The notes beneath the pieces were generated by a model. The model was not told the origin of the DNA and did not search any database. It was given only the letters and a program-made list of their open reading frames with translations. Positions 1 to 64,000 of a stretch of 64,000 nucleotides of DNA are shown piece by piece (positions within the stretch are counted from its first letter, which is position 1; each line of letters starts with the position of its first letter). Origin of the DNA: Azohydromonas caseinilytica (GTDB taxonomy: Bacteria > Pseudomonadota > Gammaproteobacteria > Burkholderiales > Burkholderiaceae_C); contig NZ_JABBFW010000002.1 of assembly GCF_012927045.1 (NCBI RefSeq), positions 414,801 to 478,800 on the forward strand, in the 5' to 3' direction. A program made the translations under genes and the position numbers.

Positions 1-884
1 ACGGCCTCAAGGCTGTGTTCCAGCTCGAAGGCGGGCTGCTGGCCGACACCGGCGCGATGGAGGACGGCACGTTGTTCGGCCGCCAGGCCACCGTGGGCCT
101 GCAGGGCAGCTTCGGCCGCATCGTGGCCGGCCGCTCGTTCACCACCGTGTACGACTTCATGCTGCCCTTCGACCCGATGGGCTACTCGGCCAACTACTCG
201 TGGGCGACCAACACCGACGCCTCGTCCCCCGCGCAGTACGGCCTGCGCTCGCGCAACAGCAACCTGCTCAAGTACCAGGGCAGCTTCGGCCCCGTCACGC
301 TGGGCGCCTCCTACGGCTTCGGCGAAACGACGGGCAGCACGGCCGCCGGCGCCTTCTATGCGCTGGCCGCAGCCTACGCCGCCGGCCCGTTCAGCGCGGC
401 CGTCACCGCCGAGCGCCTCAATGGCGGCCAGACCGCCTCGCCCCGTGACGAGACCACCGTGTACCACGTGGGCGCCGCCTACGAGCTGTCCAAGGCGCTG
501 ACCTTCAAGGCGGCCTACCGCAACTACCGCAAGGACTTCGCCAACCCGGCCACGCGCGACCCGCGCGCCGATGTCTGGTGGGGCGGCGCCACCTACCAGA
601 TCACCCCGGCCTGGAGCCTGACCGGCGCGGTCTACCACGTGAACGTCAAGACCGGCGTGACCGCCAGCGAGGCCGACCGCACGCTGTACGTGCTGCGCGC
701 CAAGTACGCGCTGTCCAAGCGCACCGACCTGTACGCGGCCACGGGCCATGCCCGCGCCAAGGACAACCAGAGCGTCGGCCTGCTGCGCGACAACGCCGGT
801 ACCCAGGCCAGCCCGGGCGTGGGCATCACCGGCTTCTCCGACACCCAGACCGGCGTGACGGTGGGCATCCAGCACCGCTTCTGA
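1..884 (+). CDS. Gram-negative porin, 5'-truncated by the window edge
   Basis: The open frame is already running at base 3 and ends at a TGA at 882-884, so about 293 residues of the C-terminal part are seen and the signal peptide is outside the window. The protein has alternating hydrophobic beta-strand segments rich in Gly, Tyr and aromatic residues (for example FGRIVAGRSFTTVYDF) and ends in GIQHRF. A terminal Phe is the standard outer-membrane beta-barrel signal. This matches the trimeric general porins of Burkholderiales (Omp32 type), which let small solutes cross the outer membrane. A strong terminator follows at 961-997, so it ends its transcription unit. The family call is confident, the substrate preference unknown. 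Confidence 0.9.
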   Translation, partial: GLKAVFQLEGGLLADTGAMEDGTLFGRQATVGLQGSFGRIVAGRSFTTVYDFMLPFDPMGYSANYSWATNTDASSPAQYGLRSRNSNLLKYQGSFGPVTLGASYGFGETTGSTAAGAFYALAAAYAAGPFSAAVTAERLNGGQTASPRDETTVYHVGAAYELSKALTFKAAYRNYRKDFANPATRDPRADVWWGGATYQITPAWSLTGAVYHVNVKTGVTASEADRTLYVLRAKYALSKRTDLYAATGHARAKDNQSVGLLRDNAGTQASPGVGITGFSDTQTGVTVGIQHRF

Positions 885-960
885 CCCGGCGCCCGCAACG
901 CTTCGCTTGCGCGCTCCCGCAGCCCGTCGCCAGGGTCGGGCTGCAGCGCAGGCTTTCGGC

Positions 961-997
961 GGCCGCCCCGGCCCGCGCCGGGGCGGCCGTTTTTTTG
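961..997 (+). terminator. Rho-independent terminator after the porin gene
   Basis: A perfect 12-bp stem (GGCCGCCCCGGC at 961-972 with GCCGGGGCGGCC at 977-988) with a 4-base loop is followed by G and seven T. It lies 77 bases after the porin stop and reads on the plus strand. Confidence 0.93.
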
Positions 998-1115
998 AGT
1001 CCTCAGGCCGGCATTGCTTCCTGCCGGGGTGGATTGGTCAGCACGGCTGGATAAATAGCGCAAACATTGAAGGCATTGTTCGGGTTTTCAGGACAATGCC
1101 GGCCCCGTCCCCGAC

Positions 1116-2186
1116 TCAGGCCGCGGCGCCCATGGCCAGCGCACGCTCGCGCTGCAGCGCCCGCTCGGCCGCGGGCGTTTCCGCCAGCGGCCAGCCCTGC
1201 AGATGGCGCTGCGCCAGATCGGCCAGCGCGTCCAGCCAGACCGGCGCGTCGTTGAGGCAGGGGATGTAGTGGTACTCGCGCCCGCCGGCCTGCACGAAGG
1301 CGGCGCGCACCTCCATGTTGATTTCCTCCAGCGTCTCCAGGCAGTCGGCCGGGAAGCCGGGGCACATCACGTCCACGCGCTTGAGGCCGTCGCGCGCGAG
1401 CTGGATGAGCGTGGGCTCGGTGTAGGGCTTCAGCCACTCGGCCTTGCCGAAGCGGCTCTGAAAGGTCACCACCCACTCGTCCTTGCCCAGGCCGAGCTGC
1501 GCGGCCAGCAGCCGCGCCGTCTTGTGGCATTCGCAGTGGTAGGGGTCGCCCAGCTCCAGCGTGCGCCTGGGCACGCCGTGGAAGCTCATGACCAGCTTCT
1601 GGCCGCGCCCATGCTGCTGCCAGTGCGAGCGCACCTGCGCGGCCAGCGCGGCGATGTAGCCGGCGTCGTCCGGGTAGTGGTTGACGAAGCGCACTTCGGG
1701 CTGGCGGCGCTGCCGGGCCAGCCAGGCGCCCACGGCGTCGTTGGCGGTGGCGGTGGTGGAGGCGGCGTACTGCGGATACAGCGGCAGCACCAGCACGCGC
1801 GTGGCGCCTGCGGCCGTGAGCTCGTCCAGCACTTGCGGGATGGCCGGATTGCCGTAGCGCATGGCGTGGCGCACCAGCACGCCGGCGCCCAGGCGCTGCT
1901 GCAGCCCCGCGGCCTGGCGCTGCGTCCACACCGCCAGCGGCGAGCCCTCGGGCGTCCAGATGCTGGCGTACTTGGCGGCGGACTTGGCCGGGCGCGTGCG
2001 CAGGATCACGCCGTGCAGGATCGGCAGCCAGGCCGCGCGCGGGATCTCCACCACGCGCGGATCGCCCAGGAATTCGGCCAGGTAGCGGCGCAGCGCCGCG
2101 GGCGTGGGCTCGTCGGGCGTGCCCAGGTTGACCAGCAGCACCGCGGTGCGCTCCGGCGTGCCGTGGCGGAAGGAGGTAGGGGTCAT
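1116..2186 (-). CDS. hemH: Ferrochelatase (HemH)
   Basis: Inserts Fe2+ into protoporphyrin IX, the last step of protoheme synthesis. The 356-residue product opens with the family signature [14 protein letters not shown] and has the catalytic His in [11 protein letters not shown] followed by the YHCECH stretch, and the conserved acidic helix in [14 protein letters not shown]. Length fits proteobacterial ferrochelatases. I chose the ATG at 2186; a TTG two codons upstream (2192) would also keep the frame, and neither has a clear Shine-Dalgarno sequence. The gene stands alone: the porin terminator faces it and a cyclase gene lies upstream on the same strand 67 bases away. The heat-shock genes that often neighbour hemH in related genomes are not here. 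Confidence 0.96.
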
Positions 2187-2253
2187 CCGCAAATTGTCCC
2201 CGAAGCAGGTGGAAGGCTTCAGGGGCCCGCGGCCGGCCCCGGGGCACGGCGCG

Positions 2254-3210
2254 TCAGCGCGTGATGCCGGTGCCAGGGGCGGGCAGGGTGTCTTCGGCCA
2301 GGCGCAGCACCTCGAAGCGCACTACCGGGGTGCGGGTATCGCCCGGGGGCACGCCCAGGCCGATCTCGCCGCTGCCGTGCAGCGTGCAGCTGCCGCGGCG
2401 CAGGCTCAGCACGGCGCGGTCATGCGTGAAGCGGATGTAGCTGCCGTTGAAGCTGAGGTCGGTGAACTGGAAGGCGCCGCCATGCCAGTCGATGCGCGCG
2501 TGCGAGCGCGAGACGCGGGAGTCGTCGATGCAGCAGGCGGCCTGCGGGCTGCGCCCCAGCACCAGCGGCAGCTGGGCGGTGGCGAAGATGCGCTCCTGCC
2601 CGCCCCACACCAGGCGCAGCGCCTCGGGCTGGCCCGGCATGGGCAGCGCGTCGCCGAACTGGGTGGCCGCGCCGTCGGCCATGGCCTGGCGACCCTGCAG
2701 CAGGTGCACCTGCACCGGCTCGGCGCGCCCGCGCAGCTGCAGGCGGTCCAGGGCCCGGAAGCGCATCTGCTGCGCCGGCTGCAGCCCGGCGAGCACGTCC
2801 ACCGTCACCAGCGTCTCGTTGTCGCCGGCGTGGTCCAGCAGCCGGGCCGCGACGTTGACGGCGTCGCCGAAGCAGTCGCTCTCGATCTCCACCACCTCGC
2901 CGCGCGCCATGGCCACCTGCAGCTTGAGCGCGCTGGCGGCCGGCACGTTGCTGCCGCGCGACAGACGCTGCAGCGCCTGGTGCATGGCGTCGGCGGCGGC
3001 GACGGCGCTGGTGGCGTTCTCGAACACGGCCATGAGCCCGTCGCCCAGCGTCTTGACCACATGGCCGCCGCCGCGCTCCACGCATTCGCCCAGCTGCGTC
3101 ACCGCGCCGGTGACGAGCGTGCTGGCCGCGGCATTGCCCAGGCGCTCGAACAGCCCGGTGGAACCGCGCAGATCGGCAAACAGGACGGTGCGTTCGAGGA
3201 TGCGAGCCAT
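2254..3210 (-). CDS. Class III adenylate/guanylate cyclase with C-terminal FHA domain
   Basis: The 318-residue protein combines two signalling modules. Residues about 5-170 are a class III nucleotide cyclase: [17 protein letters not shown] has the first metal-binding Asp, [15 protein letters not shown] the second, and [12 protein letters not shown] the Asn and Arg that stabilise the transition state, so catalysis looks intact. Residues about 225-300 are an FHA phosphothreonine-binding domain, with [20 protein letters not shown] and SFNGSYIRF giving the GR, S-x-x-H and NG landmarks. Whether the product is cAMP or cGMP cannot be read with confidence. No membrane segment is visible. It starts at ATG 3210; the frame runs open far upstream into rpoD sequence but has no coding character there. 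The FHA domain suggests control by a Ser/Thr kinase. Confidence 0.88.
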
Positions 3211-3259
3211 GGGCTGTGGCAGTTTAGCCGTGCCCCCGTGTCCAGCCGCTGACAAAGAC

Positions 3260-3386
3260 GACGGCCCCGGGAGGACCGGGGCCGTCTTGTCGTGCGCGGG
3301 ACTGCCAGGGGCGAATCCGCTGCGGTTTTCACCGGGCCGCCGCAGCGGCGGCCCGCGCCACCTTGAAGGGCCACCAAAGGTGGCCC
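3260..3386 (-). terminator. Three tandem hairpins after rpoD, probable terminator region
   Basis: Reading away from the rpoD stop on the minus strand there are three successive hairpins: GGGCCACC/GGTGGCCC (3368-3386, 3-base loop), GGGCCGCCG/CGGCGGCCC (3334-3354) and GACGGCCCCGG/CCGGGGCCGTC (3260-3286). None is followed by a good T-run on the minus strand; on the plus strand GCTTTT follows the first. They fill most of the gap between rpoD and the cyclase gene and probably end rpoD transcription, but the mechanism is not certain. Confidence 0.5.
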
Positions 3387-3398
3387 GCTTTTCCTGTC

Positions 3399-5618
<2,220 letters not shown>

Positions 5619-5876
5619 GCAATTCCTCGGATGGTGAAAGCGTCAAACGTCCGGCTTTGGAATGGCGAGCACGCGGCGTGCGCGCGCCACAAGGACGCGC
5701 CGGCACGGCCGGCATCGCGGTCGCAAAAGGCTCGGACGGGCAAGCTCGCGTGGACTTCGGGAATAGCGCAGCCCTGGGCGGAAATATGGCCTTCTGGTTC
5801 TGACCCGTGTCGCGGGTGGCCGGATCCGGTATCCAATGACGCTGCTGTCACTCTTGCCGCTGATAACGAACCTTCA

Positions 5877-5905
5877 ATTATCCCCCATGTGGGGGCGAAG
5901 GTCAA
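5877..5905 (-). promoter_or_regulatory. Sigma-70 promoter for rpoD
   Basis: On the minus strand a -35 TTGACC (5900-5905) is separated by exactly 17 bases from a -10 GATAAT (5877-5882), giving a start near 5870 and a leader of about 250 nt before the rpoD ATG. It sits in the 318-base dnaG-rpoD gap (5619-5936). I see nothing else definite in the gap: no ORF, no heat-shock element I could be sure of, and no intrinsic terminator for dnaG. Confidence 0.75.
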
Positions 5906-5936
5906 AAGTCAAGGCTTTGTCAAGCCCAAAAAAGTG

Positions 5937-7796
5937 TCAGCTGGAAGCCATTACGCGCTTGCGCAGTTCCTGGCTCAGGGCCGTGAGCTCGCGGATGCGC
6001 GCCATGTGCTGCTCGCGCTGCGCCGGATCGACGGGCAGATCCATGGCCAGCGCTTCGAGCTCGGCTTGGACCTCCTTGAGATGCAGCGCCTCCACCGCGC
6101 GCTCCAGGTCCGCCAGCGTTTCCTCGCCGGGCTCGTCGCCGGGCAGGGCCGCGCGGGCCTCCTCGGCCAGCGGCTCCTGCTCCAGCGCCACGCGCAGCGC
6201 GGCCCAGGGACGCGGGCCATGCTCGTGCAGCTCGCGCTCCAGCCAGGCCACCAGTGCGCCATGCGGGGCGGGCAGGCCATGCAGCAGGTCATGCGCCTGC
6301 GGCGAGAGCTGGTCCCACCACTCGGCATGCGCCAGCAGCATCTGCAGCACGCGGTCCTCACGCTGCCTGGGGGCGACACGGCCGCCGCTGCGGCGCGCGG
6401 CGCCGCGCGGCCGGTTGAAGCCAGGAGCGGGCCGGTCCACGCCGGGTTCGGCGGGCGCCGGGGCAGGAGCGCGCGGCGCACCGCGCCCAGCCGGATGCGC
6501 CTGCCACAGCGCCGTCAGCTCCTCCAGCGGCAGCGCGCCGCGGCGCGCCAGCTCGGCCAGCAGCTGCAGCCGCAGCGCCCCTTCGGGCAGCGCGTTCCAC
6601 AGCGGCTTGGCTTGCGCCAGCATGCGCGCACGGCCCTCGACGCTGGCGAGATCGCAGTCCTGCGCCGCCAGCTCCAGCAGTTGCTGCGACAGCGGCACCG
6701 CCTGCGCCACGGCCTGTTCGAAGGCCTCGCGCCCGTGCTCGCGCACGAAGGAGTCGGGGTCATGCTCCGGCGGCAGGAACAGGAAGCGGAACGCCCGCGT
6801 GTCGGTCGCGTGCGGCAGCGCCGCCTCCAGCGCGCGCGCCGCGGCGCGGCGCCCGGCGGCGTCGCCGTCGAAGGCGAACACCACCTGGTCCGTGAAGCGC
6901 AAAAGCTTCGCTACATGCTCGGCCGTGCAGGCCGTGCCCAGCGTGGCCACCGCATGCGGCAGGCCCAGCTGTGCCAGCGCCACCACGTCCATGTAGCCCT
7001 CGGTGACCAGCACGTAGCCGCTGTCGCGCAACGCGCTACGCGCCTCGAACAGCCCGTAGAGCTCGCGGCCCTTGACGAACAGTGGCGTCTCCGGCGAGTT
7101 CAGGTACTTGGGCTCGCCCTTGTCCAGCACCCGCGCACCGAAGGCGATGACCTCGCCCTTGACATTGCGGATGGGGAACATGATCCGGTCGCGGAAGCGG
7201 TCGTAGCGCTTCTGTTCCGGCCCGTCCTCGCCCTGCACGATCACCAGCCCGGCCTCCACCAGCAGCGGGTCGTCGTAGCGCGGGTAGACGCTGGCCAGGC
7301 CGCGCCAGCCATCGGGCGCGTAGCCCAGCGCGAAGCGCGCGGCGATCTCGCCCGAGAGGCCTCGGCCCTTGAGGTAGTCGATGGCGCGCGGGCTGGCCTT
7401 GAGCTGCTTGCGGTAGTGGGCCGCGGCGCGCGCCAGCACGTCCGCCAGCGTGGCCTCGCGCTCGCGCTGCTGGGCGGCGAGCTCCTTGCGGCGCGGGTCG
7501 GCTTCGTCCTCGGGCACGGTCAGGCCGACCTGCTGCGCCAGCTCCTTGACGGCCTCGACGAAGCCCAGGCCATGCTGCTCGGTGAGGAAGCGGATGGCGT
7601 CGCCGTTGGCCCCGCAGCCGAAGCAGTGATAGAACTGCTTGCTCGGGCTGACGGTGAAGCTTGGGCTCTTCTCGCCATGGAAAGGGCACAGGCCGACGTA
7701 GTTGGCTCCCGTCTTCTTGAGCTGGACCTGGCGCCCGATGAGCTCCACGAGGTCCACGCGCGACAGCAATTCCTGAACGAAGCCGGGTGGGATCAT
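5937..7796 (-). CDS. dnaG: DNA primase (DnaG)
   Basis: Makes the RNA primers for replication. The 619-residue protein has the N-terminal zinc-binding domain (C37PFH40 and C58FGC61), the core domain, and a TOPRIM domain with LVTEGYMDVVALAQLG (catalytic Glu) and VFAFDGDAAGRRAA (DxD-type metal site). An Ala/Pro-rich linker at about residues 425-465 leads to the C-terminal helicase-interaction domain. Start ATG 7796 is the first in frame; the N-terminus IPPGFVQELLSRVDLVELIG is the normal one. It is followed by rpoD in the same direction. The gene usually upstream in this cluster, rpsU, is absent: an H-NS-family gene with its own terminator lies there. Confidence 0.98.
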   Translation of the reverse strand: MIPPGFVQELLSRVDLVELIGRQVQLKKTGANYVGLCPFHGEKSPSFTVSPSKQFYHCFGCGANGDAIRFLTEQHGLGFVEAVKELAQQVGLTVPEDEADPRRKELAAQQREREATLADVLARAAAHYRKQLKASPRAIDYLKGRGLSGEIAARFALGYAPDGWRGLASVYPRYDDPLLVEAGLVIVQGEDGPEQKRYDRFRDRIMFPIRNVKGEVIAFGARVLDKGEPKYLNSPETPLFVKGRELYGLFEARSALRDSGYVLVTEGYMDVVALAQLGLPHAVATLGTACTAEHVAKLLRFTDQVVFAFDGDAAGRRAAARALEAALPHATDTRAFRFLFLPPEHDPDSFVREHGREAFEQAVAQAVPLSQQLLELAAQDCDLASVEGRARMLAQAKPLWNALPEGALRLQLLAELARRGALPLEELTALWQAHPAGRGAPRAPAPAPAEPGVDRPAPGFNRPRGAARRSGGRVAPRQREDRVLQMLLAHAEWWDQLSPQAHDLLHGLPAPHGALVAWLERELHEHGPRPWAALRVALEQEPLAEEARAALPGDEPGEETLADLERAVEALHLKEVQAELEALAMDLPVDPAQREQHMARIRELTALSQELRKRVMASS

Positions 7797-7937
7797 GCGG
7801 CGAGTCTAGCCAAGCCCCGCCCCGCGTCGCCGCCCGGCACGAAAGCACCAGGCACGACGTGGCCGGCCCGTGGCGAGCCTTTGAGCACACGGCGGGTGAG
7901 GGCCGGTATATCGAATATTTGTGGGGTTAATTTCACG

Positions 7938-7964
7938 AAAAAAGCCGCCCCAAGGCGGCTTTTT
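7938..7964 (-). terminator. Rho-independent terminator after the H-NS-family gene
   Basis: GCCGCC (7944-7949) and GGCGGC (7954-7959) form a 6-bp stem with loop CCAA, flanked by A6 on one side and T5 on the other, so the hairpin can work on both strands. On the minus strand it follows the H-NS-family stop codon by 28 bases and separates that gene from dnaG. Confidence 0.88.
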
Positions 7965-7991
7965 GAATGCGGCAATACGCCTGAAAAATGT

Positions 7992-8318
7992 TCAGGCGGC
8001 GGCGATCAGGAAATCCGACAGCTGCTTGCCTTCGGCCAGGGCCGCCTTGAGCCACTTGGGCTGCAGGCCGCGGCCGGTCCAGCTTTCACCCGTGGCCGAA
8101 TTGCGGTATTTTGCCGGCACCTTGCCGCGCTTGCCTTCGCCATTGGAGGCGGCGCGCGCGCCACCGCGCACGGAACTCAGGTCTTCCACCGTCAAACCAT
8201 GGTCGCTCATCAGCTGGCGAATCGTGGCAATGGCCTCGACGCGTTCCTGGCGCTGGGTTTCCGCGATTTGACGCTCCAGCTCGGCGCGTTGGTTCAGCAG
8301 TTCCTGCAGGGTGGTCAA
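7992..8318 (-). CDS. H-NS-family nucleoid-structuring DNA-binding protein
   Basis: This 108-residue protein fits the short H-NS-like regulators of Burkholderiales (BpH3/Bv3F type). Residues 1-45 are an oligomerising coiled coil (LLNQRAELERQIAETQRQER), and the C-terminus carries the AT-hook-like DNA-binding motif KYRNSATGESWTGRGLQPKWL, close to the family KYRNP-GxxWxGRGRxPxWL. Such proteins bind AT-rich, often foreign, DNA and silence it. The start is a TTG (8318) chosen because GAGGAG stands six bases before it; the nearby ATG is in another frame and meets a stop at once. It is monocistronic with its own terminator. Confidence 0.93.
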   Translation of the reverse strand: MTTLQELLNQRAELERQIAETQRQERVEAIATIRQLMSDHGLTVEDLSSVRGGARAASNGEGKRGKVPAKYRNSATGESWTGRGLQPKWLKAALAEGKQLSDFLIAAA

Positions 8319-8362
8319 TTCAAGCTCCTCATTATGATGCTGAGTCGCGAATATATCACCGC

Positions 8363-8388
8363 ATCCCGGCCGGCCCGGCGGCCGGGAT
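8363..8388. repeat. GC-rich inverted repeat between the iron-binding protein and H-NS-family genes
   Basis: ATCCCGGCC (8363-8371) and GGCCGGGAT (8380-8388) form a 9-bp hairpin with an 8-base loop in the 90-base gap. No T-run follows on either strand. It lies upstream of the H-NS-family start and could be a promoter-proximal structure; on position it could also limit plus-strand readthrough. Confidence 0.4.
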
Positions 8389-8408
8389 ATTCAAAGGCAA
8401 AAATCGGT

Positions 8409-9452
8409 TCAGCGCAGACCCACGCGGTCGAGCATCTGCTGGACGCGCACCTGGTTCATGCCGACCACCGACACCGGAATGGTTTCGCTCTTGAAGTTGC
8501 CAAAAGCCGACAGTGCCGGATTGCCCAGTTTCAGCCCCGGCACCACGGGCCATTCGTTGTTGCCGTTGGCGAAATAGCCTTGCGCCTCGTCACTGGACAG
8601 GTATTCCAGGAAGCGGCGCGCTTCCTCGGTGTGCTTGGCATGGCGCGCCACCGCGCCGCCAGCGATGTTGAGGTGCGTGCCCCAGCTCTGCTGGTTCGGG
8701 AACACCACGCCCACGCGCTCCATCACCGTGCGGTCTTCGGGTTTCTCGGAGCGCATCATCCGGGCCAGGTAGTAGCTGTTGGTCAGCGCAATCTGGCATT
8801 CGCCACTGGCCACGGCCTTGATCTGGTCGGTATCGCCACCCTTGGGCGGGCGCGCCATATTGTCATTGAGTCCCTTGAGCCATTGCTCGGCGCGCTGATC
8901 GCCCAGATGTTCAACCACCGAGCCGAAAAGCGAGAGGTTGTAGGGATGCGAGGCTGAACGCATGCAGAACTTGCCCTTGTTCTTCGGATCGGCCAGTTCC
9001 TCATAAGTATCGACGTCGTCGCGCTTGACATTCAGCTTGTTGTAGACGACGACGCGGGCACGGGTCGAAAAACCGAACCACTGGGAACCTTGGCCTTCAT
9101 CCTTGCCGCGCAGGTTGGCGGGAATGCGCTTTTCCAGCACCTCGCTCTTGACGGGCAGGAACAAACCATCCACCTCGGCACGCCACAACCGTGCCGCATC
9201 CACCAGCAGAATCACGTCGGCCGGGCTGGAGGAACCCTCGCTCTTGAGCCGCGCCAGAATGCCGGCATCGTCGGCATCCACCCGGTTGATACGAATGCCG
9301 GTGGCCTTGGTGAAGTTGTTGTAAAGAGCCTCGTCGGTCTGGTAATGGCGCGCCGAGTAAAGGTTGAGCACCTTTTCCTGTGCCTGCGCCGGAAAGGCCA
9401 GAACGGTCACGGCGCTCAGCGCAGCCAGAATGGGGCGGAATTTCTTGAGCAT
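8409..9452 (-). CDS. Iron(III) ABC transporter periplasmic substrate-binding protein (FbpA/FutA type)
   Basis: The 347-residue product starts with a Sec signal peptide (MLKKFRPILAALSAVTVLAF, likely cut after PAQA). The mature start EKVLNLYSARHYQTDEALYNNF is typical of ferric-iron-binding proteins of class II, and NSYYLARM supplies the paired tyrosines that ligate Fe3+. Length fits the family. GAGGAG lies seven bases before ATG 9452. A strong Fur-box palindrome overlaps its promoter (9491-9509), which implies repression by Fur when iron is plentiful. The odd point is that no permease or ATPase gene is adjacent, so it must serve a transporter encoded elsewhere. Ferric iron is the best-supported ligand. 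Confidence 0.92.
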   Translation of the reverse strand: MLKKFRPILAALSAVTVLAFPAQAQEKVLNLYSARHYQTDEALYNNFTKATGIRINRVDADDAGILARLKSEGSSSPADVILLVDAARLWRAEVDGLFLPVKSEVLEKRIPANLRGKDEGQGSQWFGFSTRARVVVYNKLNVKRDDVDTYEELADPKNKGKFCMRSASHPYNLSLFGSVVEHLGDQRAEQWLKGLNDNMARPPKGGDTDQIKAVASGECQIALTNSYYLARMMRSEKPEDRTVMERVGVVFPNQQSWGTHLNIAGGAVARHAKHTEEARRFLEYLSSDEAQGYFANGNNEWPVVPGLKLGNPALSAFGNFKSETIPVSVVGMNQVRVQQMLDRVGLR

Positions 9453-9478
9453 GCGATCACTCCTCGGATGATCAGGCC

Positions 9479-9509
9479 AGTATAGCCGTCAACGAGAATG
9501 ATTCGCGTT
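9479..9509 (-). promoter_or_regulatory. Fur box and -10 element upstream of the iron-binding protein gene
   Basis: On the minus strand AACGCGAATCATTCTCGTT (9491-9509) is a 19-bp palindrome with matches at all but the central base and one symmetric pair. It is very close to the Fur consensus built of GATAAT-type hexamers. A TATACT (9479-9484) eight bases downstream is a plausible -10, so the box covers the -35 region, a classic Fur repression geometry. Confidence 0.78.
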
Positions 9510-9644
9510 AAGCTGGAGCGAGAGCGCCAAGCGCCGCAACGCTGCGGCTGGCGCCAGGCGGGCTGCTCGCGCTGTCAGACGCAGCGCTGCGGCTGCGGAG
9601 CGGGTGCGCGGGCTGCCGGGCGGCAGCCCTGGGAGACGCGAGAT

Positions 9645-9678
9645 CCGCGCGGCGGCCGTCCGGACGGCCGCCGCGCGG
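9645..9678. repeat. Perfect 17-bp inverted repeat downstream of yggX
   Basis: Bases 9645-9661 and 9662-9678 are exact reverse complements (CCGCGCGGCGGCCGTCC / GGACGGCCGCCGCGCGG) with no spacer. It lies 9 bases past the yggX stop. There is no T-run, so it is at most a GC-only transcription brake for the argA-yggX unit; it could equally protect the mRNA 3' end. Confidence 0.6.
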
Positions 9679-9686
9679 GGCCGGCC

Positions 9687-9959
9687 TCAGGCCGAGGGCG
9701 GCACGAAGCCCGTGGGCTGGTCGGCGCCTTCGCCGAAGAAGAAGCGCTCCATCTGGCGCGCCAGGTACTGGCGGGCGCGGGCGTCGGCCAGGTTCAGGCG
9801 GTTCTCGTTGACCAGCATGGTCTGGTGCCGCTTCCAAAGCTCGAAGGCTTCCTTGCTGACGTTGTCGTAGATGCGCTTGCCCAGCTCGCCGGGGTAGGGC
9901 GCGAAGTCGAGGCCCTCGGCCTCCTTTTTCAGATAGATGCACTGAACCATGCGTGCCAT
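9687..9959 (-). CDS. yggX: Fe(2+)-trafficking / oxidative damage protection protein YggX
   Basis: A 90-residue protein with the full YggX signature: [19 protein letters not shown], the conserved Cys7, [19 protein letters not shown], and [16 protein letters not shown]. The family helps protect Fe-S clusters and labile iron from oxidation. It follows argA by 27 bases on the same strand and is almost certainly co-transcribed. Length and start (ATG 9959) agree with the family. Confidence 0.97.
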
Positions 9960-9986
9960 GGGTTTTCTCCTTCGGGAATGTGGGGC

Positions 9987-11327
9987 TCAGTTGAGCTTCT
10001 TGACCAGCACCAGCGAGCGCCGGTCCCAGTTGTACTTGCGCTTGCGCGCCTCGGGCAGCCAGTCCGGATCGACCTGCTGGAAGCCGCGCTTGACGAACCA
10101 GTGCTTGGTGCGCGTGGTGAGCACGAAGATGCTCTCCAGCCCCAGCGCCTTGGCGCGCTGCTCCACGCGCTTGAGGATGCGCTCGCCGTCGCCCTGGCTC
10201 TGCACCTGCGGCGAGATGGTCAGCGCGGCCATCTCGGCCGTGCGCGCCTCGGGGTACGGATACAGCGCCGCGCAGCCGAAGATCACGCCGTCATGCTCGA
10301 TGACGGTGTAGTTGGCGATGTCGCGCTCGATCTCCGTGCGCTCGCGCCGCACCAGCGTGCCGTCGCGCTCGAAGGGCTCGATGAGCTGCAGGATGCCGCC
10401 CACGTCGTCGCTGGTGGCCTCGCGCAGGCTCTCCAGCTTCTCGTCCACCACCATGGTGCCGATGCCGTCGTGAGTGAAGACCTCCATCAGCAGCGCGCCG
10501 TCCACCGAGAAGGGCAGGATGTGCGAGCGCTCCACGCCGCCGCGGCACGCGCGCACGCAGTGCTGCAGGTAGAACGCGGTGTCGGTGGGCAGCGTCGGGC
10601 GCGGCAGCGAGGCCAGCAGCCGCTCGGCCTCGGCCACCGACAGCTCGGTGTCGATGGGGCTCTCCGGGTCCTGCAGGTTCTCGCGGATGCCGGGCATTTC
10701 GGTGAGGAACAGCAGCTTGTCGGCCTGCAGCGCGACGGCGGTGGCGGTGGCCACCTCTTCCATCGCCAGGTTGAAGGCCTCGCCGGTGGGCGAGAAGCCG
10801 AAGGGGCTCAGCAGCACCAGGGTCTCGGAGTCGATGGCGCGGCGGATGGCGGCGGCGTCCACCTTGCGCACCACGCCGCTGTGCATGAAGTCCACGCCAT
10901 CGACGATGCCCACGGGCCGCGCGGTCAGGAAGTTGCCCGACACCACCCGCACCGTGGCGTTGGCCATGGGCGTGTTGGGCAGGCCCTGCGAGAAGGCGGC
11001 CTCGATCTCGAAGCGCAACTGCCCCGCGGCCTCCTGCGCGCAGTCCAGCGCCACCTCGTCGGTGATGCGCAGGCCGTGGCTGTAGCGCGAGGTGTGGCCC
11101 TTGGCCGCGAGCTGTTCGTTGACCTGCGGCCTGAAGCCGTGCACCAGCACCAGCTTGATGCCCATGGCATGCAGGATGGCCAGGTCCTGCGCGAACTGGT
11201 TGAGCTTGCCCGCGGCAATGGCCTCGCCGGCCAGGCCGATGACGAAGGTCTTGCCGTGGTAGGCGTGGATGTAGGGCGCGACTGCCCGGAACCAGGGGAC
11301 GAAGGTGTGCGGAAAGACGAGGCTCAC
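9987..11327 (-). CDS. argA: Amino-acid N-acetyltransferase / N-acetylglutamate synthase (ArgA)
   Basis: Acetylates glutamate with acetyl-CoA, the first step of arginine synthesis. The 446 residues comprise an amino-acid-kinase-like domain (FVIGLAGEAIAAGKLNQF, LVLVHGFRPQVNEQLA) that binds arginine for feedback inhibition, and a C-terminal GNAT acetyltransferase domain (about 300-446) with IFGCAALYPYPEARTAEMAA and SQGDGERILKRVEQRAKA, the acetyl-CoA loop. Start is GTG 11327, giving the usual N-terminus MSLVFPHTFVPWFRAVAPYI. It leads an argA-yggX unit and is divergent from hrpA, 185 bases away; I saw no ArgR box I could defend in that gap. Confidence 0.97.
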   Translation of the reverse strand: MSLVFPHTFVPWFRAVAPYIHAYHGKTFVIGLAGEAIAAGKLNQFAQDLAILHAMGIKLVLVHGFRPQVNEQLAAKGHTSRYSHGLRITDEVALDCAQEAAGQLRFEIEAAFSQGLPNTPMANATVRVVSGNFLTARPVGIVDGVDFMHSGVVRKVDAAAIRRAIDSETLVLLSPFGFSPTGEAFNLAMEEVATATAVALQADKLLFLTEMPGIRENLQDPESPIDTELSVAEAERLLASLPRPTLPTDTAFYLQHCVRACRGGVERSHILPFSVDGALLMEVFTHDGIGTMVVDEKLESLREATSDDVGGILQLIEPFERDGTLVRRERTEIERDIANYTVIEHDGVIFGCAALYPYPEARTAEMAALTISPQVQSQGDGERILKRVEQRAKALGLESIFVLTTRTKHWFVKRGFQQVDPDWLPEARKRKYNWDRRSLVLVKKLN

Positions 11328-11512
11328 GGCGGCGGCAGGGCGTGCGGGTTAATCCGGAATTCTTGCATGCCCCTGAAAGCAGGGCTTGCGACGGGATGCC
11401 CGGTTTGCCGCCGGATGGCACGCACCGTGCCCCGCGCGCATCTTCAGCGGCCAGGGCTTTACCCGGCATGGCCGGGTTGCCGTCAGGGGGCTGCGGATAA
11501 TCCCGCCCCGCG

Positions 11513-14500
11513 ATGCCCCCCATTTCCGATACCCGCCCCTCCGCCGCACCGGCCCAGAACCGCCCGGCCAAGAAACCTGCCGCACCCGGCGCGCCGGCGC
11601 AGCCGAATTTGAATACGAGCGTGAATCCGCAGGCCAAGGCCCCGGCCGCGCCCAGCGCCGGGACGAAGCCCGACGGCCCGCGCCGCCCCAACGCCGCCGT
11701 GCCGGGCCAGCCCCGGCCCGCTGCCGCGCAGCGCCGCCCCGACGCCGCGCCGCGCCCGCCGCGCGAGCCGTCCGCCGCGCGCCCGGCCACGCCGATCCCG
11801 CCCATCACCTTCCCGGAGAGCCTGCCCGTCAGTGCCCGGCGCGACGAGATCGCGCGCGCCCTGCGCGAGCACCAGGTGGTCATCGTCAGCGGCGAGACCG
11901 GCTCGGGCAAGACCACGCAGCTGCCCAAGATCGCGCTGGCCCTGGGCCGCGGGCGCGGCAACGGCGGGCGCCTGATCGGCCACACCCAGCCGCGGCGCAT
12001 CGCGGCCTCCAGCGTGGCCAAGCGCATCGCGCAGGAGCTGAACTCGCCGCTGGGCGAGGTGGTGGGCTACAAGGTGCGCTTCCAGGACCGGCTGCAGCCC
12101 GGCGCCTCGGTCAAGCTCATGACCGACGGCATCCTGCTGGCCGAGACCCAGGGCGACCCGGACCTGCGCGCCTACGACACGCTGATCATCGACGAGGCCC
12201 ACGAGCGCAGCCTCAACATCGACTTCCTGCTGGGCTACCTGCGCCAGCTGCTGCCGCGGCGGCCCGACCTCAAGGTCATCGTCACCTCGGCCACCATCGA
12301 CGCCGAGCGCTTTGCCAGGCACTTCGAGTCCGCCAAGGGCCCGGCGCCGGTGATCCACGTCTCGGGCCGCCTGTACCCGGTGGAGCAGCGCTGGCGCCCC
12401 TTCGAGGAAGGCAAGGACTTCGACCTCAACGACGCCATCGCCGACGCCATCGACGAGCTCTGGCGCGAGGGCCCGGGCGACGTGCTGGTGTTCCTGCCCG
12501 GCGAGCGCGAGATCCGCGAGGCGGCCGAGCACCTGCGCGGCCACCACCCGCCGGGCGTGGAAATCCTGCCGCTGTTCGCGCGGCTGTCGCAGCAGGAGCA
12601 GGACCGCGTGTTTGAAACCGGCGCGCGCCCGCGCATCGTGCTGGCCACCAACGTGGCCGAGACCTCGCTGACCGTGCCCGGCATCCGCTACGTGGTGGAC
12701 TCGGGCCTGGCGCGCGTGAAGCGCTACAGCTACCGCAACAAGGTCGAGCAGCTGCAGATCGAGCCGGTGAGCCAGGCCGCCGCCAACCAGCGTGCCGGCC
12801 GCTGCGGCCGCGTCTCCAACGGCGTGTGCATTCGCCTCTACGACGAGACCGATTTCGCCGGCCGCACCCGCTTCACCGACCCGGAGATCCTGCGCAGCTC
12901 GCTGGCCGGCGTGATCCTGCGCATGAAGAGCCTGCACCTGGGCACGGTCGAGGATTTCCCGTTCCTGGAGCCGCCGCCGCGCAAGGCCATCGCCGACGGC
13001 TACGCGCTGCTGGCCGAGCTGGGCGCGGTGGACGAGCGCAACGAGCTCACGCCCGTCGGTGGCGAGCTGTCCAAGCTGCCGCTGGACCCGCGCATCGGCC
13101 GCGTGATCATCGAGGCCCGCCAGCGCCATGCGCTCACCGAGGTGCTGGTCATCGCCAGCGCCCTGAGCGTGCAGGACGTGCGCGACCGCCCGCTGGAGCA
13201 GCAGCAGGCCGCCGACCAGAGGCACAAGCCCTTCGACGACGAGAGGTCCGAGTTCAACGGCTACCTGAAGCTGTGGAAGTGGCTGGGCGAATCCCGCGGC
13301 GGCGACGGCCAGGCGCACCGGCTCTCGGCGCGCAAGCACGAGGCGCTGCTGCGGGAAAACTTCATCAGCCCGCGCCGGGTGCGCGAGTGGCGCGACATCC
13401 ACTCGCAACTGCACACCGTGGTGGCCGAGCACGGCTGGCGGCTCAACGACACGCCCGCCACCTACGACCAGGTGCACCTGTCCATGCTCTCGGGCCTGCT
13501 GGGCAACATCGGCCTCAAGAGCGACGAGGACGACTGGTACCTGGGCGCGCGCGGCATCAAGTTCTGGCGCCATCCCGGCGCGCACCTGAGCAAGAAGCCC
13601 GGGCGCTGGATCGTGGCGGCGGAGCTGGTGGAGACCACGCGGCTGTTCGGCCGCGGCATCGCCGCCATCGAGCCGCAGTGGATTCCGGGCATCGCCGGCC
13701 ACCTGCTCAAGACGCAGCTGCTGGAGCCGCACTGGGAGAAGAAGGCCGCCGAGGTCATCGCCCTGGAGCGCGCCACGCTCTACGGCATCGTGGTCTACAA
13801 CAACCGGCGCGTGAGCTACGCCAAGCTGGACCCGGTGGGCGCGCGCGAGATCTTCATCCGCCAGGCGCTGGTCGAGGGCGAGTGGGACACCCGGCTGCCC
13901 TTCCTGGCCCACAACCAGAAGATGGTGCGCCAGGTGCAGGAGCTGGAGCACAAGTCGCGGCGCCAGGACGTGCTGGTGGACGACGAGCTGATCTTCGCCT
14001 TCTACGACCGCCACATTCCCGGCGACGTGTACAGCGGCGCCACTTTCGAACGCTGGTTCCGCCATGCGTCCAAGGCCGACCCGAAGCTGCTGCAGATCAG
14101 CAAGGAAGAGCTGATGCGGCACGAGGCCGCCGGCGTCACCAGCGAGGCCTTCCCGAAGACGATCCGCCTGGGCGGCATCGACTGCGGCGCCGCCTACCTG
14201 CACGAGCCCGGCGACGCGCGCGACGGCGTGACGGTGACGGTGCCCATCTACGCCCTCAACCAGGTCAGCGAGGAGCGCTGCGAATGGCTGGTGCCCGGCA
14301 TGCTGGCGGCCAAGGTGCAGGCGCTGCTCAAGAGCCTGCCGCAGCGCCCGCGCGCACGGCTGGTGCCGCTGCCGGAAACGGCAGCGGAGTTCGTGGAGCT
14401 CACGCCCTTCGGCGAGGGCGGCCTGACCGACACGCTCTTGAAATTCGTGCGCGAGCGCACCCAGCTGGCGGTGCAGCGCAATGACTTCAAGCTCGACATG

Positions 14501-15616
14501 CTCAGCCCGCACCTGTTCATGAATTTCAAGGTCGTGGACGAGCACGGCCGCCAGCTCGGCATGGGCCGGCACCTGCCCACGCTCAAGGCCGAGCTGGGCG
14601 GGCAGGCGCGCTCGGCCTTCCAGGCCCTGGCGGCGCTGAAGGTGAAGGCGGCCCCGGCCGCGCCCGCGGCGGCGCCTGCACCCGCGTCCGCGCCTGCGGG
14701 CGGCGGCGCACGGGTCGAGCGTGCGGCGGCCAAGGCCCCGGCGCCGGAAGCGGCGCCCGCCGAAGCCGCCCGGTACACCGCCTGGACCTTCGGCGAGCTG
14801 CCCGAGCTGATGGAGCTGAAGAAGGGCGGCCAGACGCTGGTGGGATTCCCGGCGCTGATCGACAAGGGCACGCACGTCGAGATCGAGGTTTTCGACGAGC
14901 CCGACGTGGCAGCCTCCAGGCACCGGGCCGGCCTGCGTCGGCTGGTGGCGCTGCAGATCAAGGAGCCTCTGAAGTACCTGGAGAAGAACATCCCGGACCT
15001 GCAGAAGATGGCGGTCTACTTCATGCCGCTGGGCACGCAGGAGGAGCTGCGCGAGCAGATCATCGACGTGGCGCTGGACCGCGCCTTCCTGGGCGAGCCG
15101 CTGCCCACCGACGAGTTCGGCTTCAAGCGCCGCATCGACGAGGGCCGCAGCCGCCTCAACCTCATTGCCCAGGAAGTGGCGCGCCAGGCCGGCGCGGTGC
15201 TGGCCGAGTACGCCGCCGCGGCGCGCAAGCTCAAGGACACGCGCAACCTGCCCAAGGAGGCGGCGGACGACATCCAGGCCCAGCTGCAGCGGCTGGTGCC
15301 CAAGCGCTTCATCGTGCAGACGCCCTGGAACGCGCTGCAGCACCTGCCGCGCTACCTCAAGGCGATCGTGATGCGGCTGGACAAGTGGCGCGCCGACCCC
15401 GCGCGCGACGCCCAGCGGCTGGCCGAGCTGCGCCCACTGGAGCAGCGTTTCCTGCGCCGGCTGGCCGAGCTGAAAGGCCAGCACGACGCGCGGCTGGACG
15501 AGTACCGCTGGCTGCTGGAAGAGCTGCGCGTGAGCTTCTTCGCCCAGGAGCTGCGCACGCCGCAGCCGGTGAGCGTGAAGCGGCTGGACAAGGCGTGGGC
15601 GCAGCTTTCCAGTTGA
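11513..15616 (+). CDS. hrpA: ATP-dependent RNA helicase HrpA (DEAH box)
   Basis: A 1367-residue DEAH-box RNA helicase. A disordered Pro/Ala-rich head of about 95 residues precedes the motor: Walker A GETGSGKT (127-134), QPRRIAA, DEAH at 227-230 (IIDEAHERSLNIDF), TSATID, TNVAETSLTVPGIRYVVDSG and QRAGRCGR. The helicase-associated and DUF3418 regions follow, interrupted by an Ala/Pro-rich linker near residues 1045-1085. HrpA rescues stalled or collided ribosomes in well-studied bacteria. ATG 11513 is the first in-frame start; the long head is common in this family in Burkholderiales. No partner gene is next to it. Confidence 0.97.
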   Translation: MPPISDTRPSAAPAQNRPAKKPAAPGAPAQPNLNTSVNPQAKAPAAPSAGTKPDGPRRPNAAVPGQPRPAAAQRRPDAAPRPPREPSAARPATPIPPITFPESLPVSARRDEIARALREHQVVIVSGETGSGKTTQLPKIALALGRGRGNGGRLIGHTQPRRIAASSVAKRIAQELNSPLGEVVGYKVRFQDRLQPGASVKLMTDGILLAETQGDPDLRAYDTLIIDEAHERSLNIDFLLGYLRQLLPRRPDLKVIVTSATIDAERFARHFESAKGPAPVIHVSGRLYPVEQRWRPFEEGKDFDLNDAIADAIDELWREGPGDVLVFLPGEREIREAAEHLRGHHPPGVEILPLFARLSQQEQDRVFETGARPRIVLATNVAETSLTVPGIRYVVDSGLARVKRYSYRNKVEQLQIEPVSQAAANQRAGRCGRVSNGVCIRLYDETDFAGRTRFTDPEILRSSLAGVILRMKSLHLGTVEDFPFLEPPPRKAIADGYALLAELGAVDERNELTPVGGELSKLPLDPRIGRVIIEARQRHALTEVLVIASALSVQDVRDRPLEQQQAADQRHKPFDDERSEFNGYLKLWKWLGESRGGDGQAHRLSARKHEALLRENFISPRRVREWRDIHSQLHTVVAEHGWRLNDTPATYDQVHLSMLSGLLGNIGLKSDEDDWYLGARGIKFWRHPGAHLSKKPGRWIVAAELVETTRLFGRGIAAIEPQWIPGIAGHLLKTQLLEPHWEKKAAEVIALERATLYGIVVYNNRRVSYAKLDPVGAREIFIRQALVEGEWDTRLPFLAHNQKMVRQVQELEHKSRRQDVLVDDELIFAFYDRHIPGDVYSGATFERWFRHASKADPKLLQISKEELMRHEAAGVTSEAFPKTIRLGGIDCGAAYLHEPGDARDGVTVTVPIYALNQVSEERCEWLVPGMLAAKVQALLKSLPQRPRARLVPLPETAAEFVELTPFGEGGLTDTLLKFVRERTQLAVQRNDFKLDMLSPHLFMNFKVVDEHGRQLGMGRHLPTLKAELGGQARSAFQALAALKVKAAPAAPAAAPAPASAPAGGGARVERAAAKAPAPEAAPAEAARYTAWTFGELPELMELKKGGQTLVGFPALIDKGTHVEIEVFDEPDVAASRHRAGLRRLVALQIKEPLKYLEKNIPDLQKMAVYFMPLGTQEELREQIIDVALDRAFLGEPLPTDEFGFKRRIDEGRSRLNLIAQEVARQAGAVLAEYAAAARKLKDTRNLPKEAADDIQAQLQRLVPKRFIVQTPWNALQHLPRYLKAIVMRLDKWRADPARDAQRLAELRPLEQRFLRRLAELKGQHDARLDEYRWLLEELRVSFFAQELRTPQPVSVKRLDKAWAQLSS

Positions 15617-15682
15617 GCTTGGCGGGCTGCATGCAGGCAGGGCTGCGGTAGCCCGGCAGCTGTTGCGGCACGCCCCCTGCTT

Positions 15683-15710
15683 CGTCATTCCCGCCTGCGC
15701 GGGAATGACG
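15683..15710. repeat. REP-like inverted repeat of the CGTCATTCCCGC type
   Basis: CGTCATTCCCGC (15683-15694) and GCGGGAATGACG (15699-15710) form a 12-bp hairpin with a 4-base loop in the hrpA-psd gap. This motif is a known dispersed extragenic palindrome in many Comamonadaceae genomes. It may act as a transcription end for hrpA; no T-run is present. Confidence 0.8.
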
Positions 15711-15825
15711 GAGTAGGGAGCGCGGCGCTTCTGCTCCGTGATGCACCGGAAGCTTCCGTAGCCCGGTGTGTGAGAAACCCCTCGCTACACTTTCCGGTTT
15801 GCCCTGACTTCCTCGGAACACCGCC

Positions 15826-16674
15826 TTGATCGACCGCCTCTCCGTCCTCATCCAGTACCTCCTGCCCAAGCAGGCGATGACCGTGTTCGCGGGGCGGGTG
15901 GCCTCCTGGGAGGGTGGGGCGGCCACGACGCGGATCATCCGCTGGTTCGTGCGCCGCTACGGGGTGGACATGTCGGAGGCGGTGAACCCTGACATCGCCA
16001 GCTACCGCAGCTTCAACGAGTTCTTCACCCGGGCGCTGAAGCCCGGCGCGCGGCCGCTGGCGGTGGCGGACCTGATCTGCCCGGTGGACGGCGCGGTGAG
16101 CCAGTTCGGCGCCATCGAGCGCGGCCGGATCTTTCAGGCCAAGGGCCACGACTACAGCGCCACGGCACTGCTGGGCGGCGACGAGGCGCTGGCGCGGACC
16201 TTCGAGGGCGGCAGCTTCGCGACCCTGTACCTCAGCCCCAAGGACTATCACCGCATCCACATGCCCTGCGACGGGCGCCTGGTGCGCATGGTGCACGTGC
16301 CGGGTGAGCTGTTCTCGGTGAACCCCGTCACCGCGCGCGGCGTGCCGGGGCTGTTCGCGCGCAACGAGCGCGTGGTGTGCGTCTTCGATGGCGCGCACGG
16401 TCCGTGGGTGCTGGTGCTGGTGGGCGCCACCATCGTGGGCAGCATGGCCACGGTGTGGCACGGCGTGGTCAACCCGCCGCGTCCGGGCCGGGTGCGCGAG
16501 TGGAATTACCGCGACGGCGCGCCCATCGAGCTCAAGCAGGGGCAGGAGATGGGCCGCTTCCTGCTCGGCTCCACGGTGGTGATGCTGTTCCCGCAGCGCG
16601 GGCTGAAGTGGAACCCGCTGTGGAAGCCGCTGCACCTCATCAAGCTGGGCGAGCCCATGGCCGTGCGCGGCTGA
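15826..16674 (+). CDS. psd: Phosphatidylserine decarboxylase proenzyme (Psd)
   Basis: Makes phosphatidylethanolamine from phosphatidylserine at the inner membrane. The proenzyme cleaves itself at the LGST motif, seen in FLLGSTVVMLF near residue 247, creating the pyruvoyl cofactor from the Ser. Other landmarks are FNEFFTRALKPGARP, PVDGAVSQFG and LYLSPKDYHRIHMPCDG (the Asp and His of the self-cleavage triad). The 282-residue length is normal. The start is a TTG (15826), which gives the expected N-terminus IDRLSVLIQYLLPKQAMT. Confidence 0.96.
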   Translation: MIDRLSVLIQYLLPKQAMTVFAGRVASWEGGAATTRIIRWFVRRYGVDMSEAVNPDIASYRSFNEFFTRALKPGARPLAVADLICPVDGAVSQFGAIERGRIFQAKGHDYSATALLGGDEALARTFEGGSFATLYLSPKDYHRIHMPCDGRLVRMVHVPGELFSVNPVTARGVPGLFARNERVVCVFDGAHGPWVLVLVGATIVGSMATVWHGVVNPPRPGRVREWNYRDGAPIELKQGQEMGRFLLGSTVVMLFPQRGLKWNPLWKPLHLIKLGEPMAVRG

Positions 16675-16743
16675 GGCGCCCGGTCGGCCGCCACGGTTGC
16701 AGGCCGCTCACGGCGGCGCGGGGGGCTGTGAGCCCTGACCCGC

Positions 16744-17223
16744 TCAGCGGCTGGAGTGCTGCCGCGCCGCCAGGGAGCGGTGCCGCCGGGGCCCGCGCAC
16801 GACCGCCCGGATGGCGACGGTCAGCGCGGCGGTGGCCACCGCCGCGCCCAGCAGCGCCTGGGCCCAGATCGTCATGTTGGCGCCCAGGGTGTATTCCGAC
16901 CAGTGCGCCTGGGCGTAGTACGCCAGCACGCCGGTGCCCAGCGCGCCGTAGAAGCCCAGGCACAGTCCCGCCAGCACGCCCAGTCCCAGTACCGAGAAGG
17001 CCCCGGCCACGAGGCCGATGGCCGTCATGAGCGCCCAGCCCAGATAGACCGTTTCCCGCGTGATTTCCTGCGGCAGGTTGGGATAGAAAACCAGAAATTC
17101 CGCGTTGTGCGCCGAGTGGCCCAGGCTGGCCAGCCAGTACAGCGCCGCAAGAACCCAGACGCGCTTGGGCAACTTCAGTTTCTGGAAAAGGGTGGGCGTG
17201 GGTTTTTGATTCATGGGGAGCAT
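16744..17223 (-). CDS. Hypothetical four-helix inner-membrane protein
   Basis: I do not recognise this 159-residue protein. Its N-terminus is polar and basic (NQKPTPTLFQKLKLPKR); four hydrophobic stretches follow (VWVLAALYWLASLG, LGWALMTAIGLVAGAFSVLG, LGVLAGLCLGFYGALGTGVLAYY, IWAQALLGAAVATAALTVAI), and the C-terminus is basic. This predicts an integral membrane protein with four helices. ATG 17223 and ATG 17214 (three codons later) are both possible starts; neither has a strong ribosome-binding site. Codon usage matches the chromosome. It faces psd (convergent) and is divergent from the nirB region. Confidence 0.75.
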   Translation of the reverse strand: MLPMNQKPTPTLFQKLKLPKRVWVLAALYWLASLGHSAHNAEFLVFYPNLPQEITRETVYLGWALMTAIGLVAGAFSVLGLGVLAGLCLGFYGALGTGVLAYYAQAHWSEYTLGANMTIWAQALLGAAVATAALTVAIRAVVRGPRRHRSLAARQHSSR

Positions 17224-17597
17224 CGACTCGCAGCGCTTGAAACCCTGTGCCGGGTGGTCGCAGGGCAGGCACGCGAGGTGCCGTTTGCGCCATCAATTCA
17301 TGGTTTAGCGGCATGTTGACGCCGGATTTGAGAACCAAGGTGTCAGGTATTTCACGAATTGCGGGCTCGGGTATGGGCCAAGGGCTTCCGCCCGCATGCC
17401 GGCGCCACGGCTTTCCATCGTTGCCGCCGCGCCACTGGCGTCCCTGATGCCGCTGAGCCTCGCCGGCTCTCGCGCGGGCGCCATGCCGGTGCCCACGGCC
17501 TGTGCGGCGTGGTGCCCTCATGCGTCGCCTTGGTGCGCCAGGGCCGGCTTGGTGCAGCGAAATGGCCCGCGGTGGCCGGTGTGCACGGTGGAATTGG

Positions 17598-17614
17598 TTG
17601 GCACGGCTATTGCG
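17598..17614 (+). promoter_or_regulatory. Sigma-54 (-24/-12) promoter for the nirBD unit
   Basis: TTGGCACGGCTATTGCG has the -24 GG (17600-17601) and -12 GC (17612-17613) separated by 10 bases, and matches YTGGCACGrNNNTTGC throughout its conserved positions. Transcription would start near 17626. Sigma-54 dependence fits nitrogen-limitation control by NtrC of nitrite assimilation. Two copies of CTTGGTGC upstream (17529-17536 and 17548-17555) resemble NtrC half-sites, but their spacing is not the consensus one. Confidence 0.78.
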
Positions 17615-17870
17615 AAAGCCCAGGCACTTCCATCGCAATGCATCGAGGCGCCGCAGTTTCTGCCGGTCAACCTCCCGGGCCACAACGACGTGCGCCCGCC
17701 CGCGTCACGACGACAAAGGGCATTGCCCATTCCCGAACCCGCACTGCATTGATAACCGTCCGATGGGCCGGTTGCGCCGCCGCATGGGCTTTTGACAGCG
17801 GCCGGGTTCGGAGCCCTCTTCGCGCACCAGTTCGGCTGGCGTTGTTCATCACCCACGCATCGAGAAACCC
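17615..17870 (+). other. Long untranslated leader of nirB with competing hairpin segments
   Basis: The 17224-17870 gap holds no credible ORF. After the sigma-54 promoter about 245 nt remain before the nirB ATG. In it GCCCAT (17725-17730) can pair with an upstream GGGC (17718-17721), with ATGGGC at 17763-17768, or with ATGGGC at 17784-17789, the last directly followed by TTTT (17790-17793). Such mutually exclusive pairings are what an attenuator looks like, and nirB/nas leaders in other proteobacteria are controlled by ANTAR proteins (NasT/NasR). I could not assign the two-hexaloop ANTAR motif with confidence. The promoter-distal part 17224-17580 shows nothing definite. Confidence 0.4.
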
Positions 17871-20420
17871 ATGAAAATCCTCGTTATCGGCCACGGCATG
17901 GTGGGACAGAAATTCCTGGAAAGCCTGGTGGAGGCCGGCATTCACCACGCCGAGGTCACCGTGTTGTGCGAGGAGCCGCGACCCGCCTACGACCGCGTGC
18001 ATTTGTCGGAATTCTTCGCCGGCAAGGCCGCGGAGGATTTGTCGCTGGTGCCGCCGGGTTTCTTCGATCGCGACAACCTGCTGCTGAAACTCAACGCCCG
18101 CGCCACGGCCATTGACCGTGACAGCAAGACCGTGACGGTTGCCGGCGGCGATGTGCTGCCCTACGACAAACTCGTCATCGCCACCGGTTCCTATCCCTTC
18201 GTGCCGCCCATTCCCGGCAAGGAGCGTCCCGATTGCTTCGTGTACCGGACCATCGAGGATCTGGAGGCGATGCTCGAATGCGGCACGCGCTCGCAAAGCG
18301 GCGTGGTGGTGGGCGGTGGCCTGCTGGGCCTGGAATGCGCCAAGGCGCTGCGCGACATGAAATTGCAGACCCATGTGGTCGAATTCGCGCCGCGCCTGAT
18401 GGCGGTGCAGGTGGACGATGCCGGCGGCCGTACCCTGCGCAGCAAGATCGAGGCTCTGGGCGTGCAGGTGCATACCCAGAAGAACACCGTTGAAATCACC
18501 GACGGCCAGAATGCGCGCCACCGCATGGTATTTTCCGACGGCACGCACCTGGAAACCGACATGATCGTGTTTTCCGCCGGCATCCGGCCGCGCGACGACA
18601 TGGGGCGCCAATGCGGGTTGAATATCGGCCAGCGCGGGGGTATCGTCATCGACAACCAGTGCCGCACCAGCGACCCGGATGTTTACGCCATCGGCGAATG
18701 CGCGGCCTGGAACGGCCAGGTGTTCGGCCTGGTGGCCCCGGGCTACGACATGGCGCGCGTGGTGGCGAAGCAGCTGGCCGGCGAGGAGGCTGAATTTCGA
18801 GGTGCCGACATGAGCACCAAGCTGAAACTCATGGGCGTGGACGTGGCCAGTATCGGCGATGCCCTGGGTACCACCCCAGGCAGCCGCGCCTACCAGTTTG
18901 CCGATGAGCGCAAGCAGGTTTACAAGAAAATCGTCGTTTCGAATGACGGCAAGCAGCTGCTGGGTGCCGTGCTGGTGGGAGATGCCGCCGAATACGGCAC
19001 GCTGCTGCAGATGATGCTGAATCGCCTCGAATTGCCCGAGGCGCCGGAATTCCTGATCCTTCCGTCCTCGGAGGGGCAGGCGAAACCCGGGCTGGGCGCG
19101 GATGCGCTGCCGGATTCGGCGCAGATCTGCTCTTGCAACAACGTGTCCAAGGCCCAGTTGTGCCAGGCGGTGGCCGGCGGTATCAATACCATCGGTGAAT
19201 TGAAGGCCTGCACCAAGGCCGGCATGACCTGCGGCGGCTGCGTGCCGCTGGTGACCCAGGTGATGAAGTCCGAGATGAAGAAACTCGGCGTGGCGGTCAA
19301 CAATCACCTGTGCGAGCATTTTGCCTTTTCGCGCCAGGAACTGTTCCACCTCATCAAGGTCGAGAAAATCAAGACCTTCGACGAGCTGCTGGACAAGCAT
19401 GGCCAGGGCCTGGGCTGTGACATCTGCAAGCCGGTGGCGGCCAATATATTTGCCTCGGTGTGGAACCATTTCGTCTTGAACAAGAGCCACGCCAGCCTGC
19501 AGGATTCCAACGACTATTTCCTGGGCAACATCCAGAAGGACGGTACCTATTCTGTCGTGCCGCGCATGGCCGGCGGCGAGGTGACGCCGGAAGGATTGAT
19601 TGCCGTGGGCCAGGTGGCCAAGAAATACGGCCTCTACACCAAGATCACCGGCGGCCAGCGCGTGGACTTGTTCGGCGCCCGTGTCGAGCAATTGCCTCTG
19701 ATCTGGGAAGAGCTCATTGCCGCCGGTTTCGAGTCCGGCCATGCCTACGGCAAGTCGCTGCGCACGGTCAAATCCTGCGTGGGCTCGACCTGGTGCCGCT
19801 ATGGCGTGGACGACAGCGTGGGACTGGCCGTCGAATTGGAAAATCGCTACAAGGGCCTGCGCGCGCCGCACAAGATCAAGTTCGGCGTTTCCGGCTGCAC
19901 CCGGGAATGCGCCGAGGCCCAGGGCAAGGACGTGGGCGTGATCGCCACCGACAAGGGTTGGAATTTGTATGTGTGCGGCAACGGCGGCATGAAACCCCGC
20001 CATGCCGAATTGCTGGCCTCGGATCTGTCGAAGCAGGATCTGATCCGCTATATCGACCGCTTCCTGATGTTCTACGTGCGCACCGCCGACCGGCTGCAGC
20101 GCACCAGCGTGTGGCGCGACAACCTCGAAGGCGGACTGGAATATCTCAAGCAGGTTGTCATTCACGACAAGCTGGGCCTGGCCGCCGAATTGGAGGCCGA
20201 CATGCAGCATGTGGTCGATACCTACGAGTGCGAATGGAAGGCCGCGGTCACCAACCCTGAAACCCGCAAGCGCTTCCGTCCCTTCGTCAACAGCGAGCAG
20301 GGCGACCGCCACGTGATTTTCGTCCAGGAGCGCGGGCAGATTCGCCCGGCCACGCCGCAGGAACGGCAGGCCCGGCTGAATGGTGCCGAGGAAGCCGACC
20401 AGGCCGCCCAGACCGTTTGA
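17871..20420 (+). CDS. nirB: Assimilatory nitrite reductase [NAD(P)H] large subunit (NirB)
   Basis: Reduces nitrite to ammonium in the cytoplasm with NAD(P)H. The 849-residue protein has an FAD/NAD domain (MKILVIGHGMVGQKFLESL; VVVGGGLLGLECAKALRD), BFD-like [2Fe-2S] domains (CSCNNVSK with CTKAGMTCGGC; LGCDICKPV), and the siroheme/4Fe-4S domain with the ligand pattern C-x5-C (CVGSTWC) then C-x3-C (SGCTRECAEAQG). All cluster cysteines are present and the length is standard. ATG 17871 has only a weak GAGAAA ahead. It leads nirB-nirD-FNT channel; the electron donor is NADH or NADPH. No assimilatory nitrate reductase gene is adjacent, which is unusual. Confidence 0.98.
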   Translation: MKILVIGHGMVGQKFLESLVEAGIHHAEVTVLCEEPRPAYDRVHLSEFFAGKAAEDLSLVPPGFFDRDNLLLKLNARATAIDRDSKTVTVAGGDVLPYDKLVIATGSYPFVPPIPGKERPDCFVYRTIEDLEAMLECGTRSQSGVVVGGGLLGLECAKALRDMKLQTHVVEFAPRLMAVQVDDAGGRTLRSKIEALGVQVHTQKNTVEITDGQNARHRMVFSDGTHLETDMIVFSAGIRPRDDMGRQCGLNIGQRGGIVIDNQCRTSDPDVYAIGECAAWNGQVFGLVAPGYDMARVVAKQLAGEEAEFRGADMSTKLKLMGVDVASIGDALGTTPGSRAYQFADERKQVYKKIVVSNDGKQLLGAVLVGDAAEYGTLLQMMLNRLELPEAPEFLILPSSEGQAKPGLGADALPDSAQICSCNNVSKAQLCQAVAGGINTIGELKACTKAGMTCGGCVPLVTQVMKSEMKKLGVAVNNHLCEHFAFSRQELFHLIKVEKIKTFDELLDKHGQGLGCDICKPVAANIFASVWNHFVLNKSHASLQDSNDYFLGNIQKDGTYSVVPRMAGGEVTPEGLIAVGQVAKKYGLYTKITGGQRVDLFGARVEQLPLIWEELIAAGFESGHAYGKSLRTVKSCVGSTWCRYGVDDSVGLAVELENRYKGLRAPHKIKFGVSGCTRECAEAQGKDVGVIATDKGWNLYVCGNGGMKPRHAELLASDLSKQDLIRYIDRFLMFYVRTADRLQRTSVWRDNLEGGLEYLKQVVIHDKLGLAAELEADMQHVVDTYECEWKAAVTNPETRKRFRPFVNSEQGDRHVIFVQERGQIRPATPQERQARLNGAEEADQAAQTV

Positions 20421-20451
20421 CATCCGGAATTTCAAATTGAGGACTCAGGAC

Positions 20452-20784
20452 ATGGAAAAGACCTGGACCCCCGTGTGTGCCGTCGAGGACATCCTGCCCA
20501 ATACCGGCGTCTGCGCCCTGGTGCAGGAGCGGCACGTGGCGGTATTCCGCATTGAGGACGACGTGCAGCGCCTCTACGCCATCGACAACTACGACCCCAA
20601 TGCCCAGGCCAGCGTGCTCTCGCGCGGGCTGGTGGGCAACCTGGGCGCGCGCATCGTCGTGGCCTCGCCCATCTACAAGCACCATTTCGACCTGCAGAGC
20701 GGTGAATGCCTGGAAGCGCCCGAAAACTCGGTGCGAGCCTATCCGGTGCGCATCGACCATCAAATGGTCTGTGTCGGCGTGTGA
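20452..20784 (+). CDS. nirD: Nitrite reductase [NAD(P)H] small subunit (NirD)
   Basis: A 110-residue Rieske-fold protein, partner of NirB. It lacks the CxH...CxxH cluster ligands, as is usual for this family; WTPVCAVEDILPNTGVCALV and ALYAIDNYDP-like segments (LYAIDNYDPNAQASVLSRG) identify it. The start is ATG 20452: the frame is open upstream into the nirB tail but this ATG gives the family N-terminus. It follows nirB by 31 bases and precedes the FNT channel by 41, so the three form one operon. Confidence 0.96.
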   Translation: MEKTWTPVCAVEDILPNTGVCALVQERHVAVFRIEDDVQRLYAIDNYDPNAQASVLSRGLVGNLGARIVVASPIYKHHFDLQSGECLEAPENSVRAYPVRIDHQMVCVGV

Positions 20785-20825
20785 GGCTGGTCGCTTGAAT
20801 ATTCTAAATATTCCAAGGAAATAAC

Positions 20826-21638
20826 GTGGCTTATCTTGTCCCTTCGGAGTTCGTGACCAAGATGGTCGATGCCGGTGAATCCAAGATTCACATGGCGACC
20901 CGGGATGCGCTCATTCGCGCCTACATGGCCGGCGCGATCCTGGCACTGGCCGCGGTATTTGCCGTGACGGTGTCCGTGCAGACCGGTTCGCCGATTTTTG
21001 GCGCCATCCTGTTCCCGGTGGGTTTCTGTATGCTGTACCTGCTGGGTTTCGACCTGCTCACCGGCGTGTTCGTGCTCACGCCGTTGGCGTTGATCGACAA
21101 ACGTCCGGGTGTCACGCTCAAGGCCGTGCTGAAGAATTGGGGCATCGTGTTCCTGGGCAATTTCCTGGGCGCGCTGACCGTGGCGGTGCTGATGTCCATC
21201 GTCTTCACCAACGGTTTCCAGACCGAGCCCAGCAAGGTGGGCCATGCCATCGGCGTGATCGGCGAATCGCGCACGCTGGGTTATGCCCAATATGGCGCGG
21301 CCGGCATGCTGACGCTGTTCGTGCGCGGCATGCTGTGCAACTGGATGGTGTCCACCGGCGTGGTCGGGGCCATGATTTCCACCACCGTGGGCGGCAAGGT
21401 CATCGCGATGTGGATGCCCATCATGCTGTTCTTCGGCATGGCTTTCGAGCATTCAGTGGTGAACATGTTCCTGTTCCCCTCCGGCCTGCTCATGGGCGGC
21501 CATTTCTCGCTGATGGATTATCTGATCTGGAACGAGATTCCCACCGTGCTGGGCAACCTGGTCGGCGGCCTGGCCTTTACCGGCCTGACGCTGTACGCCA
21601 CCCATATCAAGACCGGCCCGAAGCGCAAGCTGGCCTGA
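20826..21638 (+). CDS. Formate/nitrite transporter family channel (NirC-like)
   Basis: A 270-residue inner-membrane pentameric channel of the FNT family, here most likely importing nitrite for NirBD. Six hydrophobic helices are visible, and the family signature is read as GFDLLTGVFVLTPLALIDKRPG (with the Thr of the omega loop) and VRGMLCNWMVSTGVVGAM, whose NWxV stretch is diagnostic. FEHSVVNMFLFPSGLLMGG has the conserved His and Asn of the pore. The start is GTG 20826 with AAGGAA upstream. The operon ends with a strong terminator 38 bases after the stop. Confidence 0.93.
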   Translation: MAYLVPSEFVTKMVDAGESKIHMATRDALIRAYMAGAILALAAVFAVTVSVQTGSPIFGAILFPVGFCMLYLLGFDLLTGVFVLTPLALIDKRPGVTLKAVLKNWGIVFLGNFLGALTVAVLMSIVFTNGFQTEPSKVGHAIGVIGESRTLGYAQYGAAGMLTLFVRGMLCNWMVSTGVVGAMISTTVGGKVIAMWMPIMLFFGMAFEHSVVNMFLFPSGLLMGGHFSLMDYLIWNEIPTVLGNLVGGLAFTGLTLYATHIKTGPKRKLA

Positions 21639-21675
21639 ATTTCATCACAACAAATAGTCCGCACCCCACGCTTCA

Positions 21676-21708
21676 AGCCTCAACCCGAGCCGGGTTGAGG
21701 CTCTTTTT
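21676..21708 (+). terminator. Intrinsic terminator of the nirBD operon overlapping the next gene's ribosome-binding site
   Basis: AGCCTCAACCCG (21676-21687) and CGGGTTGAGGCT (21691-21702) form a perfect 12-bp stem with a 3-base loop, followed by C and five T. The T-run abuts the ATG of the kinase gene (21709). The only Shine-Dalgarno candidate for that gene, GAGG at 21697-21700, lies inside the 3' arm of the stem with 8-base spacing to the ATG. Confidence 0.95.
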
Positions 21709-23445
21709 ATGCCCGCACGACTTCAGGTGGCCATCGGCCAGTATTCGAGCCCGGGCCGCAAGCCCACCCAGCAGGATTTCCATGGTGCCTGCCTGCCCGC
21801 GGAACCGGCATTGAGTGCCAAGGGCATCGTGCTGGCCATTGCCGACGGCATCAGCAGCAGCGAGTTCAGCCATATCGCCAGCCAGACGGCGGTGCGCAGC
21901 CTGCTGGAGGACTATTACTGCACCTCGGACGCCTGGTCGGTGAAAAACTCGGTGGAGCGCGTGCTGGCCGCCACCAATGCCTGGCTGTACGCGCAAACCC
22001 AGCAGGGATTGGGCCGCCATGACAAGGACCGCGGCCATGTCTGTACGCTGAGCGCCCTGGTGCTCAAATCCGGCACGGCGCATCTTTTTCATGTGGGCGA
22101 TGGCCGAATTTGCCGGGTCCATGCCCAGGCTCTGGAGCCCCTGACCCAGGAGCACCGCGTGCGTATTTCCTCGCAGGAGAGTTATCTCGGCCGGGCCCTG
22201 GGCATTGCCGGCCATTTGGAAGTCGATTACCGGGCACTGGCCGTGGCACCCGGCGATATCTTCCTGCTCACCACGGACGGGGTGCACGAGCATGTCGGCG
22301 AGAATTTCATCTTGGCCGCCGTGGCGGCGCATGCTGACGATCTGCACCAGGCGGCCCGGCACATTGGCGAGGAGGCTTTCCAGCGCGGCAGCCCGGATAA
22401 TCTCACGGTGCAGCTGTTGCGGGTCGAATCCGTGCCCGATGCGCAGGCCGGCGATATCCGCCAGCAGGTGGCGGAATTGCCGCCGCCGCCCATCCTGGAA
22501 CCGAGAATGGTGCTGGACGGCTACCGCATCGTCCGTGAAATCCACGCCAGCAGCCGCAGCCACATTTACCTGGCGGTGAATGAGGAAACCCGGGAAGCGG
22601 TGGCGTTGAAAACCCCCGCCATCGACGTGCAGGGCGATCCCGCCTGCCTGGAGCGCTTCCTGATGGAGGAATGGATCGCCCGGCGCCTGGCCAGTGCCCA
22701 TGTGCTCAAACCCTGTGGCACCGCCCGGCTCCGGCGGCATCTCTATGTCGCCATGGAATATGTGGAAGGCCGCACGCTGGCGCAGTGGATGATCGACCAT
22801 CCCCGGCCAAGCCTGGATGCCGTGCGTGGCATCGTGGCGCAAATTGCCAGGGGACTGCGTGCCTTTCACCGGCTGGAAATGCTGCACCAGGATCTGCGCC
22901 CTGAAAATATCTTGATCGACGCCACAGGCACGGTGAAGATCATCGATTTCGGCTCGACGCGGGTGGCCGGCATTGCGGAAGCCATGGCGCCGGGCCGCAA
23001 TGAGGGCATTCCGGGCACGGCGCAATATGCGGCACCGGAGTATTTCCTGGGCGAGGAGGGCACGCCGCGTTCGGATTTGTTCGCGCTGGGCGTACTGAGC
23101 TATCAAATGCTCGGCGGCAAACTCCCTTATGGCCTGGAGCCACCCAAGACCCGCAGCCGCACGGCGCAGCGGAAGCTGCGCTACGCGAGCCTGCTGGAGG
23201 TGCGGCGGGATATTCCGCGCTGGATTGACGAGGCGATCCAAATGGCCGTTCAGCCGGACCCGGCGGGGCGCCAGGGCGACGTGTCGGAATTCATGCACGA
23301 CCTGCACCATCCCCGGCCGGAATTCCTGGTCCGGCGCCATGTGCCGCTGATCGAGCGGCATCCGGTGCTGTTCTGGAAGACGCTGGCGCTGGGCCTGACG
23401 GTGGCGCTGGTGGCGGTGCTGGCCCTGCAGGCCGCGGCCCGCTGA
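21709..23445 (+). CDS. Bifunctional PP2C-type protein phosphatase / Ser-Thr protein kinase
   Basis: The 578-residue protein fuses a PP2C phosphatase (about 1-240; IVLAIADGISSSEFSH, HVGDGRICRVHA, LLTTDGVHEHV and GSPDNLTVQLLR carry the metal-binding Asp residues) to a eukaryotic-type kinase (about 268-540). In the kinase AVALKTP has the ATP-binding Lys, LHQDLRPENILID the catalytic loop, IIDFGSTRV the DFG, and YAAPEY the APE motif; the Gly-rich loop is poor (IHASSRSHIYLA). A single hydrophobic helix near the C-terminus (TLALGLTVALVAVLALQAAA) should anchor it in the membrane. Such fusions are regularly found beside nitrate/nitrite assimilation genes in proteobacteria, yet the target is unknown. 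Its ribosome-binding site is buried in the preceding terminator. Confidence 0.93.
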   Translation: MPARLQVAIGQYSSPGRKPTQQDFHGACLPAEPALSAKGIVLAIADGISSSEFSHIASQTAVRSLLEDYYCTSDAWSVKNSVERVLAATNAWLYAQTQQGLGRHDKDRGHVCTLSALVLKSGTAHLFHVGDGRICRVHAQALEPLTQEHRVRISSQESYLGRALGIAGHLEVDYRALAVAPGDIFLLTTDGVHEHVGENFILAAVAAHADDLHQAARHIGEEAFQRGSPDNLTVQLLRVESVPDAQAGDIRQQVAELPPPPILEPRMVLDGYRIVREIHASSRSHIYLAVNEETREAVALKTPAIDVQGDPACLERFLMEEWIARRLASAHVLKPCGTARLRRHLYVAMEYVEGRTLAQWMIDHPRPSLDAVRGIVAQIARGLRAFHRLEMLHQDLRPENILIDATGTVKIIDFGSTRVAGIAEAMAPGRNEGIPGTAQYAAPEYFLGEEGTPRSDLFALGVLSYQMLGGKLPYGLEPPKTRSRTAQRKLRYASLLEVRRDIPRWIDEAIQMAVQPDPAGRQGDVSEFMHDLHHPRPEFLVRRHVPLIERHPVLFWKTLALGLTVALVAVLALQAAAR

Positions 23446-23449
23446 GGCT

Positions 23450-25318
23450 TCAGGTCGAGGCGACCGAAGGCTTAGCCGTCGGCCCTTCCGGCTCCGCCGG
23501 CGGCAGAGGCAGCTCACACCAGAACTCGGAGCCCTGGCCCGGCGTGCCGCGCGCGTCCAGCGTGCCGCCCAGCAGCTGCACCACGCGCTGCACCGTGGCC
23601 AGGCCCAGCCCCGCGCTGCCGTGGCGTCGCGGCCCGGCCTCGCCGGTGAAGGGCTCGAACAGGTGCTCGCGCTGCTGCGCCGTCAGCCCGATGCCGGTGT
23701 CGCGCACGCTGAAGAGCCAGCGCTGCGAGGAGATGCGCGCCACGCGCAGCGTCACGCTGCCCGCGGGCGTGTACTTGACCGCGTTGGACAGCAGGTGGTT
23801 GAGCACCTGGCTCAGCCGCAGCGGGTCGCTGCGTACCTGTGCGTCCTGCGTATTGGCGTCGAGTTCCAGGCGCAGCGCCAGGCCCTTGAAGTGAGCCTGC
23901 GGCTCGAACAGCGCCACGCAGTCCCGCGCCAGGCGCCCCAGGTCCACGTTCACCGGCTCCAGCTCCAGCTGCCCGGCCGCGACGTTGGAGAAGTCCAGCA
24001 CCTCGTCGATCACGCCCAGCAGCTGCCGCCCCGAGCGCTCGATGATCTGCACCTGCTGGCGCTGCCCCGGCTGCAGCGGCGACTCCAGGAGCCGCCGCGC
24101 CATGCCCAGCAGGCCCTGCAGCGGGGTGCGCACCTCCTGGCTGAGGTTGGCCAGGAAGCGGGACTTCACGCCGCCGGCGGCCTCGGCCGCGGCGCGCGCG
24201 GCGTCGAGCTGCAGCAGCGCCGTGCGGCGCCGGCGCAGCAGGCTGTGGATGTACAGCGTCAGCGCCGCGATCGCGACATCGAGCAGCAGCACGCCGATGC
24301 CGCACAGCCACGCCGTCTGCTGCCAGTGGCCCAGCATCAGGCTCTCCCGGGCCGTGACGCTGACCACCAGCGGGGCGCCGTCCACCGCGTGCGACGCGGC
24401 GATGCGCCGCTGCGTGTCGGTGGGGTCGGAGATGCGCGGCGCCTCGGTGGTGACGATGGCCTCGTTGCGGCCCTGGGCCTGCGCCGCCGCCAGGGCGCGC
24501 ATGGCAGGCGCGTCGCGGTAGGACATGCCCAGTGCATCCGGGCGCAGCGGATAGCGCGCCAGCAGCGTGCCGTCGTTGCGCAGCAGCAGCATGGCGGTCT
24601 CGCTGTCGCTGAGATTGATCGAGCGGTAGAAGCGCTCGAAGTAACCGGACTGGATGCCCGCCAGCGCCACGCCGATGGTCTGCCCCGAGGGCGCACGGAT
24701 CTTGCGCGCCAGGTAGAAGGTCCAGCGCCCGGTGGCGCGGTTGCGCACCGGGGCGGAGATGTAGAAGGTGAGCGCCGGGTCCGCCAGGTGGGCCTGGTGG
24801 AAGTCGCGGTCGGCCAGGTTCATGGCCGGCGCCGGGAAGCTGGAGCTGAAATTAAGTACCTCGCCGTCCAGCGCCACGATGGTGGTCATCTCCAGCAGCG
24901 GCAGCTCGTCGGTGCGCTCGCTCAGGAACTCGTGCATCGAGCGCGTGCGCGCCGTCTGGCGCAGCGCCGCCTCGCTGTCCACGCCCAGGGAATGCACATG
25001 GTCCACGATGCGGCCCAGCACGTAGTCGCCGGTGCGCATGGTCAGCGCCGCATGCTCGGCCGCGGTGGCCGAGAAGTTCTTCATGTACAGCCGCCAGGTG
25101 GCGAGGCTGTCCTCGCGGCTGCGCCAGAGCATGAGCACGGCCGCCGCGGTGAGCACCAGGATCAGGAAGGCGCCAAAGGCCAGCACCAGCGCTTCGCGCC
25201 GCGGCTCGGTCAGGAACGGCGCGCGCTCGGGGGCGGCCGGAGGTACAGCGGTCGACATCGAGGGCAGGGCGGCCGGGTGGGTGAGGAGCGGAGTGAGGGG
25301 GGGATGAGGGCGCTGCAT
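23450..25318 (-). CDS. Membrane sensor histidine kinase-like protein with Gln at the phospho-accepting His
   Basis: A 622-residue sensor. Two membrane helices (about 44-66 and 335-360) flank a periplasmic double-Cache-like domain. Cytoplasmic HisKA and HATPase_c domains follow. The ATPase looks intact: N box LNHLLSNAVKYTP, DTGIGL, and GSAGLGLATVQ. The H box, however, reads FLANLSQEVRTPLQG, where the family has S-H-E-[IL]-R-T-P; the codon at 24137-24139 (minus) is CAG, Gln394, so the histidine is lost. It may bind ATP and signal by a non-canonical route, or act as a partner of another kinase. No receiver gene is adjacent. The start is ATG 25318 or ATG 25258; the stop is 4 bases beyond the convergent PP2C-kinase stop. 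Confidence 0.88.
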   Translation of the reverse strand: MQRPHPPLTPLLTHPAALPSMSTAVPPAAPERAPFLTEPRREALVLAFGAFLILVLTAAAVLMLWRSREDSLATWRLYMKNFSATAAEHAALTMRTGDYVLGRIVDHVHSLGVDSEAALRQTARTRSMHEFLSERTDELPLLEMTTIVALDGEVLNFSSSFPAPAMNLADRDFHQAHLADPALTFYISAPVRNRATGRWTFYLARKIRAPSGQTIGVALAGIQSGYFERFYRSINLSDSETAMLLLRNDGTLLARYPLRPDALGMSYRDAPAMRALAAAQAQGRNEAIVTTEAPRISDPTDTQRRIAASHAVDGAPLVVSVTARESLMLGHWQQTAWLCGIGVLLLDVAIAALTLYIHSLLRRRRTALLQLDAARAAAEAAGGVKSRFLANLSQEVRTPLQGLLGMARRLLESPLQPGQRQQVQIIERSGRQLLGVIDEVLDFSNVAAGQLELEPVNVDLGRLARDCVALFEPQAHFKGLALRLELDANTQDAQVRSDPLRLSQVLNHLLSNAVKYTPAGSVTLRVARISSQRWLFSVRDTGIGLTAQQREHLFEPFTGEAGPRRHGSAGLGLATVQRVVQLLGGTLDARGTPGQGSEFWCELPLPPAEPEGPTAKPSVAST

Positions 25319-25457
25319 CCTAGCGATGCGGCGCGACGGGCCAGGGCACCAAAAGCACGTTGGCTTCGACTTCCGAGCATGCAGCAGCGCGGGGCGTGAA
25401 GCCTGTCACGCCCCGCCGCTCACCGGGCCACGGGGCGTGCCGCGCGCCGGCACGGCC

Positions 25458-26174
25458 TCAGGGCCGCACCAGCTCCAGCAGCCGGTCCAGGCCGCCTTCC
25501 TCGATGGACACCATGGCCTGCTCGCGCACCTTGGGCTTGGCGTGGTAGGCCACGGACAGGCCGGCGGCGTCCATCATGGGCAGGTCGTTGGCGCCGTCGC
25601 CCATGGCGATGGCCTGCGAGGGCGCGATACCCAGCCGCTCGCAGGTGGCCAGCAGCATGCGGCGCTTCTCGGCGCCGTCGCAGATGTCGCCCCAGTCCTG
25701 GTCCACCAGGCGGCCGGTGAGGTGGCCGTCCACGATCTCCAGCACGTTGGAGCGGGCGAAATCGATGCCGAGCAGCTCGCACACGCGCTCGGCGAAGAAG
25801 GTGAAGCCGCCGGAGACCAGCAGCGTCTTCAGCCCGGCGGCGCGGCAGGCGTCGATGAGCGCCTTGGCGCCCGGATTGGGCTTGAGGCGCCGCTCGAACA
25901 CCTCGTGCAGAAAGCCTTCGGGCACGCCCTGGAGCATGGCGACGCGGCGGCGCAGGCTTTCCTTGAAGTCGGTGATCTCGCCGCGCATGGAGGCTTCGGT
26001 GATGGCCGCCACCTCGGCCTTGCGCCCGGCGGCGTCGGCGACCTCGTCGATGCACTCGATGTTGATCAGCGTCGAGTCCATGTCGAAGGCGATCAGGCCG
26101 AAGTCGCGCAGGTTCAACGGCGGCGTGAAGCCCCGAATGGTGAGACCGGGGGCGAAGGCGAGGGGCAGGGACAT
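25458..26174 (-). CDS. serB: Phosphoserine phosphatase (SerB)
   Basis: Hydrolyses phosphoserine to serine, the last step of serine synthesis. The 238-residue HAD-superfamily protein has motif I DMDSTLINIECIDE (D31, nucleophile, and D33), motif II LLVSGGFTFFA, the conserved Lys in YHAKPKV, and motif IV IAMGDGANDLPMMDAAG. SerB proteins with a long N-terminal ACT-type part exist; this one is the short form. It lies 46 bases downstream of mfd on the same strand and may be read with it. Confidence 0.97.
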   Translation of the reverse strand: MSLPLAFAPGLTIRGFTPPLNLRDFGLIAFDMDSTLINIECIDEVADAAGRKAEVAAITEASMRGEITDFKESLRRRVAMLQGVPEGFLHEVFERRLKPNPGAKALIDACRAAGLKTLLVSGGFTFFAERVCELLGIDFARSNVLEIVDGHLTGRLVDQDWGDICDGAEKRRMLLATCERLGIAPSQAIAMGDGANDLPMMDAAGLSVAYHAKPKVREQAMVSIEEGGLDRLLELVRP

Positions 26175-26220
26175 GGCTACGGGCGTCAGCGAGGCAAAAC
26201 CCGCGATTATCGGGGCCGCC

Positions 26221-29200
26221 TCAGGCCGTCGCCTTCACCGGCGCGCCCAGTGACCTCAGCACGTCGCGGATGAACTGGGCGCGGTCGCGCGGCTCGGGCG
26301 TCTGGCGCTCGATGCGCAGCTTGTCGTTGCCCGCGAGCTTGATGTGCCGGTTCTTCTGCACCAGCTCGATGATGCGCATCGGGTCGATGGGCGCGTCCGG
26401 GCGGAAGCTGATCACCATCGCCGCCGGGGCCGCGTCGATCTTCAGCACGCCGTAGGGCTTGGCGAGCACGCGCAGGCGGTGCGTGTCGAACAGGGTCTGG
26501 CCCTGCGGCGGCAGCTTGCCGAAGCGGTCGGTGATCTCCTCCAGCAGCGTGTCGATCTCCTCGGCCTTCTCGGCGCAGGCCAGCCGCTTGTAGAGGTTCA
26601 GGCGCACGTGCACGTCGCCGCAGTAGCTGTCGGGCAGCAGGGCGGGCGCGTGCAGGTTGATCTCGGTGGTGGCGCCGAAGGGGCTGAGCAGGTCCGGCTC
26701 GCGGCCGTTCTTCAGCGCCTTCACCGCCTCGGACAGCATGTCGTTGTAGAGCTGGAAGCCAACCTCCTGCATGTTCCCGCTCTGGTTCTCGCCCAGCACC
26801 TCGCCGGCGCCGCGGATCTCCAGGTCGTGCATGGCCAGGTAGAAGCCCGAGCCCAGCTCCTCCATGGCCTGGATCGCCTCCAGGCGCTGCGATGCCTGCT
26901 TGGTCAGGCCTTCCATGTCCGGCACCAGCAGGTAGGCGTAGGCCTGGTGGTGGCTGCGGCCGACGCGTCCGCGCAGCTGGTGCAGCTGCGCCAGGCCGAA
27001 CTTGTCGGCGCGGCTGATGACGATGGTGTTGGCGCTGGGCACGTCGATGCCGGTCTCGATGATGGTCGAGCACAGCAGCAGGTTGTGGCGCTGGGCCACG
27101 AAGTCGCGCATCACGCGCTCCAGCTCGCGCTCGGGCATCTGGCCGTGCGCCACGGCGATGCGCGCCTCGGGCAGCAGCTCCGCCAGCTTGGCGCGCCGGG
27201 CCTCGATGGTCTCGACCTCGTTGTGCAGGAAGTAGACCTGGCCGCCGCGCTTCAATTCGCGCAGCACCGCCTCGCGGATCACGCCCTGGTTCTCGCCGCG
27301 CACGAAGGTCTTGATGGCCAGGCGCCGCTGCGGCGCGGTGGCGATGACCGACAGGTCGCGCAGGCCTTCCAGCGCCATGCCGAGCGTGCGCGGGATCGGC
27401 GTGGCGGTGAGCGTGAGCACGTCCACCTCGGCGCGCATCGCCTTCATCGCTTCCTTGTGGCGCACGCCGAAGCGGTGCTCCTCGTCGATGATCAAGAGGC
27501 CCAGGCGCTTGAACTTGACGTCGGCGCTGAGCAGCTTGTGGGTGCCGATGACGATGTCGATGGTGCCGTCGGCCAGGCCCGCCATGGCGGCCTTGATCTC
27601 CTTGGCCGATCTGAAACGGCTCATCTCGGCCACGCGCACCGGCCACTTGCCAAAGCGGTCGCTGATGTTCTGGAAATGCTGCTCGGCCAGCAGCGTGGTG
27701 GGCGCCAGCAGCGCCACCTGCTTGCCGCCGGTGACGGCCACGAAGGCGGCGCGCAGCGCCACTTCGGTCTTGCCAAAGCCCACGTCGCCGCACACCAGCC
27801 GGTCCATCGGCTTGGGGCTGATCAGGTCCTGGATGACGGCGTGGATGGCCGCGCGCTGGTCCGGCGTCTCCTCGAAGCCGAAGCTGGCGGCGAAGGCCTC
27901 GTAGTCGTGCGGCGAGAAGCGGAACGCGAAACCCTCGCGCGCGGCGCGGCGGGCGTAGAGGTTGAGCAGCTCGGCCGCGGTGTCGCGCACCTGCTCGGCG
28001 GCCTTGCGCTTGGCCTTGTCCCACTGGCCCGAGCCCAGCTTGTGCAGCGGGGCCTCGTCGGCGCTCACGCCGGTGTAGCGGCTGATCAGCTGCAGCTGCG
28101 ACACCGGCACGTACAGCGTGGCCTTGTCGGCGTACTCCAGGTGCAGGAACTCGCTGGGGCCGTCGCCCAGGTCGATGTTCAACAGGCCCTGGTAGCGGCC
28201 AATGCCGTGGCTCATGTGCACTACCGGGTCGCCGATCTTGAGCTCGGACAGGTCCTTGATGAGGGTGTCGACGTTGCTGACCTGCTCCTGCTTGCGCCGC
28301 CGCCGCGCCCCGCCGCCGGCGGCGGCGAACAGCTCGGTTTCGGTGAGGAACTGCAGCTGCCGCGCCTCGGACGGATCGCTCCAGTAGAAGCCGGCGGCCA
28401 GCGGCGCGGCGGTGATGGCGACCTTCTCCGGCCCGGCCTCGAACTCGGCCAGCGTGGCGACGCTGGGCACCTCGATGCGGTGGTCGCGCAGCAGCTCCAG
28501 CAGGCTCTCGCGCCGGCCCTCGCTCTCGGCCACCAGCAGCACGCGCGCCTCGGTCTCGCGCAGGTGCTGCTCCAGGCGCGCCAGCGGCTCGGTGGCGCCG
28601 CGATCCACGCTGACGTCCGGCAGCGGGCGCGCCCATTCCACCTCGTCACGGCCGCGCAGCGACAGCGTGGCGTGCGCGTTGGCGCGCCCATAGAAATCCT
28701 CGACGCGCAGGAACAGCGCCTCGGGCGGCAGCAGCGGGCGCTCCGGGTCGTGCTGCAGGAAGCGGTGGCGCTCGCGGGTGTCGGTCCAGAAGCGCTGCAG
28801 CGCCTCGTCCACCTCGCCGTGCAGCACCAGCGCGGCGGCCTCGCCCAGGTACTCGAAGATGTCGGCGACCTGGTCGAAGAACAGCGGCAGCCAGTACTCG
28901 ATGCCGGCGCTGGCCACGCCGGCGGCGATGTCCTTGTAGATGCGCGAGCGCGTGGGATCGCCCTCCAGGCGTTCGCGCCAGCGCGCGCGGAAGGCGGTGC
29001 GCGAGGCCTCGTCCATCGGGAACTCGCGCCCGGGCAGCAGCCGCACCTCCGGCACGGGATACAGGCTGCGCTGGCTGTCGGGATCGAAGGTGCGGATGGA
29101 ATCCACCTCGTCGCCGAACAGGTCCACGCGGTAGGGCACCGTCGAGCCCATGGGGAAGAGGTCGATCAGGCCGCCGCGCACCGCGTACTCGCCCGGCGAC

Positions 29201-29667
29201 ACCACCTGGCTCACATGCGTGTAGCCGGCCAGCGTCAGCTGCGCCTTGAGCGAGGCCTCGTCGAGCTTCTGCTTCTGCTTGAAGTGGAAGGTGTAGGCGG
29301 CCAGGAACGAGGGCGGCGCCAGCCGGGCCAGCGCGGTGGTGGCCGGCAGCAGGACGACATCCACATCCTTCTGCAGGATGCGCCACAGCGTGGCCAGGCG
29401 TTCCGAGATCAGGTCCTGGTGCGGACTGAAGCTGTCGTAGGGCAGCGTTTCCCAGTCGGGGAACACGGCCACGCGCAGGCCCGGCTCGAAGAAAGTCAGC
29501 TCATCGGCCAGCCGTGGCGCGTCGGCGGGGTCGGCGGTGATGACGGCCATCAGCCGCTTGGCGTTGGCGTGCTGGCGGGCGCTGCGCGCCAGCAGCAGCG
29601 CGTCGGCCGAGCCCGGCGGGCGCGGCAGCGTGAATCGTTTGCCGGGGGCGATGGCAGGCAGTTGCAT
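26221..29667 (-). CDS. mfd: Transcription-repair coupling factor (Mfd)
   Basis: Frees RNA polymerase stalled at DNA damage and recruits UvrA. The 1148-residue protein has UvrB-like N-terminal domains (LRVAVFPDWETLPYDSFSPH), the polymerase-interaction region around IGDPVVHMSHGIGRYQGL, RecG-like helicase motifs (VCGDVGFGKTEVALRAAF Walker A; LLIIDEEHRFGVRHKE; LTATPIPRTLGMAL; NLLLCSTIIETGIDVP) and the C-terminal TRCF domain. I chose ATG 29667 (MQLPAIAPGKRF) because the family begins there; an upstream start at 29715 would add 16 untypical residues. It is divergent from ispD. Confidence 0.98.
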   Translation of the reverse strand: MQLPAIAPGKRFTLPRPPGSADALLLARSARQHANAKRLMAVITADPADAPRLADELTFFEPGLRVAVFPDWETLPYDSFSPHQDLISERLATLWRILQKDVDVVLLPATTALARLAPPSFLAAYTFHFKQKQKLDEASLKAQLTLAGYTHVSQVVSPGEYAVRGGLIDLFPMGSTVPYRVDLFGDEVDSIRTFDPDSQRSLYPVPEVRLLPGREFPMDEASRTAFRARWRERLEGDPTRSRIYKDIAAGVASAGIEYWLPLFFDQVADIFEYLGEAAALVLHGEVDEALQRFWTDTRERHRFLQHDPERPLLPPEALFLRVEDFYGRANAHATLSLRGRDEVEWARPLPDVSVDRGATEPLARLEQHLRETEARVLLVAESEGRRESLLELLRDHRIEVPSVATLAEFEAGPEKVAITAAPLAAGFYWSDPSEARQLQFLTETELFAAAGGGARRRRKQEQVSNVDTLIKDLSELKIGDPVVHMSHGIGRYQGLLNIDLGDGPSEFLHLEYADKATLYVPVSQLQLISRYTGVSADEAPLHKLGSGQWDKAKRKAAEQVRDTAAELLNLYARRAAREGFAFRFSPHDYEAFAASFGFEETPDQRAAIHAVIQDLISPKPMDRLVCGDVGFGKTEVALRAAFVAVTGGKQVALLAPTTLLAEQHFQNISDRFGKWPVRVAEMSRFRSAKEIKAAMAGLADGTIDIVIGTHKLLSADVKFKRLGLLIIDEEHRFGVRHKEAMKAMRAEVDVLTLTATPIPRTLGMALEGLRDLSVIATAPQRRLAIKTFVRGENQGVIREAVLRELKRGGQVYFLHNEVETIEARRAKLAELLPEARIAVAHGQMPERELERVMRDFVAQRHNLLLCSTIIETGIDVPSANTIVISRADKFGLAQLHQLRGRVGRSHHQAYAYLLVPDMEGLTKQASQRLEAIQAMEELGSGFYLAMHDLEIRGAGEVLGENQSGNMQEVGFQLYNDMLSEAVKALKNGREPDLLSPFGATTEINLHAPALLPDSYCGDVHVRLNLYKRLACAEKAEEIDTLLEEITDRFGKLPPQGQTLFDTHRLRVLAKPYGVLKIDAAPAAMVISFRPDAPIDPMRIIELVQKNRHIKLAGNDKLRIERQTPEPRDRAQFIRDVLRSLGAPVKATA

Positions 29668-29792
29668 CGTGTGGGGCTTGCAGCAGAAGGCGCGCCCGAA
29701 AGCGGGCGGGGGCAAAGAACGGCCGCCGGCCCAAGGCTGCCGAGGAGCGGCACGCCGGGGCGGGCGGGGGGCAAATTCTAGAATCCGGCCCG

Positions 29793-30569
29793 ATGACCTC
29801 CCTGACTCACGGGCCGGCGCCGCGCTGCTATGCGCTCGTGCCCTGTGCCGGCACTGGCAGCCGCTCCGGTGCCGACCGTCCCAAGCAGTACGTTCCCCTG
29901 GCCGGCCGGGCGCTGGTCGCCCACACCCTCGATGCCCTGGCGCGCGTGCCGCGCCTCAGCGCCACGCTGGTGGTGCTGGCGCCCGACGACGAGCTGTTCG
30001 ACGCCGCCGTGCCGCAGGCCGCGGGCGACGCGCGTGTCTGGACCGCCCGCCGCGGCGGCGCCACCCGCGCCGCCACCGTGGCGGCCGGGCTGGAGGAGCT
30101 GCTGGCGCGCGGCGCCGCGCCCGACGACTGGGTGCTGGTGCATGACGCCGCGCGCTGCCTGATCCGGCCCGAGTGGGTGCTGAGCCTGATCGAGGCCTGC
30201 GAGGCGGACGAGGTGGGCGGGCTGCTGGCGCTGCCGGTGGCCGACACGCTCAAGCAGGAGGAGCAGGGCCGCGTCGCCGCCACCATCGACCGGCAGGCGA
30301 AATGGGCGGCGCAGACGCCGCAGATGTTCCGCATCGGGCTGCTGCGCCGCGCGCTGGCGGCGACGGGCGAAGGCGTCACCGACGAGGCCAGCGCGGTCGA
30401 GGCGCTGGGCCTGCGCCCGCGGCTGGTGCCCGGCGCGCTGGAGAATTTCAAGCTCACCTGGCCGGCCGACTTCGGGCTGGCGGAAAGACTGCTGCAGACC
30501 ATGGCTCCCGCTTCCGATTCCTCCCTGGCGCGCGGCGCCGCTGTCGCAACGGCTGGAGGCGCGCGGTGA
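29793..30569 (+). CDS. ispD: 2-C-methyl-D-erythritol 4-phosphate cytidylyltransferase (IspD)
   Basis: Third enzyme of the MEP isoprenoid pathway: MEP + CTP to CDP-ME. The 258-residue protein has the nucleotide-binding signature [22 protein letters not shown] and the active-site strands [11 protein letters not shown] and [10 protein letters not shown]. It overlaps ispF by 4 bases (GTGA), so translation is coupled. The C-terminus after about residue 235 is an Ala/Gly-rich extension just ahead of the ispF start. Confidence 0.97.
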
Positions 30570-31051
30570 TCCCGGCGCTGCGCATCGGCGAGGGCTGGGA
30601 CGTGCACCAGCTGGTGGAAGGGCGGCCACTGGTGCTGGGCGGCATCACCGTGCCGCACACGCACGGGCTGCTGGGCCATTCGGACGCGGACGCGCTGCTG
30701 CATGCGCTCACCGACGCGCTGCTGGGCGCGGCCGGGCTGGGCGACATCGGCCGCCACTTCCCGGACACCGACGCCGCCTTCAAGGGCGCCGATTCCGCCG
30801 TGCTGCTGGCCGAGGCCGCGCGCCGCGTGCGGGCCCAGGGCTGGGAGCTGGTCAACGTGGACTCGACCATCGTGGCCCAGGCACCGAAGCTCGCGCCGCA
30901 CATCCCGACCATGCGCGAGCGCATCGCGCAGGTGCTGGGCATCGACGTGGAGCGCGTCAACGTGAAGGCCAAGACGGCCGAGAAGCTGGGGCCGGTGGGC
31001 GAGAAGAAGGCGATCGAGGCGCGGGCGGTGTGCCTGCTGTGCAAGGCCTGA
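30566..31051 (+). CDS. ispF: 2-C-methyl-D-erythritol 2,4-cyclodiphosphate synthase (IspF)
   Basis: Forms the cyclic diphosphate MEcPP in the MEP pathway. The 161-residue protein shows the metal site GEGWDVHQL (Asp, His) and the signature [20 protein letters not shown] plus [11 protein letters not shown]. The start is GTG 30566, inside the ispD stop, with GGAGGC seven bases or so upstream; the frame is open further 5' but only as the ispD shadow. ispDF adjacency and fusion are common. Confidence 0.97.
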
Positions 31052-31091
31052 CGAGGCCTGAGCCAGAAGAGGGCACATAAAGAAAAGAGAA

Positions 31092-31125
31092 AGCCGCCAT
31101 GGCCGCTTTTGCAGCCATGGCGGCT
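31092..31125 (-). terminator. Terminator of the ompR-envZ operon
   Basis: AGCCGCCATGGC (31092-31103) and GCCATGGCGGCT (31114-31125) make a perfect 12-bp stem with a 10-base loop. On the minus strand TTCTCTTTTCTTT follows, so it ends the envZ-like gene (stop at 31148). It may also limit ispF readthrough from the other side. Confidence 0.85.
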
Positions 31126-31147
31126 CCGGTTCAGTGCCGGCTGAAGC

Positions 31148-32608
31148 TCAGGGCGCCCGCTTCAGCCGCACATGCGCGATCAGGCCACCGTCGGGCGCGT
31201 TGGCCAGCTCCAGCCGGCCGCCCATGCGCTGCAGCGATTTATCGACGATCGCTAGGCCCAGGCCGGCGCCGGTGGCGGCGGTGCGCGCGGTGTCGCCCCG
31301 GTAGAAGGGCGTGGTGAGCTGGGCCAGGCGCGCCGGCGGCACGCCCGGGCCGTGGTCGCGCACGCTCACCGTCACCCAGGGGCCGCTGCGCGTGTAGCTC
31401 ACCAGCACCAGCGCCGGGCCGCCGCTCTCGCTGCGGCCGTAGCGGCGCGCGTTCTCGAACAGGTTGGCGAAGACGCGGCCCAGCTCGGTGTCGTCGGCCA
31501 GCACCATCAGGTCGATGGCCACGCGGGCGCTGATGCGGATCTGGGTCGGGTCGCGGAAGGCGGCCGCCTCGCGCTCGATCAGCGCCGACAGGTTCACCGG
31601 CACCAGCGGCGCGTCGCCCGGGCGGGCGTAGTCCATGAACTTGTCGATGATCGCGTCGAGCTGGTCGATGTCCATGGCCATGTTGCGCCGGGCTTCCTCA
31701 TCCTGGACGCTCATCTCCGCCTCCAGCCGCAGCCGCGCCAGCGGCGTGCGCAGGTCGTGCGAGATGCCGGCCAGCATCACGGCGCGGTCCTCTTCCACCT
31801 TGGCCAGCTCGCGCGCCATGCGGTTGAAGCCCATGTTCACCTCGCGGATCTCGCTGGTGAGCGTGTTCTCGTCGAGCTGCGACTCGTACTCGCCCTCGCG
31901 GATGCGGCTGGCGGCGAAGGAGAGGTCGCGCAGTGGCTGGTTGATCAGCCGCGCGATGGCCGCCGAGCCCAGCAGCGTCGCCACCAGCGCGATGCCGACC
32001 CAGACGAACCAGGTGCCGCTGGTGAGCGGGTACACGCGCGTGGCCTCGGCCTGCAGCCAGTAGGCGTCCTTCTCGATGGTGAAGCCCACCCACAGCCCGT
32101 CCACGCCGTTGACGCTGCGCGCCAGGATGGTGTCCTCGTCCAGCCGCGCGCGCAGCTCGCGCCCGATGCGGCGCGTGAAGCGGTCGGTCTCGAAGGGCTC
32201 CCAGCGGTGGCCGGGCTCGCGCGGCAGCACCTTGACGGCTTCCTCCTCGCTCATCGTCTTGACGACGGCGACGCGGTGGATGCTGTCGGAGAAGCGCAGC
32301 GCCGCGCGCGAGAGGTTGACGAGGCTGGCGATCTGCTGCGCCGATTGCACCGCGCGCGGCTCCAGCTCCAGCGCGCGCAGCGTCTGCACCCAGGCGAAGA
32401 TGCCGCCGCCCAGCAGCAGTGCCAGCAGGAAGAAGGTGCGCCAGAACAGGCTCAGCGCCAGCGACTGGCGCTCGCGGCTGGTGGCGGTTCGCGGCAGCAG
32501 CCGGCGCAGGCGGCGGCGCAGGCTGCGTTGCTTGTACGTCGATGCCGGGGGCTGCCGCGTCGCGCCCTCGACGTCGGGCGTGGACTGGTCCAGCTCAGCT
32601 TGCGCCAT
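31148..32608 (-). CDS. envZ: Osmosensor-type sensor histidine kinase (EnvZ family)
   Basis: The 486-residue inner-membrane kinase has helix 1 (about 55-75, WRTFFLLALLLGGGIFAWV), a periplasmic domain of about 130 residues, helix 2 (GTWFVWVGIALVATLLGSAAI), HAMP, HisKA with LAGISHDLRTPLARLRLE (phosphorylated His), and HATPase_c with ARVFANLFENARRYG, RDHGPGVP and GAGLGLAIVD. Its start lies within the last 14 bases of ompR, which couples translation of the pair. The target set is likely to include porin genes, as in other bacteria, but nothing in the window proves it. Confidence 0.95.
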   Translation of the reverse strand: MAQAELDQSTPDVEGATRQPPASTYKQRSLRRRLRRLLPRTATSRERQSLALSLFWRTFFLLALLLGGGIFAWVQTLRALELEPRAVQSAQQIASLVNLSRAALRFSDSIHRVAVVKTMSEEEAVKVLPREPGHRWEPFETDRFTRRIGRELRARLDEDTILARSVNGVDGLWVGFTIEKDAYWLQAEATRVYPLTSGTWFVWVGIALVATLLGSAAIARLINQPLRDLSFAASRIREGEYESQLDENTLTSEIREVNMGFNRMARELAKVEEDRAVMLAGISHDLRTPLARLRLEAEMSVQDEEARRNMAMDIDQLDAIIDKFMDYARPGDAPLVPVNLSALIEREAAAFRDPTQIRISARVAIDLMVLADDTELGRVFANLFENARRYGRSESGGPALVLVSYTRSGPWVTVSVRDHGPGVPPARLAQLTTPFYRGDTARTAATGAGLGLAIVDKSLQRMGGRLELANAPDGGLIAHVRLKRAP

Positions 32609-33329
32609 CGGGCACGAACACGTAGCCGACGCCCCAGACCGTCTGGATGTAGCGCGGTTGCGCCGGGTCGGGCTCGATCATCTTGCGCAGCCGCGAGATC
32701 TGCACGTCCAGGCTGCGGTCGAAGGGCTCGAACTCGCGGCCGCGCGCGAGCTGGGCCAGCTTGTCGCGCGACAGCGGCTGGCGCGGATGGCGCACCAGGG
32801 CCTTGAGCATGGAGAACTCGCCGGTGGTCAGCGCCATCTGCTCGCCGTCCTTGGTGAGGCGGCGCAGCGACAGGTCGAACTCGAAGGGGCCGAAGTTCAC
32901 GACCTGCGGTTCCTTGGACGGTGCGCCCGGCGCTTCCAGGGCAGGCCGGCGGCGCAGCACGGCGTGGATGCGCGCGAGCAGCTCGCGCGGGTTGAAGGGC
33001 TTCGGGAGGTAGTCGTCGGCGCCGACTTCCAGGCCGACGATGCGGTCCACGTCCTCGACCTTGGCGGTGAGCATGATGATCGGCGTGGAGTCGTTGGCCG
33101 CACGCAGCCGCCGGCAGATCGACAGGCCGTCCTCACCGGGGAGCATGAGGTCCAGCACGATGAGGTCGATGGTTTCGCGCGTGAGCACGCGGTTGAGCGC
33201 CTTGGCGTCTTCGGCCAGCAGCACTTCGAAGCCTTCCTGCGTCAGGTAGCGGCGCAGCAGATCGCGGATGCGGGCATCGTCGTCCACCACGACGACGCGG
33301 TCGGGCCGAGGGTTTGCAGGGGTGTTCAT
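32595..33329 (-). CDS. ompR: OmpR-family response regulator
   Basis: A 244-residue regulator with a receiver domain (VVVVDDDARIRDLLRRYL; phospho-acceptor Asp in LIVLDLMLPGEDG; Lys in DYLPKPFNPREL) and a C-terminal winged helix (FEFDLSLRRLTKDGEQMALT to RYIQTVWGVGYVFVPDG). Start ATG 33329 (MNTPANPRP) is chosen because GGGAG stands seven bases ahead; the open frame upstream adds non-family residues. Forms an operon with the EnvZ-like kinase. Confidence 0.96.
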   Translation of the reverse strand: MNTPANPRPDRVVVVDDDARIRDLLRRYLTQEGFEVLLAEDAKALNRVLTRETIDLIVLDLMLPGEDGLSICRRLRAANDSTPIIMLTAKVEDVDRIVGLEVGADDYLPKPFNPRELLARIHAVLRRRPALEAPGAPSKEPQVVNFGPFEFDLSLRRLTKDGEQMALTTGEFSMLKALVRHPRQPLSRDKLAQLARGREFEPFDRSLDVQISRLRKMIEPDPAQPRYIQTVWGVGYVFVPDGAS

Positions 33330-33503
33330 GACGGGCTCCCTATTTGTAACGGCGGCATTGTGTACAGGTTGACGCGAGGGTTTCGGCGCGTTTCGCACCT
33401 CTGTTACAACTCTTTCGGCGCCGGGGCTGCTCCCGGGGCGTTAAAGAGTGTCGCGTTGCCGCCCCCTGGCGCGGCCTTGTTCCCCTTCTTACTGGAGCCC
33501 CTG

Positions 33504-34211
33504 ATGAGAGCTTTCGCCCTGGTGCCGTGCCTGATTGTCGCGGCCTTGCTGAACACCGCGCACGCGCAGGCCTTGACGCCGCCGACGCCGCAGCGCGTGG
33601 TCACGCTCAATGCCAGCGCCACCATGGACGTGCCCAACGACTGGCTGACGCTGAGCTTCAACGCCACGCGCGAGGGCACGGAAGCCGGTGCGGTGCAGTC
33701 GGCGTTGCGCCAGGCGCTGGACGCGGCGCTGGCCGAGGCGCGCAGGGTGGCCAAGCCGGGGCAGGTGGAGGTGCGCGCGGGCAATCTGTCCGTGTACCCG
33801 CGCTATACCGCCAAGGGCACCATCGGCGGCTGGCAGGGCAGCGCGGAGCTGCAGGTGGAAGGTCGCGACATGGCGGCCATCGCGCAGCTGGCGCCGCGCA
33901 TCACCAGCATGACCATCGCCCGCGTGGGCTACTCGCTCTCGCGCGAGGCGCGCGAGCAGGTGGAGTCCGAGGTCGGCGCACGGGCCATCGAGCGCTACAA
34001 GCAGCGCGCCGGCGAGGTGACCAAGCAGTTCGGCTTCAACCGCTGGAGCCTGCGCGAGGTGCAGGTCAACACCGACGCGCCGGGCCCGGTCCCGCCGGTG
34101 ATGATGCGCGCCAAGGCCATGGCCGCGGGTGCGGCCGACGAGTCGCTGCCGGTGGAGCCGGGGCGTGGCCAGGTCAGCGCCACCGTCAGCGGCTCGATCC
34201 AGATGGAATAG
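33504..34211 (+). CDS. Periplasmic SIMPL-domain (DUF541) protein
   Basis: A 235-residue secreted protein with a clear signal peptide (MRAFALVPCLIVAALLNTAHA, cut before Q). The SIMPL/DUF541 fold is recognisable from VVTLNASATMDVPNDWLTLSFNATREG and the repeating YTAKGTIGGWQGSAELQVEG. Family members (E. coli YggE, BP26) sit in the periplasm or outer membrane and are linked to oxidative stress tolerance; the exact activity is unknown. It is divergent from ompR, with 174 bases between. GGAG precedes ATG 33504. Confidence 0.9.
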   Translation: MRAFALVPCLIVAALLNTAHAQALTPPTPQRVVTLNASATMDVPNDWLTLSFNATREGTEAGAVQSALRQALDAALAEARRVAKPGQVEVRAGNLSVYPRYTAKGTIGGWQGSAELQVEGRDMAAIAQLAPRITSMTIARVGYSLSREAREQVESEVGARAIERYKQRAGEVTKQFGFNRWSLREVQVNTDAPGPVPPVMMRAKAMAAGAADESLPVEPGRGQVSATVSGSIQME

Positions 34212-34268
34212 CGCAACAGCGCGGGGCCGCGACGGCGCGGTGAGGGCCGTCGCGTGCGCAACCAGGGC

Positions 34269-35039
34269 TTACTGTGCGGCCCAGCCGCCGTCGACGTTGA
34301 AGGCTGCGCCGCGGATGTTGTCGGCCGCGCCGGAGCACAGGAACACCGCCAGCTCGCCGAGCTGCTCGGGCGTGGTGAATTGCATGGAGGGCTGCTTGTC
34401 GCCCAGCAGCCGGCGCTTGGCCTCCTCGATGTCGATGCCGTCGGCCTGCGCGCGGGCCTGCACCTGTTTTTCCACCAGCGGCGTGAGCACCCAGCCCGGG
34501 CAGATGGCGTTGACGGTCACGGGGCTGGTGGCCGTCTCCAGCGCCACCGACTTGGTGAAGCCCACCAGCCCATGCTTGGCCGCCACGTAGGCCGATTTCT
34601 GCGCCGAGGCCACCAGGCCGTGCACGGAGGCCAGGTTGATGATGCGGCCCCAGCCGCGCTGCTTCATGCCCGGCAGCGCCAGCCGCGTGGTGTGGAAGGC
34701 CGAGCTCAGGTTGATGGCGATGATCGCGTCCCACTTCTCGGGCGGGAAGTCCTCCACCGCCGCCACATGCTGGATGCCGGCGTTGTTGACCAGGATGTCC
34801 ACCGCGCCGAGCTCGGCCTCGGCGGCGCGCATCATCTGCTCGATCTCCGCGGGCTTGCTCATGTCGGCGCCGTGATAGGACACCCGCACGCCCAGCGCGC
34901 GCACCTCGGCCAGTGCCGCCTCGCTGTCGCCAAAGCCGTTGAGCATGATGTTGGCGCCCTGCCGTGCCAGGGACTTGGCGATGCCCAGCCCGATGCCGCT
35001 GGTGGAGCCGGTGACGAGGGCGGTCTTTGCCTTGAGCAT
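34269..35039 (-). CDS. bdhA: 3-hydroxybutyrate dehydrogenase (SDR family)
   Basis: Oxidises (R)-3-hydroxybutyrate to acetoacetate with NAD+, part of polyhydroxybutyrate turnover. The 256-residue SDR enzyme has TGSTSGIGLGIA (NAD binding), VNNAGIQHVAAVEDFP, the Ser-Tyr-Lys triad in NLASVHGLVASAQKSAYVAAKHG, and AICPGWVLTPLVEKQVQARA with SMQFTTPEQLG, segments typical of bacterial BDH. AGGAGG is six bases before ATG 35039. It stands alone, divergent from the hydrolase gene by 53 bases. Confidence 0.93.
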   Translation of the reverse strand: MLKAKTALVTGSTSGIGLGIAKSLARQGANIMLNGFGDSEAALAEVRALGVRVSYHGADMSKPAEIEQMMRAAEAELGAVDILVNNAGIQHVAAVEDFPPEKWDAIIAINLSSAFHTTRLALPGMKQRGWGRIINLASVHGLVASAQKSAYVAAKHGLVGFTKSVALETATSPVTVNAICPGWVLTPLVEKQVQARAQADGIDIEEAKRRLLGDKQPSMQFTTPEQLGELAVFLCSGAADNIRGAAFNVDGGWAAQ

Positions 35040-35092
35040 GAATGGCCTCCTGTTGGGTTGATACGATGAACCAAAGACAAACGGGAGCCATC

Positions 35093-35962
35093 ATGAACGA
35101 TTCGCCGCGGCTGATTCACGTCCCGTGCCTGCGCCCGGGCGCGCTGTACCGCATGGCGTGCTGGGAGTGGGGCGACCCGGCCAACGAGCGCGTGCTGGTG
35201 TGCGTGCACGGCCTCACGCGCCAGGGACGTGACTTCGACACGCTCGCGCGCGCCCTGTGCCACGACTACCGCGTGGTGTGCCCGGACGTGCTGGGCCGGG
35301 GCCACTCCGACTGGCTGCATGACCCGGCCGGCTACACCGTGCCGGCGTACGTGGCCGACATGGTGAGCCTGCTGTCGCGGCTGGAGGCGCGCGAGATCGA
35401 CTGGGTGGGCACGTCCATGGGCGGGCTCATCGGCATGGGGCTGGGTTCGCTGGCCAACGCGCCGCTGCGGCGCATGGTGCTCAACGACGTCGGCCCGGAC
35501 CTTGAATTCGAAGGGCTGCAGCGCATTTCCGACTACGTCGGCCAGCCTCGGCATTGGGACACCGAAGAGGAGGCGGCCGCGTTCCTGCACGCCATGTCCG
35601 AAAGCTTCGGCCCGCACACGGACGAGCAATGGCTGGCGCTGTGCCGCAACCAGCTCAAGCCCGACGAAGCGGGCTTCACGCTGCACTACGACCTGCGCAT
35701 CGCCCAGGTGTTCAAGGCGATCACGCCGGAGTCGGTCGCGGCCGGCAACGCCGCGCTGTGGCACGCCTATGAGGCGCTGCGCTGCCCGGTGCTGCTGCTG
35801 CGCGGCGCGCAGTCGGACCTGCTGTCGCATGCCACCGCGCAGGCGATGACGCAGCGCGGCCCGCGCGCGCGGCTGGTCGAGTTCGAGGGTGTGGGCCATG
35901 CGCCGATGCTGGTGCAGCCCGAGCAGGTGGCTGCGGTGCGGGAGTTTCTGCTGTCGCCATGA
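35093..35962 (+). CDS. Alpha/beta-fold hydrolase
   Basis: A 289-residue cytoplasmic alpha/beta hydrolase. LVCVHGLTRQGRDFD gives the oxyanion-hole HG, GTSMGGLIGMGLG the nucleophile Ser (G-x-S-x-G), and FEGVGHAPMLVQPEQ the catalytic His; an Asp lies in LLLRGAQSDLLS. The substrate cannot be read from sequence. ATG 35093 is preceded by GGGAG. Its stop overlaps the relA start (ATGA), so the two genes are translationally coupled, a constant pairing that may be functional. Confidence 0.88.
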   Translation: MNDSPRLIHVPCLRPGALYRMACWEWGDPANERVLVCVHGLTRQGRDFDTLARALCHDYRVVCPDVLGRGHSDWLHDPAGYTVPAYVADMVSLLSRLEAREIDWVGTSMGGLIGMGLGSLANAPLRRMVLNDVGPDLEFEGLQRISDYVGQPRHWDTEEEAAAFLHAMSESFGPHTDEQWLALCRNQLKPDEAGFTLHYDLRIAQVFKAITPESVAAGNAALWHAYEALRCPVLLLRGAQSDLLSHATAQAMTQRGPRARLVEFEGVGHAPMLVQPEQVAAVREFLLSP

Positions 35963-38205
35963 GAAGTCTTCAGTCCGAATGGGTCACGGCACGGCCCGCG
36001 ACCATCGTTGAATTGGCGGAGCTGCCCTCGCCCGGTGAGGGCGAGCTCTCGCCCGAGGATGCCGGCCTGCTGGCGCTGCAGCGCGCGCGGGCCTTCGCCG
36101 AGCCGCTGCTGTGGCAGCGCGCACTCGACACCGGCGAGGATGCCTTGGCGCATGCCGACGGTGTGTGTGCCGTGCTGCGCAGCATCGGCGCGGCGCCGGC
36201 GATGCAGGCCGCGGCCTATCTGGTCTATGCCGGCGACTTCCTGCAGAAGCCCGACGAGGTGGTCAGCAAGGCGTTCGGCGAGTCCTACGCCAGCCTGGTC
36301 AGCCACACGCGGCAGCTGGTGCAGATCCAGCGCGCGGCGCGACAGGCGCGCGTGGAGGAGCCCGCGCGCGCGCTGCAGACAGAGCGCGTGCGCAAGATGC
36401 TGCTGGCCTTTTCGCGCGACCTGCGCGTGGTGCTGCTGCGCCTAGCCTCGCGGCTGCAGACGCTGCGCTGGTTCGCCGCCAGCAAGCGAGCTTGTCCGCA
36501 CGATCTGGCGCTGGAGTCGCAGCAGGTGTTCGCGCCGCTGGCCAACCGGCTGGGCATCTGGCAGATCAAGTGGGAGCTGGAGGACCTGGCGTTCCGCTTC
36601 CTGCAGCCCGACGAATACAAGCGCATCGCCACGCTGCTGCACGAGAAGCGCAGCGAGCGCGAGCAGGGCGTGGAGCGTTTCCGCGCCGAGCTGGCGCAGG
36701 AGCTGATGGAGGTCGGCATCCATGCCACCGTGCAGGGGCGTCCCAAGCACATCTACAGCATCTGGAAAAAGATGCAGGGCAAGCGCCTGGGCTTCGAGCG
36801 CGTGCTGGACCTGCGCGCGCTGCGTGTCATCGTTGAGGACGTGTCGCAGTGCTATGCCGCCCTGGCACGGGTGCACGAGCGCTACCGGCCGCTGGAAGGT
36901 GAGTTCGACGACTACATCGCCAAACCGAAGCCCAACGGCTACCAGTCGCTGCACACCGTGGTGCTCGACGACGAGGACCGGCCGGTGGAGGTGCAGATCC
37001 GCACCCGCGCCATGCACGAGCACGCCGAGTACGGCGTGGCGGCGCACTGGGCCTATAAGGAAGCTGGCGCGCGCGGCTATGCCGGCGTGAGCGCTGCGGG
37101 CGAGTTCGAGGAGCGCATCGCCGAGGCGCGCAAGGCCGTGTTGCGCCAGCTGCTGGCCTGGGAGCGCGACTATGTGCAGTCCGGCGAGCCCGGCGCCTTC
37201 GACGACCGCATCTACGTCTTCACGCCGCAGGCCTCCGTGGTCGAGCTGCCCGCCGGGGCCACGCCGGTGGACTTCGCCTACACGGTGCACACCGACCTGG
37301 GCCATCGCTGCCGCGGTGCGCGCGTGGACGGGGCATTGGTGCCGCTGAACACGCCGCTGCGCAGTGGCCAGACCGTGGAGGTCAGCGTCGCCAAGGAGGG
37401 AGGGCCATCACTGGATTGGCTCAATCCCGAGCTGGGCTACCTGGCCAGCGCACGGGCGCGCGCCAAGGTCCGCGCCTGGTTCAATGCGCTGGCGCAGCGC
37501 GACACCATCGCGCGCGGGCGCGAGGCGGTCGAGAAGCTGCTGCAGCGCGAGGGCCGCACGGCGCTCAAGCTGGAGGAGCTGGCGGCGCGGCTGGGCTTCA
37601 AGAGCGCGGACGCGCTGTTCGAAGTTGTCGGCAAGGACGAGTACTCGCTGCGCAACATCGAGCAGCTGCTGCGCCCGGCCGAGCCCGCGCCGCCGCCGGA
37701 CGAGCTCGTCACCAAGCGCGCCAGCGTGCCCGAGGGTGGCCCGCGCGGGGGCGTGCTGGTGGTGGGCGTGGAGTCGCTGCTCACGAGCCTGGCGCGCTGC
37801 TGCCGGCCCGCGCCGCCCGATGCGATCGCCGGCTTCGTCACTCGCGGCAAGGGCGTCGCGGTGCACCGCGCCGACTGCACCAACTTCCGCCATGCCGCGC
37901 GCCAGTCGCCCGAGCGTGTCATTGCGGTGGCCTGGGGCAAGCCGCGTGGCGATCAGGCGGCGCTGTACCCGGTGGACGTGACGGTGGAGGCCGCTGACCG
38001 GCCCGGACTGCTGCGCGACATCTCCGAGCTCTTTGCCAAGGAGAAGATGAAGGTGACGGGCATGCAGATGCAGTCGGTGAAGGATCTGCATGGCGGCAGC
38101 ACGCGCATGAACTTCACCATCGAAGTCCACGATGCAGCGCGGCTGGCTCAAGTGCTGAGCCAGGTGCAACGCATCGGCGGCGTGCGGCGCGCGGCGCGCC
38201 GCTGA
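35959..38205 (+). CDS. relA: GTP pyrophosphokinase (RelA, (p)ppGpp synthetase I)
   Basis: Makes (p)ppGpp when uncharged tRNA enters the ribosome. The 748-residue protein has a degenerate hydrolase domain (AAYLVYAGDFLQKPDE where active enzymes carry the HD pair), a synthetase domain with GRPKHIYSIWKKMQGK and EFDDYIAKPKPNGYQSLHT (the EFDD form of monofunctional RelA), a TGS domain near 400-460 (DRIYVFTPQASVVELPAGATPVDFAY), a zinc-finger/RIS region with ARCCRPAPPDAIAGFVTRG, and a C-terminal ACT domain. It should therefore synthesise but not degrade the alarmone. Start overlaps the upstream hydrolase stop. Confidence 0.97.
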   Translation: MRSLQSEWVTARPATIVELAELPSPGEGELSPEDAGLLALQRARAFAEPLLWQRALDTGEDALAHADGVCAVLRSIGAAPAMQAAAYLVYAGDFLQKPDEVVSKAFGESYASLVSHTRQLVQIQRAARQARVEEPARALQTERVRKMLLAFSRDLRVVLLRLASRLQTLRWFAASKRACPHDLALESQQVFAPLANRLGIWQIKWELEDLAFRFLQPDEYKRIATLLHEKRSEREQGVERFRAELAQELMEVGIHATVQGRPKHIYSIWKKMQGKRLGFERVLDLRALRVIVEDVSQCYAALARVHERYRPLEGEFDDYIAKPKPNGYQSLHTVVLDDEDRPVEVQIRTRAMHEHAEYGVAAHWAYKEAGARGYAGVSAAGEFEERIAEARKAVLRQLLAWERDYVQSGEPGAFDDRIYVFTPQASVVELPAGATPVDFAYTVHTDLGHRCRGARVDGALVPLNTPLRSGQTVEVSVAKEGGPSLDWLNPELGYLASARARAKVRAWFNALAQRDTIARGREAVEKLLQREGRTALKLEELAARLGFKSADALFEVVGKDEYSLRNIEQLLRPAEPAPPPDELVTKRASVPEGGPRGGVLVVGVESLLTSLARCCRPAPPDAIAGFVTRGKGVAVHRADCTNFRHAARQSPERVIAVAWGKPRGDQAALYPVDVTVEAADRPGLLRDISELFAKEKMKVTGMQMQSVKDLHGGSTRMNFTIEVHDAARLAQVLSQVQRIGGVRRAARR

Positions 38206-38325
38206 GCCGGGCGGGTGGGTGTTGATGGCCTTGACAGTGCCGGGTCCACGGAGTTGGTCCGGCCCCCGCTGCACTCACCCGCCGGAGCCTTCGCAGCACT
38301 TTCTTCAAATTTTTGCGAGAGGTGC

Positions 38326-38355
38326 TTGCACAACTGAAAAAAGTGCGTATAGAAT
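38326..38355 (+). promoter_or_regulatory. Sigma-70 promoter of tRNA-Val
   Basis: -35 TTGCAC (38326-38331) and -10 TAGAAT (38350-38355) with an 18-base spacer. Transcription would begin near 38362, about 17 bases before the tRNA. Confidence 0.8.
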
Positions 38356-38378
38356 AGCGGCTTCAGCAAACGAACGAC

Positions 38379-38455
38379 AGGCGCGTAGCTCAGCTGGTTA
38401 GAGCACCACCTTGACATGGTGGGGGTCGTTGGTTCGAGTCCAATCGCGCCTACCA
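38379..38455 (+). tRNA. tRNA-Val (anticodon GAC)
   Basis: A canonical 77-nt tRNA with encoded CCA. Acceptor AGGCGCG/CGCGCCT, D-arm GCTC...GAGC with GG in the loop, anticodon arm CCACC-TTGACAT-GGTGG (anticodon GAC reads GUC/GUU valine codons), 5-base variable loop GGGTC, and T-arm GTTGG-TTCGAGT-CCAAT. It is a useful normal reference for the tRNA-like RNA at 54848-54972. Confidence 0.98.
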
Positions 38456-38459
38456 ATGC

Positions 38460-38493
38460 AAGCCCTTGACGAGTGATCTCGTCAAGGGCTTTT
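38460..38493 (+). terminator. Terminator of tRNA-Val
   Basis: AAGCCCTTGACGAG (38460-38473) and CTCGTCAAGGGCTT (38478-38491) form a 14-bp stem with loop TGAT, ending in TTTT. Confidence 0.93.
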
Positions 38494-38536
38494 CGCTTTG
38501 TGGTCGGTTGCACGCTCATCAACTCGTCCCGGACAC

Positions 38537-38559
38537 AAAAAGGCGCCTGGGGAAGGCGC
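38537..38559 (-). terminator. Terminator of the lytic transglycosylase gene
   Basis: On the minus strand GCGCCT-TCCCC-AGGCGC (38543-38559) is followed by C and TTTTT (38537-38541), 57 bases after the transglycosylase stop. Confidence 0.75.
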
Positions 38560-38615
38560 TGATGATGAAACGGCAATGGTTGCCGGCGCGACCGGCAGGG
38601 CGGATCAAGAGCGTT

Positions 38616-39473
38616 TCAGCGCAAGGCGACTACCTGGTTGCTGCCAGTTGCGGAAGCCGTCTGCTCCACGGGCGCGGCCGGTGAGGACGGAGCAGGGCGC
38701 ACGGGCATCGGGGCGTTGATGGGTACACCACGTCCGTTGGCCACCTGCCGCAGGTAGCCCTGTTCGGCCAGCACCTTGCCCACGTAGCCGCCATCGTCAT
38801 TGAGATTGGCTGCCCCCACGTAATAGCGCAGCCCGGCTTCCAGCCCGCCGGCGCGCGCGATGCACTCCTTGAGCACCTGCACGCCCACGCGCAGGTTCGT
38901 GACCGGATCGAAGGCCGCCAGCGTGCCGCCGAAGGCCTCGTACTTGTCGTCATGCACACGGGTCATCACCTGCATCAGCCCCTGCGCGCCCACCGCGCTT
39001 TGCGCGAAGGGGTTGAAGCTGGACTCGACGGCCATGATGGCCAGGATCAGCGTCGGCTCCAGCCCGGCGCGCTGGCCGACCTGCCATGCCTCCTGCACCA
39101 GGCGGCTGATCGGCTCGGGCGCCACGCGGTAGCGGCGTGACAGCCACTTCGCCACCGCCGCCTGCTGGCGATTGAGCTCGCGCGGATCGGCCGCCGTGGC
39201 GCGCGCCACGCCCTGCGGGTCCGACAGCGCCACCAGCAGGTTGCCCTCGCGCTCGGCGCGGGCCTCGTGGCGGGATTGCAGCCAGCCGAAGGCGACGCGT
39301 TCGGCTTCATGCCGCAGGTCGGCATGTCCGCTGGCGAAGGCCAGCACGGCGACCACGGCAAGACCCAGCAAGGCCAGGGTGTTGTGGCTGACTTGCAGCA
39401 GCCCGGAAAGAACGTCGCGCACGAAGACGGCGACCGAGGCGCGCAGGGCGCGCAACATGACAAGCGCTGTCAT
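38616..39473 (-). CDS. Membrane-anchored lytic murein transglycosylase (SLT domain)
   Basis: Cleaves the peptidoglycan glycan strand to give 1,6-anhydro-MurNAc ends. The 285-residue protein has an N-terminal signal anchor (HNTLALLGLAVVAVLAFASG) and a C-terminal SLT domain with LAIMAVESSFNPFAQSAVGAQGLMQVM (catalytic Glu) and LRYYVGAANLNDDGGYVGKVL. Start ATG 39473 has AGGAGA close upstream; the frame is open 5' for 48 more codons but that stretch is non-coding leader. A promoter on the minus strand sits at 39674-39703. Confidence 0.93.
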   Translation of the reverse strand: MTALVMLRALRASVAVFVRDVLSGLLQVSHNTLALLGLAVVAVLAFASGHADLRHEAERVAFGWLQSRHEARAEREGNLLVALSDPQGVARATAADPRELNRQQAAVAKWLSRRYRVAPEPISRLVQEAWQVGQRAGLEPTLILAIMAVESSFNPFAQSAVGAQGLMQVMTRVHDDKYEAFGGTLAAFDPVTNLRVGVQVLKECIARAGGLEAGLRYYVGAANLNDDGGYVGKVLAEQGYLRQVANGRGVPINAPMPVRPAPSSPAAPVEQTASATGSNQVVALR

Positions 39474-39673
39474 TGCTCTCCTTTCGTCTGCCGGCGCGGC
39501 GTCCGCCCGCCCCGCTGGGACGGCACGGGCGCCGCAGAGGCGGCGGCGATAATGGTTCGGCAGCGGATCCGCCCGAAGGCGAACCTTTCCGGCGCGTCCG
39601 TGGCGCGCGGGCTGCAAGGCAGCGGTACCCTGAGGTGGGTTCGGGTTAACCCTGATCTGTATCAGGTTGCCTC
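39474..39673 (-). other. Long GC-rich, structured leader of the transglycosylase gene
   Basis: If transcription starts at the 39674-39703 promoter, about 190 nt precede the transglycosylase ATG. Near its 5' end AACCTGAT (39659-39666 strand-reversed) and ATCAGGGTT form a hairpin closed by ACAG, followed by TAACCCGAACCC and further GC-rich pairing segments. I could not match it to a known riboswitch. It may also contain the ubiD promoter on the other strand. Nothing in the 263-base gap looks protein-coding. Confidence 0.3.
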
Positions 39674-39703
39674 ATTCTAGGAACGGTTCAAATAACCGGT
39701 CAA
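39674..39703 (-). promoter_or_regulatory. Sigma-70 promoter facing the lytic transglycosylase gene
   Basis: On the minus strand -35 TTGACC (39698-39703), 18-base spacer, -10 TAGAAT (39674-39679). The start would be near 39667. Confidence 0.65.
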
Positions 39704-39736
39704 GAATATCAACTCGTCTTTTAATATCTATAGGTA

Positions 39737-41302
39737 ATGAAATACCGCGACCTGCGGGACTTCGTGGCCCAGCTTGAGCGTCTGGGTGAGCTGCGCCGTG
39801 TGAGCGAACCGGTGTCGCCGCGGCTGGAGATGACGGCGCTGAGCGACCGCGTGCTGCAGGCCGGCGGCCCGGCGCTGTGGTTCGAGAAGCCCGCCGGCCA
39901 TGACATGCCGGTGCTGGCCAACCTCTTCGGCACGCCGCGCCGCGTGGCACTGGGCATGGGAGCGCAGGACACCTCGGAGCTGCGCGACATCGGCCGCCTG
40001 CTGGCCAGCCTGAAGGAGCCCGAGCCCCCGCGCGGCCTCAAGGATGCCGGACGGCTGCTGCACATGGCCAAGGCGCTGTGGGACATGAAGCCCGCGCGCG
40101 TTTCCTCGCCCGCCTGCCAGGCGCAGGTATTGCAGGGCGACGAGGTGGACCTGCACCGCCTGCCTATCCAGCTGTGCTGGCCCCGCGATGCCGGCCCGCT
40201 GCTGACCTGGGGCCTGGTGATCACGCGCGGGCCGCAGTCGGTGGTGCAGCCGCGCACGCGGCAGAACCTGGGCATCTACCGCCAGCAGCTCATCGGCCGG
40301 CGCGAGCTGATCATGCGCTGGCTGGCGCACCGCGGCGGCGCGCTGGACTTCCGCGAGTTCGCCCGCGCCAACCCGGGTCAACCGTTCCCGATCGCGGTGG
40401 CGCTGGGCGCCGACCCGGCCACGCTGCTGGGCGCGGTCACGCCGGTGCCGGACACGCTCTCGGAATACCAGTTCGCCGGCCTGCTGCGCGGCAGCCGCAC
40501 CGAGCTGGCCGACACGTCGGTGGGCGAGGGGCCGTTGAAGCTGCAGGTCCCGGCCAGTGCCGAGATCGTGCTGGAAGGCCACATTCCCACTGCCGCGCCC
40601 GGCTACCAGGGCACCAGCGAGGACGGCGTGCCGCTCAAGGAGCGGGGTGGCTACCTGCATGCCCTGGAAGGGCCCTTCGGCGACCACACGGGCTACTACA
40701 ACGAGCAGGACTGGTTTCCGGTGTTCCGCGTGGACCGCCTCACGCAGCGGCGCGACCCGGTCTACCACTCCACCTACACCGGCAAGCCGCCCGATGAGCC
40801 GGCGGTGCTGGGCGTGGCGCTCAACGAAGTCTTCGTGCCGATCCTGCAGAAGCAGTTTCCGGAGATCGTGGACTTCTACCTGCCGCCCGAAGGCTGCAGC
40901 TACCGGCTGGCCGTCATCTCGATCCGCAAGGCCTATCCCGGCCATGCCAAGCGATTGATGTTCGGCTTGTGGAGCTTCCTGCGCCAGTTCATGTACACCA
41001 AGTTCATCGTCGTCACCGACGAGGACGTGAACATCCGCGACTGGCGCGACGTGATCTGGGCCATCACCACGCGCATGGACCCGGTGCGCGACACCACGCT
41101 GGTGTCGGACACGCCCATCGACTACCTCGACTTCGCCTCGCCCGTGAGCGGACTGGGCGGCAAGATGGGCCTGGACGCCACCAACAAGTGGCCGGGCGAG
41201 ACCGACCGCGAGTGGGGGCGCACCATCACCATGGAACCGGCGGTGCAGGCGCGCATGGACGAACTCTTCAAGCGTCTCATGCCTGGCGCCCCGGGTGCTT
41301 GA
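39737..41302 (+). CDS. ubiD: 3-octaprenyl-4-hydroxybenzoate carboxy-lyase (UbiD)
   Basis: Decarboxylates the ubiquinone precursor using prenylated FMN made by UbiX. The 521-residue protein begins [22 protein letters not shown] and contains [25 protein letters not shown]-type segments, the prFMN-site region around [19 protein letters not shown], and [20 protein letters not shown], all typical of UbiD. Length and ends fit. An AT-rich stretch with TAATAT lies about 11 bases before the ATG, so if that is the -10 the message has almost no leader. ubiX is not in the window. Confidence 0.97.
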
Positions 41303-41461
41303 TGTCCCTGCGGCGGCCGTCACCAAGCTTGATGAGGCTCAAGGGCTGAGCTACCTTTGAAGCGCCTGCTTCGCAGGTTCATGCAGTGGCGCAGTCTTCT
41401 GCGCAACAGGAGCCCCGGACCGCCTACCTCCGGATCTCCAGCGGCGGTGGCAATCGCCCGT

Positions 41462-41488
41462 CCCCTCCACGCTTCGCGCGTGGAGGGG
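41462..41488 (+). terminator. Probable terminator after ubiD
   Basis: CCCCTCCACGC (41462-41472) and GCGTGGAGGGG (41478-41488) form an 11-bp stem with loop TTCGC, followed by TTCGCCTTTT. It lies in the gap between ubiD and the convergent ydcF-like gene. Confidence 0.6.
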
Positions 41489-41516
41489 TTCGCCTTTTGG
41501 GAGGCAGCAAACAGCC

Positions 41517-42314
41517 TCAGGCGCCCATGAGCAGCCCGATGCGTTCGCGCACCACCTGGCGCAGCAGGGTGAAGCCTTCGCTGCTGGGCAGCCAGCGCAG
41601 CAGCGGCTGCTCGACGCGGGGCGCCAGCCCGACCGGTGCCGGGATCACGCGCACCCTCATGCCCGCAGCCGCCGCGGCCTGCTCGAAGGCGCGCTGGGCG
41701 CGCGGCATGTGCCAGTCATGGGTCACCAGCACGATGTCCTGGATGCCTCGCGGGCGCAGCAGCGCCACGGTGCGTGCGGCGTTCTCGCGCGTGTCGCGCG
41801 AGGCGTCCTCGACCCAGCGCAGTGGCTGGCGGAACTCGTCGGCGGCGATGCGGGCGGCAATCCGCGCCTCGGGCTCCCCCGTGGCGCCCGCGTGCCCGAC
41901 CCCGCCGCTGAAGCCCGCGCCCAGGCCGCTGGCGCGCGCCAGCCACAGGCCGTAGCGCAGGCGCTCCATCGAGTGGAGGCTGAGGCTGGAGCCGCCATAC
42001 TCCGGCGCCCAGGCTTCGCGCCCGCCGCCCAGCACGACAATGGCGGCCTGTGCGGGCCGCAGCGTCTTCAGGGACGCCGCGGCCAGCGCCGGCGGCGGCG
42101 CCAGCAGCCAGCGCTTGGCCTGCTCGGCCACCGCGTCGCTCGCGCCCAGCCACAGCGTCAGCACGCCCAGCAGCGCCAGCGCCCGGCCCAGCCGCTCCCG
42201 CCACAGGGCCAGGCCCAGCAGCACCAGCAGCAGGGCCGGCATGGGCGGCAGCAGCAGCGAGCCCAGCGCCGGCTTCCAGGCCTCCAGGCCCAGGCGCATC
42301 ACAATCTCGTTCAT
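41517..42314 (-). CDS. YdcF/ElyC-family (DUF218) membrane protein
   Basis: A 265-residue protein with two N-terminal membrane helices (LGSLLLPPMPALLLVLLGLAL; LGRALALLGVLTLWLGASD) and a DUF218 domain starting at AAIVVLGGGREAWAPEYGG, with EDASRDTRENAARTVALLR and LVTHDWHMPRAQRAFE as diagnostic motifs. Relatives (ElyC, SanA, YdcF) affect envelope integrity and undecaprenyl-phosphate metabolism; the reaction here is not known. Divergent from the DUF748 gene by 71 bases. Confidence 0.9.
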   Translation of the reverse strand: MNEIVMRLGLEAWKPALGSLLLPPMPALLLVLLGLALWRERLGRALALLGVLTLWLGASDAVAEQAKRWLLAPPPALAAASLKTLRPAQAAIVVLGGGREAWAPEYGGSSLSLHSMERLRYGLWLARASGLGAGFSGGVGHAGATGEPEARIAARIAADEFRQPLRWVEDASRDTRENAARTVALLRPRGIQDIVLVTHDWHMPRAQRAFEQAAAAAGMRVRVIPAPVGLAPRVEQPLLRWLPSSEGFTLLRQVVRERIGLLMGA

Positions 42315-42385
42315 TTGGTTGTTCTCTCACCTGCAGTGGCGCGCATTGTGCGCAGGCCGCCTGCGTGACCAAGCGGAAAGAAATC

Positions 42386-45300
42386 ATGTTCAAGGGCAAG
42401 CGCGCGGCAAGGATCGCGGCCGCGCTGGCGATCGCGTTGGGAGTGCTGTGGCTGCTGGGCGCGCTGGCCCTGCCGCCGTTGTTGAAGTGGCAACTGCAGC
42501 AGCGCGGCAGCGCGCTGCTCGGCCGGGAACTCAGCGTCCAGAGCGTCCGCTTCACGCCGTGGAACCTGCAGCTCACGCTGCGGGGCATCGCGCTGGCCGG
42601 CGCCGCACCGCGGGAAGCCGCCGCGGCCGAGCCCCAGCCGCCGCAGCTGCAGATCGAGCGCCTGATGCTCAACCTGGAAGCGAGCTCGCTGTGGAAGCGC
42701 GCGCCGGTGCTCAGCGCCATCGAGATCGAGGCGCCGAAAGTGCGGCTCAGGCAGCGTGCCGACGGCGGTACGGACATCGATGACATGCTGCAGGCGTTGC
42801 GCTCGCAACCTCAGACTGAGGAGCCCGCCGGCCCGCCGCCGCGCTTCGCGTTGCACAACCTGCGCCTGGAGCGCGGCGAGCTGGTCTACGAGGACGAGGC
42901 GCGCCAGGTGCGCCACGAGGTGCGCGAGCTGCAGCTGGGGCTGCCCTTCATTTCCAGCCTGCCCGCCGACGTGCAGACGCAGGTGCAGCCGCGCCTGGCC
43001 TTCGTGCTCGACGGCAGCCGCTTCGACAGCGGCGCCACCACGACGCCGTTCTCGCGCCACCGCGACAGCACGCTGGAGCTGCGCCTCGACGCGCTGAAGC
43101 TCGCATCCTTGAGCGCCTATCTGCCCGCGGCGCTGGAGCTGCAGGGCGGGCAGCTGGACACCCGGCTGCAGCTGCGCTTCCGCCTGGAGGACGACGGCAC
43201 GCCGCGGCTCGACGTGCAGGGCCAGCTCCAGGCGCAGGACCTGGCCCTGGCCGACGCCCAGGGCCAGCCGCTGCTGGGCTGGAAGTCGCTGCGCATCGAG
43301 GTGCAGCCTTCGCAGCCGCTGCAGCGCCATGTCGCGCTGGGCGCGGTGCGGCTCGACGGCCTTGATGTGCACGCGGGGCGGGACGCGCAGGGCCGGCTGC
43401 TGCCGGCGCTGGCGCCGTCCGGTGCGCCGGCGGCCCAGGGCAGCTCGACCAAGCCCGGCGGCGCGGCGCGCCCGGATGACGGGACGCCGGCCCAGGGCGC
43501 CTGGACCGTGTCGGTGCAGGAGCTGGCCGTGCAGGACGCCGCGCTGCACTGGCGCGACGAGGCGCTCAAGCTGCGCTGGCGCGTGGAGGCGCTGGCGGCC
43601 CAGGCGCGCGGCCTGCAGTGGCCGCTGCGCGACGCGATGCCCTTTGAAAGCTCCGCGCGGCTGCGGCCCGAGGACGGCACGGCCGATGCGCCCGCCGCCA
43701 GCCTGAAGCTCAAGGGCGAGGCGGCGGCCGAGGGCGGCGCGCTCGACTTCGAGCTGGAGGCGCTGCCCCTGGGGCCGCTGGCGCCGGTGCTGGCGCAGGC
43801 GCTGCGGCCGCGTCCGGAGGGCCGGCTGGGCGCGCAGGGCCGGCTGCGCTGGACGCCGGACGGGCTGCAGGCGGTGGAGCTGGCGCAGGCGCGGCTCGAC
43901 GGGCTGCGGCTGCGCGAGGGCGAACGCGCCGCGCCGCCGGTGGCAGCCTGGGACGAGCTGGTGCTCGAAGGCGTGCGCGTCGAGCTGCCGCGCCGGGAGG
44001 CCGAGATCGGCCGGCTGCGCCTGCAGGCCCCGGCGCTGCAGCTCGCCCGCGACGCCCAGGGCCAATTGAACGCCGCGGCCTGGTTCCAGCCGGCCGCGCC
44101 GGCTCCCGCGGCTGCGGCGCAGCCGGCCAAGTCCACGCCCGGAGCGGACGCCTGGCGGCTGAAGCTGCGCCAGTTGCAGATTGCCGAAGGCCGCGTGGCG
44201 TGGCTGGATGCGCAGCCCGCGCCGCAGTCCCCGCTGCGGCTGGAAGCCAGCCGGCTGCAGCTGGTGATGCAGGACCTGCAATGGCCGCTGGCCGCCGGAG
44301 CGCGCCGCGCCAGCCTGGGCATGCAGCTGCGCGAGCCCGGCGACGCCACGCCGGCGCGCGTGCAGTGGAGCGGCCGGCTGCAGGCGGCGCCCCTGGCGCT
44401 GGACGGGCGCTGGCGCATCGAGCGGCTGCCGCTGCACCTGCTGCAGGCCTATGCCGGCACGGAGCTGCCGCTGCGCCTGCTGCATGCCGAGGGCGGCTTC
44501 GACGGCGAGCTGGCCTTGAGCCTGGGCGCCGAAGGCCCGCGCGTGCAGGCGCGCGGCGACGCGCTGCTGGCGGGCGTGCACGTGGCCGCGGCCCGCGACC
44601 GCGCCGCCGGCGACGAGCTGCTGAGCTGGCAGTCGCTGGCGCTGCGCGGCCTGGACGCGGCGCTGCAGCCGGGCGCCAAGCCGCGGGTGCAATTGCAGTC
44701 GGCCACGCTGTCGGACTTCTATGCCCGCCTGGTGGTGACGGAGCAGGGCCGCCTCAACCTGCAGGACCTGGGTGGCCGCGCCGTGCTGGACAACCCTCCC
44801 GCCGGCCAGGCGCCCAAGGACGCGCCGGCCGATGGAGCCGCCTCGGCGCCGGCCGCGGCGCCCACCACGCGCGAGGGTGTGACGGTCGGTCCGCCGCGGC
44901 AGCGCACGCGCGAGCTGCCGCTGGATCTGGCGCTGGGCACCACCACGCTGGTCAACGGCCGCATCGACTTCAACGACCGCTTCGTGCGACCCAACTACAG
45001 CGCCGAGCTCACCGAGCTCAACGGCTCGCTGGGCCCGCTGCGCTCGGACAGCCCGGGCTTGGCGCCGCTGAGCCTGCGCGGCCGTGCCGCGGGCAGCGCG
45101 CTGCTGGACATCCAGGGCACGCTCAATCCGCTGAGCAACCCGCCGGAGCTGGACCTGCAGGCCCGCGCCACCGGGCTGGAGCTGCCGCCGCTGTCGCCCT
45201 ACGCCGCCAAGTACGCCGGCTACGCCATCGAGCGCGGCAAGCTCAGCGTCGAGCTGGGCTACCGCATCGACGGCGAGGGCCGGCTGCAGGCCAGCAACCG

Positions 45301-46129
45301 CGTCGTCCTCAACCAGCTCACCTTCGGCGAGCGCGTGGAGTCGCCCAGCGCCACCAAGCTGCCGGTGCTGCTGGCGGTGTCGCTGCTCAAGGACCGCAAC
45401 GGCAACATCGACCTGGACCTGCCCGTCAGCGGCAGCCTCAACGACCCGCAGTTCAGCATCGGCGGCATCATCCTGCGCCTCATCGGCAACCTGCTGCTCA
45501 AGGCCGTGACGGCGCCTTTCGCGCTGCTGGCCGGCGCCCATGGGCCCGACCTCAGCGGCGTGCCCTTCGAACCGGGCAGCGCGCTGCCGGCGCAGCAGGG
45601 GCAGGAGGTGCTGCGCCGCGCGGCGCAGGCGCTGGTGGACAAGCCCGAGCTGCAGACCACCATCACCGGCGAGGCCGACGCCGCCGCGGAGGCCGAGGCC
45701 ATCCGCCGCGCGCAGCTGGAGGCGCGCATCCGCGCCGAGCAGCGCAAGCTGGCGCTGCGCGGCGGCGCGTCCGCGCAGGCCGTGCTGCCCGAGCCCACGC
45801 CGGCCGAGCGCGAGACGCTGCTGCGCCGCCTCTACGCCGACACGCCGCTGCCCAACAAGCCGCGCAACTTCATCGGCCTGGCGCGCGAGCTGCCCCTGGC
45901 CGAGGTCGAGCAGCGGCTGCTGGCGGGCATCGCCGTGAATGAGGAGAGCGCGCGGGCGCTGGCGGTGCAGCGCGCGCTGGCGGTGCGCGACGAGCTGACG
46001 GCCCAGGGCGTGCCCGGCGAGCGGCTGTTCGTGGCCGCGCCGCGCCTGCACGAGGGCCAGAAAGAGGGCGAGCCGGGCGACAAGGAAGCGCCGCGCTGGA
46101 CGCCGCGGGTGGAGCTGTCACTGCGCTGA
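42386..46129 (+). CDS. Large DUF748 (AsmA-like) envelope protein
   Basis: The 1247-residue protein has one N-terminal membrane helix (AALAIALGVLWLLGALALPPLL) and then a long beta-rich, Ala/Leu/Gln-heavy body typical of DUF748, with repeated LQLT/LDVQGQLQ-like strands. AsmA/DUF748 proteins are long periplasmic bridges now linked to lipid transport between membranes. Near the C-terminus QEVLRRAAQALVDKPELQTTI and ARALAVQRALAVRDELTAQGV look like an OmpA-type fold that could touch peptidoglycan. Start ATG 42386 is preceded by GGAAAG; the open frame upstream (from 42050) lies over the ydcF-like gene and is not coding. Function is inferred from family only. Confidence 0.85.
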   Translation: MFKGKRAARIAAALAIALGVLWLLGALALPPLLKWQLQQRGSALLGRELSVQSVRFTPWNLQLTLRGIALAGAAPREAAAAEPQPPQLQIERLMLNLEASSLWKRAPVLSAIEIEAPKVRLRQRADGGTDIDDMLQALRSQPQTEEPAGPPPRFALHNLRLERGELVYEDEARQVRHEVRELQLGLPFISSLPADVQTQVQPRLAFVLDGSRFDSGATTTPFSRHRDSTLELRLDALKLASLSAYLPAALELQGGQLDTRLQLRFRLEDDGTPRLDVQGQLQAQDLALADAQGQPLLGWKSLRIEVQPSQPLQRHVALGAVRLDGLDVHAGRDAQGRLLPALAPSGAPAAQGSSTKPGGAARPDDGTPAQGAWTVSVQELAVQDAALHWRDEALKLRWRVEALAAQARGLQWPLRDAMPFESSARLRPEDGTADAPAASLKLKGEAAAEGGALDFELEALPLGPLAPVLAQALRPRPEGRLGAQGRLRWTPDGLQAVELAQARLDGLRLREGERAAPPVAAWDELVLEGVRVELPRREAEIGRLRLQAPALQLARDAQGQLNAAAWFQPAAPAPAAAAQPAKSTPGADAWRLKLRQLQIAEGRVAWLDAQPAPQSPLRLEASRLQLVMQDLQWPLAAGARRASLGMQLREPGDATPARVQWSGRLQAAPLALDGRWRIERLPLHLLQAYAGTELPLRLLHAEGGFDGELALSLGAEGPRVQARGDALLAGVHVAAARDRAAGDELLSWQSLALRGLDAALQPGAKPRVQLQSATLSDFYARLVVTEQGRLNLQDLGGRAVLDNPPAGQAPKDAPADGAASAPAAAPTTREGVTVGPPRQRTRELPLDLALGTTTLVNGRIDFNDRFVRPNYSAELTELNGSLGPLRSDSPGLAPLSLRGRAAGSALLDIQGTLNPLSNPPELDLQARATGLELPPLSPYAAKYAGYAIERGKLSVELGYRIDGEGRLQASNRVVLNQLTFGERVESPSATKLPVLLAVSLLKDRNGNIDLDLPVSGSLNDPQFSIGGIILRLIGNLLLKAVTAPFALLAGAHGPDLSGVPFEPGSALPAQQGQEVLRRAAQALVDKPELQTTITGEADAAAEAEAIRRAQLEARIRAEQRKLALRGGASAQAVLPEPTPAERETLLRRLYADTPLPNKPRNFIGLARELPLAEVEQRLLAGIAVNEESARALAVQRALAVRDELTAQGVPGERLFVAAPRLHEGQKEGEPGDKEAPRWTPRVELSLR

Positions 46130-46297
46130 AACGGCACGCCTGCCCCACTGGGGCGGCGCCGGGCATAGGGAATTGCCCCATCTGCCTCGGCCCCTGGGCC
46201 GTGGTCACAGTGGCGGGCCCGGCGCCGCATCCGCGCCGGTCCCGCCGTGTCGCCCCCGTTGCGGCGACAACGGCTCACTGGTGAAGGAGACAGCGCC

Positions 46298-47581
46298 GTG
46301 AAGAACCCGAATCGACCGTTCACCCTGGGCCTGCTGGCGTCCGCGCTGCTGCTGGCCACCGCCGCGCAGGCGCAGCCGGCGGCCCCCGCGTCCAGCAACA
46401 TGGACAAGCTCAAGCAGTTCAAGGTCTCGGGCACCGACCTCAACATCCCGCCCGTGCCGCAGGAAGGCCGCAACGCCAACGCCATCCGCGACAACCTCAA
46501 GCTGGTCAAGCTGCCGCCGGGCTTCAAGATCGACCTGTTCGCGGTCGTGCCCGACGCGCGCCACATGGCCGTGGCGCCCACCACCAACATGCTGTTCGTG
46601 GGCACGCGCAAGACCACCGTCTGGGCCGTCACGGACCGCAACTCCGACGGCGTGGCCGACGAGGTGAAGCCCTTCGCGCCGAGCCTGAAGTTCACCAACC
46701 CCAACGGCGTGTGCTGGACGCGCGACGGCATCCTGATCGTTGCCGAGCACAACCGCGTGCTCAGCTTCCCGGCCGCCGAGTTCTTCTATGAAGGGCCGGA
46801 CGTGGCGGTGGGCGAGGTGGTGCCGCAGGGCAAGCTGATCCCGGTGGAGGAGGAATCCTTCAACCACGGCGCGCGCACCTGCCGCGTGGGGCCGGACAAG
46901 AAGCTCTACATCACGCTGGGCCAGCCCTTCAACGTGCCCCCGCGCGAGAAGCTGGAGCTCTACAACAAGTGGGGCATCGGCGGCATCGTGCGCATGGATC
47001 TCGACGGCAGCAAGCGCGAGGTCTTCGCCACGGGCGTGCGCAACTCCGTGGGCCAGGATTTCAATCCCAAGGACGGCACGCTCTGGTTCACCGACAACCA
47101 GACCGACGGCATGGGCGACGACATTCCCAACGGCGAGATCAACCGCGCCACCAAGCCCGGGCAGTTCTTCGGCTACCCATGGATTCAGGGCAAGACCCGC
47201 ATCACCGAGAACGGCTACGACAAGGACCCGCTGCCGCCCAACGTCACGCCCGCGCAGGTGCTCACCGAGGCCCATGCCGCGGACCTGGGCCTGGTGTTCT
47301 ACACGGGCAAGCGCTTCCCGGCGAAGTACCAGGGCGGCATCTTCTCGGCCCAGCACGGCTCCTGGAACCGCACCAAGCCCAACGGCGCGCAGGTGCTGTT
47401 CACCTCGCTCAAGCCCGACGGCACGGCCGACAAGACCGAGGTCTTCGCCAGCGGCTGGCTCGACGACGAGACCGGCACCCTGCGCGGCCGCCCGGTGGAC
47501 GTGGCCGTGATGAAGGACGGCTCGCTGCTGGTGTCGGACGACTACGCCGGCGCGATCTACCGCATCACCTACCAGCCCTGA
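46298..47581 (+). CDS. Secreted PQQ-dependent sugar dehydrogenase / sorbosone dehydrogenase-like protein
   Basis: The 427-residue protein has a signal peptide (LGLLASALLLATAAQA, cut before QP) and a six-bladed beta-propeller of the glucose/sorbosone dehydrogenase type: MAVAPTTNMLFVGTRKTTVWAV, CWTRDGILIVAEHNRVL, VGPDKKLYITLGQPFNV, GVRNSVGQDFNPKDGTLWFTDNQ and IFSAQHGSWNRTKPNGAQV. There is no CxxCH heme motif. The substrate is unknown. GTG 46298 is chosen because AGGAGA lies seven bases ahead and the signal peptide starts there. Confidence 0.85.
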   Translation: MKNPNRPFTLGLLASALLLATAAQAQPAAPASSNMDKLKQFKVSGTDLNIPPVPQEGRNANAIRDNLKLVKLPPGFKIDLFAVVPDARHMAVAPTTNMLFVGTRKTTVWAVTDRNSDGVADEVKPFAPSLKFTNPNGVCWTRDGILIVAEHNRVLSFPAAEFFYEGPDVAVGEVVPQGKLIPVEEESFNHGARTCRVGPDKKLYITLGQPFNVPPREKLELYNKWGIGGIVRMDLDGSKREVFATGVRNSVGQDFNPKDGTLWFTDNQTDGMGDDIPNGEINRATKPGQFFGYPWIQGKTRITENGYDKDPLPPNVTPAQVLTEAHAADLGLVFYTGKRFPAKYQGGIFSAQHGSWNRTKPNGAQVLFTSLKPDGTADKTEVFASGWLDDETGTLRGRPVDVAVMKDGSLLVSDDYAGAIYRITYQP

Positions 47582-47687
47582 GGCCGCGCCGCCCGGCGCA
47601 TCGACCTGGGCCGCCGAAGGGCTGATGGTCCAGGCCGCAGAATCCCCGCGTCGCGGCCCGGCCGGGCCGCATGCGAGGAGGGCCCAC

Positions 47688-48221
<534 letters not shown>

Positions 48222-48257
48222 CGCGGGTTTGAAGTGGTTATAGGACAGTCCGTTTCC

Positions 48258-48331
48258 CGTTCGCCCTGAGCCTGTCGAAGGGCAGGCGCCTGGTTGTCGC
48301 CGCAGGGCTTCGACAGGCTCAGCCCGAACGG
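48258..48331. repeat. Inverted repeat with CCTGAGCCTGTCGAAG arms
   Basis: Arm one (48258-48282, CGTTCGCCCTGAGCCTGTCG...) and arm two (48302-48331, ...CGACAGGCTCAGCCCGAACGG) are near-perfect reverse complements around a 19-base centre. This TTCGACAGGCTCAG element is a well-known dispersed repeat in betaproteobacteria. It lies between convergent msrA and pdxH and may end transcription of both. Confidence 0.85.
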
Positions 48332-48341
48332 AATTTCAACT

Positions 48342-48980
48342 TCACGGCGCCAGCCGCTCGCGCACCCACTGGCCGTCCTGGAGCCGGTACTGCAGCCGGT
48401 CGTGCAGGCGCGACTTGCGGCCCTGCCAGAACTCCCAGCGATCCGGCACCAGCCGGTAGCCGCCCCAGTGCGGCGGGCGCGGCGGGTTGAGCCCGAAGCG
48501 CACGCCGGCCTTGGCGGCGTTGGCGACCAGCACGGCGCGGCCGTGGATGACCTCGCTCTGCGGCGAGGCCCAGGCGCCCAGGCGCGAGTCCAGCGGGCGC
48601 GAGGCGAAATAGGCATCCGATTCCGCGTCGCTGGTCTTCTCCACGCGGCCCTCGATGCGCACCACGCGCTCCAGCTCGACCCAGTGGAACTGCAGCGCCG
48701 CGAAGGGATTGACGGCCAACTCGCGGCCCTTGCGGCTGTGGTAGTTCGTGTACCAGACGATGCCTCGCGCGTCGCAGCCCTTGATCAGCACCACGCGCGT
48801 GGAAGGCCGGCCGTCGGGGCCCACGGTGGCCACCGTCATGGCGTTGGGCTCGGGCAGCTGCGCGTCCAGCGCCTGCTGCAGCCACAGCTCGAATTGCTGC
48901 AGCGGATCGGCCTGGGAGGCCGTTTCATCGAGTTCGGCGCGCTCGTAGCTCTTGCGCAGGTCGGCGAGTTTGGAGTCCAT
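48342..48980 (-). CDS. pdxH: Pyridoxamine 5'-phosphate oxidase (PdxH)
   Basis: Oxidises PNP/PMP to pyridoxal phosphate with FMN. The 212-residue protein has [55 protein letters not shown] and the C-terminal RVEFWQ-like segment [16 protein letters not shown] with YRL ahead of it. ATG 48980 is chosen; a TTG two codons upstream is the alternative. Length is standard. Confidence 0.97.
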
Positions 48981-49115
48981 GACCAAGGATAAACCCTGGG
49001 TCAGCCTGGACCGGTTCCGCAGTGGGCCCTAGGGACAGTTCCCACTGTGATTCTTGCTGCACTGCAACGAGACTGCCGGCCTTGGGCACCCGAAGGTGTT
49101 CGTGGAGGTTTGACG

Positions 49116-49763
49116 ATGGTGCTCGACATGACCTTTTGCCCCACGGTCATCGTGCTGGCCGCGGGTCGGGGCAGCCGCTTCTACGGCCCGCAACGCGCGC
49201 CGCGGCAACTCGACGATGCCGACATGCTCGAAGCCACGCTGCGCCAGGCGGTGGCCAGCGAGTTGCCGGTGCTGGTGGTGACCACGCCGGCGCTAGAGCC
49301 CAGTGCGCGCTCGCTGGTGGCCGCGCGTGACGTGGCAGTGCTGCCGGACGTGAAGCTGCCCGACGGCAGCCTGGCAACGCCCGGGCTCAGCGCCTCCATC
49401 GCCGCCGGCGTCGGCGCGCGGCCCGACGCCTCGGGCTGGGTGGTGCTGCCGGCCGACATGCCGCTGGTGCAGCCCGGCACCCTGGTGGCCGTGGCGCAGG
49501 CGCTGCGCGTGCACGCCGTGGCCTATGCCCAGCACGCGGGCCGGCGCGGCCACCCGGTGGGCTTCGCCGCCGAGCTCTATTCCGAGCTGGTGCAGCTGCC
49601 CGACGACAGCGCCGCGCGCCGCCTGGTGGCGCGCTATCCCTCCTGCGGCGTGGACGTGGACGACCCGGGCACGCAGCTCGACCTGGAATCGCTGCAGGAT
49701 CTGCATGCCCTGCCGCTGCCGCCCGGGCCGCCGGCCCTGGCCCCGGTGCCGCCGCTCTTCTGA
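49116..49763 (+). CDS. MobA/MocA-like NTP transferase
   Basis: The 215-residue protein has the nucleotidyltransferase opening TVIVLAAGRGSRFYGPQ and GWVVLPADMPLVQPGTLVAVA (metal-binding Asp), as in MocA/CoxI-type molybdenum cofactor cytidylyltransferases. A canonical LxxGxGxRxGxxK lysine is not clearly present (QRAPRQL follows), so the substrate is uncertain. ATG 49116 has GGAGG seven bases ahead. No molybdoenzyme gene is adjacent. Confidence 0.8.
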   Translation: MVLDMTFCPTVIVLAAGRGSRFYGPQRAPRQLDDADMLEATLRQAVASELPVLVVTTPALEPSARSLVAARDVAVLPDVKLPDGSLATPGLSASIAAGVGARPDASGWVVLPADMPLVQPGTLVAVAQALRVHAVAYAQHAGRRGHPVGFAAELYSELVQLPDDSAARRLVARYPSCGVDVDDPGTQLDLESLQDLHALPLPPGPPALAPVPPLF

Positions 49764-49803
49764 TTCCTGCGGCGCCTCGCTCGACGCGCCGCACACGCTC
49801 ACC

Positions 49804-49834
49804 GGGCCGCCTTCACGGGCGGCCCTTTGTTTTT
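49804..49834 (+). terminator. Terminator after the MobA-like gene
   Basis: GGGCCGCC (49804-49811) and GGCGGCCC (49818-49825) form an 8-bp stem with a 6-base loop followed by TTTGTTTTT. Confidence 0.88.
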
Positions 49835-49848
49835 CTCGGGACGTGGGC

Positions 49849-50466
49849 TCAGCGCTCGTCCAGCAGCCGATGCCGGCGCGCCAGGGCGAGCAGCTTCTCG
49901 CTCTCGCGGTCGGGCATGCCGTGGCAGCGCAGCGCGGTGGCGGTGTGCAGCAGGTACTCCAGCGTGCTGCCGTAGCGCCCGCGCGCATGGCGCAGCACCT
50001 CCAGCAGCTCGTCCTCGCTCAGGTGCCCGGTGTAGCTGGGGCTGCGCCGGCTGAGCGTGAAGGCCAGCGCCCGCACCGGGCCGCCGGGCGTGCGGCAGCG
50101 CAGCCAGCGCGGGTCGTACACGCCGGTGGGCATCTCGCGCACCCACAGCCGCGGCAATTCCTCCTCGACGCGCTCCTGCGCCAGCCGGTACACCACGCCG
50201 CGGCAGCAACCGCCGGGCAGCAGCGCATAGACCAGCCCCGGACGTTCGGGCGTGCCGCGGTTGACGCGCGAGCGCATGCGCAGCGCGCGGTGGTAGCCAT
50301 GCACCTGCGCCGGGCGCTGCTCCTCGGCCTCGAACTCCGGCCGCCAGATCAGCGAGCCGTAGCCGAACACCCACAGGTCGCCGCGATCCCACTGCCGCAG
50401 CACCTGCTGCAGCAGTCGGACGGGATCGCGCAGTTGCAGGCTCTCGTGCAGCAGCGTCTCGTCCAT
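49849..50466 (-). CDS. Glutathione-specific gamma-glutamylcyclotransferase (ChaC family)
   Basis: The 205-residue protein has the ChaC signature LWVFGYGSLIWRPEFEAEEQRP, then HGYHRALRMRSRVNRGTPERPGLV and YTGHLSEDELLEVL. The family breaks glutathione to 5-oxoproline and Cys-Gly. ATG 50466 is the family start; the frame is open upstream through the edd promoter, which is not coding. Convergent with the MobA-like gene. Confidence 0.92.
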   Translation of the reverse strand: MDETLLHESLQLRDPVRLLQQVLRQWDRGDLWVFGYGSLIWRPEFEAEEQRPAQVHGYHRALRMRSRVNRGTPERPGLVYALLPGGCCRGVVYRLAQERVEEELPRLWVREMPTGVYDPRWLRCRTPGGPVRALAFTLSRRSPSYTGHLSEDELLEVLRHARGRYGSTLEYLLHTATALRCHGMPDRESEKLLALARRHRLLDER

Positions 50467-50517
50467 GCCGACCAGCGTAGCGGGTGCAGCGATTGCCGGC
50501 CCCGTAGTTCCACCGAT

Positions 50518-50562
50518 TTGACGCTGTAACCTGGTTACTTCAAAATGGGTAACTGAGTTACA
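50518..50562 (+). promoter_or_regulatory. edd promoter with two HexR-type operators
   Basis: -35 TTGACG (50518-50523), 17-base spacer, -10 CAAAAT (50541-50546). Two palindromes GTAAC-N3-GTTAC overlap it: TGTAACCTGGTTACT (50525-50539, in the spacer) and GGTAACTGAGTTACA (50548-50562, just after the -10), centres 23 bases apart. They fit the HexR consensus TGTAAT-N3-ATTACA, and HexR (relieved by the pathway intermediate KDPG) is the usual regulator of edd-eda. The geometry predicts repression. Confidence 0.8.
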
Positions 50563-50578
50563 CGACGCCGGGACGCCC

Positions 50579-52377
<1,799 letters not shown>

Positions 52378-52387
<10 letters not shown>

Positions 52388-53010
52388 CCAATCCCATCGA
52401 GCTGGCCGGCTTCGGCCCGGTCATTCCCGTCATCGTCCTGCAGCGCCTGGAAGACGCCGTGCCCATGGCGCAAGCCCTGGTCGAAGGCGGCGTGCGCGTG
52501 CTGGAGGTGACGCTGCGCACCCCGGTGGCGCTGCAGTGCATGGAGGCCATCGCGCGCGAGGTGCCCGACGCCATCGTCGGCGCCGGCACCGTGCGCTCGG
52601 TGGCCGACGCGCGCGCCGCGTTCAACGCCGGCTGCCAGTTCGCCGTGACGCCGGGCTACGTCTCGGAGATCGGCCTGGAGTGCCGCGAGATCGGCCTGCC
52701 GCTGCTGCCCGGCGTGGCCACCGCCTCGGAGGTGATGGCCGCCAACATCGACGGCTTCAACTTCCTGAAGTTCTTCCCGGCGACGGCGGCGGGCGGCATC
52801 CCGATGCTCAAGGGCCTGGCCGGCCCGTTCGCCGACGTGGCGTTCTGCCCCACCGGCGGCCTGACGCCGCAGAACGCGCCGGACTTCCTGGCGCTGCCCA
52901 ACGTCAAGGTCTGCGGCGGCTCCTGGCTCACGCCGGCCGACGCCGTGCAGGCCGGCGACTGGGGCCGCATCACGCAGCTGGCGCGCGAGGCGCAGGCGCT
53001 GCGGGGGTGA
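52378..53010 (+). CDS. eda: KDPG aldolase (Eda)
   Basis: Splits KDPG to pyruvate and glyceraldehyde 3-phosphate. The 210-residue class I aldolase has [33 protein letters not shown] (catalytic Glu), VGAGTV, and [20 protein letters not shown] with the Schiff-base Lys. It starts 10 bases before the edd stop, so the two are translationally coupled under the HexR-type promoter. No zwf or pgl gene is nearby. Confidence 0.98.
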
Positions 53011-53041
53011 AGGGCTTGCCCGGCGGTGTGCCGGGCTTGAG

Positions 53042-53064
53042 GACGGCGGCAGACTGCCGCCGTC
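53042..53064. repeat. Inverted repeat between eda and gloA
   Basis: GACGGCGGCAG (53042-53052) and CTGCCGCCGTC (53054-53064) are exact complements around a single A. It lies in the gap between convergent eda and gloA and could mark the end of both messages; no T-run. Confidence 0.6.
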
Positions 53065-53095
53065 ATGGCCCCGTGGGCGGGGCCGGGGCGCAGGC

Positions 53096-53497
53096 TCAGG
53101 TGCCGCGCTGAATCAGCTCCACCTTGTACCCGTCCGGGTCGGTGATGAAGGCGATGACGGTGTTGCCGCCCTTGACCGGGCCGGGCTCGCGCGTGATGGC
53201 GCCGCCCAGGGCCGCGGCCTTCTCGCGCACGGCCGCGCAGGTGGCGGCCACGTCTTCGACGCCGATGGCGATGTGGCCGTAGGCGCTGCCCAGCTCGTAC
53301 TTCTCGACGCCGTAGTTGTAGGTCAGCTCGATCTCGGCCTGGCCCGGGTTGCCGCCGGCGTAACCGACGAAGGCCAGGTCGTACTGCTGCTCGGGCCGCT
53401 GCGTGGTGCGCAGCAGCTCCATGCCCAGCACCTGCGTGTAGAAGTCGATGGAGCGCTGCAGGTTGCCCACGCGCAGCATGGTGTGCAGAAGTCTCAT
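53096..53497 (-). CDS. gloA: Lactoylglutathione lyase (glyoxalase I)
   Basis: Isomerises the methylglyoxal-glutathione hemithioacetal to lactoylglutathione. The 133-residue protein starts [30 protein letters not shown] (metal His5), has [26 protein letters not shown] (Glu and His ligands) and [13 protein letters not shown] (Glu ligand). ATG 53497 gives the family N-terminus; the open frame upstream is not typical. Confidence 0.96.
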
Positions 53498-53654
53498 GGG
53501 ATGTGTTCCAGGGGTGTGGAAAGAGCGGGCGAGTGTGCCACCCGGCTCCGGGCGCCGTAGGGCGCTTGCCGGGGCGGGCCCGCGCGGCGTGCGGGCTCCG
53601 GGGGCGCGGTGCCACATGGCGGAACGGAGGGGGCGGGGCACCGCGCCCCAACCC

Positions 53655-54443
53655 TCACACCGGCATCGTGTAGTTCAACGCCATGCGCCCCCCGTCCACG
53701 ACCACGATCTCGCCGGTGATGTAGCTGGCGGCGTCGCTGAGCAGGTAGGCCACGGTGTCGGCCACCTCGTCGGGCTCGCCCAGGCGGCCCATGGGGGTGC
53801 GGCTGAGGATGCGCGCCTTGGCCTCCTCGCTGGTGAGCACCGCCTGGCGCGCCAGCTCGGTGGCGATGGTGCCCGGCGCCACCGCGTTGACGCGGATGCG
53901 CTGCTTCACCAACCCGAGCGCCATGGCGCGGGTGAGCTGGTCGATGGCGCCCTTGCTGGCGTTGTAGCTGGCGATCGTCGGGATGGCGGTGCGGCCGTTG
54001 ACCGAGCTCATATTGACGATGGAGCCGCCCGTGCCCTGGCGCACCAGCTCGCGCGCCACGGCCTGGCCGGCGAGGAAGGCGCCCTTGAGGTTGACGTTGA
54101 TGACCGCGTCCCAGTCGGCCTCCGTGATGTCCAGGAACTCCGCGGCACGGAAGATGCCGGCGTTGTTGACCAGCCCGTCCACGCGCCCGAAGAAGCTCAG
54201 CGTCGCCGCCATGGCGGCCTGCACCTCGGCGGCGCTGGAGACGTCGCAGCGCTGGTACAGCGCGCGGCCGTCCTCGCTGCCCAGCTCCGCCGCCAGCGCC
54301 CCGCCGGCCTCGTCGTGGAGGTCCCACAGCGCCACGCGCGCCCCGTCGGCGAACAACCGCCGCGCGCAGGCTGCGCCGATGCCCTGCGCCCCGCCCGTGA
54401 CCACGAACACCCGCTCGTCCAGGCCAAAACCGATGTCTGCCAT
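53655..54443 (-). CDS. SDR-family NAD(P)-dependent oxidoreductase
   Basis: A 262-residue classical SDR enzyme: [18 protein letters not shown] (cofactor loop), [25 protein letters not shown], the triad Ser/Tyr/Lys in [23 protein letters not shown], and [13 protein letters not shown] with [13 protein letters not shown]. Asp-Leu-His after the second strand favours NAD+ over NADP+. The substrate is unknown. GGGAGG is six bases before ATG 54443. It is the last chromosome-type gene before the accessory island. Confidence 0.92.
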
Positions 54444-54847
54444 GCGTGCCTCCCGTGATGGATGGAAGGGGCAGTCTAGGGGGTGGGGGAGAGAAGGCCT
54501 GCCGGGCATCGCTTCCGGAGCACGGGGCGCATGCCGGTGTCGCCGGGTGGCTGGCTTGCACCTCGCTAGCGCTCGAATACGACTACCGGGGCTGTTTGTC
54601 GTTTCCGGTGGAGACGTTGCCAGGGACGCTGGCGGGCTCCCTGGCGATGTATGGGAAGGAGCCGTGGGCACCTTGGGCGCAGGAGTTGGAACTGGCCGCG
54701 ACGCTGACGCAGAGCGAAGCGATCATCATTTTGCGGCACCAGGAGACGCAGGAGCGGGTGGAGAGGGGTGTAAGCGGCGCGCGCCGGTAGCGCTGTGGCT
54801 TTGACCGCGAATACCCGCTCGTATTACTTGGAGAAATCAGAGAGTAA
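54444..54847. other. Gene-poor stretch at the left edge of the accessory island
   Basis: These 404 bases lie upstream of the SDR gene and downstream of the tRNA-like RNA. The first half is GC-rich spacer. The second half carries the coding-like fragment annotated separately. Between 54795 and 54847 the sequence turns AT-richer; on the minus strand ATTACT and AGTAAT (about 54823-54848) could form a weak hairpin after the RNA's CCA end, but no strong terminator is visible. Confidence 0.5.
54572..54790 (+). pseudogene. Possible C-terminal gene remnant
   Basis: A 72-codon open stretch ending at TAG 54788-54790 has the codon usage of the chromosome and a protein-like composition (FPVETLPGTLAGSLAMYG, WAQELELAATLTQSEAIIIL). 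I do not recognise a family. It has no credible start with a ribosome-binding site, so it may be the tail of a gene cut off when the neighbouring island was acquired. It could also be chance. Confidence 0.25.
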
Positions 54848-54972
54848 TGGTGGCCGGTGAAGGAATCGAACCTTCGTCTTCCCTACACAAGCCAATGCTT
54901 ATTAGCTTGTGTAGGGAAGCCGCGGGATTTCTCCCGCGACCTAGGAACGCACTGCCACTGTGCTAACCGGCC
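54848..54972 (-). ncRNA. tRNA-like RNA with acceptor, D- and T-arms but no anticodon arm
   Basis: Read on the minus strand from 54972, this 125-nt sequence has: acceptor GGCCGGT/ACCGGCC (54966-54972 with 54852-54858, 7 bp perfect), U8-A9, D-arm GCAC-AGTGGCA-GTGC (4 bp, canonical A14 and GG), T-arm GAAGG-TTCGATT-CCTTC (5 bp, canonical TTC-R-A loop), discriminator A and encoded CCA (54848-54850). Between D- and T-arms, where a tRNA has anticodon and variable arms, there is a linker GTTCCTAGGT, a 7-bp hairpin CGCGGGA-GAAA-TCCCGCG (54921-54938), one G, and a 15-bp perfect hairpin (54905-54919 with 54878-54892, 12-base loop). No 7-base anticodon loop with U33 can be formed against these stems. It begins two bases after the stop codon of the HEPN gene. 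RNase P and elongation factors should recognise its elbow; translation use is not expected. Confidence 0.8.
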
Positions 54973-54973
54973 C

Positions 54974-55906
54974 TTAGTCGGTTAACCAACCAAGTTCAGT
55001 CAGTATATCAACGACTTCAGCATCAGACATGAGCAACGCTTCCTTCATGAAGTTGGTGGCAGCATTTTTTCTTCGTGCGTGTGACAAATTACCGTATCGA
55101 CGTGCCAGCAGAGGTATCGTGATCTGCGAGTCATTGAGTACGTGCCTACATAGCCACTTGGCTACGTCTTGCCAAGCTTTAGAACAAAGTAGTGCATCGT
55201 TTGAGTTTAGATCGCCATAGCGGCTTGGCCTCAAGCCGTAACGGGACAATATGGCCTCATGAGGAAGTGCTTGCCATTCGGGCTCAAGAATTCCTGTGCC
55301 TTCGTCGCTTTCAGTATGAAGTTCCATGTTCCGCACAAGTCGGTAGTAGTTGACCGTTTCAAACGAAGGTGTGGTTTTTATTTTTTCGGCTTCTTTTTGA
55401 ATTGCCGAAACTAGGCGTTTCTCAGGGCTGGAGCTGGCCCAAACCGTTAGTGCAAGCGTCTTAGTAATAAAATCGCCCTCGTCTAAGGCGCGCGCCAAAG
55501 TTTGGTCCTGCGTCTTAAGGGTTCGAATTTCTGCATGCGATCGAATGCGCTGACACAATGCATCTCCCGCGCTAAACACATAAGCTATATGGGAGAAAAC
55601 TAAGTATGCTCGCGCATTTTTAAACGCTTCTCCTTGTAGGTGCAATGAATGGAATCCCTCTGTTTTGGCTATATCTCGAATAAATATGCTTTCGCTCGGT
55701 TGTTCGGCGATCTTCTTGGTGAATGTTCTTGCTGCTAGTTCGAGCAGGGCAAGGTGTAAATTGTGTCGACCGAGAGAGCGTCGAAAATTTCGCTCCATAT
55801 CACCCGGGAACCACTGTTGATCTTGTGTGTGTTCCCGCGCGCCTTGACTTCTAGCGTTAGGCTGCGAAAGAGTCGTCCTAGGTTTTGATTTTGTGTTTGT
55901 TGTCAT
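54974..55906 (-). CDS. HEPN-motif protein, candidate RNase (310 aa)
   Basis: No close family is recognised. The predicted all-alpha protein carries NYYRLVRNMELHTESDEG, in which R192-N193-x3-H197 fits the catalytic RX4-6H motif of HEPN ribonucleases with the usual polar residue after Arg. HEPN enzymes are metal-independent RNases common in toxins, Abi proteins and Cas13. The N-terminus (about 40 residues) is polar and disordered. Base composition and codon usage are much more AT-rich than the flanking chromosome, a sign of transfer. The stop codon is followed after one base by the tRNA-like RNA, and a small ORF ends 17 bases upstream, so the three are probably one transcript. ATG 55906 lacks a strong ribosome-binding site; ATG at codon 37 is an alternative. 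The HEPN assignment rests on one motif. Confidence 0.65.
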   Translation of the reverse strand: MTTNTKSKPRTTLSQPNARSQGAREHTQDQQWFPGDMERNFRRSLGRHNLHLALLELAARTFTKKIAEQPSESIFIRDIAKTEGFHSLHLQGEAFKNARAYLVFSHIAYVFSAGDALCQRIRSHAEIRTLKTQDQTLARALDEGDFITKTLALTVWASSSPEKRLVSAIQKEAEKIKTTPSFETVNYYRLVRNMELHTESDEGTGILEPEWQALPHEAILSRYGLRPSRYGDLNSNDALLCSKAWQDVAKWLCRHVLNDSQITIPLLARRYGNLSHARRKNAATNFMKEALLMSDAEVVDILTELGWLTD

Positions 55907-55923
55907 GATATTGCTTGAATAAA

Positions 55924-56154
55924 TTAAATCGACTGATTTTCTTGCTCCTGCATATAGTGGAGCAACAACGCTAGTCCAAGCTCCTCGCCTGCGACAGTCT
56001 GAATGGCGTTAGAGTAAGAGCGAGCCTCTATCATGCTGTCGTAGAAGTTCGGCAATCCAACAATGTTAAGGCGAATCATGATTAATAGGCTGCTACCAAA
56101 AGCGGTCCCGCGCAATTTTGCATACAACAGTTGCAGTTTCAGAAATTTTGCCAC
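55924..56154 (-). CDS. Small ORF upstream of the HEPN gene (up to 76 aa)
   Basis: A short reading frame from GTG 56154 (or ATG 56076, 50 residues) to TAA 55924, same direction as and 17 bases ahead of the HEPN gene. The C-terminal half (DSMIEARSYSNAIQTVAGEELGLALLLHYMQEQE) looks like amphipathic helix and is AT-rich like its neighbour. No family is recognised. It might be a small antitoxin or regulator, or a leader peptide; coding status is not proven. Confidence 0.4.
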   Translation of the reverse strand: MAKFLKLQLLYAKLRGTAFGSSLLIMIRLNIVGLPNFYDSMIEARSYSNAIQTVAGEELGLALLLHYMQEQENQSI

Positions 56155-56722
56155 TCTCTTGATGCGGTAACGATCAAAACAGGAGGCTCATGTGACTTTT
56201 TCACGCTGTGTAGGCTACGTAAGCATGAGGCTTTCATATAAGCTTTATTGTGCTCAATTGGTCGAAGAATGAACTTCACACGGAATAACACGAAGCATCA
56301 CGATATAAATTAAAGCGACGCACTGTCGCTGGACATCGATGTAGAGGCATATACTGCCTGCACAGAGCAGTTGAAACTTAAAAATTCTGCGCATTTGAAT
56401 TGAACGAGCTGATGCAGATACTTCTTGAAGTAGAATCACCGGGAAGTGGTTTTGGCACTACCGGTACGGCTTCGGTTTAAGTGATTAAGTCGTCTTGTTG
56501 AAGCGAGAGGCTGGTTTGGGGAGAAGCCGTCCTTCACCGAATGTGTTCCTGGGGGGGGGTCGTGTCTGTTGCGGTCTCGAATATCACAAGAGCCGACGCT
56601 GAGTAGATAGTCAACGTTTGAAATAAAAGACGTGCCCCGGTTCGTAGGCGCGCTTCCTCTCGATGGAAGGCTTTATACGTCGTTGGGCATAATTATCGGC
56701 AAATTACAACAGGAGCCAACCC
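56155..56722. other. AT-rich intergenic region between the HEPN unit and the SIR2 gene
   Basis: This 568-base divergent gap should hold the promoters of both units. I could not settle on one for either. A 61-codon minus-strand frame (56254-56439) exists; its start (RRIFKFQLLCA) resembles that of the small ORF upstream of the HEPN gene (AKFLKLQLLYA), and the DNA around 56110-56155 and 56350-56395 is recognisably similar, so an old partial duplication is likely. A run of nine G occurs at 56551-56559. Confidence 0.5.
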
Positions 56723-58150
56723 ATGCCAATGAATTACAAGCAGTACCAAGAGGAGGTCACCGCTGATGTCGCGAAGGTCCTCCGCGATGCCGAGTGTCAG
56801 CCAATTCTATTCGTCGGTTCTGGGTTTTCAAAGCGGTACGGGAAGGGACCGAACTGGGAGGAACTGTTGACAGCGCTTGCCAAGAAGTGCCCGCTCATCG
56901 ACAAAGACTTTGCCTACTATAAGCAGGCGCAAAAAGGCGATCTCAAGAAGATTGGCTCAGTATTCACTGATCTTTACCGGGAATGGGCATGGGGCAAGGG
57001 CAAGAGTGAGTTTCCTGCCGAGTACTTTAGTGCGACGGCGCCCGCGGACATTTTCATCAAGCATATGATCGCAGAGCTGCTGAAGAACCTCGGACCTAAC
57101 GCCAAGGGATCGTATGGCTCGAAGGACCTTGACGCAGAAATCGAAGCACTCAAAAACATTAGCGCGCATGCCATAATTACTACGAACTACGATCAGATGC
57201 TCGATCCGCTGTTCCCCGAGTATGAGCCTATCATCGGGCAGCAAATCATGCGGAAGGGATACCTAGCGATCGGAGAGATTTTTAAAATCCATGGTTGCTG
57301 CACGATACCGCAGTCGATTGTCGTCAACGAAGCAGACTATCAACGGTTCGATGAGGATCACAAGTACCTCAGCGCAAAGCTCCTGACGTACTTCATTGAG
57401 CACCCGCTCATCTTCATCGGCTACCGTGCTGACGACCCGAACATCAAGGCGATTTTGTACGACGTATACCGCATGGTGCGCGCTTCAACTGCAGACATTG
57501 TCCCAAACATCTACATTCTGCAGTGGGACCCGTCGATTACCGATGATTCGAACCCCGCGCGTGAGTACGTTATTTCAGTCGCGCCGGACATCAATATCCG
57601 GATAAAAAGCATCACCGCGAACTCCTTCGAGTGGGTTTTCAAGGCGTTTGGTCAAGCTGGCAACCTCGAAAAGATCAACACCAAGCTCCTACGCGCTCTA
57701 ATGGCCCGGTCGGTCGAGCTAATTCGGTCAGATATCCCTAAAAAGTATGTCGAGATCAATTTTCAGCAACTGGAACACGCCGTTGAGTCAGGTGAGAACT
57801 TTGCGAAGCTGTTTGGTGTCACATCGCTCGCTGATCCATCGAAGGTTAACCTGGATTACAAATACACTATCAGCGGTGTTGCGCAGCAACTTGGCTTCAC
57901 TTACTGGTATCCGGTTCGTGTGATGATCAGCAAAATTGCAGAGGAAACCGGATTCGACATCACGGCAACGGATAACAAATACCACATCGCGTATAAGATC
58001 GGCCACAAGTCGGACCAGCTTACGCATAAATACACCGAAGCTGCCGTTCAACTCTTCCGGAGGTACCAAAAGAGTGAGCCTTTGCAGCTTGACACTGGTG
58101 CCGTGGACGTCGACAAAACGTCCGTTGCCGCAGCCGTAGCCAAGGCCTGA
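56723..58150 (+). CDS. SIR2-family protein, probable NAD-consuming defence effector
   Basis: The 475-residue protein has an N-terminal SIR2 domain (about 20-260): ILFVGSGFSKRYG (31-40), IITTNYDQMLDPLF (TTNYD at 153-157), FKIHGC (His190) and IFIGYRADDPNIKAIL (231-245). The Asn and His used for NAD hydrolysis in defence SIR2 proteins such as ThsA are therefore present. The zinc cysteines of deacetylase sirtuins are absent. The C-terminal 200 residues match no family I know and may be the sensor. AGGAG lies seven bases before ATG 56723. It is divergent from the HEPN unit and shares its AT-rich character, so both belong to the same acquired defence-type island. Confidence 0.82.
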   Translation: MPMNYKQYQEEVTADVAKVLRDAECQPILFVGSGFSKRYGKGPNWEELLTALAKKCPLIDKDFAYYKQAQKGDLKKIGSVFTDLYREWAWGKGKSEFPAEYFSATAPADIFIKHMIAELLKNLGPNAKGSYGSKDLDAEIEALKNISAHAIITTNYDQMLDPLFPEYEPIIGQQIMRKGYLAIGEIFKIHGCCTIPQSIVVNEADYQRFDEDHKYLSAKLLTYFIEHPLIFIGYRADDPNIKAILYDVYRMVRASTADIVPNIYILQWDPSITDDSNPAREYVISVAPDINIRIKSITANSFEWVFKAFGQAGNLEKINTKLLRALMARSVELIRSDIPKKYVEINFQQLEHAVESGENFAKLFGVTSLADPSKVNLDYKYTISGVAQQLGFTYWYPVRVMISKIAEETGFDITATDNKYHIAYKIGHKSDQLTHKYTEAAVQLFRRYQKSEPLQLDTGAVDVDKTSVAAAVAKA

Positions 58151-58550
58151 ATGCCTTCGACTGCGACAAACCGTCGAACAAGGACGAATGCGTCTTGGCT
58201 TATGTAAAGACCTCCGGCTCGCACCATATGCTCGGCGCACTTGCGGGTAAGTGCATTTGGTGTTGGAGTTCCGGTCGCGCTTGGATTTTCATGACGGCAC
58301 GGGTAGAAATGCTCCTGCTACAGAGCAGTCATTCAGTGGCGGCCGCCGGCAGGCAGCAATGGGCATTAAGTAGTCTTTCGGATAGTAGAATTTACCCTAT
58401 TCTTTATCCGAGTCTGAAATATTTGCCGTCATGCCGTCTAATGCCAGCACCAACCGTAACCAAGACACAGACCGGTAATCATAGACGCCGGCCTACGTCG
58501 GTGTAATGAGAAAATCCCAGTCGATCAGACGAACCGGAGTGCCGCACCGC
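58151..58550. other. Right edge of the accessory island, no gene seen
   Basis: Four hundred bases after the SIR2 stop with no convincing frame; a 103-codon plus-strand frame at 58195-58506 has no ribosome-binding site and unnatural composition. No integrase remnant, tRNA or direct repeat that would define an attachment site was found. The composition returns to chromosomal inside the following gene rather than at its boundary. Confidence 0.5.
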
Positions 58551-59513
58551 TTAGCCCGCGGCCTTGGCTTCTTTATCCAACCAAACCTCAATCCCCTGCG
58601 CATTCAACTCAATATCCATTTCCAGCAATTCATGGATTTGCGCATCGGAAAGCGCACACCCATGTGCCCGCAGGCTGCCTAAATAAAGCTCGAACAGCCC
58701 GTCCTTCAGCGCCTCATGCCGCCCCGGCGCTGCCTGCAGCCGCCGGCCCAACTCGACCATCCCGTCCAGCACCTCCAGCAGCAGCTCTTTCAGCCGCGGC
58801 ACGTCCTGCACGGCGCCGAAGTGCGTCAGGTACAGCCGCTCCGGCCGCAGCGCCGCGATGCGGCTCACCGACTCGCGCAGCGCGTCCGGCTCGAACTGCA
58901 CCGGCGTGGAGGTCGGGAACACCCAGGCGTTCCCGTTCACGTCCAGCTCGCGGTAGCTCAATCCGAAGGTGTCGCCGGTGAAGACGCCGGCGCTGGCCTC
59001 GTCCCAGAGGCAGTGGTGGTGGCGGGCGTGGCCGGGCGTGTCCAGCACGCGCAGGGTGCGGCCGGCCAGCGTGATGCTCATGCCTTCCTCGGTGGTCTTC
59101 ACGCGCGCGGCGTCCACCGGCACCAGGCGGCCGTAGGAGCGCTCCATCTCCTCGGCGCCGTAGACGGCCAGCGCGCCCTGGTACAGCACGCGCGGGTCGA
59201 TCAGATGCCGCGCGCCGCGCGGATGCGCCCACAGCGTGGCCTCGGGCAGTGCCTGCATCAGCAGCCCCACGCCGCCGGCATGGTCCAGGTGCACGTGGGT
59301 CGGGATCACCAGGTCCACCGCCTCGCGCTGCAAACCCAGCGCCTCCAGCGCGGCCAGCAGCCGCGGCACGGAATGGTTGGTGCCGGTGTCGATGAAGGCG
59401 GCGCGCCCGTCCTGCACCAGCAGGTAGGCGGCATCGAAGCCCTCGCGCTGGAAGCCGGTGTCGATGGCGTACACGCCGGCGCCGGCCGGCTGCAGGAAGG
59501 TGGGGAGCGTCAT
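58551..59513 (-). CDS. MBL-fold metallo-hydrolase
   Basis: A 320-residue metallo-beta-lactamase-fold hydrolase with THVHLDHAGGVGLL (H-x-H-x-D-H metal site), VLDTPGHARHHHCLWDE, GVFTGDTFGLSYREL and LYLTHFGAVQDVPRL. The substrate is unknown. The last 40-45 codons (58551-58690) are clearly more AT-rich than the rest of the gene, so the 3' end may have been replaced when the neighbouring island entered. Confidence 0.9.
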   Translation of the reverse strand: MTLPTFLQPAGAGVYAIDTGFQREGFDAAYLLVQDGRAAFIDTGTNHSVPRLLAALEALGLQREAVDLVIPTHVHLDHAGGVGLLMQALPEATLWAHPRGARHLIDPRVLYQGALAVYGAEEMERSYGRLVPVDAARVKTTEEGMSITLAGRTLRVLDTPGHARHHHCLWDEASAGVFTGDTFGLSYRELDVNGNAWVFPTSTPVQFEPDALRESVSRIAALRPERLYLTHFGAVQDVPRLKELLLEVLDGMVELGRRLQAAPGRHEALKDGLFELYLGSLRAHGCALSDAQIHELLEMDIELNAQGIEVWLDKEAKAAG

Positions 59514-59542
59514 GGGCTGAATGGAAATGGGGAAGGAATGAC

Positions 59543-59962
59543 TCAGGGCAGGAACTGCTCGTTGCCCACCAGCGCGATGCGCGTGGCGCGCTGGCGCTGC
59601 GCCGCGGCCAGCACGCCGGCCACCGCCGCGTAGGGCACGGCCCGGTCGGCGCGCAGGTGCAGCTCGGGCTGCGGCACTTGCGCCGCTGCGGCGGCCAGCC
59701 GCGCCTCCAGCGCCTCGGCGCCCAGGGCCTCGCCGTTCCAGGTGACGGCGCCGGCGGCGTCCACGTCGATGCGCACGATGGTCGGCGGCGTGGGCGGCGC
59801 CGCGGGCGCGGCCACGGGCAGCTCCATCTTCACCGCGTGGGTCTGGATCGGGATGGTGACGATGAACATGATCAACAGCACCAGCATCACGTCGATCAGC
59901 GGCGTGGTGTTGATCTCGGCCATCAGGCCGTCGTCGCCGTCATCGCGGAATTGCATCGCCAT
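59543..59962 (-). CDS. exbD: ExbD-type biopolymer transport protein (second copy)
   Basis: The 139-residue protein has MAEINTTPLIDVMLVLLIMFIVTIP, the single membrane helix with the proton-path Asp, and a periplasmic tail. Last gene of the tonB-exbB-exbD-exbD unit, 24 bases after the first exbD. GGAGAAG precedes the start. Confidence 0.95.
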   Translation of the reverse strand: MAMQFRDDGDDGLMAEINTTPLIDVMLVLLIMFIVTIPIQTHAVKMELPVAAPAAPPTPPTIVRIDVDAAGAVTWNGEALGAEALEARLAAAAAQVPQPELHLRADRAVPYAAVAGVLAAAQRQRATRIALVGNEQFLP

Positions 59963-59986
59963 CGGCGTCTTCTCCTTCGGCCCCGT

Positions 59987-60424
59987 TCAGCGCCCGCCGC
60001 CGGCCGGCGGCTCGGTGATGAAGCCCACCTTGCGGATGCCGATCTTCTGGCAGGCCGCCACCACGCGGCCCACGGCCTCGTAGCGCGCGGCCATGTCGCC
60101 GCGGATGTGGACTTCGGGCTGCGGGTCCTGCGCCGCCACGGCGCGCAGCCGCGCCTGCAGGGCGGCGAGGTCCAGCGGCTCCAGGCCCCAGTACAGGGCC
60201 CCGTCGCGGTCCACCGCCAGCACGATGTTCTCGGGCTTGGTCTGCGTGGGCTGGTTGCGCTCCTTGGGCAGTTCCAGCCGGATGGAGGCGGTCACCACCG
60301 GCACCGTGATCAGGAAGATGATCAGCAGCACCAGCATCACGTCCACCAGCGGCGTGGTGTTGATGGTGGAGATCATCGCCTCCTCGTCGGACGCCCCGTC
60401 CTGCGGGCTCAGGCCCATGGCCAT
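59987..60424 (-). CDS. exbD: ExbD-type biopolymer transport protein (first copy)
   Basis: A 145-residue ExbD with ISTINTTPLVDVMLVLLIIFLITVPVV (membrane helix and Asp) and a periplasmic part with EVHIRGDMAARYEAVG. It differs clearly from the second copy, so two ExbD types share one ExbB. Twelve bases after exbB. Confidence 0.95.
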   Translation of the reverse strand: MAMGLSPQDGASDEEAMISTINTTPLVDVMLVLLIIFLITVPVVTASIRLELPKERNQPTQTKPENIVLAVDRDGALYWGLEPLDLAALQARLRAVAAQDPQPEVHIRGDMAARYEAVGRVVAACQKIGIRKVGFITEPPAGGGR

Positions 60425-60436
60425 GGCGGGGCTCCG

Positions 60437-61225
60437 TCAGCGCTTGCCGGCGAGCAGCACGCTGTGCAGGTCGCTGCCGAAGCCGCGCACCTGTTCCATG
60501 GCGGCCTTGTTGCGCCGGATCAGCCAGTTGTAGCCCATGACCGCCGGCACGGCGACGGCGAGGCCGAGGGCGGTCATGATCAACGCCTCGCCCACCGGGC
60601 CGGCCACCTTGTCGATGCTGGCCTGGCCGCTGATGCCGATGGCGGTGAGCGCGTGGTAGATGCCCCACACCGTGCCGAACAGGCCCACGAAGGGCGCCGT
60701 CGAGCCCACGGTGGCCAGGAAGGCGAGACCGTCCTGCAGCCGGCTGGCGACGTTGTCGATGGCGCGCTGGATCGACATCGAGATCCAGGTGTGGCGGTCG
60801 ATCTGCTCGGTGAGCTTGCCCTCGTGGTGCTCGCTGGCCTTCAGCCCGGCCTCGGCGATGAAGCGGAAGGCACTGCCGTCCTGCAGCGTCTGCGTGCCGG
60901 CCTTGACGCTGTCGGCGTTCCAGAAGCTGCGCGAGGCGGCCTCGGCGCTCTTCATCAGCCGGCGCTGCTCGGCGAGCTTGGTGAAGATGACGTACCAGCT
61001 GCCCATGGACATCAGCAGCATCAGCACCAGCGTGCCGCGCGCCACCAGGTCGCCCTGTTCCCAGATCGCCTGCAGGCCGTAGGGATTGGCGACGGCCTCC
61101 CGCTGCGCGGCCGCCGGCGCGGCGGGCTCGGCCGGGGCGGCGGGCTGCGCGCCGGCATGCAGGCAGACGGTCAGCAGCCCCGCGCTCAGCAGCCGGGGCC
61201 AGAAAGGTTTGTTCTTGGAGGGCAT
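60437..61225 (-). CDS. exbB: MotA/TolQ/ExbB proton channel protein
   Basis: The 262-residue protein has an N-terminal signal-like helix and periplasmic Ala/Pro stretch, then the ExbB membrane core: GTLVLMLLMSMGSWYVIFTK, FLATVGSTAPFVGLFGTVWGIYHAL and KVAGPVGEALIMTALGLAVAVPAVMGYNWL. It drives TonB with the proton gradient. Second gene of the operon. Confidence 0.95.
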   Translation of the reverse strand: MPSKNKPFWPRLLSAGLLTVCLHAGAQPAAPAEPAAPAAAQREAVANPYGLQAIWEQGDLVARGTLVLMLLMSMGSWYVIFTKLAEQRRLMKSAEAASRSFWNADSVKAGTQTLQDGSAFRFIAEAGLKASEHHEGKLTEQIDRHTWISMSIQRAIDNVASRLQDGLAFLATVGSTAPFVGLFGTVWGIYHALTAIGISGQASIDKVAGPVGEALIMTALGLAVAVPAVMGYNWLIRRNKAAMEQVRGFGSDLHSVLLAGKR

Positions 61226-61273
61226 GGTCGGGAACGGGTGCGAAGGTCGAACGGATTGAGGGGAGGCGTCGGG

Positions 61274-62005
61274 TCAGTCCACCAGCTTCCAGACGTACTC
61301 CACCTTGGACCAGGAGCGCTCGGGCTGGCCGTTGACGGTGCCGGGCTTGAAGCGGCACTGCGCCAGCGCCTCCACGGCCAGGCGGTCGAGCATCTTGTGC
61401 TCGCGCGTGGGGCCGGCGGAGCGGTCGATGCGGCTCTCCAGCACGTGGCCGTCGGTGTCGATGAGGAAGCTGATGACGGTGGAGCCCTGCGCCTCGGCGC
61501 GCCGCGCCGCGGCGTTGTACTCGGGCTTGGCGCAGGCCGAGAAGCTGATCACCGGCGCCGTGCGCTGCACCGGCGCCGGCGGGGCGGGCGGGGCCTCCAC
61601 CGGGGGCGCGGGCGGAGCCGGCGGCGCGGGCGGCGGGGCCACCGGCACGCTGGTGATGGCGGGAGCCTGCGGCGCCGGCCGCTGCACCTCGGGCACGGGC
61701 ACCACCGCGGGCGGCGGCGGCGCGGGGGCCGGACGGGGCGGCGGCGGCGCGGGGCGCGGTGGCGGAGGGGCCGGGCGTGGCGGCGGCGGAGGTGGGGGTG
61801 GAGGAGGCGGCGGGGCGGGCTTCGGCTCGTCGAGCAGCATGGCCGTCACGGGCGCCTTGACCACGTCCACCACCTTGCGCGCCAGGCCGGTGTAGAGGGC
61901 CCAGCCCAGCAGCAGGTGCATCCCCAGCACGGCCGCGATGCCGGCGAGATGGCGTGCGGGGTTGCGTTGCTGGCGGGCGAAATCCACGGGTCGGACGGCT
62001 GGCAA
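61274..62005 (-). CDS. tonB: TonB energy-transducing protein
   Basis: The 243-residue protein has one membrane helix near the N-terminus (AAVLGMHLLLGWALYTGLA, with the His used by TonB), a long Pro/Ala repeat region (about 60-150) and a C-terminal TonB domain (YNAAARRAEAQGSTVISFLI to QCRFKPGTVNGQPERSW). It powers outer-membrane receptors for iron chelates and similar ligands. TTG 62005 or GTG 61987 is the start; neither has a clear ribosome-binding site. First gene of the operon. No TonB-dependent receptor gene is in the window. Confidence 0.94.
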   Translation of the reverse strand: MPAVRPVDFARQQRNPARHLAGIAAVLGMHLLLGWALYTGLARKVVDVVKAPVTAMLLDEPKPAPPPPPPPPPPPPRPAPPPPRPAPPPPRPAPAPPPPAVVPVPEVQRPAPQAPAITSVPVAPPPAPPAPPAPPVEAPPAPPAPVQRTAPVISFSACAKPEYNAAARRAEAQGSTVISFLIDTDGHVLESRIDRSAGPTREHKMLDRLAVEALAQCRFKPGTVNGQPERSWSKVEYVWKLVD

Positions 62006-62191
62006 GGCCGGAGCTGCAGGGGAAGGCCCGCGAGCGGGCGAGGCCGGCGACTATAGCTTGCCCTGTCCGGGGGGCATGGCAGCACGCTTGCTGGGGTTTC
62101 CGGGCGCCTGAGCATCATGTCCGTCCGCCCCATCAAGAACTTCAATGAACCCGGGCTTTCACCTTGATCACTGCCGCACCGGAGGGACTCG

Positions 62192-64000
62192 ATGAGCCGA
62201 GGCGCCAAGCCGCGCGCCAGCCTGTGGGGCTCCTTGCTGCTGCTGACGGTGTTCACCGTCGTGCTGACCGTGCTGGGCATCCGGGCGCTGTACCGGCAAG
62301 ACGAGCAGCGGGAGGCCGCGCGGCTGGAGGCGGTGGCCGAGCTGCGCGCCAACCAGGTGGCCGGCTGGCTGGAGGGGATGCACCGCGCCGCGCGCTTCTT
62401 GGGCACCAGCCAGCCGCTGGCCAACCTGTTTCGCCAGTGGCGCGACGAGGGCAGCGACAGCGCCTGGGCCGTGCTGCAGGAGCGGTTGCAGGGCTACCGG
62501 GCGGTCATCAATGCGCGCGAGGTGCTGGTCATGGACGCCCAGGGCCGGGTGCTGCAGCAGGACGGGCCGGCCGATGCCTCGCCCGCGCCCGAGCTGCAGA
62601 CGGCCATCGCGCGGGCGCTGTCCACCGGCGAGGTGCAGCACAGCGGCCTCTACGAGCAGCCCGGGCTGCCGCTGCCGCTGAGGCTGGACGTGGTGGCGCC
62701 CCTGGTCCACAGCGGCACGCCGGCGCGGGCGCTGCTGGTGTTCCGCGTGGACCCGCACACCGAGCTCTATCCCCTGCTGCGCCGCTGGCCCGTGCCCAGC
62801 GAGACGGCCGAGACCGTGCTGTGGCGCCGGGACGGCGAGCAGGCCCTGGCCCTGACCCCGCTGCGCAGCGACCCGCAGGCTCCGCTGCGGCTGCGCCGGC
62901 CGCTGGACCTGCAGGACTGGGTGCTGGGGCGCGTGATGGGCCAGCCCGACTCGCCCAGCGCCGTGACGGACCGGATGGATTTCCTCGGCGTGCCGGTGCT
63001 GGCCGCCTGGCGCGCGGTGCCGGACACGGACTGGGTGCTGGTGGCCAAGATGGACCGCGGCGAAGCCCTGGCCGCCACGCAGCGCCTGGCCGCCAGCATC
63101 GGCGCCGCGGCCGCCGCGCTGCTGGCCGCTGCCGCCACGGCGCTGTACCTGCAGCGCCAGCGCCGCACGCTGGAGGAATCGCGGCGCCTGGCCGCGGCGC
63201 AGCAGGAGCGGCTGCGCGCGCTCACCCTGCTGGAAGCGATTTCCGAGAACTCCACCGACGCCATCTTCGTGAAGGACCTGCAGGGCCGTTACCTGCTGTG
63301 CAACCGCGCAACGGCGCAGGCGCTGGGCCGCAGCGTTGATGAGGTGCGCGGAAGGGACGACCGGGAGCTGATGTCGGCCGAGGACGCCGCCCATGTGCGC
63401 GCCAGCGACGAACGGGCCCTGGTGGAAGACACCGTCGCCACCCGCCTGGAGCACATCCATACGGTGCGGGGGGCGCGGACTTACCTCACCACCAAGGGGC
63501 CGCTGCGCGACGGTCAGGACCGTGTGATCGGGCTGTTCAGCATCGCGCGCGACATCACGGAGATGGATGCCGCGCAGGACCGGCTGCGGCGGCTGTCGCT
63601 GGCGGTGGAGCAGAGCCCCAACGGCGTCGTCATCACCGACCGCCAGGGGCTCATCCACTATGCCAATGCCGCCTGGGCCGACTTCGTGGGCGAGCCGGTG
63701 CAGGCCTTCCCGGGCCGCAGCCTGCGCGAGGCCGGGCTGGGCCAGGCCAAGGTGGGTGCCCTGTGGGCGGCGCTGGACGCCGCCTTGCCCTGGACGGGCG
63801 AGCTGCGCCTGGGCGGCCGCCAGGGCGAGCCGCGCGACCTGCTCGTGCGCCTGGCTCCCATCCAGCATCCCGAGGGGCGCGAGCAGGAGCTGCTGCTGGT
63901 GTTCGAGGACGTGACGGCGCTGCGCTGCCAGGCCGCCGAGCTGGCGCAGCACCGCGACCTGCTGGAGCAGCGCGTGGCCGAGCGCACGCGCCAGCTGGAG
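62192..64000 (+). CDS. Membrane PAS-domain sensor protein, 3'-truncated by the window edge
   Basis: The frame opens at ATG 62192 (GGAGGG six bases upstream) and runs 603 codons to the window end. A first membrane helix (ASLWGSLLLLTVFTVVLTVLGI) and a second (AASIGAAAAALLAAAATALYL, near residue 312) flank a periplasmic sensor domain of about 270 residues. Two PAS domains follow: one with DAIFVKDLQGRYLLCNRATAQALG and GLFSIARDITE, the other with GVVITDRQGLIHYANAAWADF. The sequence then enters a coiled linker LEQRVAERTRQLE, which in this architecture leads to a histidine kinase or a GGDEF domain. Output and ligand cannot be judged here. Confidence 0.9.
   Translation, partial: MSRGAKPRASLWGSLLLLTVFTVVLTVLGIRALYRQDEQREAARLEAVAELRANQVAGWLEGMHRAARFLGTSQPLANLFRQWRDEGSDSAWAVLQERLQGYRAVINAREVLVMDAQGRVLQQDGPADASPAPELQTAIARALSTGEVQHSGLYEQPGLPLPLRLDVVAPLVHSGTPARALLVFRVDPHTELYPLLRRWPVPSETAETVLWRRDGEQALALTPLRSDPQAPLRLRRPLDLQDWVLGRVMGQPDSPSAVTDRMDFLGVPVLAAWRAVPDTDWVLVAKMDRGEALAATQRLAASIGAAAAALLAAAATALYLQRQRRTLEESRRLAAAQQERLRALTLLEAISENSTDAIFVKDLQGRYLLCNRATAQALGRSVDEVRGRDDRELMSAEDAAHVRASDERALVEDTVATRLEHIHTVRGARTYLTTKGPLRDGQDRVIGLFSIARDITEMDAAQDRLRRLSLAVEQSPNGVVITDRQGLIHYANAAWADFVGEPVQAFPGRSLREAGLGQAKVGALWAALDAALPWTGELRLGGRQGEPRDLLVRLAPIQHPEGREQELLLVFEDVTALRCQAAELAQHRDLLEQRVAERTRQLE

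Follow-up and report, generated by a model that had tools for sequence, protein, structure and literature searches.

A tRNA-like RNA with a long hairpin at the anticodon-arm position, at the 3' end of a probable HEPN-type ribonuclease gene

The locus raises the question of what an RNA with the body of a tRNA might do at the end of a protein-coding gene. The window, by which we mean the whole 64,000-nucleotide stretch of Azohydromonas caseinilytica DNA that was analysed, carries a 125-nt tRNA-like RNA on the reverse strand at 54848-54972, with its 5' end at 54972.

Fold and conservation of the RNA

An earlier note on this DNA had described a tRNA-like RNA with an acceptor, a D arm, a T arm, U8-A9 and an encoded ACCA, and this description was borne out. 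The cloverleaf core is complete (7/7 bp in the acceptor, TA at positions 8-9, 4/4 bp in the D stem, 5/5 bp in the T stem, ACCA), and the minimum free energy of -72.1 kcal/mol compared with a shuffle mean of -38.68 (z = -8.84, with 0/200 shuffles reaching it). The RNA at this position is real. Between the D and T arms the note had placed a 10-nt linker and hairpins of 7 and 15 bp, which had to be redrawn, since the computed structure has a linker of 7 nt, a 10-bp hairpin with a GAAA loop (hairpin 1) and a 17-bp hairpin with a 4-nt loop (hairpin 2, Table 1). The linker is nearly palindromic, and a dimerising role is conceivable. A possible second acceptor 5' half, GGTTGGT, lies in the last codons of the upstream gene (54985-54991, reverse strand) and can pair with the 3' half via G-T pairs.

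Table 1. Coordinates of the genes and RNA segments. Positions are those of the window unless a locus is named; "relatives" are relatives of the HEPN-type protein.
Feature	Position	Strand	Remarks
SIR2-domain gene	56723-58150	+	Divergent from the HEPN-type gene; Pfam SIR2_2 4.8e-20, PADLOC PDC-S25 7.3e-84
HEPN-type gene, 310 aa	54974-55906	-	Stop codon 1 nt before the RNA
RNMELH motif codons, residues 192-197	55316-55333	-	R, N and H invariant in 8/8 relatives
Acceptor stem 5' half, GGCCGGT	54966-54972	-	7/7 pairs; double-sided changes at 5/7 pairs over six RNAs
D arm, 4 bp, loop AGTGGCA with GG	54949-54963	-	4/4 pairs in six RNAs
Linker, 7 nt	54942-54948	-	Bases 27-31 (TTCCT) can alternatively pair with AGGGA, the usual place of an anticodon stem, at a cost of ~11 kcal/mol in the window
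Hairpin 1, 10 bp, GAAA loop	54918-54941	-	Insertion; not in L036 or L040
Hairpin 2, 17 bp, 4-nt loop	54880-54917	-	Anticodon-arm position; no 7-nt anticodon loop
Variable loop AGAC, 4 nt	54876-54879	-	C48 suits a Levitt pair with G15
T arm, 5 bp, loop TTCGATT	54859-54875	-	T54 T55 C56 R57 A58 in 6/6 RNAs
Acceptor 3' half and encoded ACCA	54848-54858	-	CCA encoded in 4/6 RNAs
HEPN-type relative, alphaproteobacterial	L041:4878-5864		3' end without RNA
HEPN-type relative, alphaproteobacterial	L042:4950-5897		3' end without RNA

A scan for cloverleaf cores returned three rows in the window, namely the tRNA-Val at 38379 and two registers of the tRNA-like RNA; 200 mononucleotide-shuffled versions of the window, each scanned on one strand, yielded a single core. 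ARAGORN, and Rfam with gathering cut-offs, called that tRNA-Val as the sole RNA of the window and not the tRNA-like RNA; a permissive Rfam scan scored 10.7 bits for a tmRNA family, confined to the T arm. Neither a terminator nor a promoter specific to the RNA was detected above chance level. A covariance model, R1, was built from the first three RNAs, those of the window, Leeia oryzae (L004) and a Gallionellaceae bin (L005). It found one copy of the tRNA-like RNA in the window genome, and its other 8 matches there were 75-76 nt long; five of the eight were checked and all five were ordinary tRNAs. The closest host tRNAs by R1 (43-48 bits) were tRNA-Val in the window and Gallionellaceae genomes and tRNA-Phe in Leeia. 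Thus no single tRNA ancestor is picked out.

Eight distinct relatives of the neighbouring gene were collected, the window included, and six of them carry a tRNA-like RNA at the gene's 3' end. The RNA-bearing six are the window, L. oryzae, the Gallionellaceae bin, a group of enterobacterial plasmids (L024), the genome of locus L036 and a Bernardetia plasmid (L040), and among them the protein identity to the window drops to 19%. L. oryzae and the Gallionellaceae bin (46% and 44% identity over the alignment) were the two results when one genome per species, for 84,980 species, was scanned by pattern, a method that picks up close relatives only. A tblastn search with the L005 protein matched 49 enterobacterial plasmid records (E = 5e-6); these are near-identical (100.0 or 99.3% to the query copy) and were counted as one relative, L024, represented by the Enterobacter copy, while plasmid NZ_CP090910.1, with two partial copies, was left out of the analysis. 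R1 matched L024 with 60.4 bits (E = 5.8e-13). A four-protein profile run over 398 phylum genomes gave L036 (E = 5.2e-9), which belongs to the same class as the window. Its RNA was recognised by reading and by the Rfam tRNA model (54.4 bits, correct strand), R1 reporting the complement strand only (25.5 bits). The L036 protein in turn led by tblastn to the plasmid of Bernardetia (Bacteroidota; E = 4e-4), which carries the RNA (33.2 bits with the Rfam tRNA model; 31.3 bits and E = 3.2e-6 with R1). Two partial, weak protein matches (L034 and L035, E ~0.008), with no RNA by R1, were dropped from the eight.

The earlier note had named, as support for its reading, compensatory changes in homologues lying next to a HEPN gene, and such changes were found. 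Over the six RNAs, the 16 acceptor, D and T pairs are all formed with two exceptions in the T stem, where L005 leaves one pair unformed and L024 has one pair fewer, and 10 of the 16 show double-sided changes. In the three closest RNAs, with all hairpins included, 98.4% of cells are paired and 12 of 42 pairs are changed on both sides; 0/500 shuffles reached either the pairing or the double-change figure, and sliding the partner strands left 36.1-52.5% paired. The structure used for these three is a consensus of the same sequences and so favours them, and the six-RNA count is the better witness. Within the three close homologues, double-sided changes occur at 5/10 pairs of hairpin 1 and at 4/13 lower pairs of hairpin 2.

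The elbow bases (GG in the D loop, TTCRA in the T loop) accompany the acceptor, D and T arms in 6/6 RNAs, and T8 A9 is present in five, L040 having a single A in that register. In the five RNAs with a clear Levitt site (L024 left out), positions 15 and 48 are G15/C48 in three and A15/T48 in two, a pairing that fits an L-shaped tRNA body. These patterns indicate that the structure of the RNA is under selection. When the core scan was applied to both strands of 276,664 bases of collected loci, it gave 47 ordinary-length cores and 8 long-insert rows, the latter being the window RNA (two registers), L004, L024 (one base off register), L036 and three insert-bearing phage tRNAs; its strict rules overlook the L005 and L040 RNAs.

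The anticodon region

The note had stated that the molecule has no anticodon arm and cannot decode. A recognisable 7-base anticodon loop was found in 0/6 RNAs, the predicted apical loops measuring 3-10 nt, and the RNA should indeed not decode; the arm itself is not simply absent, being replaced by a long hairpin. In L036 and L040 a single hairpin occupies the anticodon-arm position, reaching 19 bp with a 5-nt loop in L036 and containing mismatches in L040. This lone hairpin identifies hairpin 2 as an elongated anticodon arm, and hairpin 1 with the linker as an insertion present in four of the six. The claim is further qualified by L024, in which constraining the core stems brings out a short anticodon stem beneath two hairpins; the unconstrained best fold of this RNA lacks the D arm.

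Bases 27-31 can pair with bases 39-43 in all six RNAs (4-5 of 5 pairs, with a 3-nt variable loop assumed for L024), a count that is uncontrolled, had several registers tried and includes close homologues that are not independent. With the core stems fixed, this stem belongs to the best fold in L024 and L040, whereas it is 2.6 kcal/mol worse in L036 and 9.6-10.9 kcal/mol worse in the window, L004 and L005. In each of the four RNAs that contain hairpin 1, one strand can be claimed by either the linker or the base of hairpin 2, and this competition may be a relic of a tRNA ancestor or a switch. The encoded CCA of the note stands for the window; among the six RNAs it is found in four, L004 ending in GCTA and L040 in ACTA.

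One explanation of this region would be an odd decoding tRNA from which an anticodon-loop intron is spliced, as in insert-bearing phage tRNAs. The Rfam tRNA model matched L005 (45.3 bits), L036 and, in a permissive search only, L040, and its alignment gives L005 and L036 an anticodon stem with a large insert; the 27-31:39-43 stem is possible throughout, and RefSeq labels the plasmid copy tRNA-OTHER, with no comment. The same model did not match the RNAs of the window, L004 or L024, and ARAGORN called no tRNA at the RNA sites of the relatives. An intron-bearing tRNA is nevertheless very improbable, as neither a conserved anticodon nor a 7-nt loop with U33 was seen, the would-be intron consists mostly of hairpins and varies in length, the L036 hairpin runs on from the stem position to its loop, and a tie to one protein family is not expected for a tRNA.

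In viral contigs, the D-arm pattern was matched in 11 contigs, seven of them being a tRNA-Thr called by ARAGORN at the match, and the others (L006, L010, L011, L014) interrupted or cut off. The phage sequences L006:2409-2574 and L014:1406-1571, both on the reverse strand, are tRNA-Thr-like with an insert of ~94 nt in the anticodon region; ARAGORN misses them and they look intron-bearing. A second insert-bearing tRNA of this phage cluster, at L014:4051-4164 (reverse strand) and tRNA-His-like by eye, has an insert of ~40 nt and keeps its anticodon stem.

The HEPN-type gene and its surroundings

The note had implied a neighbouring HEPN gene. The protein, P0001, does contain the motif RNMELH, and RNxxxH occurs in 8/8 relatives, in agreement with the HEPN ribonuclease motif R[N/H/D]xxxH as defined in PMC12373285; a family assignment was not obtained, with P0001 matching nothing in Pfam, PADLOC or NCBIfam. 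The scanned HEPN-type proteins as a set gave nothing above cut-off or E 0.01 in these three collections. AlphaFold2, given three sequences, modelled P0001 as entirely helical (mean pLDDT 73, pTM 0.66). A Foldseek search of the PDB with the model of the HEPN-type protein returned 258 matches when E values up to 10 were admitted and none at E <= 0.001, and a PDB sequence search gave seven rows for A1 (best E 0.047, judged chance) and none for A6. The label HEPN is used here because of the RNxxxH motif and the helical make-up, from which we consider the protein a probable HEPN-type ribonuclease.

Two relatives lack the RNA at the gene's 3' end. They were obtained by tblastn with the Bernardetia protein, in Rhizobium (L041, E = 4e-10) and Methylobacterium (L042, E = 2e-11), and neither reading of their 3' ends nor ARAGORN, Rfam or R1 revealed a tRNA-like RNA there. 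Upstream of the Rhizobium gene, R1 had a weak match (L041:4509-4624, forward strand; 11.4 bits, E = 0.35) with a T-arm-like stretch, the fold of which is no better than shuffles (z = -0.04); it is possibly a decayed or chance tRNA-like element and was excluded from the RNA count. The best non-self match of the Methylobacterium protein is that of Rhizobium (34%, E = 2e-30), ahead of Bernardetia, and this places the two RNA-less relatives on one branch, which does without the RNA or has it elsewhere.

The pair of gene and RNA is rare and scattered, in the manner of mobile modules. Protein or profile searches of partly overlapping genome sets matched 1/399 genomes in the window's family, 1/369 in its class and 1/159 in a further class set (its own in each case), 3/399 in its order (its own and those of Leeia and the Gallionellaceae bin), and 2/398 in its phylum (its own and L036). 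The order of the L036 genome gave 1/155 (itself), and the family of the Gallionellaceae genome 3/100 at E <= 0.01 (itself and two weak partial matches). Tblastn searches of phage records with P0001, P0002 and P0004 gave no match, P0001 had no match among plasmids at 1e-5, and protein or alignment searches of viral contigs confirmed no relative.

The RNA is single and lies downstream of the HEPN-type gene in 6/6 loci. Its 5' end follows the stop codon by 1 nt in the window, 14 nt in Leeia and 10 nt in the Gallionellaceae bin, and the RNA overlaps the reading frame by 15 nt in L024, 10 nt in L036 and 14 nt in L040, so that in the latter three a cut at the 5' end of the RNA would remove the stop codon of the message. 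The RNA might accordingly be an expression-control tail acting in cis only, with RNase P and tRNA 3' processing keeping toxin output low by trimming the 3' end of the HEPN mRNA or taking away its stop codon, and with the excised RNA left jobless. The placement at the stop codon in all six and the three frame overlaps are in keeping with this. However, a plain tRNA would suffice for that purpose, yet the hairpin shape has been kept through compensatory changes, a long hairpin of 17-19 bp is retained from L036 to the window, and in the three RNAs that follow the stop codon cutting leaves the frame intact. We consider such a tail unlikely.

In the genome of L036 (locus L037), the open reading frame and the RNA lie between two attC-like sites inside an array of such sites, as judged by eye, and look like one integron cassette holding both parts. 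That the HEPN-type frame and the RNA lie between the two sites argues that two parts suffice. The array is chromosomal and integron-like (L037:5079-6910, attC-like sites by eye), and one of its frames (5109-5453) encodes a phenylalanine run from a TTTTC-type repeat.

The settings of the RNA-bearing loci are mobile or defence-like, comprising a low-GC insert by a SIR2 gene, plasmids and a position beside an AbiJ-like gene. In 500-base steps, the GC content of the window is 0.436-0.614 from 54500 to 58499, 0.706-0.746 before and 0.640, 0.734 and 0.718 after, and the low-GC stretch was probably acquired. The AbiJ-like gene lies downstream of the HEPN-type gene and RNA in the enterobacterial plasmid (L024:6562-7380; Pfam Abi_C, PADLOC AbiJ 3.4e-11). 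In the Gallionellaceae locus, a Mrr-type restriction endonuclease is encoded at L005:742-1632 (reverse strand; Pfam Mrr_cat 2.3e-26), separated from the HEPN-type gene by a transposase. As tRNA genes are common integration sites, the RNA could be an integration remnant, a damaged tRNA at an island edge, for which the GC-poor insert within a GC-rich genome would speak. This is barely plausible, because plasmids and an apparent integron cassette also preserve the fold, with compensatory changes, and its place at the end of the HEPN-type gene does not vary.

The layout with a divergent SIR2-domain gene recurs in Leeia (L004:3551-5059, reverse strand; PDC-S25 2.6e-158). No SIR2 gene was found near the other four RNA-bearing loci, either among the annotated neighbours (L024, L040) or in ten open reading frames compared with Pfam (L005, L037). 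Relatives of the SIR2 gene were matched in 83 plasmid records, and four SIR2-carrying plasmids (L026-L029) examined with R1 had no tRNA-like RNA. One plasmid SIR2 relative is close to what is annotated as a type III toxin gene (ToxN/AbiQ). The SIR2 gene is a possible third component or an independent defence neighbour; its occurrence in 2/6 loci and the RNA-less plasmid relatives make it probably a neighbour and not a part.

A further explanation is that the RNA activates the HEPN protein as a cofactor, guide or sensor, for instance by reading changes made to tRNAs by phage (cleavage, CCA removal, modification) or by targeting through the long hairpin. In the three closest RNAs the sequence of hairpin 2 varies while its pairing is kept, the strand exchange with an anticodon-type stem is the best fold in L024 with core stems fixed, and the SIR2 gene adjoins in two loci. 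The hairpin is self-paired, which leaves no guide strand exposed; for the window, L004 and L005 the alternative fold is ~10-11 kcal/mol less stable, and SIR2 was seen in 2/6 RNA-bearing loci. An activating role is improbable on balance, and a guide RNA proper was rated unlikely for the reason that the variable hairpin pairs with itself.

A proposed two-part module and its comparison with known systems

The reading that we prefer, at roughly even confidence, is a two-part module in which a HEPN-type ribonuclease toxin is restrained by a tRNA-mimicking RNA encoded at the 3' end of its gene. It is favoured because the RNA sits at the gene's 3' end in 6/8 relatives, the stems covary and the motif is invariant, and weakened because L041 and L042 lack a 3' RNA, Foldseek and the family searches lend no support, and the free fold of L024 has no D arm.

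If this reading is correct, the RNA would probably come from the same transcript as the HEPN-type gene and would be matured in tRNA fashion, by RNase P, out of the 3' end of the toxin mRNA. It would then bind the HEPN protein as a substrate look-alike and keep the enzyme off, uncuttable because long hairpins replace the anticodon loop. Its excision would spoil the toxin message, and in the three loci where the 5' end lies within the frame, one toxin mRNA would be lost per RNA matured. Phage infection or plasmid loss may halt the supply of the RNA or remove it, and the freed enzyme would cut RNA, most plausibly the anticodon loops of tRNAs, with growth halting as a result.

More tentatively, and with some doubt on our part, the non-decoding tRNA shape may serve as antitoxin and tripwire at once for a HEPN nuclease that attacks tRNAs, in what would be a new class of ribonuclease module under RNA control. 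The mimic would be made and kept by the cell's own tRNA machinery, so that a phage interfering with tRNAs or their processing, by degradation, titration or alteration, would disarm it and free the nuclease; the competing anticodon-type stem could act as a switch.

Toxins of the HEPN type with RNA partners are known. AbiF is a HEPN toxin neutralised by an adjacent ncRNA (PMC12373285), and the AbiF/AbiD (Abi_2) systems with RCd22 resemble the present pair in having a HEPN-motif toxin gene, an adjacent structured ncRNA and mobile or defence settings. RCd22 lies before abiF and has two repeated motifs, whereas the RNA described here is single, tRNA-shaped and at the 3' end. No Abi_2 domain was matched by Pfam in the six RNA-bearing proteins, and the abiF RNA motif (RF03085) was found neither in the window nor at the loci of the relatives. 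The proposed direct restraint of a ribonuclease toxin by an RNA encoded alongside would be analogous to type III toxin-antitoxin systems (ToxIN, AbiQ, TenpNI, CptNI). The antitoxins of these are repeats before the toxin gene (PMC12373285), in contrast to the single RNA after the gene, and Pfam found no ToxN/AbiQ match among the scanned HEPN-type proteins.

Among tRNA-like RNAs, YrlA (a bacterial Y RNA) has tRNA-like D, T and acceptor arms and is non-decoding (PMC7790460 and PMC8394870), and the former suggests YrlA as a competitive inhibitor of an anticodon nuclease. The window RNA shares the D, T and acceptor module. The ends of YrlA pair into an Rsr-binding stem, whereas those of the window RNA make up the acceptor, and its partner is a HEPN-type gene; no rsr (Ro60) gene was seen among the annotated neighbours of L024 and L040 or the ten open reading frames of L005 and L037, coverage in the window and L004 being the HEPN and SIR2 genes. 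The tRNA-like domain of tmRNA is likewise a tRNA mimic without an anticodon arm, with a T arm and CCA (PMC8394870). ARAGORN found no tmRNA in the window, and the best Rfam tmRNA score was only 10.7 bits over 17 nt. Both identities were set aside.

As for the enzyme, PrrC and RloC are HEPN anticodon nucleases acting on tRNA (PMC3710099), an enzyme type for which a loop-less tRNA would by analogy be a fitting decoy; the HEPN-type proteins differ from them in that Pfam placed them in neither family and matched no ATPase domain in them. PADLOC had no model for P0001, its PDC-S25 match belonging to the neighbouring SIR2 gene. Among the matches listed from open-licence PMC papers, none described a tRNA-like RNA as the partner of a HEPN gene. 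HEPN proteins with a neighbouring ncRNA are a known kind of system; a partner of tRNA shape at the 3' end is, so far as can be told, a new variant.

If the two-part module is correct, a tRNA would have been refashioned as the regulator of a probable defence ribonuclease, in distant bacteria and on mobile elements. Annotation programs overlook such an RNA or file it as an odd tRNA, as with the RefSeq label of the plasmid copy, which prompts a second look at unassigned tRNA calls that overlap gene ends. The pair also offers a small and direct test of how tRNA-cutting enzymes stay silent and of what frees them.
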